A DNA stretch of 64,000 nt from Arthonia radiata. Its lineage: Eukaryota > Ascomycota > Arthoniomycetes > Arthoniales > Arthoniaceae. The position numbers and the translations under genes are program-made. Location: the NCBI GenBank assembly GCA_002989075.1, contig PSQN01000013.1:1460379-1524378 (forward strand), written 5' to 3'. Positions 1 through 64,000 of the stretch are shown piece after piece (positions within the stretch are counted from its first letter, which is position 1; every line of letters starts with the position of its first letter). A model generated the notes under the pieces. The model saw nothing but the letters and a program-made list of their open reading frames with translations, was not told the DNA's origin and ran no database searches.

Positions 1-1023
1 TCCCACTCCTCCAACAACGTCAAGCTCGCCGTCGCCGAAACAGCCACCACCCTCATCCAACCGCGCGTCGTCTCCTTCGAAGACCAAGATGCAGCCTTCA
101 AGTACATCCTCGCCGACGCTCAAGCCGCAGACGAAGAATACGTCGCCTCCGCCCGCACGCTCGACTCCATCAACCTGCAAGCTTCTTCCCGCAGCGCAAC
201 CGACGAGGAGAAAATGGACATCTGGGTGCGCATCGCGCGCTGCTATCTCGAAGTCGACGAGCCCACCCAAGCGGGCTCCTACATCAACCGCGCGAAGCAG
301 ATCCTTCATAACGTCAAGAACCCCACACAGCGACTACTCTTTCACTCATGCTCTGCGCGTGTCCTGGACTCGCAGCGAGCTTTCCTAGACGCATCCAACG
401 CCTATCACACTATCTCCTACGAACCAATGGTGGACGACGACGACCGCATGACCTCCCTGCAATCCGCCATGACCTGCGCCATCCTCGCGCCCGCCGGACC
501 CCAGCGCAGCCGCATGCTTGCGAAGCTGTACAAAGACGACCGCGCGAACCAAGCGGAAGAATACGGCATCCTCGAGAAGATCTTCCTCGACCGTATGCTC
601 GAGGCTTCAGAAGTCGAAGCCTTCTCCGCGAAACTGCAAGACCACCAGAAAGCGCGCACCTCCGACGGCAGCACCGTCGTCGAAAAGGCGATGCTCGAGC
701 ACAATCTGCTGGGCGCCAGCCGCATCTACCGGAACATCAAGATCGACCAGCTGGGCGCACTGCTGGGCGTGGATGCGGAGAGGGCGGAGCAATACGCGGC
801 GCAGATGATTCAACAGGGGCGGTTGGCTGGGTACATCGACCAGATCGAGCAGGTCATTTTCTTTCAAGGGATGGGTGGCGGCGCGAGTGAAGGGATGACT
901 GGCGGTCAGGAGTTGAGGCGGTGGGACAGCAATGTGCAGGGATTGGCGGAGGAGGTGGAGAAGGTTACAACGATGATTCAGAGCGAGTTCCCGGAGTTCT
1001 ACGCGGAGAACATGGTGTACTGA
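1..1023 (+). CDS. csnD: COP9 signalosome subunit 4 (CSN4), 5'-truncated by window edge
   Basis: The reading frame is open from base 1 and ends with TGA at 1021-1023, so only the C-terminal 340 residues are present; the start lies outside the window. The stretch KMDIWVRIARCYLEVDEP and the following helical repeats are diagnostic of CSN4. The C-terminal PCI (winged-helix) domain is visible, with IKIDQLGALLGVDAERAEQ and a late IDQIEQVIFF segment. CSN4 is a scaffold subunit of the nuclear COP9 signalosome, which removes NEDD8 from cullin-RING ubiquitin ligases; in aspergilli the complex controls development and light response. No intron interrupts the part seen. The frame looks intact and the identification is secure. 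Confidence 0.93.
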   Translation, partial: SHSSNNVKLAVAETATTLIQPRVVSFEDQDAAFKYILADAQAADEEYVASARTLDSINLQASSRSATDEEKMDIWVRIARCYLEVDEPTQAGSYINRAKQILHNVKNPTQRLLFHSCSARVLDSQRAFLDASNAYHTISYEPMVDDDDRMTSLQSAMTCAILAPAGPQRSRMLAKLYKDDRANQAEEYGILEKIFLDRMLEASEVEAFSAKLQDHQKARTSDGSTVVEKAMLEHNLLGASRIYRNIKIDQLGALLGVDAERAEQYAAQMIQQGRLAGYIDQIEQVIFFQGMGGGASEGMTGGQELRRWDSNVQGLAEEVEKVTTMIQSEFPEFYAENMVY

Positions 1024-2204
1024 GGGCTGAGCACGACGAAAACTGCAATGCATAGCGTGGCGTTGGGCAACAACATCGGGCTTTGAGCCGCAGGTATGTA
1101 GATATGAGATTACTGACGAAACGATGAAAACGACGAGACGACAGTCTTGGTATCTCAGGTTCAACCTCCATTTGTCACAGCAGCTTGTAACCCTCTTCTC
1201 CCTCAAGACTGTCTCAATTCACCGCGTCTGCGAAATGGACTCAGCAAAATCATTCAACAGCACTCACACCAATGCTTTTCCCAGGTCCAGCTTCCCGCAT
1301 CTACTCGCATATGTAAGCTCGCAACCTTCTCGCTCAACGTAACAGACTGCAGCTGCTCTTTCAGCAAAGCACCCAGGAGCGCGTACATGGAAACATGGCA
1401 GTGTCAGACCCTCCCTAATTCAACATCGCCGGCAAGCTGCTAGTTATTCTGGGGGTGTACGATGCATCACGGCTGCTACCATATAGCCAAGCTTCCAACA
1501 AGTATGATACAAACGCCTGCAACCGCTCAAAAAACATTCGCGTGGGCGAACTGATAGAAGATTCACATCATCCGCTCCATCGCGGCTACCCGCCTGCGAC
1601 TAGCCTTTTCAATAGTGTTTTACACCCATGACGTATCAGTGTCGCTGTAAAGCATCTTCTTCGCTGGGTTAGGCTCTAACTGGGCTGAAAGACGTGCATC
1701 TAATTCTAAAAGGGATTGGTACGTGGGCTTGAGGTCGAGTAGACATTGAGCACTGCAGATGCTCGTTGCGAGCGTAGGTCGGATGACAGGCGTAAGTACA
1801 TGAGCAACATGGATTTTGAGGTTGCGGCTGGTAGCCTAGTGGATCCACTCGAATTAACATAGAGTCGTGGACAATGTAGCGAAGAGCAATGAAGAACAGT
1901 CTATATTGGACACCGTAGGACGCGTAGAAAAGAGGCGAGATGGAAGGAGAGCTTCCTGCTTGTGGAAGACGTTCTCACTGCAGAGCCAACCTAATATGAT
2001 GCCGATTCATCATGAACGACGTGCAATGATATATGTGCATCTATACATCAATCCTCTTCATATCATCGACATACCCACCCTCGTGACCTTACATACCCCA
2101 GCCACCCTCATCCAACACCGCTCATACCCCTCCCTCTCCCTCTCCGTACCCCCCAAATACACCTCCCATTCCCTCCACCACCCCCCTCCCCTCATCCCCC
2201 CAAG
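1024..2204. other. Intergenic region, convergent ends of CSN4 and PEX5
   Basis: About 1.2 kb between two gene 3' ends. It holds short open frames in several directions without codon bias or recognisable domains, and a pyrimidine-rich stretch at about 2080-2200. I see no supported gene. Confidence 0.6.
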
Positions 2205-4338
2205 CTAAAACTCAAACTCCCCCCGAAAACTCCACGGATCCATTCCCGGCCCCACTCGCTCCGCCAAATCCCTCCTCTCCATATTATTAAAAACCTTCCT
2301 CAGCGTATCATACAGGTTCGTGCTCGAATTGTGCTTAATCGCCTTCTCGAACGCCTCCTCATCGCTCCCCAACCCAGCTCCATCCGCACTGCTAATCCCA
2401 TTACTGCCCTCCACAATCTCGCGTGCTTTCTCCCGGCCCTCCCGCTCCACCATCTTGTGCATGTCCAGCGCGCCGAGGAGGTGCTGCGCGGCCTCTTGGA
2501 AGCACCCGATGTTGATGCAGCTGACGCCGAGGTTATAGCGCGCGCGCACGAAGTTCGGGTTGAGCTCTAGGGCTTTTTCGTACGCGGTGATGGCTTCTTC
2601 GGAGCGGCCGCTGTTGGCGAGTGTGGCGCCGAGGCGGTTCCAGAGTAAGGGACGCTGGTTGATGCTTTGTTGGCTGTTCAGGGAGCCTGTTTCTGAGGAT
2701 TGGAGGGCCGCGGAGAAGCAGTCGACGGCTTTGTCGTACTCCTCTTTTCCATAGAAGAGGACGCCGAGTCCGACCTGCACGTCTGGGTCCATACTTTGCG
2801 GGTCTGGCGACAGTTGGGCTGCGCGGATGAACTCGTCCGTTACGCGTTGGTGGAGGGCCTCGCCATCGGTGAAACTGATGTCTTCATTTTCGCGGCCTTT
2901 TGGAGGTGGGCCAAATTGTGGGTACTTTGCGCTGAGCCAGCGCTCGAGCGTTTTGTATGCGTTGCGCTCGTAGCCTTCGTTGACATAGGATACTGATAAG
3001 CCCATGAGCGCGTCGAGGTTGGTGGGGTCACGTTGGATGGCGTTTTCGAGCGCGCGGATGGCTGGGAGTTCTTTTTCGTTCTGGGCTTGCGCGGTGCCGA
3101 GTCGGGTCCAGGCTTCGACGTGGTCGGGCTCTTTCTGGACGGCGGCTTCGAAGGCGAGGGCGGCAAGGGAAAGGTTCCCGTGCTCGTCCATGATGCGGAC
3201 GCCCTCCTCGAAGGGGTTGGAAACGTCGGAGAAGATATTGTCGGGTTCGAAGAGGTAGTTGCCCGTTTCAAGGTTGGCGGGCACGTGCGTGTTGAGGTCG
3301 AGGTTGTTCATGTCGAAGTTGGCGAAGTCGTCATAGTCGTCTTTGGTGAAAGCTCTGTTGCGGAGTTCCGGCGTTTCAGCGAGGATCTTCTGCCACGTGG
3401 ACTCGAAGTCGCCGAGGAGGGCTTCGTTGGCGGGAGTGGGGTTGTCGAGGAAGGAGTCGAGGTGGGAGGGGTGGACTGACCTGTCTATGTCTGAGAGCTC
3501 GCGCTCCATGGCTGCTTGGGCTTCGTCGTCGAGGGCTTCTGTCTGGTCGGCGGGTTGAGAGTCGAGTTGTGCGAATTGCGCCTCCCAGTCTGTGTCATCG
3601 AGCTCGACCATCCGGCCTTTGCCCTTGTCTTGCGTTGTGTGTTGCTGTTGGGGCTGCATCTGTGAAAAGCCCATACCGCCGCCATACGGTCGTTGCATGC
3701 CCATGCCCATGCCCATACCCATAGTGTTGCCGTACATAGGGCTATAACCCGTGTTCATGCCGCCCGTTGGTCGCTGGTATGTGCTTCCACTTGCCATGCT
3801 GCCATTCGCTGTCTGTGCTTCGCCGTTCATGCCAGCCTGCTTCATTTGAGCATACCGCTCAAATTCCGTCGGGTCGAAGCCAGCAGGCTTTTGAGGGTTG
3901 TGTAATTGCGGAGCGCCGTCAAATTGGCCAGCCCATTCTGCCTGCGACGGCGTCGAATTCCGCTGTGGGACCTGTGCTGGACCGGTGTGTAATTGCTCGA
4001 ACTCGCGCCGTAACTGGTCTACAGCGAATGGCGATGCGGGGGTCTGCAGACCTGGCATTTGCGCAGACTGATTCGCGAACTCATCCATCATCTGTACCAA
4101 CGTCAGCCATATGAGAGAAGGATAGCCAGACCTCGCAACTCCAAACATGCATGCTCACCTCATTGCCTTGAGGGCCTGGTATTGCTCCGCTACGGAACCC
4201 TTCCTGCATGCCACCCGGGCCTCGTCCCACCAATCGGTCTCTTTGTAAGCTCTTGTCATCTTGTACATGCTTCGAGAATTGATTTAGAGGATTGGCGCCG
4301 GTCGAACAAGAAGCATCGCCGCCACCTAAGAATGACAT
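2205..4338 (-). CDS. pex5: Peroxisomal targeting signal 1 receptor PEX5
   Basis: Cytosolic shuttling receptor that binds C-terminal SKL-type signals and delivers cargo to the peroxisome membrane. Proposed model: exons 4338-4159 and 4091-2205, with a 67-nt intron (gtgagc...acag), giving about 688 residues. The first exon starts MSFLGGGDASCSTGANPL and carries the conserved N-terminal cysteine (Cys11) used for export-linked ubiquitination, followed by KHVQDDKSLQRDRLVGRG. WxxxF-type motifs (WAGQF, WEAQF), which bind PEX14/PEX13 in this family, lie in the N-terminal half. The C-terminal half holds TPR repeats (for example AWTRLGTAQAQNEKE and LWNRLGATLANSGRSEEAI) and ends WSFRGEFEF. An ATG at 4148 opens an unspliced frame, but that would lose the conserved N-terminus, so the spliced start is preferred. 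Confidence 0.93.
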
Positions 4339-4815
4339 GGCTGGAAAGCGAACCTAAAGGGCTTTGCAATACGCGTGACTGTTGTGGGATAACTCGGATT
4401 GTCTAGTGGAGTATTATGCTGCCAGTATCGTAGCCTACTCAAGAATTGCTGTAAACTGTACGTTGAAGAAGGAAAACGGCCACGTCGAGTGCTTGCTCAT
4501 TCTATGTTGACTCGGTAGTAAGCGGAGGTAAGAATGCCGAGGTTCAGCACGTCACGAATAGGTGAGGCTCAGGAGTATGCATGCATACGGATCTTTACAT
4601 ACATGAGTGTGATTTTGTGCTCGATACGGAGGAGGGATGATCATCACCGTCGTGTGATTCAAATTGATTATATGCCGAGAACATGGCGGCGAACGTAACT
4701 ATACATAGCTAGATGCTCTACCCAGCCCAAGCCCTCACCGTCAACCCAGCGCCATGCAGAACCCACGTACATAATACAATGGCGAATGAACGGATTCTAT
4801 CAGCTTTTCGGTCAT
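4339..4815. other. PEX5 upstream region
   Basis: About 480 bases between the PEX5 start and the 3' end of the RRM gene. It should contain the PEX5 promoter. I see no ORF or motif I would defend. Confidence 0.5.
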
Positions 4816-5953
4816 CTATGAGCCCGAGCGTAGCGGCGTGCGGTCCGTCGACTTTGAATGCGTGTAGTCGACCCTCAGCGTACGGCCATAAAACTCCTTC
4901 GACTTCAGGTAATCCGCAGCTTTCGTCGCGCTGTCGACGTCCAAAAAGTCGGCATGCGCATATCCTCGCGGCTGTCCCGTACGCCTGTCGATGGCGACTC
5001 TCACATCAGTGACGTTCTTGATTTGTCGGAAGAGGTCGTTCAAGTCCTTGTCGCTCATCTCGTAAGACATGTTGCCGATGTATAGTGTTTTTGATGGGGA
5101 ATGACGGAAGCCATCAGTACTCTTCGGCGCAGAGCGAGGGCCTGAGGCGATTGCAAATTGGACTGCCATGCGGCGACCCTCAAAGATCTGCTGATCGAGA
5201 GCTTCCATGGCGGCAGAGGCTTGCTCTTTATTGGCCATCTCAATGTAGCCGAACCTGTAAGCTACGTTAAAACCATCAGATACTTCGCGATCGGCTTCAT
5301 CATACCCTTTGCTTAAACCTCTGCCATCATAGACAATCTTTGCATTCTTTACCTCACCGAATCGGGAGAACTCTTCTCTTAACGCATTCTGTGACACCTC
5401 AAAATACAAGTTGCCGATGTACAGGTTATTCGACGGCTCTGCTTTCTCCTTGATACCCTCAGCACGGATCGGTGTGCTCTGCGAGCTCGAAGCGGGAGAC
5501 CGTGAAGGAATGGATGCGGCTGCATCTTGCGCAAAATCTGGCACTGTATCTTGTGCGCTTGACGCGGTTTCTCGTGCCGTATGGCTGGTACTCTCGGCGG
5601 TCTGTGAGGCCTCCGAAGCTGCTTCGCCGGCGAACGCTCTTGTGGCTTCTGCGGTGCCTTTCAATGATTCCTTCGCTTGCGACGCAGCATTAGTTGCTGA
5701 CTCGGCGACATTGCTTGCAGCTTCTTCAGGCTCGGTGGCGTATGTGCGAAACGCGGAGAGGAACGATGAAGTCGGCTGAGTTTTCCATGATGTCGTTCTG
5801 AGACTCGAGTGAACAGCACGCGCGCGGACTGCTTGTGGACGGACGACTGGTCTGATGGCAAGGGAGGACGCAGCAATTGCTGCTTGTCGTATACTGTGCC
5901 TGTGCAATGTTTAGCTGAGGTCCACAAATTCCTGAGTATAGATATACACACAT
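4816..5953 (-). CDS. Mitochondrial two-RRM RNA-binding protein
   Basis: Two RRM domains follow an Arg/Ser/Ala-rich presequence ending RTYATEPEE, which resembles fungal mitochondrial cleavage regions. RRM1 begins NLYIGNLYFEVSQNALREE and RRM2 begins TLYIGNMSYEMSDKDLNDL. A 51-nt intron (5255-5305, gtatga...acag) must be removed from RRM1 to restore the RNP1 motif KGFGYIEM. It is in frame and stop-free, so retention would insert 17 residues into RNP1. The uninterrupted frame upstream begins only with TTG and is closed by TAA. I therefore propose a 4-nt first exon (ATGT, 5953-5950), an intron ending gacaagcag, then exons 5879-5306 and 5254-4816. This gives about 338 residues starting MSIAASSLAIRP. 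The 4-nt exon is inference; the RRM identification is secure. Confidence 0.82.
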
Positions 5954-6240
5954 GATGAGCTGTTGTGATCAGTTGCCTGGAATGAATGCGAACTGAGAAG
6001 CGAAAGGAGATGATTGCATTGGGTGATTGGTTCCAAAAAATTCGGGCGATCCGTCATGTGAGAGAAAATTACTTGAAATGGATATTTACGATCTAAAATG
6101 CGCTCACATGTTGTCGAGGCCTGTCTCATTCCTTCTCATGTTTCAATCTCTCCAAACGAACGCCCACTTGCAACGGCTGTTGGACCCATACGTCTTCTGA
6201 GTATTGTAGTAAACATCCAAGAGATCACTAGTTGCATCCA
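5954..6240. other. Intergenic region upstream of RRM gene
   Basis: Under 300 bases with no supported gene; presumably the promoter of the RRM gene. Confidence 0.4.
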
Positions 6241-6900
6241 TCATGGAGCTGCCAGCAAAGCATTATTCATCTCTTCCTCTAGTCCTGTGCTACATCCCCC
6301 CCACCTGCTTTCCACCGCCTCCGCATCAACCACCCACTTCACCTTTCTTACCGCCCACTCCCCGAGCGAATTTCCGCGAAGCGCACATAACCACGTATTA
6401 TCCATCCACGCCTCTGCAGTCACATGCACGCGCCCTACCGGCGTATCGCTCATCACCACTTTCATCTTATGCTCTTTCCATCCATGCAGGACCACGTCCA
6501 GCGTCTTCCCGCCTCCCTTCAGCACCAGCACCTCTCTCCGAGCCCCAGATTCCCCAACGACCGTGGCACCTTCGCATCTTTTATTACTTTTCATTTGTTA
6601 ATATATAATTTAGTGAACATACCGCCCTCCTCCTTCACCTCCAGCGTGCTCGCCCACGCCCCAGCCGGCTGTTCTTTATGAAACGCCGACACAATCAGCT
6701 TTCACGCCCCCCTTGCGCCGTCAAGAAATTGACAGATAGTGCACGAAGACTGCGTGCGCTCAACGCCCTGGTTTCAGCACACCCGGGATATGGACGTGCT
6801 CGCCGGCCTCTTCTGCGCCAAAGTGGCGGCGGTGCGCAGGGTCGAAGACGATCCAATTGGGATCGTTAGAACCGCGCGCGTGGTTTTTGGAGAGCGTCTG
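6241..6900 (-). CDS. Candidate spliced gene fragment of unknown function
   Basis: Three blocks on the minus strand join in frame if two introns are assumed. Block a ends at 6781 (contains NDPNWIVFDPAHRRHFG). Block b is 6698-6623 (LIVSAFHKEQPAGAWAS). Block c is 6569-6241 (contains VLHGWKEHKMKVVMSDTP) and ends in a stop. Donors are gtgctg and gtatgt, acceptors gtgaaag and gcgaag, and phases agree (0, then 1). Codon use and composition look protein-like. I recognise no family. No ATG is visible in the frame of block a, and repeats begin just upstream, so the 5' end may be lost or lie in another exon. It could be a remnant. Confidence 0.35.
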
Positions 6901-6959
6901 CCGGTCGTGTCTGGCTGGTAGCAGCGACCGGTAGCAGCAGACAGGAGTATGCGCACGCC

Positions 6960-7370
6960 AATCCCCAGACGGTTCCTACCTGTCTGCGGACCAAGCTGCC
7001 GCCCTCAGTAGCAGCGGTCGCTACTATACGTTCGCAAACCACCGAACGATTCCTACCTGCTTGCGGATTAATCTGTCGTAGTTGGCAAACGGTCGTAGAC
7101 GTATTTGAAGTGCCCGACGTTTTTCCCCACGCCTGCTGGGTGTCGCATCGCATGGAAGCAGTGAACACGTGGAAGTGGCATCTTTATCTCGGAACCATGG
7201 CGTTGGAAGACAACGCTTTGCGACAATGTAGCGAAGCACCAGACGCTATTCCTTATACTTAGTAGGTTTCGGATCGATACAAGCAGTACGACACGACGAA
7301 GGACCGACTCTACCCCCGAACCGGGGCTTTGGAAGAGGATCCTTTGCGACAGTTTAGCGCGTGATCTGAA
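6960..7370. repeat. Degenerate short direct repeats
   Basis: Imperfect repeats in non-coding DNA. The segment around 6970-7003 (acggttcctacctgtctgcg) recurs about 74 bp later (acgattcctacctgcttgcg). A second pair lies near 7200-7236 and 7322-7357 (tggaaga...ctttgcgaca...tagcg), about 122 bp apart. These may be remnants of a satellite or of an old insertion; no coding capacity is evident. Confidence 0.4.
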
Positions 7371-7786
7371 TCAAGGGTGAGGTTTTGTGATAGGAGTGAA
7401 AGTCGAAGGGGCCGAGTGGGACGTTTGAGGTTCGGCATGAGACAAGCGATGCGATGCGATGATGACGGGGAAGGGCCGTTCCGAGGACCGTCTGATGCTG
7501 CTGTGAGTGTGGACGTGTAGGTAGCCTGAACAGCGGAGGATCACATATTCAGAGTAAGCTGTACCTTTTGTATGTGTCTTGAATGATTCCTGACTGTGCA
7601 GTGCATACAAAGGCTATCCTCGTATCTGCAGTCTCTCAGTCCATACTCCAAACGACAGATTTCACTCTCGATCTTGAATCCCAAAACGCCAATGCTCAAT
7701 GCCCACAATCATAACACATAACTCATTACTCCCCCAAACCTGCTCTTTCCCACATTTTCTTCCCTATATCCAAATGTTCCCACCGC
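7371..7786. other. Intergenic region
   Basis: About 400 bases downstream of the PARRxF-repeat gene. It contains a short GCGAT repeat (agcgatgcgatgcgatgatg near 7445). No gene seen. Confidence 0.4.
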
Positions 7787-10174
7787 TCACCCACCCCAAC
7801 TCCCCTTCCGTCCCGGCAACCCCCACGCCCGATGCGGATTCAATTTATTCCGATCCTCACCCCCCTCATCCGCAACACCCATCTGCTTTCCCCATTCCCT
7901 CACATATATCCTCAACGCCCGCCATCGCGCACACATCTCCTCTTTCACCGGCTCCTGCACGTCCGCCATCTCGTCGTCGCTGTGCTGCTTTCCAGCCGGC
8001 ACCGGAACGTCCACCTCATGCTCACCCAACCGCAGATACCCCCGTTGCTCAGCGAGCTTATCATCCTTCCTCAGTTCGTCCACGGGCACGCCCGAGATCT
8101 TAGCGAGCTCGTCGTCGAACTTCGTCGCTAGCGCTGGGAAGCCGAGGGAGAGGTAGTTGTACACTTGCGTTACGAAACTGTCGGGGAACTCGTTCTCCAG
8201 TATCGCGTCCTGCTGCGTCGTGGTATGCGTGATACTGACGCTGACGCCGCTACCTCCGCTGACGCTGGCGCCGCTGTTGCTGACTGGAGGCGTGGGCGGG
8301 GCGCCGCGTTTGCCCGCGACGGACGTGCCGGCGGCGGTGCCTGCGTTGAGGGATTGGAATGGATCGCCTTTCTCCGACACTGGCGAGCGCTGAGGCGTCA
8401 CGAGTCCCAGTGGCGCGCTCGTGAGTCTTTGATCACCTGCTGTGCAATGGCCGCCCCATAGTCCTGCGCAGGAACCAGATTTGTTGCTGCCCTGGCTTGC
8501 TACACTTGCCTTTCTATCCGCGTTCGCCCAAAGACCGTCGGATTGCGCGTTGAGGTAGCACATGCTGTTCTTCAGGAACTCGCTACCTTGTGTCACGTCG
8601 AAGCGTGCGTGTTCTGGTGAGGGGCAACGTGGGAAATCAATGTCTCCGCCGAGCATAGGCGGGGAGGCGGCTTTGCGCTGTTGCTTAAGGTCTGGGTCCC
8701 GCTGGTAGCCGCCGATGAGATTGTTGGGTCGTGGCCCCTGTTGATTCTTTTGTGCGGGCTTGTTGTTGGACAACCAGGCGTCCTGCGCGGCCTCGCCGTC
8801 AAACTCGACGTTGAACGTCCCCGTGCGTCTGCGGCCGGGGAGATCCCGCTGGGTAGTGGGCATCTCGCCGAGCTCCTCACCGCGCGTGCGCAGGGCTTCA
8901 AGAGCGGCTTGGTCGTCATCGCTATCTCTGTGATAGGCTCTTGCAGCGGGGCGTTTGCTGGACTTTCGGCTGGGCTGGGGTGATGGTTCCGAGGAGCCTT
9001 CGGAGTCGACGTAGTGCATGATAGGTTCGTGTGCGTCTGGTGTAGGGAAGACGGCTGCTTCTTGGTCGCGAAGCTGTTTCTCAGCGGCGCGGGCGGCGAG
9101 CGCAAGGAGGTAGCCAGAGAAGCGGTCGTCGACGGATTCACGCATACGCGTGGCATCCTTGTAGCCTTCGTCATTGGAGGACAGAGAGGAGGATCGGGGT
9201 GAGTAGCTTGCGGTGGGGGAGGATTCTGAGGACTCGATGGCTTCGAGGTCGGGGACTTTGAAAGAGTGTGTTCGTGTGTTGGCGCGGGTGGTGTAGTGAG
9301 GGTGCATGGAGCCTTGACGATTTGGATTGGGCTTCATCTGTTGTGCGTAGGGTACATGATTTGTGGATACTGCCGGTGTTTTGTTGGGAGGAGCGAGAGG
9401 ATTGGCGGGCAGTCTCAGAGTCTTGAATGATTCACTGTGAGTGCCATTGGTCTTGTCTTCTGCGCGCACAGCCGGCAAGCTGTCTCCGGTTTTGCGCGAT
9501 CTCGAAGCCGTCTCCAACATCTCGACCTTGAAACGCCTTTTGGGCTTCGGCGAAGGCTCACTAGACTGATCGGGAGCCTGCTCCTTCTGCGGTGATGGCT
9601 CCCCCCGATTACTGCGGGTTGACGTCGACACCACCTGAGGCGCGAATCTGCGGCGTGCCGGCGAGCTTGATGGGGATACCTTTGCTGGTGTTGGACGGGG
9701 TGAGGTGGAGGCTGGCTCGGCAGCATCACTCCTGTGACTTCGAGATTTGGTGCTCACAACTTCGGGAGCAAAGCGCCGTCGCGCTGGCGAAGACTTTAGA
9801 TCTGACACTTGGGTGTTGCTTACATCTGGCTGTGTAGTCTCGTTCTTATTCGTCCTTCTTGACGTTTCGACAGGTTGTGCATTGAATTTCCGTCTTGCTG
9901 GAGGTAGCTGGCCATTCGCTTGAAAACCTCTTTCATTGCGTAGCGGCGCGAGCGTGTCATCCTTCGCATTCCCGACGGTTCTCGCGTGTATTTCTTGCGT
10001 CTCTTGAGTAGGCCCAGCCTTCAATCTTTTTGAGTCGTGTGCCATGATAGGCACTATATTATGTGTGCTTGTTCGTTCCCCCGCTTCTTCCCTACTCTTC
10101 GAATTCGAGCAACAAGAGGTGGTGTCAACTGTCTCCGACTGGAAGCGACGTCCGTTTGAGAGGGAAGAAGCCAT
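7787..10174 (-). CDS. Large disordered fungal protein with PARRxF motif repeats
   Basis: A single open frame of 795 residues from ATG at 10174. The first two thirds are rich in Ser, Pro, Arg and Lys and appear disordered. A short motif recurs about four times in the N-terminal third: PARRKFNAQPVETSRR, PARRRFAPEVVSTKSR, PARRRFAPQVVSTSTR and KRRFKVEMLETASRSR. The C-terminal third holds the most protein-like block, LENEFPDSFVTQVYNYLSLG followed by GFPALATKFDDELAKISGVP and ALRIYVREWGKQ. I recognise this as a type of conserved, uncharacterised ascomycete protein and assign no function. The basic repeats could be docking or phosphorylation motifs, which is inference. A second ATG (MAHDSKRLK, residue 44) is an alternative start. 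Confidence 0.75.
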   Translation of the reverse strand: MASSLSNGRRFQSETVDTTSCCSNSKSREEAGERTSTHNIVPIMAHDSKRLKAGPTQETQEIHARTVGNAKDDTLAPLRNERGFQANGQLPPARRKFNAQPVETSRRTNKNETTQPDVSNTQVSDLKSSPARRRFAPEVVSTKSRSHRSDAAEPASTSPRPTPAKVSPSSSPARRRFAPQVVSTSTRSNRGEPSPQKEQAPDQSSEPSPKPKRRFKVEMLETASRSRKTGDSLPAVRAEDKTNGTHSESFKTLRLPANPLAPPNKTPAVSTNHVPYAQQMKPNPNRQGSMHPHYTTRANTRTHSFKVPDLEAIESSESSPTASYSPRSSSLSSNDEGYKDATRMRESVDDRFSGYLLALAARAAEKQLRDQEAAVFPTPDAHEPIMHYVDSEGSSEPSPQPSRKSSKRPAARAYHRDSDDDQAALEALRTRGEELGEMPTTQRDLPGRRRTGTFNVEFDGEAAQDAWLSNNKPAQKNQQGPRPNNLIGGYQRDPDLKQQRKAASPPMLGGDIDFPRCPSPEHARFDVTQGSEFLKNSMCYLNAQSDGLWANADRKASVASQGSNKSGSCAGLWGGHCTAGDQRLTSAPLGLVTPQRSPVSEKGDPFQSLNAGTAAGTSVAGKRGAPPTPPVSNSGASVSGGSGVSVSITHTTTQQDAILENEFPDSFVTQVYNYLSLGFPALATKFDDELAKISGVPVDELRKDDKLAEQRGYLRLGEHEVDVPVPAGKQHSDDEMADVQEPVKEEMCARWRALRIYVREWGKQMGVADEGGEDRNKLNPHRAWGLPGRKGSWGG

Positions 10175-11321
10175 TGCGATCCGAGCCTAGCTAAAGGTCA
10201 AGATTCGAGGGGATGTCCCGAGGTCCCGCACGAGCGCGGTGTACAGTGCGGGCACCTGCAATTGCAGGAGCTTTGGGTCGGGAGAAGTCGCTTGAGTGTA
10301 GCCCAGCCCGCTCAACAACAGGTGTAAACCTTGTAGCGACTCCAGACTGGACCAAATGAAGCTATCGAGGTTATCGGGACGGATCGGAAGTGAGGAGAAT
10401 GCTAACTGATCGGGAACTGAGTTTCCTGAGTGAAGGAAGTGAGTGTAATCTGGTATGGAAAAGCGAAGGAAGACAAGAGTATTCCTATCTTATTGTATAC
10501 AATCTGTGACTGGGTGTAGAGGATGACGCCGGCGTAGCGGTGAGAAGGTGGGGGGGTTGACACGTTTGTGCGTCGGAACTGCTGCTGACGTTCAGACGCC
10601 GACGAACAAGAGAGTGCGACCGGTAGCCGAACGGCTTTGTCAGTGGGAAAGCTTTGCGGAACGCAAAAGTTGAGATGCCACAAAAGGCCAGAGACTTCGA
10701 TTGCTGCAAGCTCATGCGTGCATATACCAGAAAAGAGCGTTGTAGCTGAATGGGGAAAAGCGTTGAGTCGACGTGGTGAATGCGCTAACAAGGGAGTGTG
10801 AGGTGTTTTCTGCAAGAAAAGAATGTCGAAGCCTACTTCGTCAAAGCATCAAAGCAAGCAAGTATTCAGTCAATATGACTTTCGGAGAATTACACATAGG
10901 ACAGCTGGCTATCGCGTTATGGCCAAACAGCTGGCACAACGACATCATCGCCTCAATGCTTGGACCTCAATGGCAAACAGCCCCCAAAAGCGACCACGTA
11001 GCTACTTTGAAACAGCATTGGGGCTCGACGCGTTCGATGTAGCCTCCGCGTGTCGCAGATTGAATCCACCCAACGCCTTCCATGGGATTTCCAAGTCTTC
11101 GATGCCTGGCCCCGCTGCGCCATGTCGCCGCCGTACAATAGCGCATATGGAAAGTAAGCAACGGTAAATACGGACAAGTGGCCCGACCCATTGACCAAAG
11201 TACATCCGGCGTATTTTCCTGCTCAGCTGCGCTCCTCCTACACGATGAAACGGGCAATCGGTCAAATGTAAACTTCTTCTAGCCCGAACCACGGCCCAGC
11301 AGGTCGCAATTTTGCCTACGG
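10175..11321. other. Intergenic region
   Basis: About 1.1 kb. Several overlapping frames of 70-120 codons exist on both strands near 10800-11370, without domains, homology I recognise or consistent codon bias. No gene is supported. Confidence 0.5.
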
Positions 11322-11876
11322 TCAATGGAATTGCGCCCCCATCCCCTTGGCTGAAACGCAATAGCATTGACACCTCTCTGAAATAGACAAGAGGCTGGAC
11401 GTGCTCATGTTGCGGCTCTCTGGCGGCTCCGCATTCAGTGAGTCAATGGATTCTTCAAGGCGTATGGCGTCGCGGACGTCCTCCGTGGTCGCAGGACGTC
11501 CGTCGACGTGCCCTTCGTCCAGTGACATGGTGGTCTGTTCTTGGTTCGAGAGCGCCTGTTCAAACTTCGGCTCCCTCATCAGTCTCGCAGCCAGCTGTTC
11601 CCTATCGCGCTCTCGAGGGATAACCACCCAGTCGTTGCTGCTCGGCCCCTTAGCCTCGCTGCCCACCTCAGTGCTGATGTCTGATTGAGAGTCTCGAGCA
11701 GTCGCAAGATTGATGATGACAAGATTCTCCTCCGTCAATGCGTGAGAAGCACCGGCAGTGACACCAATAGTGGCAATCTGTGTGGGTGTTGGTGGTGACT
11801 CAGGGCTGCTATCGTGAGACGGCTGCTGGGTCTCTGGTTCCCTATCACCTTGTGTTGAGCCTGTCTTGTCGTCCAT
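11322..11876 (-). CDS. Hypothetical acidic, Ser/Thr/Glu-rich protein
   Basis: Open frame of 184 residues from ATG at 11876. The N-terminal 50 residues are low-complexity (Pro, Ser, Thr, Gln). A block SSNDWVVIPRERDREQLAAR and the following Glu/Asp-rich helix are the most protein-like parts. No domain is recognised. The last 20 residues (after LLSISE) look less convincing, so the true 3' end may be spliced. The frame could be spurious, but its composition and ATG context favour a real small gene. Confidence 0.5.
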   Translation of the reverse strand: MDDKTGSTQGDREPETQQPSHDSSPESPPTPTQIATIGVTAGASHALTEENLVIINLATARDSQSDISTEVGSEAKGPSSNDWVVIPRERDREQLAARLMREPKFEQALSNQEQTTMSLDEGHVDGRPATTEDVRDAIRLEESIDSLNAEPPESRNMSTSSLLSISERCQCYCVSAKGMGAQFH

Positions 11877-13110
11877 GATGTAACCAATGGTAACTATGGA
11901 CGAGACGCTTCGGTCTTAGAAATGTTGTGTAGGCCTTGTATGGTAAGATGTAGTGTAAACCTTGTATGGAGATCAAACACCAAGCAAGAGCTGAAAGACC
12001 AAGGAAGATAGTAGACCTATTAACCTTACTTATACCATGACCTGCGGGACGCCATAGCTCTCAAAGACGATCGGCACTGAGCCTCAAAATCATAAGCGAC
12101 ACAGCTTGGTGGCGAATGAGCGTGAGGAGGAGTCAAGCTCGTCCCGACAAATTCTCAATGGTAAGTCATGCAGAGTGAGGAGGGCGGTGATAGCCGCACG
12201 AGGCAGCCGCTGGATGCGTCAGGCAACATGGGTTGATAAATGGCTTCTGTCCGCTGCATACCCATCACTTTGCACCATACTCAGCTTAAGATGGCCGTCA
12301 CTCGGAGGACACGGCTCCAGATGTGACTCGTGCCTTTCGCCAGGAAGTCGTGGCGCTGATGATGTCAGTTCCCTAAGCCTAGCGGTGAAAGTACGATGGC
12401 AAAGCAGGATGATCACGCCCACGTGCCGTATGTGTCTCAACGCATGGCTCAACCGCCGTGAGTAATTTCAACGCCGATCACCTCCGATGGGGCAGAAACG
12501 ATTGGACTTCGAGGACGTGGTTCGATTCAAGCTTACCCAGATAGCAGCTTACATCCGCCTTGCAGGAGCTACGACAATGAAAACCACGTCGGTGATATGC
12601 TTATCCAGACTATCGGGTTGCATTTTGCCCCGAGCGGCTGGCATGATACCGTTGGTATGGTTACTGGTAGATGTACTCTTGCGGAAACGATCGTGTATAG
12701 CGATATACAGCATATGCTACTCAAGACCCTCAAGGTCGGCTTAGGTTAGCTTAAACAGCCCTTCGCGAGGTCCCTGATACTCAGACACGCCGCCTTCTCG
12801 ACGGCTGCTATTGCTCGCCTTGCCATCGCATCTTGGCCGTCACGCCGCCCTCAGCGAATAACAGGGCTGTGGCATGGTAGATTTCGAAGCGAGGCTGAGG
12901 CGAGGCAGCGAACACCGTGATACAAAGGTACAAGGAGGAAGGAATCGAAGGTGGTCAGATTGTAAGCCTCACGATATTATGATGTTGCCGCTTTAGGTCG
13001 ATTGCTTGGCATGCATGTGACGTAGGAATGTATCACCTAAGCTTTAAGTTCAGTGAGCATAGAACTTAATCGGCATCTTGTATATCAAAAGCAAGAGACA
13101 GAGATTCAAG
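11877..13110. other. Intergenic region
   Basis: About 1.2 kb separating divergent genes. Short frames are present but have stops and no domains. No gene, RNA or repeat is supported; it should hold both promoters. Confidence 0.5.
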
Positions 13111-13693
13111 ATGGTCTTGAGTTTCATGGCCCTAGCGGTCCACTTGACCAGTGCCGCGCTGGGCGCATACCTGTTATATCCACATTGCACGTAAGTATCT
13201 ATCCCTCCTCCACGCGCATCAAGCCTTATATTGACATACGCAAACAAGAACATGCGTAAACAACATGCGCGTATACAAAGACGCCTCCGAGCGCGCGGCC
13301 AAGTATTCACAAATCGCCAAGGACCAGCTCGAGCAGACGCAGAATACGCTCGGTGCTGCATGTGTTGGGGTGAGTCCTTGTCTCTACCCATTGTATCTGG
13401 CATTAATAAATCTATTGTAGACCGTGATCAACCTCATCACCTCGATCTACCCTCTCGTCAGACCGGCCTCCGCCGGCTCCAGATGGCTACCGCTATTCCT
13501 CGCTAGCGTGAATCTAGTCACTCTGATCGCGACGCAGTACTCTGTCTCCGGCTTCTGGCGCGGAAAGAAGCCAGTGCCGGGGATGCCGGAATTCAATGAT
13601 ACAGTGAAGCGCACTGCGACGATTAGCATGTTCATGCGATATTTGATCGTGCTGGCGACGATAAGTACGGCGATGGCTGCGGTGGGGACGTGA
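13111..13693 (+). CDS. Small fungal multi-pass membrane protein
   Basis: Three exons: 13111-13190, 13249-13369 and 13421-13693, joined by 58-nt and 51-nt introns (gtaagt...acaag; gtgagt...tgtag), giving 157 residues. The N-terminal segment MVLSFMALAVHLTSAALGAY is hydrophobic (signal anchor). A polar helix rich in Lys, Gln and Asp follows (VYKDASERAAKYSQIAKDQL). The last exon has hydrophobic segments around LFLASVNLVTLIATQYSV and MFMRYLIVLATISTAMAAV. This resembles small conserved membrane proteins of ascomycetes without assigned function. Exon phases agree throughout, which supports the model. No localisation can be assigned from sequence alone. Confidence 0.72.
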
Positions 13694-13808
13694 AGATGGT
13701 GGGTCGTTCTGTATGCCAGTCCGAGAATGTTCATCATTATATTTGTACACGCATTTTAGCCATATCTTGCCTTTGCACGAACCGCTATGCGTATCGTACA
13801 GTCGTTGG

Positions 13809-16421
13809 TCAATCATCCACGATGTCATCATCGCTGAGTACAAGCTTCTCCACATCACCTTCGAATCCTTCTACCGCCTCGAAACCTCGACTTGAGAATG
13901 CAGCTTCTTTTTGGCCTGCGCGAAACCTCTTCCTTTGATTTATTGCCGTGATTGCATCTTCGTCATCGCTCTCTTCGTCGCGTTGGACGCCTACACGTTT
14001 GAATCTTACCACCTGGTCAATATCCTCAAACAGATCGGAGGCAGACGGCGTGCGATCAGTATCTGTCAAGCCTCGAGATATCATTAGGTAGTACGGGAAA
14101 TGTTCCAAGAGAGCTGTGAGGCGCGGAAGTTGACGGGCAACATCGTCAGGGCCGGACTGTGGTTCGCAATCTTCGCTCTTCCCTTGCAACGGTGGTGGCG
14201 CCAGCTCTGCTGCCGGCATGCGACCTGGTTGACTGATAGATTGTTTGGGGAAGCCATTTATTCCGCCGTGTACACGGTCCAGACTTCGATCAATAACTAG
14301 TCGACCTCGCTGCGCCTGATCCAGTAGATATGCCACGGAATCTTTGATCTCCTCACGCTTTCTCCAAAGCTTTATGTCTGTGGGATAGAACATGCGATGA
14401 ACATCTGGTCGGTACCGCTTATCATCGCATGTTTCAGCGGAGATTCGTTTCACTGGGCAGGGCAGCGCAGCTTGCAGGCCTCTCACACCAATGTCAAAGG
14501 ATATCTGATCTTGCCGGAGACCTTCGCTGACAACGCCGTGGTTACGTGCGCCATCGAAGCCACCATTGCCTCTTGTACCTAGGACGTCGGCGTCCCCCAG
14601 TGCGCTCAAGCAGCCTTCGATGTTGTCGAGTGTGGCTTCCGCATCCTCGGCTTGTGAAGGGCACGTGCAGCTAAGTATGTAGTTTTCGTGCAGTGCGGAG
14701 AGAAACGTCGACGTGTCTGTCCCGGCGGCTGCAAGAAGAGCGTCAGGTCCTAAGACAGGCTGTGGTCGATGTCTCAACTCATTGCCATCTGCCTGTCGTC
14801 CTTCAATCTCCTCTCGCTTGTTGTACACAATCTTGCCGACCGTGTGGAAGAGGCCTAAGGTGCTTTCGCGCATTGAGATCAAGGAGAAAGCTGCGTCATC
14901 CGCGGGTTTCTGCTGACCAATTTCCGCGCCGCTCTTCGTACTCTTCGAGTTCTTGGCCTTTGCCTTCGAAGTACTCTTGCGAGGAGGTAGCACGCTATTG
15001 TCCACTGCTGCGAGATTCCTGCAAAGGTATTCAAGCGTCGACACGGCGTTGCGCACATCGCCAATCTCGGAGAGTTTCTGCAACACAGCTGGACTGACTG
15101 GCTGCGCCCTGCCAGTCGATCTTGTGTGTTTCTGCAAGGCAAGCTTGAGCGCTTTCGTGATGAAGGTTGGAGCAATCGGATTGAATTCGATCACGCTGAC
15201 TGCGGGATGGTGAAGTATGTCACGACCGAGGAGACGATGAGCCGTCAAATTCTCGGAGGAGTCAGAACTAGACAGGGCTGACTCAGATACTGAGATGACA
15301 ACAGGCGTCGGTGCAGCATCCTGTGTCTTCTTTTGGAGATTGCTTGAAGCTAAATACTGGAGTATTTGAGTGCGAAACGAAAGCAGCACTGTTGAGGAGC
15401 TGCCGGAGAAGTTGGGAAACTCCTCGATCACGATCACTCGCTTGCTGTCGCCCGAATGTGTAGGCTGATCTTCTTGTGGCTTGCCGTTTGCCGAAACGAT
15501 GTCCAATCGCTGAAACTGCCCAGCACGAGAGAGGAAGTCAGCAAATTGAGACGACAGTGACACGTAGTCCGAGGAGCTAAAATCGGAGAGGTCTGGATTG
15601 TGCCACTCCAACAGTGCGGCACCTAGCAGCTTAGAGAGAAGCGATATGACGGTGCTTTTACCTGCGCCAGCTGGTCCCTTGAGGATCAATAGTCGCTGAT
15701 ACAGCCTACCATCAATAACTGCTTCGAGCCATGCCCTAACGTCCGCAACCTTCTTGGGATGGACTGCGAGCTCGTCCAACGTTCTTGGGGCATAAGTTTG
15801 GTTCCATGGTCCAACATTGGCACTGGAAGTCGATGAAGTATGTGGTATCTGCTGTGTGCTCGGGGTTGCTATACGGCCCTGCACCTTCAGAAACTTGTGA
15901 CTCGCTGTACAACTTCTGTCTGGTAAGGGCTGACCGTCATTGGCGATGTCCCACGATCTCTTTCTCGAAGCATTGCCATTCTCCGCTTTCTCACGGCGCT
16001 GCCGGGTCTTCTTATTGGCAGGCCGGTCGGAATCATCATCAATGATATCTTCCAACTCTTCCGGTTCACTCGGCGCTCTCTGGCTCGTGCTAGTGGAATT
16101 ACGGGCCGCGTCTCTCGATGCCGGTCCGAAGAACGATTTCAAGGACTGACTTGTGTTGGCATTGATATCTTGCCTGCTCTTGCTGTTGGCTGACCTCCGC
16201 TTTTTTGGCGAAGCTTTCGTCGTGCTCTTGGTAGCTGGTGCAGCAGGATTGTTGTTCGCCAGAGGCTTACGTGGCTCCCGCGCAGCCTTCACACTACGCT
16301 TGTTGTCCTTTGATGCTGCTGCATTCTTGACATTTTTCTCTTCGGTGTCGCGCAGTGGTGCATCTGAGTGGTCTTCATCTGAGGATAATTCTACGTGTTT
16401 GCGCGGACGGGTCTGCACCAT
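13809..16421 (-). CDS. rad17: Checkpoint clamp loader RAD17 (Rad24)
   Basis: A single exon of 870 residues from ATG at 16421. RAD17 replaces RFC1 in an RFC-like complex that loads the 9-1-1 clamp at damaged DNA in the nucleus. The N-terminus is basic and disordered and contains SLKSFFGPASRDAARNS, a possible PCNA-box-like motif. The AAA+ domain starts with PWNQTYAPRTLDELAVHPKK, then Walker A GPAGAGKST and Walker B-like VIVIEEFPNFSG. A later segment LSEIGDVRNAVSTLEYLCR fits the lid region of clamp loaders. The acidic tail ends DDDIVDD. Length is close to that of fungal Rad17 proteins. Its 3' end lies 115 bp from the 3' end of the small membrane protein gene (convergent). Confidence 0.9.
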   Translation of the reverse strand: MVQTRPRKHVELSSDEDHSDAPLRDTEEKNVKNAAASKDNKRSVKAAREPRKPLANNNPAAPATKSTTKASPKKRRSANSKSRQDINANTSQSLKSFFGPASRDAARNSTSTSQRAPSEPEELEDIIDDDSDRPANKKTRQRREKAENGNASRKRSWDIANDGQPLPDRSCTASHKFLKVQGRIATPSTQQIPHTSSTSSANVGPWNQTYAPRTLDELAVHPKKVADVRAWLEAVIDGRLYQRLLILKGPAGAGKSTVISLLSKLLGAALLEWHNPDLSDFSSSDYVSLSSQFADFLSRAGQFQRLDIVSANGKPQEDQPTHSGDSKRVIVIEEFPNFSGSSSTVLLSFRTQILQYLASSNLQKKTQDAAPTPVVISVSESALSSSDSSENLTAHRLLGRDILHHPAVSVIEFNPIAPTFITKALKLALQKHTRSTGRAQPVSPAVLQKLSEIGDVRNAVSTLEYLCRNLAAVDNSVLPPRKSTSKAKAKNSKSTKSGAEIGQQKPADDAAFSLISMRESTLGLFHTVGKIVYNKREEIEGRQADGNELRHRPQPVLGPDALLAAAGTDTSTFLSALHENYILSCTCPSQAEDAEATLDNIEGCLSALGDADVLGTRGNGGFDGARNHGVVSEGLRQDQISFDIGVRGLQAALPCPVKRISAETCDDKRYRPDVHRMFYPTDIKLWRKREEIKDSVAYLLDQAQRGRLVIDRSLDRVHGGINGFPKQSISQPGRMPAAELAPPPLQGKSEDCEPQSGPDDVARQLPRLTALLEHFPYYLMISRGLTDTDRTPSASDLFEDIDQVVRFKRVGVQRDEESDDEDAITAINQRKRFRAGQKEAAFSSRGFEAVEGFEGDVEKLVLSDDDIVDD

Positions 16422-17057
16422 TCCTTCTCGAGCGCCTTAAGCACGGCAGATACTTCACGCTCTTCATTGGTGATCATTGACAATAGGGTCGAGTCTGCAA
16501 GTATTTATCGACAGGTGAGCCCAGGACATGGGCGAGAATCACCGGACTTGGCTCAATCTCGGATCCGAAAACAATCCTTGGCGTAATTTCGTCAATAAAT
16601 AATGAAAATCATTACCCAGACCAAACGGGCATGAGTTGAAGCACTTCATGCTCTTTGCATTCATCAATCTGGAGAAGTGGCCTGGTATAGATAAGGCTTG
16701 GTAACTTATCATCGTTCATCCTTTCGAGCGTTCGATATCCAGCATTGCCTCATTCCTCTTCACCCAGGCGTGTTCCTTCACTCAATACTCGCTTCATTCC
16801 ACCATCAAGACTCTTTCCATATCACCGAGATAATTCATCTCTCGCACCGCTGGATATATCCGACGTGTAGCTGGCTGCAGATAGACCTCTCCACGACGAC
16901 CGCATCCGTGTCTGGTTTCTCTGACGACGGTGTTTGTCGTAGGTATACCGAAATGACTCCGGATAGCCCCACAATGCTCGACGAAGCCTTCAAGTTCATG
17001 TAGGTGGCATCTTTAGCCTAACAATGTCCGTTTTGTAGCGTCAATCCTCTGCTCATG
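16422..17057. other. Intergenic region
   Basis: About 640 bases. A frame ending near 17003 (MTPDSPTMLDEAFKFM) has a protein-like end but no upstream support. Otherwise nothing is seen beyond the presumed RAD17 promoter. Confidence 0.4.
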
Positions 17058-17786
17058 TCACCCCTCCCCTATTGTCAGGTCTGTTTCGTCGTAGCCCAGA
17101 CATGGCACACGTGATAGACGGAAGGCCTCCATAGATTGGTAATGTGTCGCGTCAAGCTCTTCCAGACGAGCGCAGAAGGCGTCTTCTTCAGTAGGTAGAG
17201 TTGAGGGTTTGCTTTCGGAACATTTGGAACCATCATCCGTCAGTGACAAGCCAAGTGATTGCAATTCTTCCGAAGATGCGTTCTTCACCCAGACTCCGCC
17301 TGATGATGGCCACCCGTAGACGACGGCTGCTGTTGGATTACCGGCTCCGTCACTACTGACTGGCGCCACCCGGCGTGAGGTCAGAGCTGGTGTGGGCGGC
17401 GGTGGAAAGGAAAGCCTCCGCTGCTCGGACGGCAAGCTCTCGAGCTCGGCGTTCCTGTAACCGACCTCATACAAAAGAGATTGAGTGATGGCTGGCAGTG
17501 AGTGCCAATGGCGGTCGACGAGGTGCTGGATGTTGAGATATGCCTGAGGATGCACCTGCCTTGCAATTGGATAGACAAGCGGCGAAGCCAATAACGTCGC
17601 AAACGTGGCCATCTCGCCCATTATCTCGAATGGTAGTGAAGACGTAGGCGCTGTTGTCTGTGCACTCTTTGGACTGGGGAGAAGCTCGCATGGTGACGTG
17701 CGATTGATGTCACTTGCGGCATCCTGCGAAGAAACAAAGCTGCTCACATATGATGGCAACGGCCATGCAAAGAGACTGTCGAGCAT
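17058..17786 (-). CDS. Hypothetical protein, 242 residues
   Basis: Single open frame from ATG at 17786 to a stop at 17058. The region FEIMGEMATFATLLASPLVY is hydrophobic but not a clear membrane helix. It is followed by QHLVDRHWHSLPAITQSLLY and a Pro-rich stretch. The C-terminus has an acidic helix (EEDAFCARLEELDATHYQSM). I recognise no domain. Consistent codon use and the protein-like distribution of hydrophobic residues argue that it is real and conserved in related fungi, but this was not tested. Confidence 0.55.
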   Translation of the reverse strand: MLDSLFAWPLPSYVSSFVSSQDAASDINRTSPCELLPSPKSAQTTAPTSSLPFEIMGEMATFATLLASPLVYPIARQVHPQAYLNIQHLVDRHWHSLPAITQSLLYEVGYRNAELESLPSEQRRLSFPPPPTPALTSRRVAPVSSDGAGNPTAAVVYGWPSSGGVWVKNASSEELQSLGLSLTDDGSKCSESKPSTLPTEEDAFCARLEELDATHYQSMEAFRLSRVPCLGYDETDLTIGEG

Positions 17787-19283
17787 TTCGACGCGGAAAT
17801 GTCACTGCGATCCGGACAATATTGGGAGACGCAAATCGGAGCGCACAAACCAGCCCTCGCGAAGGAATTCATCTTGAACGCGCGAGGGCCACTCTGTCAT
17901 ATATCGACAGGCAACAGACGTGCTGAAGGAGCGCCAACCTGATACGAATCCTTTTGCCTTATTCAAGTTAACGGGCGAACGTACGAGAGACTGGCCCCCA
18001 GTTGCAGGACGCAAATAGTATGGCCAGCTTGGTCAAGTCCATGCCTTGCGTCTCAAACTCTGCAGAGCCTCTGCGCCAAGCGGGCCGATACAGTGTCTCT
18101 GCCGTCGTCGCAAGTGGTCATTTGCTGCGGGCGGAGATCACAGCGCTGGCGTGAAATGAAGTTTGGGGCGGGACGGTGTTCCCGTGCAACGTCATGCAGC
18201 TATCCTAGCCAAATGTGAAACCTCAAATATCCGTGGGCATCCTTCAACGTCGCCATGCAAATTAGCTCAGCTGCATGATGGCAACGAGTTCCGGCGTGCG
18301 CAGTTCAGCGAGGCTTGTTGGCTGACATCGGGCCAACGCCGCTCTTGCGACTTCTGTTGGTGAGTAATACTGTACCTTAGATGCGCGCAACACCAGCAGC
18401 AGGACAACCGACGCGATGAGTCACTCATTTCGATAACAAAAATCATGGTGAACGAACGTCCCGAGTCGACAGTCGAGAAGAAGTCCGCCCTCGTCGGCCA
18501 GAAAACGTGCCAATGGCATCAACATCCTCGCTTGACAGATGAATGAACGCACGCGCCTTTCTTTGATTGCTTCGCCTGGGATATCCTTAAGTTCATCGGG
18601 CAGCCCGTACATCAATCCATCAATCCATCGATCCAGGAGAACGCGTCACGAAGGCAAGTACGCTCAGAAGCGATGAGAGGTTTGTCGCCGTGTTTGTTCT
18701 TGGCGTTGCGAGACAACCGTCAGCGAAGCCCACATTAGCGACGGCGTCGCCGAAGAACATCAACAAGCGTACAAGTTCATTCACTCGGTTGATAGCAGTA
18801 AGATCCTACGAAGGAAACATGCACCAACAAAGGAGTGAGAAGGAGATGCGGATCTAGTTGTTGTCAATTGTTGGCTAGCAAAGCCTGCACGCTACAAACC
18901 CTATGCTTCCCTTATACCCTTTCCTATGACAATACTATGTGCCGCAATCAAGACCGAAGATCAGAAGAATTTCTCTATAACTTCCTTGAGCAAGAACGGT
19001 AATGCGTAACCTCGAGGTCGGCATCCTTACACGTACTACACTTGCGGACTAGCGCGTCTGCAAGGTGCCTATCAATGCCGATGTCACTTCAAGCACCGAT
19101 AACCTCACCTGCAGCATGATCTGCAGCAGGACTTGCATCCCGTGATCTGGGCCACCATGGATCACCTCACAAATTGGCGTGATTGTCGGGCAGCCGATGA
19201 ACCACCCTCCTTCCTTCATTCTCCTGTAACGCCTGGAGCTCGTAGTGGAATTAGCACCATTGCATGCGCTTGAAGTGGTAAGT
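17787..19283. other. Intergenic region upstream of amine oxidase
   Basis: About 1.5 kb. Frames are short and broken by stops in all six directions. No repeat, RNA gene or transposon signature is recognised. It should include promoters for the two divergent flanking genes. Confidence 0.5.
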
Positions 19284-21382
19284 ATGCGCGGATCCCTGGC
19301 GGTGTTATTGAGTGCCTTCGTAGCTTCGACGCAAGCCGTAGCGATAGGCTCGAGGCAAGATGATCAGGCTGCAGCATGTCAAGAGACATCCGTTTTGATC
19401 CTGTAAGCGCAAGTCTGGTAATCTTGCAGCAACACCCCTGTCTGACAGATCTCATGCTTCAGTGGAGCTGGCACAGCTGGCATCACCGCTGCTGTAGGTG
19501 CTTACAGAGCGAGGATCAATCGTTTGTGCTCACATGCAGCATAGCAAGCCCTTCACAATCAGTCCATAGAACACTTTATCATTGTCGAATACAACAACGG
19601 TATCGGCGGCCGTGTTCGTCACACAGAGTTTGGCCAAAAGTCCGATGGCAGTCCGTATACGATCGAGCTGGGCGCAAACTGGGTGCAAGGTCTCGGCTCA
19701 CCAGACGGGCCTGAAAACCCCATCTGGACTCTCGCAAAGAAATACAACGTCACCAACTTCTACTCGAACTATTCTGACATCTTGACGTACGACGAGACCG
19801 GGTTCAATGACTACAGCGAACTGTTCGACGCATATGACGATGCTTACAGCACTCTTGAACAGGATGCTGGAGACATACTCACGTTCAACTATCTCGACCG
19901 CAGCGCGCGGGCTGGCTACACCCTTGCCGGATGGTATCCTGGACGTGATATGCACGCTCAGACTATCGAATGGTGGGACTGGGACTGGGAGGATGCCTAT
20001 TCACCCGACCAGAGTAGTGAGCTTTTCGGCGTTGCTGGCTATGTAGGTGATCCTCGCTCAGCTTCACGATCTCTGTCGTGCAGCGCACGATGAGACTGCT
20101 GCGTAAAACTAAATATACGCAGAACACGACGTTCTATCAGTACTCCGAGGAGAATAACTACGTCTTTGATCAGCGAGGCTTCAATGCCTTCCTGCTCGGC
20201 GAAGCTAGTACCTTTCTCAAGCCCAACGATCCGCGCCTGCGCTTGAATACTGTCGTCGCGGACATCTCGTACTCTGACGACGATGTCACTGTGTATGACA
20301 CGAACGGCACCTGCATCAAAGCCCAGCATGCCATCTGCACATTCTCTCTGGGAGTGTTGCAAGACTCCATCAGTCCTATGCCGTTCGTGGCGTTCGAGCC
20401 TGCCTTGCCAGCTTGGAAACAGGTCAGTGATTGCGCATACACCTTGACTAGTTGCCCTCTGTCATTGTAGCAGACCCCTCAGCTCTTCTCAAACTGTATC
20501 GTGCGCGCTACTGCTGATGTTAGCCTCACAGAACGCCATCGCCACCTTCGATATGGGCATCTACACTAAGATCTTCATGCAGTTTCCAACGCAGTTTTGG
20601 GACGCTGACACAGAGTTCTTCCTCTATGCTTCACCGACGGAACGCGGTCAGTATCACCAGGCCACGATCCTCCTCCTCATAATGCATGGATCCCAACGAA
20701 CATTCCATCCCTTCGCGTGGCGTCGCCATAGCCCGTCCACTGCAAGCTCACATATTCCATAGGCTACTACCCTCTTTTCCAATCCCTCAGCACTCCAAAC
20801 TTCCTACCGGACTCCAACATCCTCTTCGTCACGGTCGTCACGCAGCAGTCCCGCGTCGTCGAAGCTCAGCCGGACGAAGTCACGCAGGCCCAAGTCCTCG
20901 CTATCCTCCGCGCCATGTTCCCGGACGAGGACGTCCCCGATCCAACCGCCTTTCTATACCCAAGGTGGGGCAATGAGCCTTGGGCTCGCGGAAGCTACAG
21001 CAACTGGCCGACAGGCGTGACATTGCAGGAGCATCAGAATTTGCGAGCAAATGTGGGAAGGCTGTGGTTGTATGTTTTCACCATGTCTCTGCGATCCGTC
21101 ACGAGGGACCAACCTCTTGTGTCACCTCTGCCCATTACAATGTATATGCTGACATTCCGCAGCGCTGGCGAACACACCAGCGCCAACTACTACGGCTTCC
21201 TACACGGCGCATGGTTCGAGGGTCGCGACGTGGCTGAAAGCGTGGCCAGCTGTCTGCAAGGAGCGGATTGCGGCGGGGAGCAGAGGTACGAGACCTTGTA
21301 CGGGACGCAACCCGAGGCCGAGTTCAACGCGCTGAACGGGTGGGATGTGAGTAGCTTTCAGACGTACGGAGACGTAGATTGA
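19284..21382 (+). CDS. Secreted flavin-containing (poly)amine oxidase
   Basis: Seven exons: 19284-19402, 19463-19493, 19563-20042, 20123-20422, 20532-20646, 20763-21069 and 21163-21382, giving 523 residues with all phases consistent. The N-terminus MRGSLAVLLSAFVASTQAVA is a signal peptide. The FAD-binding motif reads VLILGAGTAGITAA and spans a 31-nt micro-exon. Next come FIIVEYNNGIGGRVRHTEFG, ELGANWVQG and, near the C-terminus, LWFAGEHTSANYYGFLHGAW, the second flavin-binding motif of the amine oxidase family. Such enzymes oxidise polyamines to aldehydes and release hydrogen peroxide. Secretion and the exact substrate are inferred. The exon 4/5 junction could use an earlier acceptor, but the chosen one gives the conserved AIATFDMGIYTKIF. 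Confidence 0.88.
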
Positions 21383-22356
21383 GGAATGTCGTATAGCCCG
21401 TGAGGCGCGGGAGTTGACATCATGCTTTCACTTGTGGAGAGGTACAGGACAGCGATTACGAAATGCTCATAGCCATGGACAAGAGAAGTCCAGCCGAAGT
21501 TGACTGAAAAATGAAAAGTGCGACGTGAGATGGCTTTTCAAAGCGCCAAGCCCGAACTTGTATCCGGGGCTTTTAGGGGCTTCCCTTCTCCTGTAGAAAC
21601 CCCAATGTGCCCCAAGAAATACGAGCGCCGGGGCCAAAACCCCGATAAATATTGTCGCCCGCAAGTGATCTCAGCCTTGGGAACGCCAAGCCGCGCGTAT
21701 GTTTCCACTTGAACTCTTTGCAGTCCGAATTGTCCTCCTACCAAGTTTTGGATGCTTCAATCCCGAGAATGGCGGTGCTTGATTTCAACAAGAATAACGT
21801 CTTCCTTCAAACTTGACGCCATGCACGGAGCTGACTGCCAATGGAACCAGTAGCGCGCATTCCGCTGTTTCGAGGTCACTTTAAGCCGACCTTCGCACCG
21901 CAGAGATGGCGTTCTTGGCCATCAAGTATGCGTGATTTCATGTCTCTTCTGGCATATTCGTGAGCAACACAGGCGCTTCGTGCAGCCAATGATGTTGGGC
22001 GAACCACAAGGTCTTGTGAGAGCCTTGCGCCTCGCTGCAGGCAGAATGAGGCTTAGCGAACTGTAGCGTCTACTTCATCTCAAGCAGAACACCGGGTCTG
22101 TTCTCTTGACAATACTTTAGTATTATGCACTGGCTCTAGACTAGGTAAAGTATATGGCAACGCAACAACTAGATTCCGAATCGAACCTAGCAGCTGCGGT
22201 GCAAGACGCCGTGTGAAATGTTTGAGGGTTTGTAGCTACAACAGGTTCGATCGCAGAAAGCAATTGTCAAGCGGGCACCGGAATTTGTGAGCCAGCTCTG
22301 GGAGGCTTACTGGTCTAAAGAGTTCACTTGTTATATGGGAGGCATCTTCGTCAGAA
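21383..22356. other. Intergenic region
   Basis: About 970 bases. A stretch at 21470-21745 is free of stops in a minus-strand frame (68 codons) but has no recognisable domain. No other feature is supported. Confidence 0.45.
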
Positions 22357-25300
22357 ATGGACACCTCGTCTCCTGTGGTCAGCTCTGAAGGTGGTGCACA
22401 ACCTAATAAACTAGGCGAGGTAAAATCCCAGGTCTCAAGTGGCCAGGGCGTAGCAGGCACGGAATTGCGATCGGGGATTGGGGGGCGCCAACAGACGCAG
22501 CCCGAGAATGGCATGCGAATTGTCATAAGGGATTTAATCGGTCGCCAGTATCCACTATCAGTTCAAATCGGCATGACCATCTATCAAGTGAAAACTCTCT
22601 TAGCAGCAGAGTGTGGCTCTCCAGCTCGAGAACAAAAACTGTTTCATCACTTGAAATAACTTAGCGACGAGAAAACAACTGGACACTATAACATATATTG
22701 TGGTACCATACTGCAGCTTGGTCCGCAACGGAGATGCGGTCTGGGTACAACACGCAACTCTGCTTTCCCACGGAGCCGATATGAGCATCGTTTGATCCGC
22801 TCGCGCCATGAGTCTACACAGCCGGAATCGACCTCAAATCCACAGCCGTCACAGCTGCAACCGACAATACAATCAGTGTCTGCAACTCCTTCTGGCAAGC
22901 CCACTTCTGTACCGTCATCCACGCCCCGTTTGGATCCTCGGCAAGAGAGGTTTGCTCTGAAATTCTACCAAGATTATTCAGAGACCTTGAATAAAAGACT
23001 TCAGCACTTTGTAAACGCACAAGGAAGCAGTCTCTTCAACGAACGACAGTTACGGTTCGCCATGAACACGTGCAAGCCTGCCGATTTAGTAGCAGTAGCA
23101 GATCCAGACAAATGCGTCTTCGGGTTTGTCACGGATTTCAATGTGCAGAGCGAAGAGGTCCGCTTGCTGACTACGAAAGCTGACGTCCATGCACTCACAA
23201 AGACCAATGACGCATTGTGTGAGGCGGACAAAAAGTGGAAAGAACTATTCCTCAAGCGGAAAGTATCCTTCCGATGGGTTCACTTACCTGCAAACAATAT
23301 GGAATGGGTGACGGTCAGTATCACTTTTCGTGTGGTAGTCTACGGGTTGTCTCACGCTCCTATCTCGAACATTGCGCCTCTCTTCTTTCGAATATTGACT
23401 GACGGCCCATCAACCTCAGGATGCTATGTTCCAGGTCGCAAATTCGGGGACGTCTGATCCGCAACAGGCTTCGCAATTGCAGAGTAGCATTCTCAGCAAC
23501 GAGCATTGGCAGAACGTCCAAGACAGGATATCCAGCAGACCTCAAGATTCTCGCCATATGCGACCATACTGTAGAGCTATTGAAATCAGCCGGACAGTCT
23601 CCATGGACACTTTCGACGGATTTGACTTCGACTCGTTTGACTCTTCATGGTCGCATCGATCTCGAGACAACCAAGCAATCAAGCGTACCTGGGTTCTTTA
23701 TGTGAGTTCTCAATGCAGACTTAGTGTTGATCAGAGCTAATGAAAATTATCTCAGATGCCGTACATACATTGGGAATATGCGCTGGCCAGTGCTCAGATC
23801 GATTGCATTGCTAATTCGGTCTCTAAGCCTCCTTCAAATGGCACTGAGAAAATCAATGACGCCTTGATACCAGAGCACATAAGATTCCTACCTTGTTGTA
23901 ATGACGAAAAGTTGTTGCGACGGTATCTGCGTACGGAACAACCCATGCACATGCGGCGTCCCCTTGGCACCTCTTTCTACCAAGGCTTGAAAGAGCCCCT
24001 GAAGAACAGTCTGGATCAGGTGTTCGGTCGCCATGCGGAAAAAAGCTTCGATTCCGAGCTGGAAGGCCCGCCTGTGCTTGTTGTAGATCAACTTTGGTTA
24101 TGGGTCATCGGCGGGCGTGAGTCTAAAATTGCTTCGTCTGAGCTATCCTTAATCACGCTGATGAACTTAGATACGATCCTGACCTGTTTTCCACAAAGAT
24201 GGCACGCCGCCAACGAGGCGGACGGTATCAAGGATATCATAGATAGCGTTCTGGATTCTTTCAGCATCGACCAAACACGACAAGGTATCAAAGACGTACA
24301 GGATGTAGCGGCACTTATCATCGAGCGATGTGCATCCAGCATGTTTCAGACCAGCTTGCCAGCCAGTCTCAGCATGCAAGGCATTGATGTTTATGACGAT
24401 GCTATCAATGATCTCGTAGGATCTATCCTTCTCCCGATTCCGATCAAGTGCTTATCAACAATCCCAGCTTCTTCGGCGCGATCGCCGCTACAAGCGGCTC
24501 TGGCGCGACATCAAATTCGACGTGGAAGCCTCCAATGGCGACTTGTTCAACATACTAGAAGAGTATCAGATGCTGCACGAAGTCAAAGGCATTATTGGCG
24601 AGCTACAATTGTTGGGAGAGATCGTGGAGCAACAGACGTCTGCACTGCAAAGTTATCGTTCCCAAGTTGACCTGCGCACGTGTGGTGGCACTTCTAGTTG
24701 TTTGCTGGATAGCGCCACCTCGCGTTCCAAAGCCTTGCAAAGACTGTCTCAAAAGGCGGCGAATGCCTACGAATCTGTGCGTAGATCCGACGATGGGCTT
24801 TAACACGAGCAGCTTTGTACTGACCTAGCCTCTATAACAGATCAACGACCTACTATCCGCCAAACAGCATCAAGCCCAGGTCTCAGAAGCACGATCGTCC
24901 AAACTGTCGTCACAGCAAATCGAGAAGCTAGCGCGAGATGCTGAACAAGCTGCTAAAGAAGACCGTCGCCAAGGCGATGCAATCATGCTCGTAAGTTGAC
25001 GAAATGTGGAAAGAAATCAAATGTCTCAAACATCGAATTACGCTGACTACCTGCATCGACATCAGTTCACTTCAATCACCATCATTTTTGTAAGTGCAAC
25101 CGGGCCTCCTGCGGTAGCACTTTCGGCACGCTGACGCATCTATGTTAAGCTTCCAATATCGTCTTTGGCATCAGTCTTCGGAATGAATGCCGCCGAGTTC
25201 GGCCAAGGCGACGTGCGCCTAAGGACGTTTTTCGCATACCTTGGTAAGTACCACAGATTTCAATATCAAAGCAGAGCTTCACAGCCATTGATTCTCACCC

Positions 25301-25516
25301 GAAGCTGACATAACACTAGTACCAATCTCCGCAGCTGTCATCATTTTGACCATGTTTCTTGCCTGGAATCCAAAGATACGTCGCGTACTCATGCTAACGA
25401 TGCAGATATTGGTCGCTGCAGTCACTCTGATACTTCCAACAGGCAGAGTCGACGGGCTTTTGGTGGCACTTGAGAGGAAGCTGCAGAGGTTGCGGACACG
25501 GCGACACTCTCAATAA
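22357..25516 (+). pseudogene. Ubiquitin-like/CorA-like membrane protein gene with one in-frame stop
   Basis: A multi-exon host gene. Exons read as 22357-23313, 23420-23701, 23756-24415, 24468-24776, 24841-24990, 25066-25089, 25150-25243 and 25320-25516, all phase-consistent. Residues near MRIVIRDLIGRQYPLSVQIG and LSDEKTTGHYNIYCGTILQL align along ubiquitin (TLTGKTITLEVE...TLSDYNIQKESTLHL). A TAA at 22657-22659 lies in the same frame between them, where ubiquitin has Gln (KQL). The centre carries fungal CorA-like signatures (HLPANNMEWV, MPYIHWEYA, RRPLGTSFYQGL, VVDQLWLWVIGG, CFPQRW). The C-terminus has INDLLSAKQHQAQVSEARSS, then membrane segments with ISSLASVFGMN, including the GMN signature of CorA channels. 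Everything except the stop looks intact, so this may be a recent null allele, readthrough or a sequence error. Confidence 0.75.
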
Positions 25517-25659
25517 GCAGATATTTTTGCACTTCACAAGTCAAGTTCAGAGGATTCATGGAACCGGCTGAAATAGGCCTATTGTAGAGGAACGCCAACA
25601 TCCCCCAATGTCGAGAAGCAATCCCGTTAGCCAAGCTTTCACTGGCAGCGCTAAACCCT

Positions 25660-26215
25660 CTAGCGCCTTCCAGCGTAAAAACGACAGATTGCCAACCACT
25701 CCTTCCATGTCAACGCTCCGATGTTGCATCCTCGATTTTCGGAATCAGCGCAAAAACTTGACCTTGGCGATGTTCCCCGGTAGATTTAGCAAAATTGGTG
25801 CAGCTTTCGTAGAGTTGCAATATCATGTCTGCGAAAGGTCCGCTAGACTCGAAACGCTGCTAGCGCATCTTGGTCGTCAAAACCATAGATCGCCTGCCAT
25901 GCCTTTTACGTCAACACTACGATTATGCAGTCTGCATATTTAGAATCAGCGCGAAAAGTTGATCTTAGCGATGTCTCCTTGAGAGTTTGGTAAAATTGGT
26001 ACCAGTTTCGTGGAGTTGTACTAGCGACGTCTTAAGGTTACTAGCGTGGCTATAGGATAAAATTAACAAGACGCCTGCCGTTCCTCCCACAGCAATACCA
26101 TCCTGACGCATCCTCAATTTTTGCAAGCAGCGAGCAAATTTGACTCTAGCTATGTTACCCGCTGAGTTTAGTAAGATTAGTGCAGATTTCCCGGAATTGT
26201 GCGGGCTCAAGAACA
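25660..26215. repeat. Three imperfect tandem repeat units of about 180-200 bp
   Basis: Three related units start near 25711, 25912 and 26093. Each begins caac/caat..., then has a ...atcagcgc(g)aaaa.cttga/tga.ctt.gcgatgt segment, followed by ...gttt(a)g(c/t)aa(a/g)att(g/a)gt.cag.ttt. Spacing is about 201 and 181 bp, and similarity is obvious but not perfect. No coding potential is seen. This could be a minisatellite-like array or remnants of a small non-autonomous element. Confidence 0.6.
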
Positions 26216-26252
26216 GGCCTCGCTGGCCCAAAGAGACATCGATAAAACTACC

Positions 26253-26783
26253 TCAGTCCAACACCAGGTCCATATCACTGCCTCCGCCCTCTCCGTGGTC
26301 GCTCTCACTCGCCAATCACCCTCGAGTGTCTTGACGTCCGCTTTCCCCCTCATCATCACTGTCTGAGTCCGAGTCTTGCTGCTCTTCTTCATCAACCTCT
26401 CTCATGCCACGTGCATACTCATATGTGCCATCCAGATTCGCCATTTGATTCGGCAACAGCTGCGCGCGATCTCGAAGGCGCTCAATTCGCACGTCGTGGC
26501 CTTCGTTCTCGTCGCCAGCCTCGGTCTACTCTTCGCGGGCTTCTTCGCGACCGAGACGTTCCCTGTGTCGTTAGCTACATTCAATCCAATGGTTGTGCGA
26601 CAGCGGAAGGTAATTGAAGAAAGCTTACTGTTCCGACGCGTTGCGCATGTTCTCTGCGTGTCCGCGCTGTTGCGAGGTACTCTACTTGTCCGGGTCATCG
26701 TCATCACGGCTCTTGTTTCCCCAAGCGTCGTTGTTGAGCTCGTCGTAGCGGTCTTGCTGGTCTTTGTAGTCGTCGCGAGCCAT
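26253..26783 (-). pseudogene. Decayed frame for an acidic protein of unknown family
   Basis: From ATG at 26783 one frame stays protein-like for about 155 codons if a 66-nt intron with good signals (gtaagc...gctaacgacacag) is removed. It begins MARDDYKDQQDRYDELNN and later has NQMANLDGTYEYARGMRE and EEEQQDSDSDSDDEGE. The frame carries about three internal stops, so it is probably a relic or several chance frames. Composition is strongly acidic. The family is not recognised. A plus-strand frame over the same DNA (26376-26825) is hydrophobic and looks like the antisense shadow. Confidence 0.4.
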
Positions 26784-27978
26784 GACGGCCGGATCTCGGT
26801 GTTAAGTTGTCGGCTCTACGACTGAGAGCTGCTAAGAAGTTGTTGGGACTGGCGATAGGTATGGTATTCAAAAGCGGACTTGCAGGACGTTTATATACAA
26901 TAGGCGCGTCTGACAGTCCGTGAGATAACGAGGCAGCGAACAGGCCACGCGGCAGCGTTGCGCACATTGAAAGGCGCGCGAGAAGTATCAGAAGCGACGA
27001 ATGGCGTTCTATGCACGAGATTATTGATCATCTACATGTGGGCCATTGCATTACCGTTTGGTGGGCGGGATGCATGAGGTCCCTGTTTCCTGACATGAGA
27101 TTGAAGCGCTCAATCGTCGGCAAAGCCCCACACTGTCTTCAAAAACAGCAGATGCTACAAGCAAGACCCAGCGACATTGCAGTTCAGCTTAGCAACAACC
27201 TCTTCGTTCCATGAAAAGGGGTTGAGTGAGATGAATTCTACCTTGAATATCAGGCAACATTTGGCGCTAGTTCTAACCCGTACAGGCCTCACCTTCACTT
27301 TCTTGCCTTCGTCTGCTTTAACATCGCCACAGCCGCAAAAGACTTTGTTTGCGCCAAGAGCTGTCTCTTAAATCTGGGAACGTTCTATGTCTCTGACTGC
27401 CGCTCAAGATCACCTTCATAAGCAGAAAATCTGCCGAACACCTACGCGTGCTGCGAGTATGACTGCAGATGAACATCAGTCGTTCTCATGACGACGCGTC
27501 TTTAGACGTCTCAAAGCATCGCCATCCCGTTATGGACAGAGCCGTTAAAGTTCATTCATGACCTTCGCTCGGCTAAACATAAAAAATTTTCACTCGCGTA
27601 TTTCGAGAAGCAAACAAGGTGGCCTGTTATAAACCGCACAACGCAACAGCGACTTACCTACCCACGCCAAGCATCTAAAAGATAACGGCGTGACGTCTTG
27701 GTCTGAGACGCTGTGAACCGCTTGATGTGCGTTGTTGTTTCAGCTTCTTTGCTGATGCGATCTGTAGTTGTGTCTTGCGGTGCAGAGTTCACCAGAGATC
27801 TGGCCACCTCTGCGCTACACAACATGCTACCTATCAATGTTATATGTGAAGCCCAGGTCGTCTTCATGAAGTATATATCCGCCACTAACTGCGAAGATGA
27901 TTTTCATGCTGGCGCCAAAAAGGCTTTCATTCTTTTTCTACTGTGACACTTCTCGTGCTCATACAAGACGACCTCAAC
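26784..27978. other. Intergenic region
   Basis: About 1.2 kb with lower G+C than the housekeeping segments. Only short frames are present and none is supported. No transposon ends are recognised. Confidence 0.5.
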
Positions 27979-28591
27979 ATGAAGGACTCCATGCATAGAT
28001 ACATTGAGTGGGATGGGCAGACCGACTTGTTACAGCATCGCTATCGCTTCAGCCCTCAATACTTCGTCAACCTGTCGGAGAACATCTTCGATGATGAACT
28101 CGCGGAACTTCATCATCGTGACTTCGACGCGACAAAACAAGCGTGTCTACAGAAAGTGGAGGTGCTCTTCCAAACCATCTACGGCGACAAAGCGCTGTCA
28201 TCACTTGCATCCCGAACCAAGGGCGACGCACAGCACATCACTGTCTTCATCAAGTGGGTCTCGTCTCAATCCCACCATACGTCTGGATGGCTACATCTTG
28301 TCTCGGGTACTGATCTCAAACAGTGATGAGCGTAGCGCCTTCCAGCGCAAAATCAAATTCTACATGAAAGCTAACGAGAGTGGGAGATCCGTTTTGGAGG
28401 AAGGGGATGACCTCCCACCATTTGCGTTCTGGACGCCAGACTGCCGGAACACCGAGCACAAATGGAAGGGCCCCAAGGAATTGGGACTCACGATTCCGCA
28501 CTGTGTGACTGAATCGGTGGGGTGTTGCTGTTGTTGGCTTGGCATTTTGCTTGGACCGCTCCGGGATCGAAGGGCGATGAGCAAGACGTAG
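27979..28591 (+). CDS. Hypothetical protein, about 180 residues, two exons
   Basis: Proposed exons are 27979-28253 and 28324-28591, with a phase-2 intron (gtgggt...aaacag). The protein begins MKDSMHRYIEWDGQTDLLQH. It includes FSPQYFVNLSENIFDDELAE, and after the intron NDERSAFQRKIKFYMKANES. A Cys-rich hydrophobic segment near the end (VGCCCCWLGILLGPL) is unusual. No family is recognised. An upstream GTG at 27943 extends the frame but is not a normal fungal start. The last exon may be mis-modelled. Confidence 0.45.
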
Positions 28592-29027
28592 AGGCAGTGG
28601 AAGCAGAGGCGAGCACTGCTTGATTGACGTGATATTGATGTGCTGGAGAAAATGAGCATCGTGCTAAGACCTGACTTCCTTTCAAGAATCAGTGACTGCC
28701 TAAGATCCCCTCTTCGTTTCGTGGGAACGAGAATCACGTGCTAACAGTGAACATCAGTTACTGGACCTTCAGGTCAAGGTAAGTTCGTCTATATGAAACG
28801 TTATAAAACTAACACAACTACCACGTAATGTGCCTTCGATGCCCTCGCACGGCTGAATCACCCTCAACATCCACTCTCAGCATCATTCATGGCGGCACGT
28901 CCAGAACCAAGCAAGCTGGCCTGTTGTCCCCTAAAAAGCAGGCTACACTATCTCCCTCCCAGCCCACTACCCAAGCAATCTAACACCTCCTAATCCACCT
29001 ATCACACACACGTTCAAAAACTCCAGA
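28592..29027. other. Intergenic region upstream of twin gene 1
   Basis: About 430 bases, with a pyrimidine-rich leader-like stretch just before the ATG at 29028. No gene is seen; probably promoter and 5' leader. Confidence 0.4.
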
Positions 29028-29614
29028 ATGGCCCCACTGACCAAAAACGCCCGTGGTAACTACGAACGCCGTGCCTCCTACACCGCACACTACAACTTCG
29101 CCCACCTCAACATCGCGCCAGCGCCAGTCGGCTTCAACATCGAGATAGCTCCATCGGTCCTGGACAACCCTATCAAAAGCTTTACAGGCTTGGCTCCCAC
29201 CACGGACAACGGCAAGGACGCGTTATATGTCCAGACTACCCACAACATCTTTGACGCTTACGAAAAATTGCTGCGCGACTCGGCCGCGACGATTGTGCCT
29301 GTGCACATTCTGTTCAAGTAAGTGACCCGATCGCAGCGATCTACGGTGACCACGCGGCGTGTCTGGGCTGTGAGTATGTACGACGCATGCTGAAGAAGCA
29401 CATCAGACATCATTTCTCACTCTGGCCCGCGCGACGGGTGAAAGCGGTGGCGCGCTTTGAGCGTGAGGGTTTCCGTGAGGGTGAGGGCGCTGCTGTGGTT
29501 AGAGAGGGCTTTACGTGGACGGTTTACGTGCATGATGAGAGAAGATTCTCGCCTGCATGGACGTTTGCGCGGTTGCGAGGGCTGTTGTGGTGTGGCCGGG
29601 GGTCGAGGCTTTAA
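29028..29614 (+). CDS. Small unknown protein, twin 1 of a tandem pair
   Basis: Proposed exons 29028-29317 and 29407-29614 are joined by an 89-nt phase-2 intron (gtaagt...catcag), giving 165 residues. It starts MAPLTKNARGNYERRASYTA. The block APTTDNGKDALYVQ aligns with DPTNSRGKDAAFTQ in the gene at 30112. After the intron, HHFSLWPARRVKAVARFERE aligns with HDYKRWPHHGIKVIVQFVGQ there. Both genes place a phase-2 intron immediately before this block. No known domain is recognised. The shared architecture supports the exon structure and a duplication. No signal peptide or membrane segment is visible. Confidence 0.6.
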
Positions 29615-30111
29615 CGTCGGTTGCAGGAGCGCGTCTGGGGTAAGTATTTGGGACTGCTGGCGTCTTTTTGTAGATGATGAATAGGCTGCGGTGCCAGCGA
29701 ATGAGGCTGAGTACCTAGACAGGCTAGATCTAAAGAAGGTTCTGTGCAAATCGTACGCCTGGAGGCCGGCTGGGTTCGAAACGGCTGAACTGTTGTTTTC
29801 GGTAACGATAGCAATACACCTAACGCACATCGGATGTTATGCAACTGACATATGCAACGCGCAACATTATATCACCCGCCCGAGTACAGCAAACACCTTA
29901 CCTTTGTGAGAAGCGCATCAACAATGTCACACATTACCGCAAGCATGAAAGCTGGCCCGCCACGCCCCCAGGCAAGGTGTTCTTTCCCAACCAACAGCAC
30001 AAAGTTTCTGATAGCCATACCCATTCAACCGACCTCCTCGCAGCGCACCAAGCATCGAAGACTCTTCTCACCACTCCTCTTTGTCAAGCTCATCACCGTC
30101 ATTACACCACC
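29615..30111. other. Spacer between the twin genes
   Basis: About 500 bases containing the presumed promoter of the second twin gene, with a pyrimidine-rich stretch before the ATG at 30112. An open frame runs into the second gene from upstream, but no conserved residues are seen there. Confidence 0.4.
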
Positions 30112-30751
30112 ATGGCCAACTCTACAAGCGCCAGACCCACCCTTTTCGGCAACCTCGAACTCCCCAACCGCCTTTACCTAGTTCACGACCCCTCCACCGG
30201 CAAATCGACAACGGTGGCCTACACGATCGTGATCTCGTCATCCGTCTACTTGCAGCACATCCACACAAAGCAAGACCCCACCAACTCACGAGGCAAAGAC
30301 GCTGCGTTCACACAGATCGCACTGGGTGTTATCGAGCGTTATCGGAGCTGGGGATTTGTGGCTGTGTTTCCGGAGAGGGTATCATTCCTGTGAGTGGCGT
30401 CCTGCGTGGCCTTGATCCCGAAGTTTGTGATATATATGGCGCATGGGAAGGAAGTAAGGGAGGGCTAGGCTCTCCTCAGACGCCGTCATCCGTGACCAGG
30501 GCTGCATGGTGCAGATTAGCCATGCTATCACTCAATTTACGAAGAGGATAGTGCGATAAATGTCATGCTGACACGCTTACGACAGGCACGATTACAAGCG
30601 CTGGCCTCACCACGGCATCAAGGTGATTGTGCAGTTCGTAGGCCAGACGCGGAAGGAAGATGGTGCGGGTGTTGTGAACCTCGCGTATGAGCAACACGGT
30701 ACCTTGACTGCGGACGGAGAGTTCACGCCAGATAGAACGCCGCATAGGTGA
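30112..30751 (+). CDS. Small unknown protein, twin 2 of a tandem pair
   Basis: Exons 30112-30389 and 30586-30751 with a phase-2 intron (gtgagt...acgacag), about 147 residues. It starts MANSTSARPTLFGNLELPNR. Shared features with twin 1 are the (P)T-x3-GKDA-x3-Q block and the post-intron H-x4-WP-x4-K-x4-F block, followed by GAGVV (twin 1: GAAVV) and an Asp-x3-Phe-x-Pro ending. The stop TGA overlaps a strong donor-like sequence (ag|gtgagg at 30747-30752), so a further exon is possible. Function is unknown. The ATG fits a Kozak-like context (caccATGGCC). Confidence 0.6.
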
Positions 30752-31169
30752 GGAGTAGGGTGTAGGTGTGTGGATGGCTGGCGAAGGGTGAATAGACTTG
30801 AACCGGCGAATCGTTTTTCCGATTCACAATTTCCCAAGCTTTCTCAATCTTGCGCTTCCAAGTCTTGATCCTGTGAGCGACCAGATGCATCTCCAGCTCT
30901 TTGAGTCGTCAGAATCTCGCTTGTGCAGAAAGTAACCTTGTATTGACGAGAAGTTCTGCTTCCGATGACGCACCGCTACAGCATGGAAAGCTGCCCACTC
31001 CAACAAGTGAAGCGGGGCGGTGCCGCCTAACGCAAGCCGCATGGGATCTTTCAGCCGCACCAACCTCCGCCTGTCCTTAATCTTTCCTTGCGCTCATTGC
31101 TTACCCCAGGTATAGAAGTCCGATCGCACATAGACTTGCTGCACCACGTTTTCCACGACGATCACTCAA
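30752..31169. other. Intergenic region
   Basis: About 420 bases. Frames are short and unsupported. Presumably promoter and leader of the 2EXR gene. Confidence 0.4.
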
Positions 31170-32276
31170 ATGCAGCCCTTGACCTTCGCACATGACGCCG
31201 TCAACCCTCAACAAGTCTGCCCGTTCTTTAGCAAACTCCCGCCAGAGACGCGCGAGCTAATCTACAGCTTCACTCTGTCGCCTTTCGAGGACCCGGACCC
31301 TGCTGCTCACTTCGATGAGAATACATGCTTCAAGCGACCCAACTACTCGGCGCCATGGAAGAGCGACATCGCACTCCTGCGCACCTGTCGGCGTATCTAC
31401 GCTGAGTCCTGGTATCTTCCCTGGACGACCTCGCAGCAGATCTTCTACTTCACAGTATCCGAACGTCGGCCCGATGCAAGCGACGAAGGCGTGCAGACAG
31501 TCGAGAAGATGCAGCATGCTCTGTGTATACTCCACGCGCGCCACGGCGACGTTCAACTAGATGGCGGTGTCAGGATCTTCGCTCAGCTGACCGGCCTCGA
31601 AAGCGGGCGCAACTTCAACCGAGTGATGCGCATGGAGTACTTTCTTCCGAAGACCGTCACGGTGACCATCAGACATACAGATTGGTGGTGGTGGGAGGAA
31701 GACGACCCGATGCACATCAAGTCGAAATGGGTACACCGGGCGCGCCTTCCAAGTAGCGTGCGCGAAGTCCGTTTGGAGTTCGAGAGCTTAGAGCGGCGAA
31801 AGGGACAGGTTGATTTCTTAGCCGAGCAAGCATGCAATCGCTGGAGGTTCTTGACTATAGATGGCAATATGCTGACCGCCTCATACGACGCCTGTGAGGT
31901 AGATCGATGGACAGGGAGTTCGACGTGGGAGGGCTATCGCTGGGAGGAAGATGAACCGGCGGGTAGGCCGGGCGTGCTGGACTTCTATGTCAAGACCATC
32001 ATCTACAGGCCATTAAACAAAGGAGATGATAGTCTCTTTCGCCTTCCACCGAGGACCTTGCGCGCTCCGGCCGTTGGGTTGAGGGGGCTGTCACAGATGT
32101 CTGAAGGTGAAGGAGATGTCGACGGTGGCCTCGCTGAAGAGAGCAGCAGTGAGGAATTGAGCGATAGAGGCCCGAGCGATGAAGAAGACACCACAGACGA
32201 GAGTACTTTTGGGATTGACTCTGATGAGATGGAGGGTGAGGAAGAGCATGAGGATGAGATAGATGAGAATGTATGA
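31170..32276 (+). CDS. 2EXR-domain-like fungal protein
   Basis: Single exon, 368 residues from ATG at 31170. The N-terminus has the pattern CPFFSKLPPETRELIYSFTL, followed by IALLRTCRRIYAESWYLPW. This is the LPPE-x-R-x2-I-Y...LLRTCR-x-I-Y signature of the fungal 2EXR/F-box-like families. A central Trp-rich stretch (HTDWWWWEEDDPMH) and RLPSSVREVRLEFESLERRK follow. The C-terminal 60 residues are highly acidic (DEEDTTDESTFGIDSDEMEG). Such proteins are numerous in filamentous fungi and their biochemical role is unknown; a protein-protein adaptor role is only inferred from the F-box-like start. The frame looks intact. Confidence 0.78.
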   Translation: MQPLTFAHDAVNPQQVCPFFSKLPPETRELIYSFTLSPFEDPDPAAHFDENTCFKRPNYSAPWKSDIALLRTCRRIYAESWYLPWTTSQQIFYFTVSERRPDASDEGVQTVEKMQHALCILHARHGDVQLDGGVRIFAQLTGLESGRNFNRVMRMEYFLPKTVTVTIRHTDWWWWEEDDPMHIKSKWVHRARLPSSVREVRLEFESLERRKGQVDFLAEQACNRWRFLTIDGNMLTASYDACEVDRWTGSSTWEGYRWEEDEPAGRPGVLDFYVKTIIYRPLNKGDDSLFRLPPRTLRAPAVGLRGLSQMSEGEGDVDGGLAEESSSEELSDRGPSDEEDTTDESTFGIDSDEMEGEEEHEDEIDENV

Positions 32277-32499
32277 TTCGGATCGTACTATGACGTTATC
32301 GCAATATCCCTGCATTCTTAGTATAGCAAAACCAATAGAAATCATATCATATATTTAGGATTGAAACAAGTTCTATCAAATTCCTAAGTTCATTTCGGAG
32401 AGAAACGCGACGTCATTGCACCGTTTCATCTGACTGGTGGCTGGACCTCCACCTTCTTCACAACCACCTACACATCAACCAACAACAACAATATCAGCC

Positions 32500-33515
32500 A
32501 TGTCTCAGAAAGCCCAAGATATCGCGAAAGGCGAAGTCAACCGCGTCGCCGCGATCGCACGTGATGCAGCAATGTCAAAGACATACCTCTATCCCATCAA
32601 GGTGCGCCCGAACTCCCGCTTGATGCTACCACCACCAATACCACAGCGATGTCGCAGCGCCTGACACGCACAGGGTCTCGTATACTTCGCCACTCACCGC
32701 AGCCTCTGGCAACCGATGATGTCGCGCCTCGGTCCGACGCTCAGCGTCGGCGTCGGCGTGATCTCGTCGATGTTTTTCTTCACTTATCTTCCGCAAGTAG
32801 CCATGCTCGCATTCGTAGAAGGCCCCATGGCGCCCATCGCAGCCATCCCGCTTGTGCTCAGTGAAAGCTCGGCGCTCTTCAATGTCATCGCCCGTACTTT
32901 CTTGATCGAAGACGCGCTCATCGACACCTTCGACGGCACGCTTATGGCGCGTGATATGTCCACGCTGGTGTCTGAAGGTCGGAGCGTCCAGCCTGGTAGT
33001 GATCCTATCGGCAAGTTGGGAAAGCGTGAGTAGCTGCGTGGCTTCGTTTATTTGTGATAGGTGCTAACAAGCTGCGCTATGCAAAGTCGTCAAAAAGCCC
33101 TTTGCACGCTTCACGCCTACAGCCATCATCCGCTACCTGATGTACCTGCCGCTCAACTTCATTCCCGTGGTCGGTACCCTGCTTTTTATTCTGCTGCAAG
33201 GCAAACGCACAGGACCGAGTGCCCATGCGAGGTACTTCCAGCTGAAGGGCATGTCGACCAGGCAGAAGGAACAGTGGATCGAGGAGAAGCGCGGTGCTTA
33301 TACGAGGTATGTTGATCACAGACAACTATTGAATGAGCATGCTAACGCGATTGTCAAGCTTTGGCGTCGTAGCGAATCTACTCGAGCTAGTGCCTATCGG
33401 AGGTATTCTGTTCGCTTTCACAAACCAGGTCGGGGCGGCGCTTTGGGCTGCGGATATTGAGAAGGGACAGCATACAAATACGCAGGGTCAAGTCGAGGGT
33501 AAGAGAGAACTGTGA
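32500..33515 (+). CDS. EI24/RRT8-LDS family multi-pass membrane protein
   Basis: Four exons: 32500-32601, 32674-33025, 33087-33306 and 33359-33515, with introns of 72, 61 and 52 nt, giving 276 residues. After a short soluble N-terminus come several hydrophobic segments: TLSVGVGVISSMFFFTYLP, MAPIAAIPLVLSESSALFNV, LNFIPVVGTLLFILLQGKR and LELVPIGGILFAFTNQVGA. The paired (N/E)(F/L)(I/V)P(V/I)(V/G)G turns are typical of the EI24-domain family that includes the yeast outer spore wall/lipid droplet proteins Rrt8 and Lds1/2. The family assignment rests on this pattern. A role in lipid droplets or cell wall is inferred from yeast. Introns have good splice signals and consistent phases. Confidence 0.75.
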
Positions 33516-34038
33516 TGCGTCGGATGAGAAGAGAACGCATTGTAGGCTAGCAACTTGGAGTGCCCGCGGCGTGTGCGCGAGTGAGAGGATGTGCTCATGT
33601 CGGTACTGGCTGCTCCAGCGCAACATTTGCTTTGAGCCATGCTCAAGTGAGGGCAGAAGTAGTCAGGAGCAGGCACCGAAGAATCTCAATATACGCTATT
33701 ACGACACATGAGGTATTCATCTACTATTTGTCTAAAAAAGGTGAATGCTTGCGTCAGAGACTCCTACTGCATAAGCACCACCTCACCCCGATAGGAAATG
33801 ACAGCACCAAGTCCGAGGTTCACCTCTGGCAACACCCGGCTACAGTTGCTCTAACAGTGAAAACAAACATCACCTCAGCAACGCCAGACGTCACCACCTC
33901 CTTCCACTCACTTCTCTCAACTCCTCTCCCTCTCCAACCCCTCCTGTCCTTCAGCAGACTCACTGTATCTGTACATCAGCCAACCCATCCTACTCCAGCA
34001 AACCCATCCAAATCCAGTCTCTTAACCACAACCCGCAA
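33516..34038. other. Intergenic region
   Basis: About 520 bases ending in a pyrimidine-rich stretch (33890-33960) that resembles a fungal promoter/leader. No gene is seen. Confidence 0.4.
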
Positions 34039-34435
34039 ATGCCTAAAAACCGCGCCGTAGCCCGCTGTAAAACCCGACGCTTGAAACGCCGTATCCTACC
34101 AAAGCCACAAGAACCAAGCTTCACAGTCAGCTCCCTACCCCTCTCCCATCCTCCCCCCCAACTAGACTGTTCGTCTCACGTCCTAATCAAACGTCCAGCA
34201 CGGCGACCGCACCGATCAAATCGCACTCGCCGCCGAAATCCTCGAGTGGTGCTTCAGAGCTATCGTGCTGGTCGGGGTCGTCTGCGTCGGGTACTTATAC
34301 GGTCAGCTGTGGGCTGGGGTGTTCCTTTGTGGGGTTATTGTGCTGAGGGCGGGGTGGGAGGAGACGATTAAGAGTGAGTTGGCTCCTATTGTTGTCTGTT
34401 TATGTGTGTCTGTAGGCATTGCGGTTGATGTTTGA
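34039..34435 (+). CDS. Small basic membrane protein, three exons
   Basis: Proposed exons 34039-34125, 34199-34373 and 34416-34435, about 93 residues. The N-terminal 27 residues are very basic (MPKNRAVARCKTRRLKRRIL). After a linker come two adjacent hydrophobic segments, AIVLVGVVCVGYLYGQLWAG and VFLCGVIVLRAGW. The last intron is only 42 nt (gtgagt...tctgtag) and without it the frame would continue to the same stop in another register. A basic N-terminus followed by two membrane helices suggests an Nin-Cin hairpin. No family is recognised and the model is moderately supported. Confidence 0.5.
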
Positions 34436-35040
34436 TAAGGGATGTGGTGAGGAGGGGTTGCAGAGACGGGTGGTCTGATGAAAGGGGTTCGGGGTGAGGA
34501 GCACGGCTAGGTTGTAGGGGGCGATGCTGAGGACGAGATGAAGAGCATAGCCAGCTTATCTGAGGTGACGTTGAGGCGGTGCTGGGAGATCCAATACCCC
34601 GGCGATGCTGTGCGAGAGTTAGTTGTATTGAAACGCTTTAAGTTGAGGTTTACTTGAGAGCACAACTAGCTTGCTGAATATGACAAACTCCCGTCAGAGG
34701 ACATTCAGTACAAGCGCAAGGAGCTATGGAGTACAATTTTGATGATCAACGCGCTGTGCGGCAGGCTGCTGCCTTGCGATCTGAGAAGGTGGCGCGACCG
34801 AAGGCAACAGGTGCGCGCCACGCCCAATATTGATCGAGAAACTGAACACTTGCCTACTTCAAGGTCTTTCTACGCCTCCTACGAAACCCTCTTGGAACTT
34901 CCGATAGCCGCACACTCACCGATTCATCAACCTTCGCAAAGACTAATACTAGTATACTACCCCTCTATCACATATTCATCAGCAAACCACCCCTCACAAC
35001 GTCAAAATTACCTTTCTGTTACACATTGAATACGGGCAAC
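34436..35040. other. Intergenic region
   Basis: About 600 bases. No supported gene; presumably the promoter and leader of the following small gene. Confidence 0.4.
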
Positions 35041-35553
35041 ATGTGCCAACTCTGCCAACTCACCAAAATCGCCGAGAAAGACCGCTGGCCTAACCCCCTC
35101 GAGCCTTCCGTGAGCGAGGTCAAGTCACTCATCCCTACAGCTCACGCCGACGCGACAATGTTCAACGCGCGCCAGACCCTCCTCCGCAAAGCCCAGCTCC
35201 AAGTCAACTCACCAACCACTCCTGACTCAGTCACCTCAAGCACTGTCAAACCCACAAACAGCGATACATCAACACACGAAGCGAACCTTATCCGCGCGAA
35301 AGACAAGCTCATTCTCGATGTCAAGAGCCTCAACGCCGCGGTCGATTTGATCGAGGAGGCGCGCGAGGAGTGGTGGAACACGGACAGTAAGAAGAAGCAG
35401 CGGCGCGAGTGGTGGGAGACGGGACAGAGTGATAAGCTTGGGCGTCTGAATGCTGTGAATAATAAGTGCGATGAGATGGTTGCGGAGATGCGCGCTTTGG
35501 TGGGAAGGTATGCGCGGTGGACGCTGGGGATTGAGGAGGGGCTTGATGGTTGA
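35041..35553 (+). CDS. Hypothetical charged helical protein, 170 residues
   Basis: Single exon. The first ATG is at 35041, since the frame upstream offers only a TTG. The protein starts MCQLCQLTKIAEKDRWPNPL, with a CxxC pair at residues 2-5. A Ser/Thr-rich linker follows, then a long charged helical region (RAKDKLILDVKSLNAAVDLI, EEWWNTDSKKKQRREWWETG). It ends with a helix containing CDEMVAEMRALVGRYARWTL. Coiled coil is likely. No family is recognised. Codon use (strong G/C third positions) supports a real gene. Confidence 0.6.
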   Translation: MCQLCQLTKIAEKDRWPNPLEPSVSEVKSLIPTAHADATMFNARQTLLRKAQLQVNSPTTPDSVTSSTVKPTNSDTSTHEANLIRAKDKLILDVKSLNAAVDLIEEAREEWWNTDSKKKQRREWWETGQSDKLGRLNAVNNKCDEMVAEMRALVGRYARWTLGIEEGLDG

Positions 35554-36047
35554 GCGTCGCACGTGGAGGGCTTGAAGCCTCGCTGCTGCTTGAGGTTCTT
35601 TGCAGGGGAACTCGGACGTGCCTTGTTTGTGCAGTCAGACGCAAGCCATCAAGGTGTGCAACCTGATCACTCTCCACCGGTATTACACTCGACAAGGTAA
35701 TTTCATGGCAGAAGCATGCGGCACGTTATGTGTTTGCTCCTCTACGACCTTGGGGTCACGAAAGTAGGAAGAACACTGTACACGCACCTGGCGCTCGTTT
35801 CGCTGATGCAATATTTGAATTCAATGCTGCTCTTGAACGCTTTCTTACTTCTATGCGCGACACTCGATACTTACAGTACACCAAAAGCAGGCGCAGGGAT
35901 AACTCTTGTGAATTTGGGTGAAAAGCCTTACCTGGCGCGTTAGATTCGGAGAAGATGAAGGGGGCGTTTACTCGCACTAAACATGAGCAGTCTCGTGTTT
36001 ATGGATTGTCCGTCCTCAGACTTGCGAATACTCAGCTTGTTTTTTGA
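35554..36047. other. Intergenic region between convergent genes
   Basis: About 490 bases between two 3' ends. It has overlapping short frames at 35716-35943 but no domain or splice support. Confidence 0.4.
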
Positions 36048-37130
36048 CTACACTCTATTACCAAAGTGAAGGGTCCTCTCGGTTGTACCTTTCTCTGGTC
36101 GATACTCGGCAAGTACGCGTAAAGGTGCCTTTGGTACCGTGAGACCTGTATTGATCGTCCATCCTATCGGCCTTCGAAACACTGGCTGAAGATAATCAAT
36201 ACTCATCAGTTTCTCGTCTTCCGAGAGCCCACAACTTTGCTCAAACGTGGCGCACAACGATGGCAGACCATTTCGTTCGAACGTCCGGTCACGGTAGCAT
36301 GAGGTTTTGCCGATTTCTGATGCAGCACGCCACTCATCACTGAACGGTAGTTGACCGTCGCCTAGGTCGACCCAGCGGGTGAGCTCCAGAACGTATCCCG
36401 AGAATGGAAACATCCGCCGTCGAAAGCTGATTGCATATTCAGAAGCGCAAGAGTGGCAACGCCTAAGCCGCAGGCATTTTGGACACTGCGGTATTTCTCT
36501 GCTGAATCTCCATAATGTGCGTTCTGACAAGTCGTCGCGGGCGTGGCTCACAGCACACTCGCAGATGGCTTCCACCTCATCGTAATAGTGCGTGCATTGT
36601 GAGAGCCACTGCACCAGATGCCAATAGTCGATATCATCCAATGGAGGAATTATTACGCTGCTGACGATGCGAAGATGGAGATGACCATGAATAACGCGGG
36701 CCTTGAATGAGTATGTGAATCCCGAGGGGTGTCGCGAGTCGAATGACCGTACGTCTGGAAGCGCAAGATCGTGACCAAATTCGGAACCGAACTTGTGCTT
36801 GCGAACATGCAATTGCACGTCGATGAATTGTAGGTGTAGGAAGCGTGGTATGAGGGCGACGCGACTGAAGCATTGTCTGGGGCGCGCTCGGTTGTGGTAC
36901 TTGTAGCAATTACTGCAGAGATAGTGATCTGGAAGCGAACCATCCAACAGCTTTAGCAACCCCAACTTTTCACGAGTATCCTTTTTGATCAGGCCGGACA
37001 CATCATCTAGTAAGAGATCTCGCAGTTGGTGGCATGTCAGGGCCAGGCTGGCGTGCTCCGAGATCAACAAATTGTTGGCAACAATAAGCCAAAGCTCAGA
37101 AGGCAACACCGAGAACACATTTTGAGTCAT
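36048..37130 (-). CDS. F-box domain protein
   Basis: Single exon. The first good ATG is at 37130, giving 360 residues; an in-frame GTG further upstream is not a credible start. The N-terminal F-box reads VFSVLPSELWLIVANNLLIS then ASLALTCHQLRDLLLDD. Next is the Cys/His stretch LCSNCYKYHNRARPRQCFSR, common after the F-box in fungal proteins, and a second Cys cluster (CPKCLRLRRCHSCASE). F-box proteins link substrates to SCF ubiquitin ligases; the substrate here cannot be guessed. It is not part of the tandem family further right, since the downstream blocks of that family are absent. Confidence 0.78.
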   Translation of the reverse strand: MTQNVFSVLPSELWLIVANNLLISEHASLALTCHQLRDLLLDDVSGLIKKDTREKLGLLKLLDGSLPDHYLCSNCYKYHNRARPRQCFSRVALIPRFLHLQFIDVQLHVRKHKFGSEFGHDLALPDVRSFDSRHPSGFTYSFKARVIHGHLHLRIVSSVIIPPLDDIDYWHLVQWLSQCTHYYDEVEAICECAVSHARDDLSERTLWRFSREIPQCPKCLRLRRCHSCASEYAISFRRRMFPFSGYVLELTRWVDLGDGQLPFSDEWRAASEIGKTSCYRDRTFERNGLPSLCATFEQSCGLSEDEKLMSIDYLQPVFRRPIGWTINTGLTVPKAPLRVLAEYRPEKGTTERTLHFGNRV

Positions 37131-37847
37131 GTTATCACGTGGTGGAGAATCGGAAAAAAGGAAAAAGGATGTTTGAGTAAAGTGATGAGTGATGTTAGGT
37201 GATCTGGTGTCTGGAATCACGGTGTGTTTGACGGCCTGGATGCCCTAAATTTCGGGCTGCGATGCTTTGACATGCACGTCACGTGGGTATTAGCTTCTTG
37301 GCGTATCATTACCACATTGGGATATTTAGTATGTGGCTCAACGAGTTCCATTCACACTCACCATGGAGATATCTCGCGTCACACAACAGCACCGCATGAC
37401 TGCGATCGGTCAATTTCGCACACGCGAGCAGACAGAGACTACTCAAACCGGGCGCAAACATGAATTTGCAGTGACGTCCAGATCTCCCTCTTTATGGGGG
37501 GCCGCCGCCGTGATGCATCCTCTCCACATGTCGCCCCGCACTTTGCTCCTCTCGTCCAAAGCTTGCTGTGCTTGCATGCCCCTGCTCATAGCAAAATCAC
37601 ATAGGTAACTTCGGCAGCAAAAGTGGCTCCTCTTGACTCTCTTACTTCTCCTCCGTTCTCGCGCCGCTCTCCGTAGGCCCTCCGAGCCGAGCATTATCTC
37701 GTACGCAGTGCCGGCACTCAGCCGGGCTGCTTCAGGTTAAGAGCACGGCATCGTACGCAGAAAGACAGCTCGCTAGCAACACCTTAGTGGCTGAACTACT
37801 CGACTGATCAATCGTCACTCGTCCTATTCGTCCAGTAAATCTGCAAG
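37131..37847. other. Divergent promoter region, F-box gene and P450 gene
   Basis: About 700 bases between divergent starts. Short frames on both strands carry no domains. The promoters of both genes must lie here; no specific operator is recognised. Confidence 0.45.
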
Positions 37848-39612
37848 ATGGTGCACGCTGTCATCTTGAACCCCTTGACTTACATCGCTCTCGTCCTCCT
37901 CTACTACATCGTTCCCTACTTTCAACGATCAGCGCTTCGAGCCATACCCGGACCATGGCTTGCACGCTTCTCGAACTGGTGGCTTCTGCTCCAGTGTCGG
38001 CAGGCGAAGCGCTTCCGGTCTGTTGACGCAGCACATAAGAAGTACGGTCCTCTAGTCCGCATACAGCCAGATCACGTGTCCGTCGCGGACGACGAAGCCA
38101 TCAATGACATCTACGGCCATGGCAACGGCTTTTTGAAGGCGTAAGCCCTGCTCTCTTCTCCTTTTCACGACTGATTCCTTCACGCCAACTCAATCGCTTC
38201 GCCTAACAACCTATTCCCTCCTGCTTCCCCTGGAGAAAAGAGAAGTCATCACTAATAATCCCCACCTCAGCGAATTTTACGACGCCTTCGTCGGCCTCGG
38301 AAACATCCGCGGCCTCTTCAACACACGCGACCGCCCGCAGCACACCCGCAAGCGCAAAATCGTCTCGCACGTCTTCTCCCCCAAGTCCGTCGGCCAATTC
38401 GAACCCTACATCGACGCCAACGTGCGCACCTTCATCTCGCAATGGGATCGCATTGCCTCCACCGCCTCTGCCGATTCATCTTCCTCACAGTCCTCCGGCG
38501 ATGAAGGAACGAAAGACGCCTACGCCGAAATGGACGCCCTCCACTGGTTCAACTACCTCGCCTTCGACGTCATCGGCGACCTGGCCTTCGGCGCCCCCTT
38601 CGGCATGCTCGAGAAAGGCGCCGACATTGCCGAGGTGCGCGCGTCGCCCTCCGACCCACCAAAGTACGCGCCCGCCGTGCAAGTCCTGAACCGTCGCGGT
38701 GAGGTCTCCGCGGCTATCGGCTGCATGCCTTGGCTGAAACCCTATGCCGCTTACCTGCCTGACCCATTCTTCCGGCAGGGCATCCAGGCTGTTAAGGACC
38801 TGGCTGGCATTGCCATTGCCAGGGTCAAGTATAGGCTCGACGACGCGGAGAAAGGGAGTGTCGACCGGAAGGACCTGCTGGCGCGGCTGATGGAGGGGAA
38901 AGATGAGAACGGCGGACCGATGGGACGGGGCGAGTTGACGAGTGAAGCGCTCACGCAGTTGATTGCGGGGAGTGACACCACGAGCAATACGATGTGCGCG
39001 CTGCTATATCATGTCACCCGGACACCGGGCGTGGTTGAGAAACTAAGGCAAGAGCTGGACGCAGCAATGCCAAACGGCACGGACGTGCCCGACTACGAGC
39101 AGGTGAAGGATCTGCCGTACTTGGACCAGGTGATCAAGGAGACGCTGCGGATCCATTCGACGTCCGCGCTGGGCCTACCGAGGGTGGTGCCGCCGGGGAG
39201 TTCCGGGGTGGAGTTGCATGGGCGCCATTTTCCGGCGGGGACGGTGTTGAGCGTGCCGGCTTATACGATTCATCATAGTAAAGAGATCTGGGGAGAGGAT
39301 GCGGATGAGTATGACCCGGGGAGGTGGGCGAAGGAGCGCTTGACGGAGCGCCAGAAGAAGGCGTTTATCCCGTTTAGCTATGGGCCGAGGGCTTGTGTGG
39401 GGCAGAATGTTGCGGTGATGGAGTTGGGGATTTTTGTGAGTACTTTGAAGTGAGTGATGGGTGAGTGGTGGTACTAATGAGAATAGGTCTCGACGATTTT
39501 CAAGCGGTATGAAATTGAACTGAGGCAGGGGGAGATGGAGACACGGGAGGGGTTCTTGAGAAAGCCGGTGGGACTGATAGTGGGGATGAGGAGGCGAGCG
39601 CTGCAGGCTTGA
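37848..39612 (+). CDS. bphA: Cytochrome P450, benzoate 4-monooxygenase type (CYP53)
   Basis: Three exons: 37848-38140, 38271-39435 and 39487-39612, giving 527 residues. It begins with an ER membrane anchor (LTYIALVLLYYIVPYF) and the hinge RAIPGPWLARFSNWW. Strong CYP53 signatures follow: AHKKYGPLVRIQPDHVSVAD, YGHGNGFLKAEFYDAF and GLFNTRDRPQHTRKRK. The I-helix oxygen-binding motif is AGSDTTSN, the ExxR motif is KETLRI, and the haem loop is FSYGPRACVGQN with the axial Cys. CYP53 enzymes hydroxylate benzoate at the para position, feeding aromatic catabolism via protocatechuate, and detoxify plant benzoates. No other catabolic gene is adjacent. Family assignment is strong; the exact substrate is inferred. 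Confidence 0.9.
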
Positions 39613-39982
39613 GAAAGAGACGTCCGGATTTGAGGATGTTGAGACGTCGTGAGGGTTCTACAATGGGTTTTCGAAGGCTGCTAGGAGAGGGTTTCAAGCG
39701 CGGTGGGAGGATGTTTCAGAGCAGAAACCGCTGGAGGCTGACTCTTGAACATAATCAATTGCTATGTAAATAAGTGTGACGAATGACATGATCTATGGTA
39801 TCGTAACGATCGTGACACAGATAAGCCGCACGCTTTGCCTTCTGCATGATGGGCTCCCAGACTCCGATTCAGCATCAACTTCGTATTTCACGTCGTCTAC
39901 CGTTCAGCGCTTCCAGTGCGTGTCTGCTCGCATGACGCAGATAAGCCCTTGATCACTCCACGTCTTACCGCTTCACCGTGTC
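39613..39982. other. Intergenic region between convergent genes
   Basis: About 370 bases between the P450 and glutaredoxin 3' ends. Nothing recognisable beyond the presumed 3' ends. Confidence 0.4.
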
Positions 39983-40924
39983 CTAAGTCGCAACCGTCGG
40001 CGCCGCCTGCTCCTCTGGCGCTGCAGGCCCACCCGTATTTCTCTTACTATCAACGGAGTACTCTCCAAAGAACGACGGATCATTGTCCAGCTCCTCCTTG
40101 ACGATATCCAACCCGCCCACGAGCTCGCCACCCATATACAGCTGCGGGAACGTCGGCCAATCACTAAACCTCTTCAAGCCCTGCCTCACTTCGTCATCCG
40201 CAAGAATATTGAAGAAACCATACCGCACTCCGTTCTCCCGCAGTATGCTGACGAGCTGCCGACTGAAACCACACTGAGGCGCCGAGGGCGTGCCTTTCAT
40301 GAAAAGCATGACGGGCGCCGCTTTGACGAGATCGGCGAGGCGCGTATCCAGGTCTTCTTTACTCGATGGATTTGTCGCGGCGGAGGACATGGCGGGGGCG
40401 GTTGGGGGGTCTGAGGAGGTGGGCGCGTAGGAGGAGAGGTTCTTGGTGGGTTGGTTGGCGGTGCCGGAGGTCTCTGCAGCGGCCTTCGTGGCTTGAACGC
40501 CATTCGTGACTGCTGGCGCCTCCTTCGCTTCGGGCGGCGGTGGGCGTGTGACGGTCTGCTGTGGTGGGATGGAGGGTTTGCCATTGGACGTGGGGTTGGC
40601 GTGTTTCTCCACCACCGTGCGGACGCGCGCTGCGTCGCCGCCGCTTATGCTGTCGACTATTTTGCTGTCTTTCTTGATGGCGATGTATGGCACGGCTTCG
40701 ACATCGTGGTCTTCCGCGACTTGGGGCAGCTCTTCAGCGTCGATCGAGTGGAAAGTGATGTTCGACGAGTCGTCATAAGTCGAAGCCAGATGCTCCAACA
40801 CCGTCGACATCTGCTTGCAAGGCTCAGCCCACGGCGCATGAAAGTACAGCACCTGGACCGTCGAAGGGGAGCTTTTGATGCCCTCGTAGTCCGCGTCGGA
40901 CGTGATGGTTTGAACGGCGACCAT
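39983..40924 (-). CDS. grx4: Monothiol glutaredoxin GRX4 (thioredoxin-glutaredoxin)
   Basis: Single exon, 313 residues from ATG at 40924 (MVAVQTITSDADYEG). An in-frame upstream extension lacks conserved residues. The N-terminal thioredoxin-like domain has FHAPWAEPCKQMS, where the second active-site Cys region is WAEPC. A Pro/Ala-rich linker follows. The C-terminal glutaredoxin domain has MLFMKGTPSAPQCGFSRQLV with the monothiol CGFS site that binds a bridging [2Fe-2S] cluster with glutathione, then DWPTFPQLYMGGELVGGLDI. Such proteins traffic iron-sulfur clusters and signal iron status to the GATA repressor SreA and to HapX in filamentous fungi. A SreA-like site lies about 215 bp upstream. Confidence 0.95.
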   Translation of the reverse strand: MVAVQTITSDADYEGIKSSPSTVQVLYFHAPWAEPCKQMSTVLEHLASTYDDSSNITFHSIDAEELPQVAEDHDVEAVPYIAIKKDSKIVDSISGGDAARVRTVVEKHANPTSNGKPSIPPQQTVTRPPPPEAKEAPAVTNGVQATKAAAETSGTANQPTKNLSSYAPTSSDPPTAPAMSSAATNPSSKEDLDTRLADLVKAAPVMLFMKGTPSAPQCGFSRQLVSILRENGVRYGFFNILADDEVRQGLKRFSDWPTFPQLYMGGELVGGLDIVKEELDNDPSFFGEYSVDSKRNTGGPAAPEEQAAPTVAT

Positions 40925-41268
40925 TGTGCTTGTGTGGGGAACGTCAGAAGTGGAGTCGTCAGTACAACAAATATAGCGATGAGTGCGCTGCCGTGCTCGC
41001 TTCCGTGCTCGCGGCGTCGGCAAAAGTACTCTGTCTCGCGAAAATTGTTTCAGATTCTGACAGAGATCGCCGCGGACGATTTGTCGCGAGAGTTGCCGCC
41101 AAGGATGACGCCACTGCTCTTGCCGTTATCTCGATCTTATCAGATTAGGGCACGTGATGGCGTGTCAGTTGCCTCGGCCTGGCGCGTAGGTCCCAGAAGC
41201 GCGTCTCCCTTCCCCAGCATCTCAGCCCTTGCAGAATCTTTATCAGCTTACTGCCAGATGCCCACGCA
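40925..41268. promoter_or_regulatory. Divergent promoter, GRX4 and array gene A
   Basis: 344 bases between divergent starts. It contains several GATAA cores on the minus strand (near 41126, 41137 and 41240). It is the left boundary of the tandem family. Confidence 0.5.
41137..41145 (-). promoter_or_regulatory. SreA-type GATA factor site candidate
   Basis: The minus strand reads ATCTGATAA, an exact match to the ATCWGATAA consensus of iron-responsive GATA repressors (SreA family). It lies about 215 bp upstream of the GRX4 start, on the GRX4 coding strand. GRX4-type proteins act in the same iron circuit, which makes the match plausible, but a 9-mer can occur by chance. Confidence 0.4.
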
Positions 41269-43329
41269 ATGTCTGAATCTACTTGTGAGATGCCTGTCAG
41301 AACATCTCAGGGTGGCACGGACTATATAACTAGCCTGCCAAACGAGATATTAAACCTGATCGTCGGGTTTGTTGCCCCTCATTCATCGGAGCGGATTTAC
41401 GATGATGTCCAGCAACCGCCATGGGGGCTTTACAACGATTTTGCACATTGGAAACAAGATTGCAGCGCATTGCGCCGTGTATGTCGAATTTTTGCGCATA
41501 TGGACATGCTGAATGAGGCTCTGTTCCATACGTTCTACTGGTTTCCTACCGCGTGAGCCTTTCAGTTGTGCACTTGGGTCAGGGTCGTTGCTAATTACAT
41601 CATAGACTAAGCATGGACCGACTGCGTTGTATAGCCGCGTCGGAGACACTGTCGCCACTTGTAAGTCCTTTGCTAGATATCCGGTATCTTAGGATGTGGA
41701 CGCTCGGCCAAATGCGGTCTTCTAACCAGCGACCAGATAAGGCGCATCTGCTTCCTCCGGCCCCTGTTTGGCTTCCATGCCTCTGAATCGAACGATGTGA
41801 GGAGAGAATTAGAGCCAAAGTGGAGATTAAAATATGCTCGGCTCGTTCCCTCACGTCCCGACCTTCCGGAGCACGAGCGATGGTCATATATCACCGCGCT
41901 CTTAGACTCTCAAACGTCGAAAGACGCCGCTGAGCTGCGCGAAGCCGGTATGTTCTCAGAGCATATCGTGCACCCGCATGCAGCTGTTGTTCTGATCAAA
42001 ACATCTTAGTCTCCAAGTTAAACTTGTATCAGGAGTCAGCCAAAGGTGTCGCCAACAGCGAGACCAACATTCTACTCATCGCGCAGGCTGCACACTGCTT
42101 TCGCAACCTTCAGAGCATAGCATTTTATGGACTGAGCGACGATGAGCTAATCAACTCACCATCATACGATCTCACCATGCCCAGACGCGCGGCGTTGATT
42201 AGGAGGTGTTACCGTTCGCTTCCGGTCTCTACCGTGCCGCATCACACGCAAAACTGTCACTGTCGCCACAACTTCGTCCGCAGGATATGGAACGCCATGT
42301 GTGCGATACATTTGCAGCCACGAGAGGTAACACTCGGACCTTGCCTTGATCTTTGCGATATCGAGGGCGGCGATTGGCTGAGCATGAATATGAGTAAGCT
42401 GGAAATGCTTGCGCTGATGCCAGCCGCCGAGAAGTGGTCAGGCGTCGATATTTCGTCCACACGTCGGCTACTCAGACAATCTAGCTCATTTGCGAACTTG
42501 TACGAACTACGAATAGCTCGGCAGCCGTGGTCAAAGTTGGTGATCATCGTTGAAGATGATTTCGCGTTCGAGCTCAGTCAATTGAAAATCCTCTCGGTCT
42601 GGGACGTGACGGTCGGGAGGGGCGATATGGGGCGGGTGCTGGTCCGACTGCCACGACTGGAAGACGTCAAGTTGTGCAACATTGACGTCAATGATCTCGG
42701 TAGCTTTTCTCTGGAGTGGCTCAGCATCTTCCGTTATCTGGCAAGGAAGAAGCACATGAGCGGACTGAAAAGTCAGTTCAAGCGCTTGAGGTGAGATGAT
42801 ACTTTTGCACATCGTACTTGAAATACTAGGCTAATGATTTGCATAGGCTCTTTCGTGATCAATATGACGAACACAACGTCTGGGTAAGTCTCGAGCATCA
42901 ATATCCTACTTTTCTGCCCAATTGGCGTCCTATTCGTACTGTTCGTTTACAATAGTCAATATTGGCTTAGGCAGATGCGATATGCTCAGCATTCACAATG
43001 GCATACCCAGCTAATATGCGCGACAGACATGCGAGGCAACAGAGCCTTACCTGCCCCTTCGCAACCTACGTGATTACATCGGCAAAAGAGGGCCGTGGAC
43101 GAAGCTGTTGGACAAAGAGTTTGATATCGATACTGAAGAGGGGGCTGCCAATGATAATACGGCGGAAATGACGATTTCACTTCCAGTCCCGACAAGTCTG
43201 CAGCACTCAGCGGTGGACGAACAACCCCCCAGTTCGGCTCTCGAGGAACGACCACCAAGCTCGGTCATGGACGAGCAATACGTGTCTGACGAAGAACCGC
43301 CCAGCTCTGTGCTGCAAGAGATGCTGTAG
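41269..43329 (+). CDS. Array paralogue A: F-box-like protein
   Basis: Six exons: 41269-41552, 41606-41660, 41737-41947, 42010-42790, 42847-42883 and 43027-43329, about 556 residues with consistent phases. The F-box-like start is ITSLPNEILNLIVGFVAPH. Next come CSALRRVCRIFAHMDMLNEA and LFHTFYWFPTALSMDRLRCI, the family block, interrupted by a phase-2 intron after FPT. It has NCHCRHNFVRRIWNAMCAIH, then CLDLCDIEGGDWL, the family CxxC...W motif. The C-terminus is GPWTKLLDKEFDID, followed by a PPSS-containing tail repeated three times (QPPSSAL, RPPSSVM, EPPSSVL). It is the only plus-strand member. Function is unknown; an SCF adaptor role is inferred only from the F-box-like start. Confidence 0.68.
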
Positions 43330-43393
43330 CATAAAGAGGTTTGAACGCCGTTCCTTGATCACGTGGCATGCCGTGGTTTCCCTGAGTCAGCTC

Positions 43394-45338
43394 TCACATG
43401 TCGAACAGCACTGAACTTGGAGGCTCCTCATCCGAGCTTGCGACATCCGAGTAATGAAGCTCGTCCTCGTCACGCGCAGCTTTGGGAAACGTCTTATCAA
43501 GCATAGCAGACCACTCACCGTGGCCATGAACGTACGCCAAAAGATCCTGCGTATCCGGATCACTCAAAGAGTTGCAAGCATACATGTCAGTGCCTCCAAT
43601 AATTTCAGCAATCCTGGGGTAATCAGCACGTCGCATGGTCGGGATGATTCGGAGGAAGACCCACTGGAGCTTGCTGACTTCTACGACAAGATTTTGCTTG
43701 TTCCGCAACATGTTCAGAGTGTGACGCCATTCTGGCCCACGTTCGCAGGGCGACACCAGGTCGATCTCCTCCAGTAGAATACGTTCCAAGCGTGGAAGCC
43801 TGCACAACACATGCGCGATCTGTCCTCGTCTTGCCACAAGGCCGGAAACAGCCAGCGTACGCAGTGCCAGCTGGATGTGGATGTTAGCTTGGCGAGCGAT
43901 GAGTACCAGGGAGAGCCGTTAGCTTACTTTATTCATGGACGCCACGGCGCACTCCGCGAAAAATCGCGAAGACTTCCCAGCCACCTGCAATTCTTCAAGC
44001 GCTGTCATACAATCGAAAGGACTGCTGCTGACGCTACTAACAGGTAAAGCAAAGTCCAAGAAATCATCGTACGTGTAGGCATTGAGTGCCAATTTTCGTA
44101 GGTGTGTGAACTCCTGGCGATGGATTAGCGAGCAAAGTTGCAGAGGTGCAGACCACTCACCAGCGGCACCCAATCCGGCCCCTTCATATCACAGCTCGTC
44201 TCACATGGTCCCATATTCAGCTCTTTCGGTTTGAAATCCGCAGTCCGAAGAAAGGCGAACATTCTAGAGACGAAAGAATGTTGGTTGACACAGCTATTGG
44301 TGTAGGTGAGCTGGTTGTGATTGGTAAGGATGTCTGCATGAGAACGCTGGATCAAGCTGTTTCTGTCTGGTGCCATCAGGTCTATGCTGCCCCGCTTAAG
44401 TGCAGTGAAGTCGAAATCCAAGGCATTGAATTCCAGCGTGACTAGGTTCGTTAACCTTTTCAAGCTCAGTGCAACCTCGACAAGATTTCTGTTTGCCTCG
44501 ACAAATTTACCAGCTTTCTTCTGGATATCGTGCAACAATGACAATGCAGATGACTTTTCTCTCTTAGTGAGAAGCGGACGCGTCTCGGCAAGGTGTCTGA
44601 AGACTTGACGACTCTCCCACGAAGGAACAGCTGGGTAGGCGGGTACAATTGCTCATAGCGTTCTCGCGTGCGCATCTGCATCTGCTTGTCAAAGTCTGCA
44701 GGATCTGTGCAGTGGTATCCGAACAAGCCGCGATACAGTACAACTTTGCGAACCTGAATTGTTGATTAGTTTGACAGCAGGTTGAAGCAATTGCGTCTCG
44801 TCAGGCCCCGCCATCAATGCTTTCAGAGCTCTGTGGTGGCCGTACGCAGACAACGTCTTGCATGTTCCCGCCTGATAGGTGAGAAAGTTGTTGTGATGAT
44901 TATGCGAACGTACCAGGGGTGCCATACGCGAATCGGATATCGCTATCATCTTCTTGAGACATTCACTATGCATGTCAGCTCACGTCGCAGGTGCTATTGT
45001 CTGCAGCTTGACAAGCTAACGTAAGAGCGAACGCACTCCTTCGGGAACCACCATATCGTGTCGAAAAGCAATTTCCGCGGAATCTCAAGGTCTTCGAACG
45101 CGCGGCACACCAGACGTAGATTGATACACTGCTGCTTCCAACCCCTGAAGAGCTCGACCTGTTCAGTCGGTGGTAGTCCGACGTGATCCCATGTTCGTAA
45201 ATCCCAAGGTACAAGAGTCTTGACGATGAGATTTAATGTCTCGACAGGCAATGCCAGAAGCGGGCTGGCGTGATTTGTGACAGTCTTGGGAAAAGGCGAG
45301 TAGCAGCTGAGCGGCGAGGACAGTCCGTGGTTAGACAT
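43394..45338 (-). CDS. Array paralogue B: F-box-like protein, tail-to-tail with A
   Basis: Six exons: 45338-45037, 44965-44914, 44753-44613, 44553-44161, 44113-43928 and 43870-43394, about 516 residues. It has the F-box-like start LALPVETLNLIVKTLVPWDL, then LRLVCRAFEDLEIPRKLLFD and TIWWFPKDECLKKMIAISDS. The continuation is VRKVVLYRGLFGYHCTDPAD. The motif CETSCDMKGPDWV corresponds to the CxxC...W block. The tail is GEWSAMLDKTFPK, ending SSDEEPPSSVLFDM, like the end of A. Introns 1 (phase 2, inside the FP block) and 2 (phase 0, after APL) match A exactly. The third intron has a weak donor (gtcgtc), so that junction is uncertain. Stops of A and B are about 65 bp apart. Confidence 0.62.
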
Positions 45339-45854
45339 CAGAATGGTAGGATAGCTCTACGATTTAGGATAGTCTCTTCTCGCGATGGTGATCTGCAGTG
45401 AAGATGTCTCTCACGAATACGTCGTTAGCTGCGCTTCAGCGTAGATGAAGGGAAGAAGCTGTGGGCTCCGTCTGAACTTTTTGGCTTCCCCAACGTTTTG
45501 CCCTTGTGGTTCAAATACGCTCTGTGACATTTATTCTAAGCACTGAGCACCTTGACATCGTGTTCGTGTCTCTATAATCTTTGCGAAGCCTATCTGATTG
45601 CCACGTTCAATGGAATTTAACAAAATGTGAAGGCGGACGACAATGTGGAAGATGAGGCACGCGTCCGGACGGGAAGCAAGGGCTTGGCATATATCACGTG
45701 ATGGCGCGTTTTGACCACATCGGAATTGAAATGTCGAGCATACGGGGGGCTATGCTTCTGTCTTCAACAAAGTCTTTTGCACATCAGATAACTGGCGTAG
45801 CAATTGTATTGGGAATCTCAGGGCGATTCTTCTCCCTGGCGAGGGCTCTGCTGC
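45339..45854. other. Spacer between paralogues B and C
   Basis: About 500 bases, upstream of B and downstream of C. No coding remnant of the family is recognised; presumably B's promoter. Confidence 0.4.
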
Positions 45855-47379
45855 CTATGTCCTTTCGCTCAGCCGTCCTGACCCCGCTTCAGATATCCCG
45901 AACTCCTTGTCCAAGTCCTCCGTCCAGGGCGCGGATCCTGCCACAAAAGCCTGCAGTAGCAGCTTCACACTTCGCTCGATACAGACGCGCTCGACTCCTT
46001 GACCACGATCGCTCACCAGTGTAGTCATGTCTCTTGACGTCAAGCTGTGGAAGTCTCCTGTGATCTTCTTTGAGCGTAAAAGCTTGAACACCTTGAACCA
46101 TGCTTCGCCGAGCTCAGGTTCATGAGTAAGCCTGATGCCGAACAAGTTCAAGACTTTGAGAGCGGGCACGACCTGGATTAGCCCGCGAAGGTGTTCGCCG
46201 GTCTTGAATGTTGTCTCGTAGCAAGACAATCTGCTCACGCAAGGGTAAAGGTAGGACTCGGCTTGGCGCATATGGCTAATGACTGCGGATGCTGCGACGC
46301 CTCCTATCTGAAGCTGTTCAGTATCAGCCAGCTGACCGAATGGATTGATGGTCCTGAAGCCAGCCAGGTCGCCGGTTGCTGCCCCAAGGTCGTCGTCCGA
46401 CAGTCTAGGTCCTAGACTCTTATATGAAATCATTTCACCGCAGTCCATCTTCAGCCAATCGCCTCGACATCTGGAACAGCATGCGCCAAGTTCGATAAAG
46501 GAGACATCTCGAGGACGGATAGCTGTCTCGCAAAGCGCGTTCCAGATCTTGCGAGTGTAAGCGGCACCGGCATGGCACGTGTGTCGACGAGCAGGTGCTG
46601 GTATGAGGAGTGTTCCAACTGGGTCGATGCATGTGGTCAGCAATGGGTAAGCCATGTTTATCGGGAAGGCCGTGGTTGAATCAAACCAGCAAAGGGTTTC
46701 ACGAAGCGGCGCGAACACCAGTTTGCTAAACGAACAATCAGTATACGTACATCGCAGTTGATGACGTGAAGCCAATGGCTCATGTGAAGTAGACTTACTA
46801 TACTCGTCGCAAGCGCTCAACGCTCTCCTTCAAGGTCTTGGATGACCGCTGGGCCTTCAAAGAAGCAATCTCGTGATATCTCTGACCAAGCTTACTTTGC
46901 CGAAACCCCATATCTTCGGTCTCTGATCTCATGCCGTGGTCTGTTCTGAGGAACACTAACTCGCGTACCACAGCCGCCAACATGGGGTTCTTCGAGATCG
47001 CCTCTAGACGATGAAGGCTGGCGTCCGTGGGCAGGAAGTAGAACGTCCCGAACAAAGCTTTGACTGCCGTCTGCGAGGCTGCAAACTTGCGGCGGACAAG
47101 ACGAAAGCTGGCGAGATCTTCCTTGTACTGGAGGTGGGCAACGCGATAAGCTTCGAGCTCTTCCCTCGATTCATCAGTCCAGACTAACTCACTCGGTCCA
47201 GGGCTCAGGCATTCCGCAATCTTGTCGATGACTTCGTTTGGCAAGTCGAGGATGCCAGTGCGCGGGCGCGGAAGGCACACCCGGATCTTTGGCGGCAGGT
47301 CTTCCGGTGGCTCGGTTGGCGCTTTTGCTTGCAAGTGTGGCGGTAGCTTCATGTGGAAGTCATGAGTCCATGTAGGCAT
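45855..47379 (-). CDS. Array paralogue C: F-box-like protein
   Basis: Two exons, 47379-46799 and 46725-45855, with a phase-2 intron (gtaagt...tttag), 483 residues. An in-frame GTG upstream is not used; ATG at 47379 gives MPTWTHDFHMKLPPHLQAKA. The F-box-like part is ILDLPNEVIDKIAECLSPGP with SELVWTDES. Then come SFRLVRRKFAASQTAVKALF and GTFYFLPTDASLHRLEAISK, followed by VVRELVFLRTDHGM. After the intron it has RHTCHAGAAYTRKIWNALCE and CCSRCRGDWLKMDC, the Cys motif. The C-terminus is SAPWTEDLDKEFGISEAGSG. The DAFGG-type block is diverged here (CIDPVGTLLIP). Function is unknown. Confidence 0.7.
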
Positions 47380-47845
47380 GATGACTGAACGTGCTAACGA
47401 AAGGTTGAAGGAAGAGGAGAAACCATGAGACACGTGAAGTCCATGTGTTGTGCTGATGCCCCGCTAAACAACTGAAGTCACCGGGGCAACGTGTCATGGC
47501 AACGTATCATTGATCGCTACTTTGGTGATGATGATCGATACTAAGCAGAATGCTCGTAATCGTTCCGAAAGAGGTGGACCAGGTGAGTGGAAGCCGGCGC
47601 CGGAAAATAGCACCTGCTTGGCTCCGCCTGGCCATCCTGAGATCAACTTCTCGGCCATACTCTCGACTTTCTATAGCATTCTGTGGGGCACAGACGGTCT
47701 TTGAAGATGCCGACTGGATAGCCGCATCTCCACTGAGCCGCCTTACAGCGCCGGGCTCATACGCCTCGGTGTTACGACTCATTCTAATCTAACCCACTTC
47801 GCTGCCGTCGCGAAGCTTCAGCTCGCGATTCTGCGCCACGATCAT
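47380..47845. other. Spacer between paralogues C and D
   Basis: About 470 bases with presumed promoter of C. Frames on both strands near 47510-47790 show no family motif. Confidence 0.4.
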
Positions 47846-49264
47846 CTAGGCCTGCAGGATCTTGAACTCCTTGTCAAGAAGCGCCGTCCACTGGTCGCCT
47901 TTGCAAACATATGCCCCGAGGTGCTCGCGGGCCTGCGCAGTGGTAACGGCATCGATGACCGCCTGCGGATGGGGCCTGTCGCGGCCCTGCCAGAATTCGG
48001 ATCTGAACTTGAAGAAATCTCCGGTGATGTTCCTCCCTCGCAATGAGGTGAAGATGTCAAACCACGCCAGTCCCACTTTTGGCTCCCTACCAAGATGTAC
48101 AGCCATGAACGACACTTCATTCAAGGCGGGTAGTCTTGCAAGTAAAAGTTTCAGCGCTGCTTGATCGTCGACCATCACATCGATGAGGCTAAGCCTCTTG
48201 ACTTTGGCCATGTGGTATTCAGTATGGTCGCGGCAGTATTGTGTGATCCACTTGGCGGCAGCTTTGTAGAGGTGCAGTCCTGTCAGCTGTGATGCGCCCT
48301 GCAGGGGCTCAAGGAATGTTCTTGTTCGGTTGGGTAAATAAATTGGTCCCGTTATAGTATCTTTTCTCCCGAAGGTCAGCCGTAACTCAACGAGATCACT
48401 GAAGTCCATCGGTGACCACTCTGCATCGCAGCTGCTGCATTCACGACCATGGAAGTCAATACAGATCTCCTTCGGTCGCGGCAATGTTTCGCAAAGCAAG
48501 TTCCATAAAGTTTTAGTCCGCCCAAGACCCGTGTGGCAATTATGTTGTGACTGTAGGCACTCAGGAATGAGCACACCGCCAAACGCGTCCATGAAGACGG
48601 TGTGCATAGGTGCTGCAAAGTCGATGGTCTTCGTTTCCTGGAACTGCGGAAGCAGCCGTCTTGGGTCTTGCATGTTGGCAAAGTCAAACCGTCTGTAAAT
48701 TGCAATTCAGTCAGCCTTCGGGAGCATGGCCTCATTTCCTTGGCCGTTTCGCGCGTACCTCACGTTGGGCAAGCGGCCAATGTATTGTGTCACTATGCCT
48801 TTCGTACGCTCAGCCTGCTTACTTGCAGCCGCACGAAAACCACCACCGACGAAGTTTCTCTGCTGGAACGCCCAGTGACGAGGCTCAATTCCGACTTCTG
48901 CAAGCAGGAAGACGAAGCGCTCGACAAGCGGGGCGCACGACGAGCTTCTAGCCACTTCCCGTAGTCGAAATACCGTGCAGTCAGTGGGGAGGAAGTAGAA
49001 TGTCTGGAACATTAGGCTCTTCGGTGTTTGCCAAGTAGCCAGGCGGCGACATGTCAGACGAATGCTTCCCAACTGCTCTTTGAGCTCATAATGGTCGGCG
49101 CGGTCTCTCATGATGTCGACTTGTCTCTCGCCGGTCCAGATGCGTTCTGCAGGGCCGCTGGTAAGGTGTTGCACGATCTTATCAAGGACTTCGTTAGGCA
49201 GTCCTAGGATTTGTGCGTTTGCATTCGTCATTGTCGCCTCAGCGGGCGGTGACGATACGGCCAT
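47846..49264 (-). CDS. Array paralogue D: F-box-like protein
   Basis: Two exons, 49264-48759 and 48692-47846, with a phase-2 intron (gtacgc...tttacag) after RLPNV, 450 residues. The F-box-like segment is ILGLPNEVLDKIVQHLTSGP, then AERIWTG. It continues SIRLTCRRLATWQTPKSLMF and QTFYFLPTDCTVFRLREVAR, then APLVERFVFLLAEVGIE. After the intron there is TVFMDAFGGVLIPECLQSQH, CHTGLGRTKTLWNLLCETLP and ECSSCDAEWSPMDF. Leucine-rich stretches (ALKLLLARLPALNEVSFMAV) follow. The tail is GDQWTALLDKEFKILQA. It can serve as the reference member, because all family blocks are present and no break is seen. Confidence 0.75.
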
Positions 49265-49462
49265 GTCTGGTTCTCTGGCCGAGAGAGTGAGGGAGATGAG
49301 AGTGTGAGGTAAGGACGGAAGGGCAGGAGGAAACAGTGTCCAGACTTTAAAGACGCGTGGTGATGTTTCAGATCACTTGTTTGCCTGCGAACCGGCGTGA
49401 CGGGTGATCGGCTAGCTGCATGTGTGATGTCAACTGCTACTATATGTGACTACCCGCATTCA

Positions 49463-50908
49463 TCACTTGCCCGCGTCGCGACAATATGGCTCGAGCGGCC
49501 ACAAACCTGACTTGTACGCCTCAGAGATCTTGAACTCCTTATCAAGCTCAGCCGTCCAAACACCACGCTTGGCAACATAGTCCGCCAGTTCAGCCCTGAT
49601 ACGGCGTTCTGTGCAAGTGTTCGCAATGCCTTTGCTAAGAAATACGTGATTCTGCGGAGACATTGAGCTCAGCTTGTAGAAGTCTCCGCTGATGTTCCGA
49701 TCACGGAGGTAGTTGAAGAAATGGTACCAAGCCATCCCTTCTGTTGGCTCTTGTATCAGATATGAGCGGAACATGCTGATGTGGCCCAACCCTGGTAGCC
49801 TGCTGATGAATAATTCGAGCTCAGTATGACCAGCGAATACTGTCCAGTACAGTACTAGGGTCTTGATTTGCGCAAAAGAGTGCTCTGAACTTCTACGCAT
49901 AAGCTCAAGCAGCTGCGTTGCTGCGGCCCGATAGAGCTGCAACTCCTTGAGACGTGGACAATCGCAGAGGAAAATCGGCAAGAACTCTACGCGTGTTCGG
50001 TTATTCGCTGCGCCATTAGGGGGCTCGCTTTGCCATTTGAAGTCGTGGATGACCAATCGCTCAAGATTGCTGAGATCGAAGGTGTTCCATGTTAGGATTT
50101 CGGGCGCATATTCTCTCGATGGGATCCTCACCGATAGCATCTTCGGCTTCAGAGATTGCTGGCACAAAATGTTCCACAATTGAAGCGTGATGTAGATATT
50201 TGTTGGTAGATGCTGATCCAGAGGTACCATTGAACCACCGAAGGCGTCTGTGATGATTGGTCTAGGCGGCATGGTCATGTCTAACAGCTCGACTTCGTCC
50301 CGCGAAAGGGGAACGGGTGGGTTGAAAGGATGGAACGTCAAACCTCTGACAGTACGTTAGCATGCTCCTTGGCGCGGCTTAGTAGGCTCTACCGCTCACT
50401 CGAGGTTGCACAGCCGCCCTACGGCGTCTCTTAGCACGCTCAACGTGAATTTTGCCTTCTCCTGTGATAGTTTCTCAAATCGAGATGCCAGTTCAAGATC
50501 ATTGAAGCGCAAGTTTTTCACATCTTCTTTTGGCGTTCCAAGATGGGACCCAAGAAATACCATCCGCTTAACCAGCGGCGCACACTTCCGACTCCTCGCC
50601 AGGTCTCGCAGGCGGTACACAGTCCAATCCGTTGGCAAGAAATAGAAGGTCTCGAGGATGAGCCGTTTCAGTGTCTTCCAAGCAGCCCATCTGCGGCAGA
50701 CTAGACGCAGGTTGGATAGTGTAGGTTTGAGCTTGCGATGCGCGTCGCGGTAGGCCTTGAAGGCTTCTTCGCTCTCGTCGAGAGGCACGTGTTCGGCGGG
50801 GCCCGGTGTGAGGAAGCTGATGATCTTGTCGAGGACTTCGTTGGGGACTTTGAGGGCGATGAGGCTGGCGTTGTGGATTGCTGCCGGTGACGGTGGTGGT
50901 AGCTCCAT
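49463..50908 (-). CDS. Array paralogue E: F-box-like protein lacking the Cys pair
   Basis: Two exons, 50908-50400 and 50345-49463, with a phase-2 intron (gtgagc...gtcag) after LCNLE, 463 residues. The F-box-like start is ALKVPNEVLDKIISFLTPGP. It continues NLRLVCRRWAAWKTLKRLIL and ETFYFLPTDWTVYRLRDLAR, then CAPLVKRMVFLGSHLGTP. After the intron it has IITDAFGGSMVPLDQHLPTN and ITLQLWNILCQQSLKPKMLS. Where other members have CxxC...W, this one reads REYAPEILTWNTF, so both cysteines are missing while the Trp is kept. The tail is GVWTAELDKEFKISEAYKSG. The open frame looks intact. Confidence 0.75.
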
Positions 50909-51220
50909 TGTGGAGATGCTGTTGGGGCGTGGAGACGATGGGGAGAGGGTGAAAATGAATAAAGACTGAGTGAAAGAGGGAGAACTAGAGTCGGGGCGTA
51001 GCGAGGCAAAGAAATATCAAGGTCTGCAAAACCAGAAGCCCCACCTTCAGATCCACCATTTGAAATGTCTCCTATCTGGGCGACAGCTGCCGGAGGCCTA
51101 ACTTGCATCAAGACACTTGCACCTTCCCATGACCTTTTCGCTCTCGTCTACTTCCACCTCCAGATGCGAAGCTGAACAGCAGCAGAGCTCGTTGACGGCC
51201 TCACCGCCATCAAAGTTTCC
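50909..51220. other. Spacer between paralogues E and F
   Basis: About 310 bases upstream of E. Presumed promoter; no other feature is recognised. Confidence 0.4.
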
Positions 51221-52827
51221 TCACATAGCGGCATTGAGCATGCTCCCCCAACAGGGATCCCATGCCGCCCACTCGTAGTCTCGCTCCAAGCCCTCAACCT
51301 TTGACGTCCGAAATACTCTATCCAAATCCTGCGTCCACTTGCCCTTACCCTTAAAAAATGCTTGTAGATCGGCCGTCGGCTTGTCACGAGACGAACCCAT
51401 GAAGCGACAGCCTGTGGTACTTCGATCAGGTCCGCGAATTGGAAAGGCCGACAATTCCTTAAATATCCCATCTTGCAGTTTGATGTGCGCAAAGTATCGA
51501 AGATCCCATACCACGTCTGACCCGTTGCATTCTGTAAGATGATTTCGAGAAGATTGATACACTTAAGCGACGAAAACCTCGAGACCAAGCGCTCGAGAGA
51601 TTCGGCATTCTCGAAATTGGCGTTTGAAAGCTTCAGTAATTCAAGCTGTGGGAGCCAGGTGCGAACGCGTGACACAGAAAGATCCATGTCAGCGAAATCT
51701 TCAGCAGCAATACCATTGAGCCATAGCTCCTTGAGCTCCGGGAGTCTGTTGGAAAGTCCCGCTGTGAAGAACGTATCCATACCATCATCAAACTCTCTCT
51801 CGTAGAAATCGTGCACATAGCGAGATACCTGAAGGCACCTTAGCTTGTTGCCTTTGATTGTGAGCCAGCCATCGCGACACTCGTCAAAGAGACGGCCGTA
51901 AAGCTGCACGCTGAGTTCTTGAGGAGTGACGTCGCTGGTCGCTAATGCATTCCAGAGTTTCTTGACTCTCCCAACATCCGGGGTGCAAGAATGACCGCCG
52001 AGTGTCGATCCATGAAATGGTCCACCGCCCAGTGAATCCATGAGCGTGCTTGCTCGGGGAGTGGCCAAATCGATTTGAACTCCCTGCTGGAAACAGCCTT
52101 TGTATTGCTCAGGCTCCAGAAGCGAGGAAAAGGCGATATGACTTGGTGGTGATTAGCTATCTAGGATGAGAGAACACGCATGAATGCACGACTCACACCA
52201 AGTTCGGAAGTTTCTCCATGTAAAGGTTAACGTTGTGGCAAGTGCGTTCAGTTCTGACTGCCGCAATCTGCCGAAGATCCTCCTGAATCCAATTATCACG
52301 CTCGCTGTCTATAATTGGGTACATTTCGGCTCGTATAGCGGTGTTGGTCTGCACGAAGGCAACCTTACGAACCAATGGTGCGGTTTCCGGGTTACGGGAC
52401 ATTTCTCGAAGACGATACATTGTCCAGTCTGTGGGAAACCAGTAGAAAGTGCCCTGAATGCTGGTGTCAGCAATGATCGCCAGCAAATCTACCTGGGTCA
52501 ATGTCAACTCACAAATAGATCCTGCTTTGGTGTCTCCAGTCGGCTGAATGCACGACATGTGAGTCTGAAGGAGAACAGACGGCCTTTCCAGTCCCGCAGA
52601 TCTTCGATTTTATCCCGCGAGTAGCCATAGGTTCCGTTCGTCGAGATACGCTCGGCGGGTCGAAGCATGAGCGCGCCAGCGATATTCTCGAGGATCTCGT
52701 TAGGCATATTTAGGATTGAAGGGCTCTGGCTGGGCATTGCTGCGGTCGCAGGTGCTGCCATTGGAGTCGTTGACGCTGATGGCAGTGGCACAAAGGGGGA
52801 CGGCGCTGAGGCGGTTGACGATACCAT
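51221..52827 (-). CDS. Array paralogue F: F-box-like protein, probable C-terminal frameshift
   Basis: Exons 52827-52513, 52453-52197 and from 52141 onward. Start block: ILNMPNEILENIAGALMLRP. Middle: SFRLTCRAFSRLETPKQDLF, then an extra phase-0 intron, then GTFYWFPTDWTMYRLREMSR and APLVRKVAFVQT. The phase-2 intron after LPNLV matches the other members. After it: TLMDSLGGGPFHGSTLGGHS, RVKKLWNALATSDVTPQELS and DECRDGWL. Homology to G runs in one frame to about 51400 (VPQAVAS). It then continues in another (ADLQAFFKGKGKWTQDLDRV, VEGLERDYEWAA), ending at 51221. Either a single-base frameshift or a non-canonical 41-nt intron (51412-51452) explains this. It may be a decaying copy. Confidence 0.6.
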
Positions 52828-53107
52828 TGGCCGATGTCAGTGGAGGAGTGAAGGAAGTGAGTGAGTGAGCGGGGATAGAGGCAAGAAGAGAGTGAGCTAG
52901 CAAGGGAGATTCTTTCTTGCCCTATGCTGTTTCTGGAAATTGCTTGCGCCGCCACTTTGATGAGTGCTACTAGCACTTGAAGTTTGGCGGGTCAGATGTT
53001 GATGCTTACATCCCTGCACTCCAACTTGGTCCGTTGTTTCTCGTCTCTTTACGTACGAGATGCCAAACGGAGTCTGGCTCATCTGCCTAAGTGTCGAGGG
53101 TCGCAAT
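52828..53107. other. Spacer between paralogues F and G
   Basis: About 280 bases upstream of F. Nothing recognised beyond the presumed promoter. Confidence 0.35.
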
Positions 53108-54761
53108 CTACGCTGCTACACCATTATCATCGTTTCCATCCGCGTCAGCATCGCTTTCCGGAACATCCTCAGTGTCGTCGCCACTGTCATAACCATCTCC
53201 GAGGTCGAGGTCTGAAACGTCCTCTTCGCTATCCTTCGCCGCCCAAGTATAGTCCCTGTCGAGACCTTGTACACTGGACGTGTAAAAGATCTCATCCAGC
53301 GCTTCGGTCCATAAGCTTCGGTTCGTGATGAATGCTTGCAGGTCATTATTGCTTGTCTTGGTTCTCGAAATCGCGACCACTCGGGGCGTACCCATCTCTA
53401 CCGCAGCGATCATCAGATTCTTGAACTCCACTCGCGAGCAGCTGCAGCTGCGAAGTACGTCAAATAAACGGTACCACACCATTCCATGTTCAAACTTTAT
53501 GCAGAGGTTCTGGAAGCTCGCTGAGCTGATCTGAGGAAACTTGAGCACCAAATCTCGTACCTGATTTTCCGCATCCAGCCCAAATTTGCAGTTGGAGAGT
53601 TTCAAGACCTGAAGTTTGGGTAGCCAGCTGCGAGTGCCTTCTTTCGCGAATTCAACTTCGCCAAATTCTTTCACAGCTCCACCGCTCAACCACAACTCTT
53701 CAAGCTGAGCGGCGACGGAGATTGCCTGCGTGAAGAACTTCACAGACTCATCCTTCAAAGCCCAGTCATGCATAATCGTTCCGTCCGTAGAGATATGAAG
53801 GGTTCGCAGCCATTCGCAGTTAACACTTCGCCATCGAGATTTGCACGACTCGCACTGATTGCCGCAGAGCTTCATTGTAAGCGCCTCTAAGCGTATGCCG
53901 CTTCCGACGATCGAATTCCAAACTGTCCTCACTTGCAATGTTTCTCTGTAGCAGTGGTGGGCTTGGTCCTCTCCCAACTGCACTCCCCAGCCTCCAGTAG
54001 AGTCCATCAGCGCATCGTGGCGTGGTGTTGCCAAATCAACGGGAAACCCAGAGCGAAGACAGTCTTTATAGTCCTGGGGAGTTAAGGTTGGCGTAACCGC
54101 AACATGGCTGAAATCAAATGTTAGTTTGAGTAGCAGGCTTGGCACTTATTGAGCTCAGGACTATTCCGACTTACGTGACGTTAGGGAGCTTCTTCATATG
54201 GAGAGCAAGGTTGTGGGATGTGTTTGCCGCTCTCCGATAGCTCTGTTGTTGCATGTTCGAGCCAGTCCAATCGTCTTCGGCATATCGTGAATGACGAAAG
54301 TTCGAGTCAGCCCAATCGTCGCCGATATGCTGCGAATAGTGAGCGTCTTCCCAAGAGGAACCGGTGTATGTCTGCAAGAACGTGATCTTGTGCACGAGTG
54401 GTGCAATGCCGCAGTCGTTAGAGATTTCGCGAAGTCGGTACATTGTGAATCTAGTAGGCAGCCAGTAGAAGGTATTGAAGAGGTCCTTCCTCGGGGTTGT
54501 GAGAAGGCTGAATGCGCGGCATGCTAGACGAAAGGAGTACAGAGTCTCTTTCCAGTCTCGTATCTCGCTCTTATCAGCCTCGGTGAGGCCTCTAACACCG
54601 GTTGTTGTCACGCGTTCTTGAGGCCGCCAAACGAGGGCCTCTGCAATTTTCTCGAGCACTTCGTTAGGCATTTTCAAGACGGGAACGTTGTTGTTGACCG
54701 CTTGGTGAGCGATGTCGATCACTGGAACTTCTTCAGCTGCCCGAGGATTGTTGTTGGCCAT
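53108..54761 (-). CDS. Array paralogue G: F-box-like protein with acidic tail
   Basis: Two exons, 54761-54175 and 54107-53108, with a phase-2 intron (gtaagt...tttcag) after LPNV, 528 residues. ATG at 54761 gives MANNNPRAAEEVPVIDIAHQ; an in-frame TTG upstream is rejected. The F-box-like part is VLKMPNEVLEKIAEALVWRP. It continues SFRLACRAFSLLTTPRKDLF and NTFYWLPTRFTMYRLREISN, then PLVHKITFLQTYTG. After the intron come DALMDSTGGWGVQLGEDQAH, CYRETLQVRTVWNSIVGSGI and QCESCKSRWRSVNC. The tail SLWTEALDEIFYTSSVQGLD matches that of F, and is followed by an Asp/Glu-rich end. It is closest to F within the array. It is the right-hand boundary member. Confidence 0.72.
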
Positions 54762-55577
54762 GACGGTCAGCACCGAGGGCGTACCGTCTGTGATATTGAC
54801 CAGTGTGAAAGAGGAAGAAGAGGGAGGCGAAGTCAACAAGAAGAGTTTTGACGCGTTGCTAGAGCAATGGAATTACTCGCCCCACTTGCATCAGCACGCG
54901 GCCAACAAGCTGCTACGCGTGCAACTTCCCATCTTGTCGAAGTGGAGCGTTTGCGCTTGGCTGGCCTGTGCGTAAGATCCGGACTTGCTCCTAGCTGAAG
55001 TGGAGTTTCGAAACTGGCGGGATGACAACCCACTAGGCAAACGCATCTTGGGCATCCTTGGTCTCTATGTTGGCCTATTCAGGTTCCACTTGCCTGCAGA
55101 TGTCCCTAAGCGTTGTTCTTGATTCGGTCGTTGCTCGCTCTGAGTAATTAAGTCGCAGTGAAGTCTTGATACGTTGAGCTGAGATGAAGCCTGAAAAAGG
55201 TGGCAAAATGTCGAGGAGCGATCTGCTGATATCTGTACACTCTATATATACTCACAACTCATTATCGCCATGCGTATCGTACAAGAGCCATCCTCGGCTC
55301 TGCTCCTCCGTCGCCAGTTCCGAATAGCAGTACGACATTGGCTGATCCAGTTCATAACCATTTGTCCAAGACTACTCCTCATTCGGCTTATACTTTACCT
55401 TTCGCCTCTTCTTCTCCAATGCACTGAGGTCTGTTGGAGTCTCCTCATCCCAACTTTTGGGCGTGACGTTGCGTCCGAGTGACTTATCTACATAGCCGTA
55501 CGGCCAGTCAGTAAGTCTTCCCAGTGCGACAGGTAGCTGCACGACACAAGACGCACCAGCTAGATGCATCATGCGTC
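54762..55577. other. Intergenic region, right edge of the array
   Basis: About 800 bases between the start of G and the SCO1 stop. A TATA-like stretch (ctctatatatactc near 55241) precedes a 70-codon plus-strand frame at 55270, which I do not support as a gene. No family remnant is seen. Confidence 0.45.
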
Positions 55578-56549
55578 TCAGCTCCTGTCTATTGGGCCTT
55601 CCCAATCACCTATGTGGTCTGTGACGAGCTTCGCGCCTTTCTCAGCGCTGTGCTCGCGCCCAATGACTTCGATAAAGTCGCCATCGGGATCTACAACTCT
55701 GTATGTCAGCTTCTCGGCGCATCACTACCAATGTGGACGAGCCATACCCATCAAGTAAAAGTAGATGCTGTGATCCACCAGGTAGTCTTGCCCTGGCTTG
55801 ACGTTCGGCGGTGTGCTGAAATATACTCGATACGCCTTGCACGTGGCCTTGATTGCCTCCCAACTACCTGTCAAGCCGATCATGTCTGGATGGAACTCTT
55901 CGAGGTAACGTTTTAGTACCGGCGGCGTGTCTCTTGCAGGGTCGCAAGTAACAACTACAGGTCGTAATACATTGCCACGCTTTGCTTTTATTCGATCAAT
56001 CATCTTTCCCATCTTGTCAAGTTCGTCGGGACATATGTCGGGACAATGCGAAAAGCCGAAGTAGATCTGTGTCCCCACGTCAGCGTCTCATTCGCTCCAT
56101 AAGCCCAACTTGCTACCGGCATATTTTCCAGAATGTCGACATACCAGCGCAAACTTGCCCTTCATATCCTCACTCGTAAACCTCTTCCCATTCTGATCCA
56201 CCAAATCAAATTCGCCTCCAATCCGCGGTTTCCCATATCCTTTACTCGCCTCCCGTATCTTCTTGCGATACATACGCTCCTTCTCGCTCTTGAAGTACCA
56301 GTACAGCCCGCCGCCGCACACCAAGAAGAAACCCGCGCTATAGAGGCTGAAGAAGCCCATTTGGTTTTGCGCGCGCGCTTGTTGGATGGTGCGGGCTTTG
56401 AAGCGCGGGGCTGTGGTGGTGAGGGTGCGAGGGCGAAGGCACTGGGATGATAGTGACAAGGGTGTGTGCGTTCGCAGGCAGGATGTTGGTGTGGAGGAGA
56501 GTCGTTGGGTAGATCGCAGGAGGGAGTGGCGTATGGGTTGTGCCATCAT
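55578..56549 (-). CDS. sco1: Mitochondrial copper chaperone SCO1
   Basis: Three exons: 56549-56145, 56066-55748 and 55690-55578, giving 278 residues with consistent phases. The N-terminus is a mitochondrial presequence (MMAQPIRHSLLRSTQRLSST). One inner-membrane helix follows (FFSLYSAGFFLVCGGGLYWY). The thioredoxin-like domain has IYFGFSHCPDICPDELDKMG with the CxxxC copper site, and VDHSIYFYLMD with the distal His ligand. It ends DHIGDWEGPIDRS. SCO1 delivers copper to the CuA site of cytochrome c oxidase subunit 2 in the intermembrane space. The final exon begins ATCCCGATGG and completes DPDGDFIEVIGREHSAEKG, which would be lost without splicing. Confidence 0.93.
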
Positions 56550-57049
56550 GGGTCTTTAGGACGCCCTTTGAGATAAGTATGACAGTACGTTATATCAGAC
56601 GGCACCAGCAACGAAACAGGATAGAGAGTCCAATGGAGCACTGGATGAATGGTCGAGAAGTGTTGTCCAAAAGATTCCATTGCTAGTCGTCATCCGAAGT
56701 CTGCGCGCTGGGTAGAATATTCGTGACACTTTTTTGACTGGCAACCCGGCTGGACGCATTGCAGCGAGCTGACACCTTTCACGGATGTGGGTGTGGATGG
56801 CTTGTGACCACGAGGATGCAGGCATCAAAATTGGCGTAGAGCGGTCTCACATTCAGAACGCTGTAAGACAGGTGTGAGAAGCTTGGAGGCCAGAGCTCAG
56901 TCCGGAGACTGTTTTCGCTACTTCACTATTCCTACGGGACCACACTACGTGTCTTTTCCACGCGGAGCCCAGGAGATACGCCTGCTGCAGGCGTAGCTCT
57001 TTCCGACATTCTGTCGTGCTGCTTGTGCACCAAATCCAGATGCTCAGCC
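56550..57049. other. Intergenic region between SCO1 and RPS4
   Basis: About 500 bases. It holds the SCO1 promoter and the RPS4 3' region. No other feature is seen. Confidence 0.4.
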
Positions 57050-58102
57050 TTAGTTGCCGGCAAGCGCATGCGCCCTCCTACGGTCTCTCTCCTCGGCGAT
57101 GGACAGCTTCACACCCTTACCCTTTGGCAGGCTGATCCAAGGTCGGTCGCTGCCAATGACGAAGACGTTGGTTTCCCGCGTGGCAAACTCGTTGTCGACT
57201 GCGTCCTTGATATGCACGATGTTGAAACCACCGTCGTGGCGCTCACGGTGAGTGATGACACCAACACGACCCATGTTACGACCACCAGTGGCCATGGCGA
57301 TCACACCAGTGTCAAACTTGATGAAGTCCTGAATCTTGCCGGTGGAAAGGTCGATCTTGACGGTGTCGTTGACCTTAATGTTGGGGTCTGGGTATCGGAT
57401 ACTACATGTCACATTAGCGAATAGGTCTTCCGTACAAGCAGACAGCATGTCTATAGCATCGTCGACACATCACGCTTAATGGCAACGGACAGAACTTCTG
57501 GGGGATGAACCCGCGCAGAAGCCGTGCCCACCACCACCCAAAGCTTGATCCAACGGCTGATAGATGCATACTCTCCGCTCAAAGCAGTAGAGGTGGGAAC
57601 TCACGTCCGCGCATCATGCGTAACCAAGAATGGGACACCACCCTTGCCAAGCTGCACACGCTTGACCTTGCCCAGCTTGTATGCCGCCTCCTCAGATGTG
57701 ATGCGGTGCACGGTGAAGCGGCCCTTGGTATCGTAGACGAGGCGGAAGTGCTCGCCGGTCTTCTCGATCGAAATGACATCCATGAAGCCGGCCGGATATG
57801 TCGCATCAGTGCGGACCTTTTGGTCGACTTTGACGAGGCGTTGCATTAGGATGGCTTTGACTTCGCGACTGTTGAGGGCATACTTCAATCTGCGCGTTGA
57901 TTAGTTGAAGTGACCGCGTGAATCACATTGCCGCCTCTCGCGCATACCGATTGCGAATGAAGATGACGAGCGGGAGACAGTCGCGAAGCTTGTGAGGACC
58001 TGGTGATGGACGAGGAGCATATTTGCCAGAGAGCTTGTCCAGAAGCCAGTGCGAAGGCGCACTGAGACGCTTCTGGTGCTTCTTCGGTCCCATGTAACCC
58101 AT
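57050..58102 (-). CDS. rps4: 40S ribosomal protein S4 (eS4)
   Basis: Three exons: 58102-57948, 57889-57605 and 57401-57050, with introns of 59 and 203 nt, giving 263 residues, the normal length for eS4. It starts [20 protein letters not shown]; the usual fungal start is M(A/G)RGPKKH, so the first residues differ slightly and a second ATG three codons in is an alternative. The RS4 N-terminal region ([20 protein letters not shown]), the S4 domain ([20 protein letters not shown]) and the central/KOW part ([20 protein letters not shown]) are all present. It ends [15 protein letters not shown]. eS4 is a structural protein of the small cytosolic ribosomal subunit. Intron-rich 5' ends are typical of fungal ribosomal protein genes. 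Confidence 0.96.
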
Positions 58103-58778
58103 GTTGGCGGTGTTGGTGGGTGTTGACGATGCTTGATAGAATTCGCAACGTGAAAGCGGGCGATGGAAAAGGGCTCGAAAGTGGGCGCTTATGTCAGCAC
58201 GAACGAGGACTTGGCAAAGCTCGGGCCTCCCTTCAACGTATGGCCTCGAGTCTCCCAGCAGGCTTTTCCATATTCTGAAACATCCCTGGCATGCGCCCAG
58301 ACTTGAATTTTTGGTCCGAGAATGATTATGATAATTTCAATCTCCTGGTGTTGAAGATGTGGTCTTGAGGACCGTTTTGTGCCTCTGCGTCGGACTAGCT
58401 ATCGCTCTGAGAAGCGCGCATTTCCTTATATACGCTAGCGTATAGTGTACCTGATGGATAATAGAGAGAGGTCGCCTGGGTTGTTTGTCGGCCACCACAT
58501 GAACCTCCATTATGTCAGTCGAATAGTCACTCGCAGTTCGCTGATCCGCCGCTTGAGGTAGCGATGTAACAGAAACGGCGGCTGCTCTGAATGGCTACAG
58601 CCCACTTGCGAGTCACACCCTCATTATGCAGCTTCTTATCAGGCCGTTTTCACTGCGACCTCGACGGCGGAGATGAACATCCTACCCCGAGCTCACAATC
58701 TTTCACTGGGTCGCATTCCTCGTTTGACATGTTGCAAGGTTTGACACCGCTGGCAAGCCGCCAGAACACTTTACCATC
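58103..58778. promoter_or_regulatory. Divergent promoter, RPS4 and HET-domain gene
   Basis: 676 bases between divergent starts. A perfect 16-bp palindrome lies almost exactly in the middle. Strong ribosomal-protein promoter activity is expected toward RPS4. No other motif is claimed. Confidence 0.5.
58429..58444. promoter_or_regulatory. Perfect 16-bp palindrome TATACGCTAGCGTATA
   Basis: The sequence equals its own reverse complement over 16 bases. It sits about 330 bp from both divergent ATGs. It could be a dimeric transcription factor site or a two-sided TATA-like element; the assignment is inference. Confidence 0.45.
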
Positions 58779-60239
58779 ATGGAGCTTTGGCTGCTCGTGC
58801 CCACGCACAAGGCTGAGATTCTCGATTTGCCAGCCAGAACATCTATTGGCGAGGTAGCTCACCGCACCTTCTCGCTATGTGGCCCAATCGAGCCGTCGAC
58901 GGCGCCACCGTACGCGTGCGTCTCCTACGCCTGGGGCGCGGCACGTACGAATTACCCGCTGGACGCGACAAAGTCCATGTCCGAGGCAACGATTCCGAGC
59001 TTTGCTGCGGCCATAACAGCTTATCATGCGGGTCAGAAGAGAGCCGAAGGAAGCGATAATATGTCATTCTGGGTCGATGTCTTCTGCATCCCGTTCGAGC
59101 AGCCCCAGAGAACTTCTACGCTCGCGAGCATGGGCTTCATTTTCGCGAAGGCGCAAGTTGTCATCTCTAGCCTGAGCCGTGGGAGCGTTGCAGCTATGCA
59201 ACAGATGCGCGCGAGCGACCGACTCGATGAGGGAGCTCTTCTCGCGCTGGAGACTGAGCCATGGATCGAAAGCGTCTGGACATATCAAGAGGCTGTCAAT
59301 TGCCAGCAGACCTTCTTTGTATGTCACAATGAAGATTCCACGGGAAGCTTTACCGCAGTATCCAGCAGTCGCCTACACGCTATTGAAGGCTCACATTTCT
59401 TCAACTGTGTTGGGATGTCCTTAACGCAATATCGCAAGCATTATAGTATTGGCTTCCTTGAGATGAGGCAGAGACTACCGCGCTTAGACGCTTTTGACGA
59501 CTTGATGGCTGATTGTGAAACAGCTATGTATGAAAAACGCCCGATACTGCAGGTCATCTCCAACTTGGATCGCCGAAATCAAGGAAAGCCAAAGAACACC
59601 TTGTTCTCAATGATGGGGGCTATTTCCCAAGAATTCTCTCAGAGATCTATCGACGACACTATCGAGAGCATTGCCAGTGCTCTTATATCTGTGTGCGTAG
59701 ACAAAGGTGACTTCTCTTTCTTGTACACCGCGAACGAGCGAAAACATGGAAGTTGTGCTCCGGTCGCAGAGGTGCTTCATTCGGTCGTACCTTGGCACAG
59801 CTGGGGTCAAAGACAGTCAGGCCATATCGAAGGTGAGTACCTAGTGCTTGAGAACGTCATTTTGCTTGATCAGGCGGGACAATTGACCGAGTCGGCGAGC
59901 GAATCAATCTTCGAGTGGCTGCGTAGTGCAGGGATGGTAGACGCTGGACAAGCGGGTGTCCCTAATGATAATGATCTTGCCTGGCTGGCGTTGGCCTCGT
60001 TAAGAAAAATGGGGTATATGGGCAGTGACAGGCTGTTGAGGTTTGCGCAAGGCTATTTCTTCGTACAACAGCACGTGGAAACTCCGGTCGATGACTCCTC
60101 CAAAGTGTTCATCTCGGGTGAGCTATCGTGGACATTTGGGAACCCAGGAATGGCGAAGCGTGGGGCGCAGTACGTTTCAGGTGTTTTCTTTGGGTTCGCG
60201 AAGGACCTCCCTCAACACGAGGTGACACTCGCATATTGA
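58779..60239 (+). CDS. HET-domain (heterokaryon incompatibility-like) protein
   Basis: Single exon, 486 residues from ATG at 58779. Residues about 40-60 read PPYACVSYAWGAARTNYPLD, the first HET block (Y-x2-V/L-S-Y-x-W-G). About residue 95 is MSFWVDVFCIPFEQPQRTST, the second block (W-x-D-x2-C-I). EPWIESVWTYQEAVNCQQTF follows, the third block (W-x2-R/V-x-W-T/C-x-Q-E). The C-terminal half has no recognised domain and no membrane segment. HET-domain proteins in filamentous fungi can trigger cell death after fusion of incompatible strains, but most family members have no proven role. It lies head-to-head with RPS4. Confidence 0.82.
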   Translation: MELWLLVPTHKAEILDLPARTSIGEVAHRTFSLCGPIEPSTAPPYACVSYAWGAARTNYPLDATKSMSEATIPSFAAAITAYHAGQKRAEGSDNMSFWVDVFCIPFEQPQRTSTLASMGFIFAKAQVVISSLSRGSVAAMQQMRASDRLDEGALLALETEPWIESVWTYQEAVNCQQTFFVCHNEDSTGSFTAVSSSRLHAIEGSHFFNCVGMSLTQYRKHYSIGFLEMRQRLPRLDAFDDLMADCETAMYEKRPILQVISNLDRRNQGKPKNTLFSMMGAISQEFSQRSIDDTIESIASALISVCVDKGDFSFLYTANERKHGSCAPVAEVLHSVVPWHSWGQRQSGHIEGEYLVLENVILLDQAGQLTESASESIFEWLRSAGMVDAGQAGVPNDNDLAWLALASLRKMGYMGSDRLLRFAQGYFFVQQHVETPVDDSSKVFISGELSWTFGNPGMAKRGAQYVSGVFFGFAKDLPQHEVTLAY

Positions 60240-60571
60240 AGGCGACCGTTTTGAAGGATGAATGAATGATTGGAAAGACTGACATACTGCGCAACAATAC
60301 GCGAGTAAGGGTACACATAGATCCTCAAGCCTCAAGCTACTGGATTAGAGGGAAATACTACTCGTGTACCCTCAAATGTCCCGATCACGCTTTGCTTACG
60401 AAATTGACTTTCCCACGCAAAGACGTAGCATCGGTCAGAGGAAGTCGGAGCCGCTGGCAAGTTGTAGGTCATCGATTTGAATTGTTTAGCTGGAGCATGC
60501 TGAATTCAATAGTGTTGACTATGCGTACCTTGGGTAACCCAATAAGAGCTGTAGACATACCGCAAAGCTAT
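60240..60571. other. Intergenic region between convergent genes
   Basis: About 330 bases between the 3' ends of the HET-domain gene and HOM2. No feature recognised. Confidence 0.4.
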
Positions 60572-62025
60572 CTAGATAAACCCCTTCAACACCGTAGCCT
60601 CAGCATTGAGAATAGACGACCCAGCAGCACCAATAACAGTATTATGACTCAGCGCCACAAACTGAATATCAAACACCCCACTCACATCCTCCCTCACCCG
60701 TCCCACACTAACCGCATACCCCCTATCTGTCTCCCGATCCAACCTCGGCTGCGGCCTATCCGCCTCCTCCATCACCACAATCGCCTGCGCAGGCGCACTC
60801 GGACACCCAATATCCTGCGCCTCGCTCCGATACTCCCTGAACGCGCTCTTAACCTCCTGCGCGCTCGGCGGCGGCCTCTGCGCAAACCGCAGTGACACAC
60901 ACGCCGTATGCCCGTCCAGCACCGGCACCCGATTGCACGCACAGCTGATCTTCATCTTCTGGTCCACGAACCCGGTGACGTCCGCATTGACTGAACCGAG
61001 GATCTTCTGCGCCTCCGCTTCCATCTTGTCTTCCTCGCCGCTGATGAACGGGACCACGTTGTCGATTATGTCCATGCTGCTAACGCCGGGGTAGCCCGCG
61101 CCGGAGACCGCTTGCATGGTCACGACTGAGACGGCGTCGACGGGCCCGAAGCGAGATTGGAGCGCGGCGAAGGGGATGACGATGCCGATGACGGCGCAGT
61201 TGGAGTTGCAGACGAGGAAGCCTTTTTCGAGGTTGCGGTGCCGGCGCTGGTGCGTTAGAACGGAGAGATGGGAGAGGTTGACGGTGGGGACGACGAGCGG
61301 GACGAGAGGGTCGCGGCGGTGGTTTTTGGCGTTGGAGAAGACGGGAATGTTGGATTTGAGGAAGGATGTTTCTGGGTTTGGTTTAGCATCATAGCCAAGA
61401 ATGCTCGTCACAGAGCGGCGTTTGTTGATAGGTGTTGTGAGGTGCAGCTTCTCACGTACCGACGTCTCCAGCGACATCGCTGTCCAGGCCTGAGAAGACC
61501 ATGTCGCAGTCCTTGAATTGATCTGGCGTGCATTGCCGCACCACCAGCTCTCCGAGCTCCTTGGACATAGGGTGCCTGCTCATCACTTAGCCCGCATGAG
61601 TCCAACAGTAAGACAGCATGGACATACGCTTGCTTCCAATTCACTGCCGTTCGGTACGGCTTGCCTGCCGACCGCTCAGATGCTCCGACCGCGTGGAGCT
61701 TGAAGTGAGGGTGCAGTCTGTGCCGTCAGTGAGAGGGCGTGTTGAATATAATTCTCGGTAGACTTACGCAAGCAGCAGGATGAAACGCTGTCCCACGCTT
61801 CTATTTCAACGTCAGTCAGGTTCCTTTAATTTCGCTACTCCTCTCGTGATTCGTTCCGTCGCCACCTCTAACTGGCTTTTCACGTGGGCAATGGCTCTTG
61901 GCATGTGCGAGTGTTTCATACACCAGCTCCGCTCCAAACTTATAGACTTACCCCGTGGCGCCCAGTACGCCGCATTTTAGGTTCTTCGGAAATGGCTTAT
62001 CCGCCGTGAAATTTTCGACATCCAT
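60572..62025 (-). CDS. hom2: Aspartate-semialdehyde dehydrogenase HOM2
   Basis: Five exons: 62025-61952, 61800-61768, 61717-61628, 61575-61460 and 61371-60572, giving 370 residues with all phases consistent. It starts [20 protein letters not shown], then [16 protein letters not shown], the NADP-binding loop, which spans a 33-nt exon. Middle part: [20 protein letters not shown] and [17 protein letters not shown]. The catalytic Cys lies in [17 protein letters not shown]. Later parts include [20 protein letters not shown] and [11 protein letters not shown] with the catalytic His region. The enzyme reduces aspartyl phosphate to aspartate semialdehyde in threonine and methionine synthesis and is absent from animals. 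Without splicing only the large last exon is obvious, so automated models may truncate it. Confidence 0.94.
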
Positions 62026-62476
62026 GGTTGTCTAAAGAGTGATGGGAAACTGAGGCATGCAGCAGGGTAGAGGAGCGCGGCGAAGATCGGAGGTGAGTCA
62101 AAACATTTTGAACTCTACACCTCTGCGGTAACCATCACGCATAAGTCACAGACAGCAAAGTTCAGACATCATTGAAATAACTTCTGGGGTATTGCTATGC
62201 TTTTAGCCGAACACGGCTCCCCGAACACCATCGCTATCAAAAGAATCCTCATCTTCAACTTGACGATACAGAAAAACGCTCCCGTCGCCGATACTTCGTG
62301 AGTCGTAAAAGGTATCCAAAAGTAAGATCATGTGTATGTAAAGAATGACCCTCCTCCTGGCGAGCCGTAAGCGTGATCGGAGACCATTCATTTGGCCCCT
62401 CCAAAAGATGGCCGACCTAGAAATAGCCATACTCACCAAGTAACTGATCGCCGACAGTACGCTGCGAAAATCGCAC
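62026..62476. other. Intergenic region between HOM2 and MPS1
   Basis: About 450 bases containing the HOM2 promoter. A minus-strand frame at 62203-62526 overlaps the end of MPS1 in another register and is not supported. Confidence 0.4.
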
Positions 62477-64000
62477 TCATGTCCAACCCCTCTCAAGACT
62501 AGCCCGAATATTCTCCATGTAGCCACGAGGATAGGTCTTCATAAGCTCACCCTCGGTGGGAAACCCTCTCTTCTCATCCTTGCACCTTTGGACGACCTTC
62601 ATTAGAATCTGGCCAAGTAAGGCTTCAGTTACTGGCACTGCATCTTCGCCTTCAGCATCAGGGTTCAAGAACGCCTCTCGCGGATCGAGCAGCTGGGCCA
62701 CGGTAGGTCGGTTATTATGATCTCGATCGAGGCACCTTTGCAAAAGACGCCGTAGACTTGAAGGTACGTAAGTGCCACCGACGCCCTCCGTGGGATAGGA
62801 GATGTGCACACTTGGATTGATGATCGCACAAACACGATTCCATGTATTGGCGATGTGCGCGAATGGAGGCTTGCCGTAGGTCATCTGGTAGAGTATGCAC
62901 CCCAGACTCCAGACATCGCTCGGCTTGCCCAGCTTCATCAGCTTAGTCGATCCTCTTCCGGCATGCCCGCCGCCGCCCGGCTGTCGTGAGTCAGCTCCGG
63001 CGTTTGTGTCCTGGAGGGACTCAGGCGACATATAGTTGGGGGTGCCAACATTGGTCTCTCGGTGCACGTTGACCGTGTTATCCGTATCGATCGCATTGGC
63101 AATGCCGAAATCGATAAGCTTTAGCCGGCCACAGACCAAGAGAAAGTTTGCAGGCTTCAAGTCCGAATGTACAATGTCGTATTGATGCACCGCAGAGACA
63201 CAACAGAGCATCTCCCGCCAGTAGTGTCTTGTGAAGGAGAGATCCAAGGTGGCGTCTTCCGGCTGAAGACGTGTGGCGAGTACTTTGTTGAGATCAGATT
63301 CACCCATCTCCATGAGCACGCTGAGGGACTGCTTTTGGTCGTTGACTTCGTAATCGAACAACCGGACAACACGCTCCTCGTTCTCAAGCGTTTTGAGAAG
63401 CTCGATCTCGCCCTTGTAGCCACGCACAGAGTCTTCATTACAATCCTCAAGGTTCACCTTCTTCAAGGCGAACATCTTGTCATTCTCCGCCATCACTCGA
63501 TACACGTTTGAGCTACCCCCTCGACCAATCCGGCCACGAATCTCGAATAGCTTGCCGTTGACGATGACATGACTTCGCTTCTTCTTCGCCTTGACTGTCG
63601 AAGCACCCGCTGCTCCTGTTGCGGTTTCAACGACTGACATTTTGGGCGGTGGAGGTGCAGGCCTCAGAGGGGTATTTTGACTAAGTGGTTGAAGTGCATT
63701 TCTCTTTGGTTCCGCTTGTGGTGCCTCTCTATCGGAAGCTCCTCTGTGATCCTTTTCGGCGACCTTCGCTAACGGCTTGTCGAGTTTGTCGTGGTTGCCT
63801 AATACACCGATCACTTGATCTTTGTTTCTCTTGAAGGTAGGTGGAGGCTCATTTTCTTGATCAGGTATCGTGAACTTGAAGGGCAGCTCTGGCACACGGT
63901 ATACTGGTTGGACTGGTAAAGCTCTGCTGGCTCTTGATTCCGAACGCTGCTCCTGTTTCGATTGTACTTGTCTGGCTGCTACGTCGGGCTCAGGATCTTG
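62477..64000 (-). CDS. mps1: MPS1/TTK spindle checkpoint kinase, N-terminus beyond window edge
   Basis: The frame is open from the right window edge (codon CAA at 64000) to a stop at 62477, giving 507 residues of the C-terminal part. A disordered Pro/Gln-rich region precedes the kinase domain. Domain motifs: GRIGRGGSSNVYRV (glycine loop), MFALKKVNLEDCNEDS (catalytic Lys, and the LKKV-x-L-E typical of Mps1), VHSDLKPANFLLVCGRLKLI (catalytic loop), DFGIANAID (DFG), and RETNVGTPNYMSPESLQD (activation segment). PSDVWSLGCILYQMTYGKPP follows. The insert rich in Gly between SPESLQ and the next block occurs in Mps1 kinases. Mps1 is a dual-specificity kinase of the kinetochore and spindle pole body that launches the spindle assembly checkpoint. 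An in-frame GTG at 63895 is not the start. Confidence 0.95.
   Translation of the reverse strand, partial: QDPEPDVAARQVQSKQEQRSESRASRALPVQPVYRVPELPFKFTIPDQENEPPPTFKRNKDQVIGVLGNHDKLDKPLAKVAEKDHRGASDREAPQAEPKRNALQPLSQNTPLRPAPPPPKMSVVETATGAAGASTVKAKKKRSHVIVNGKLFEIRGRIGRGGSSNVYRVMAENDKMFALKKVNLEDCNEDSVRGYKGEIELLKTLENEERVVRLFDYEVNDQKQSLSVLMEMGESDLNKVLATRLQPEDATLDLSFTRHYWREMLCCVSAVHQYDIVHSDLKPANFLLVCGRLKLIDFGIANAIDTDNTVNVHRETNVGTPNYMSPESLQDTNAGADSRQPGGGGHAGRGSTKLMKLGKPSDVWSLGCILYQMTYGKPPFAHIANTWNRVCAIINPSVHISYPTEGVGGTYVPSSLRRLLQRCLDRDHNNRPTVAQLLDPREAFLNPDAEGEDAVPVTEALLGQILMKVVQRCKDEKRGFPTEGELMKTYPRGYMENIRASLERGWT

Follow-up and report, generated by a model that had tools for sequence, protein, structure and literature searches.

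Within the window, a stretch of 64,000 nucleotides from Arthonia radiata, the interval 41269-54761 is occupied by seven genes, hereafter A to G, with A on the + strand and B to G on the - strand. Their models were built from open frames on both strands joined at GT-AG introns, the splice sites being predicted from the sequence, and their outer ends, the start codons of A and G, coincide with the coordinates given in a first-pass annotation of this DNA. Gene A (41269..43329, +) is modelled with six exons (41269-41552, 41606-41660, 41737-41947, 42010-42790, 42847-42883, and 43027-43329) and encodes 556 aa comprising a split F-box, a repeat half, a WTKLLDKEF tail, and a C-terminal SDEEPPSSVL; its best match is B (E 7.7e-47). 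Gene B (43394..45338, -; 519 aa, six exons) has two intron sites and the SDEEPPSSVL end in common with A. Two exons each are modelled for C (45855..47379, -; 483 aa), in which a CxxC...W is present, D (47846..49264, -; 450 aa), whose exon 2 was modelled as LRR-like, E (49463..50908, -; 463 aa), which is devoid of the CxxC, and G (53108..54761, -; 528 aa), which has an acidic C-terminal extension. The repeat frame of F (51148..52827, -) gives 521 aa from three modelled exons, with a C-terminal frame unlike that of its relatives. The spacers measure, from A to G, 64, 516, 466, 198, 239, and 280 bases; judged on these, there is little room for an unrelated gene within the 13.5 kb, as the annotation had claimed. 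Its description of a tandem array is correct for the seven consecutive genes, with the correction that A runs in the other direction from B to G and so meets B tail to tail. The array is flanked by a thioredoxin/glutaredoxin gene on the left and by SCO1 on the right. A nearby ribosomal protein S4 fragment has as its closest chains 7r81_F2 and 5oql_m, both from filamentous ascomycetes. Nothing in the window reached Rfam gathering scores, and the tRNA scan (bacterial code) returned nothing.

The seven genes form one family, as first proposed: all 42 ordered pairs of spliced models match in BLASTP (weakest E 5.4e-7), with identities of 21-38%, mostly across long alignments. In a check of reciprocal relatives set beforehand, A-B, D-E, and F-G were reciprocal and C pointed to D, leaving the family unrefuted, and the best match of each of the seven stays in the array even when the outside members described below are added. 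The shared blocks reported initially are less uniform. In the CxxC...W block, the W occurs in all seven proteins and the CxxC only in C, D, and G; the WN of the LWN block is found in six and is absent from B, whereas the WT..LDKEF-like tail is recognizable in all seven, albeit in a different reading frame in F. With the seven-sequence alignment as query, 7996 candidates from the protein database were scored and none reached E <= 0.001; the exon 1 alignment gave 2377 candidates and none at E <= 1. We take these empty searches to reflect an absence of comparable fungal proteins from the database, and do not count them as evidence for a lineage-restricted family.

None of the seven exceeds the Pfam F-box cut-offs (PF00646/PF12937), either as exons or as spliced proteins, and the best F-box-like score, that of E, is 19.3 bits for exon 1 and 17.7 for the spliced protein, against a cut-off of 24.3. 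More generally, no member reaches any Pfam cut-off, in line with the earlier view that the seven do not fall into a well-described domain family: sub-threshold matches are to F-box or F-box-like models in some members and to LRR models in others, and spliced A and spliced C have no Pfam match at E <= 1. Where F-box-like matches span the region, they cover 55-61 residues over 29-36 profile positions, corresponding to an insert of 25-26. Using hhalign, we compared a profile of 11 members (the seven and four relatives from elsewhere in the genome) with one built from 13 canonical F-boxes of this genome. In the global alignment (P 1.7e-6, probability 80%), helix 1 was paired first and, after a 26-column gap, the R-L-x-C-R motif, and the local alignment recovered helix 1 only (P 4.5e-6, probability 87%); a control with reversed columns in local mode gave P 0.29. 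The 11 members are thus related, at the profile level, to canonical F-boxes with helix 1 and helix 2 in the canonical order, and when these 11 alone were searched with a model of the 13 canonical F-boxes, 7/11 were recovered at E <= 0.01. In D, the split F-box lies at approximately 48983..49201 (-) and runs from helix 1 (LPNEVLDKI) through the insert and helix 2 (RLTCRRLA) to FLPT; this layout is common to all 11 aligned members, the insert being longer in K (see below) than in the others. The predicted structure of exon 1 (pLDDT 44.5) is too poor to judge a three-helix fold. From these alignments, the region is best read as an F-box interrupted between its first and second helix by about 26 residues. 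The F-box-like start proposed in the first-pass annotation is thereby supported, though no array member is over the Pfam cut-off, while its view that the blocks after this start belong to no nameable domain is not supported as worded: the R-L-x-C-R motif is best read as the displaced helix 2, and the blocks after it continue into a second half that resembles leucine-rich repeats.

For this second half, the predicted structure of D exon 2 is LRR-like (pLDDT 74), with weak structural matches including TIR1, COI1, Skp2, and D3, so that the fold is suggested by the model of one member. The family profile also gives weak sequence matches to FBXL5 and TIR1, and the repeats score under the Pfam LRR cut-offs. 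Overall, the protein resembles the F-box/LRR type. Conservation along it, taken as the mean pairwise identity over the seven, with F left out of the last two regions, is 22% in the N-terminus, 35% in the F-box with its insert, 44% in the TFYFLP-APLV block, 19% in the middle, 20% in the region after the intron, 22% from LWN to the end of the repeats, 12.5% in the stretch after the repeats (without F), and 47% in the tail (without F). A conserved docking end and tail around a diverged middle would be expected of adaptors that differ in their targets, and are also compatible with other scaffold roles.

The family is not confined to the array, which can no longer be regarded as a closed unit. Searches of the genome (33.5 Mb, 16 contigs) with D, G, A, I, and part of J as queries revealed at least four further members, H, I, J, and K, a lower bound that applies to these five queries. 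H and I are arranged head to head on contig 1, at about 3.966-3.969 Mb (L045 2568-4297, +, and 445-2239, -, respectively), J lies on the same contig near 4.048 Mb (approximate model), and K is found at about 0.471 Mb of contig 14 (L047 about 2126-4065; partial model). H, I, J, and an N-terminal part of K are likewise under the Pfam F-box cut-offs. A canonical F-box match (C14:467850-467984) was noticed about 3 kb from K on the other strand. On contig 11, a single long frame at about 0.195 Mb (L053 513-1883, -) is a weaker relative, found at E 0.05 in one of the genome searches with I and part of J, and at E 3.1e-5 with B.

Among known proteins, the closest comparison is the FBXL class (Skp2, TIR1, COI1, D3, FBXL5, and yeast Grr1), which has, like the array proteins, an N-terminal F-box-like region, an LRR-like second half (modelled for one array member), and a tail after the repeats. 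Unlike this class, the present family has an F-box interrupted by about 26 residues, repeats under the Pfam LRR cut-offs, a long block leading from the F-box to the repeats, and the WT..LDKEF tail. Grr1 is described, in the accessible part of the source, as binding Skp1 by its F-box and recruiting substrates through its LRR (PMC13117327). In the same genome, there are 32 PF00646 matches and 69 PF12937 matches, 56 of the latter over the cut-off, and none of the 11 aligned members is among them. These ordinary F-box genes have the helix 1 and helix 2 motifs and some occur in small clusters, as in our family, but their F-box is uninterrupted and mostly over the Pfam cut-off. Six other F-box clusters, with 2-4 matches each within a few kilobases and some members below the cut-off, gave no match better than E 0.2 between their stretches and the 11 family members. 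One stretch, C3:357001-365000 (L048), carries four F-box-like matches on one strand, one of them below the cut-off, and belongs to a different family. In Macrophomina phaseolina, the accessible part of the source describes 31 filamentous fungal F-box genes, five with LRR, and very low similarity beyond the L, P, and E of the F-box, which resembles our family, and reports neither clusters nor duplications, in contrast to the seven genes in tandem here (PMC7991009). In the titles and abstract openings of the papers retrieved, no fungal tandem array of split-F-box genes was described.

Regarding the age of the array, the suggestion that its duplications are old is borne out by saturated synonymous sites (pS 0.75-0.83 in the five pairs computed), while pN was lower in all five of these pairs (0.43-0.55). 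Therefore, the copies appear to be old and, on average over these five pairs, constrained. RIP was considered as a cause of the divergence and is not supported, the RIP indices of the array resembling those of its flanks. In the tree of the 11 members, C-G form a clade (98/98) containing F-G (100/98) and C-D-E (97/95), the latter with D-E (95/93), and all five genes from C to G have one phase-2 intron at the same column. A-B, D-E, and F-G are each neighbours and, in these comparisons, nearest relatives, as local duplication would predict. Whether the whole array descends from one founder is less clear. A and B have two different introns in common, the first of phase 2 and the second of phase 0, and the second also occurs in H on another contig; the second-best match of B is I (92.8 bits), ahead of all of C-G; and only 9% of 200 bootstrap trees recovered the array as a single clade, with two label changes on the tree. 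Given this low support together with the intron and clade pattern, A-B and C-G may be separate local clusters of the family lying side by side. Conversely, A matches C best after B (107 bits versus 102 for I), and the branches of K, J, and H are long and could distort the single-clade result. We tentatively regard a double origin as a serious possibility; it concerns the history of the array only and fits the functional reading favoured below.

Two ends in the array deserve separate mention. The family tail of F (WTQDLDRVF...) lies in another reading frame at 51221..51562 (-), where it is 51% identical to residues 440-489 of G, and the repeat frame and the tail frame are without a convincing joining intron, the shortest candidate having 41 bases and a poor donor. 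The region 51148-51562 (-) could reflect decay of the gene's end, an unusual intron, or a mistake in the assembly. The ends of A (43205-43329, +) and B (43394-43450, -) lie tail to tail, 64 bases apart. Both proteins terminate in SDEEPPSSVL plus a few residues, and two more PPSS copies are found upstream of it in A. A degenerate DNA pattern for DEEPPSSV has exactly two sites in the genome, both being these A/B ends, and the reversed pattern gave 0 and 0. Between A and B, which are about 27% identical overall, 8 of the 10 codons of SDEEPPSSVL differ and every difference is silent. Judged from the codons, this points to selection on the peptide rather than to recent copying; it is possibly a short binding or phosphorylation motif.

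Taking these results together, we consider that the array probably consists of seven old, diverged F-box/LRR-type paralogues acting as putative substrate receptors of SCF (Skp1-cullin-F-box) complexes. On the sequence side, this reading draws on the common descent of the genes, their order in the array, the profile match of the split F-box, the conserved ends with a diverged middle, and the presence in the genome of Skp1 (one match) and cullins (five matches, three of them long). We infer that the proteins bind Skp1, function in a ubiquitin ligase, and recognize substrates. The N-terminal F-box, with its insert of about 26 residues, would dock on the Skp1 of this genome, while the substrate would be bound by the leucine-rich-repeat half, with the conserved WT..LDKEF tail as the presumed cap or closure of the repeat. 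Receptors of different specificity would then have arisen as genes duplicated locally and their repeat halves diverged.

One alternative is that the split F-box has lost Skp1 binding and that these proteins are LRR scaffolds or other adaptors with only the look of an F-box. The conserved insert parts helices 1 and 2, which are those holding Skp1 in known F-boxes, and the seven array members, H, I, J, and the part of K all score under the Pfam F-box cut-offs. Moreover, the accessible part of PMC11750091 claims that Fbx23, a fungal F-box protein, acts as a transcriptional coactivator. Nevertheless, helix 1 (LP.E.L..I) and helix 2 (R-L-x-C-R) are recognizable in all 11 members, and their retention despite saturated synonymous sites in the pairs tested suggests constraint, so that we consider the loss of Skp1 binding unlikely. 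Another alternative is that the array is a decaying relic of birth and death, in which certain copies, including at least F, are on the way to losing their function and no present role is common to the family. The unjoined frames of F, with their 41-base candidate intron, would agree with this, but the six other modelled genes are open over 450-556 codons, pN lies below pS in every pair computed, the RIP indices resemble those of the flanks, and the peptide shared by A and B has diverged at its codons by silent changes only. A relic of this kind therefore seems very improbable.

Returning to putative SCF receptors, a more specific version would be a class of split-F-box receptors in which the insert alters how Skp1 is met, or makes docking switchable, and in which the tandem array keeps at least six different receptors with diverged binding faces as a standing SCF repertoire. 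The F-box clusters of nematodes and plants have a layout comparable to such a repertoire. This version is speculative, and we give it little credence.

The F-box/LRR kind of protein is already known, and the unusual points here are the break in the F-box and the cluster size. Domain models are the usual means of counting F-box families; the absence of all 11 members from both F-box lists of this genome indicates that entire receptor families may escape this kind of count. Should the split F-box bind Skp1, the definition of an F-box would be widened. The seven tandem genes also offer a defined case of old duplicates with similar ends and a diverged half that is presumed to bind the targets.
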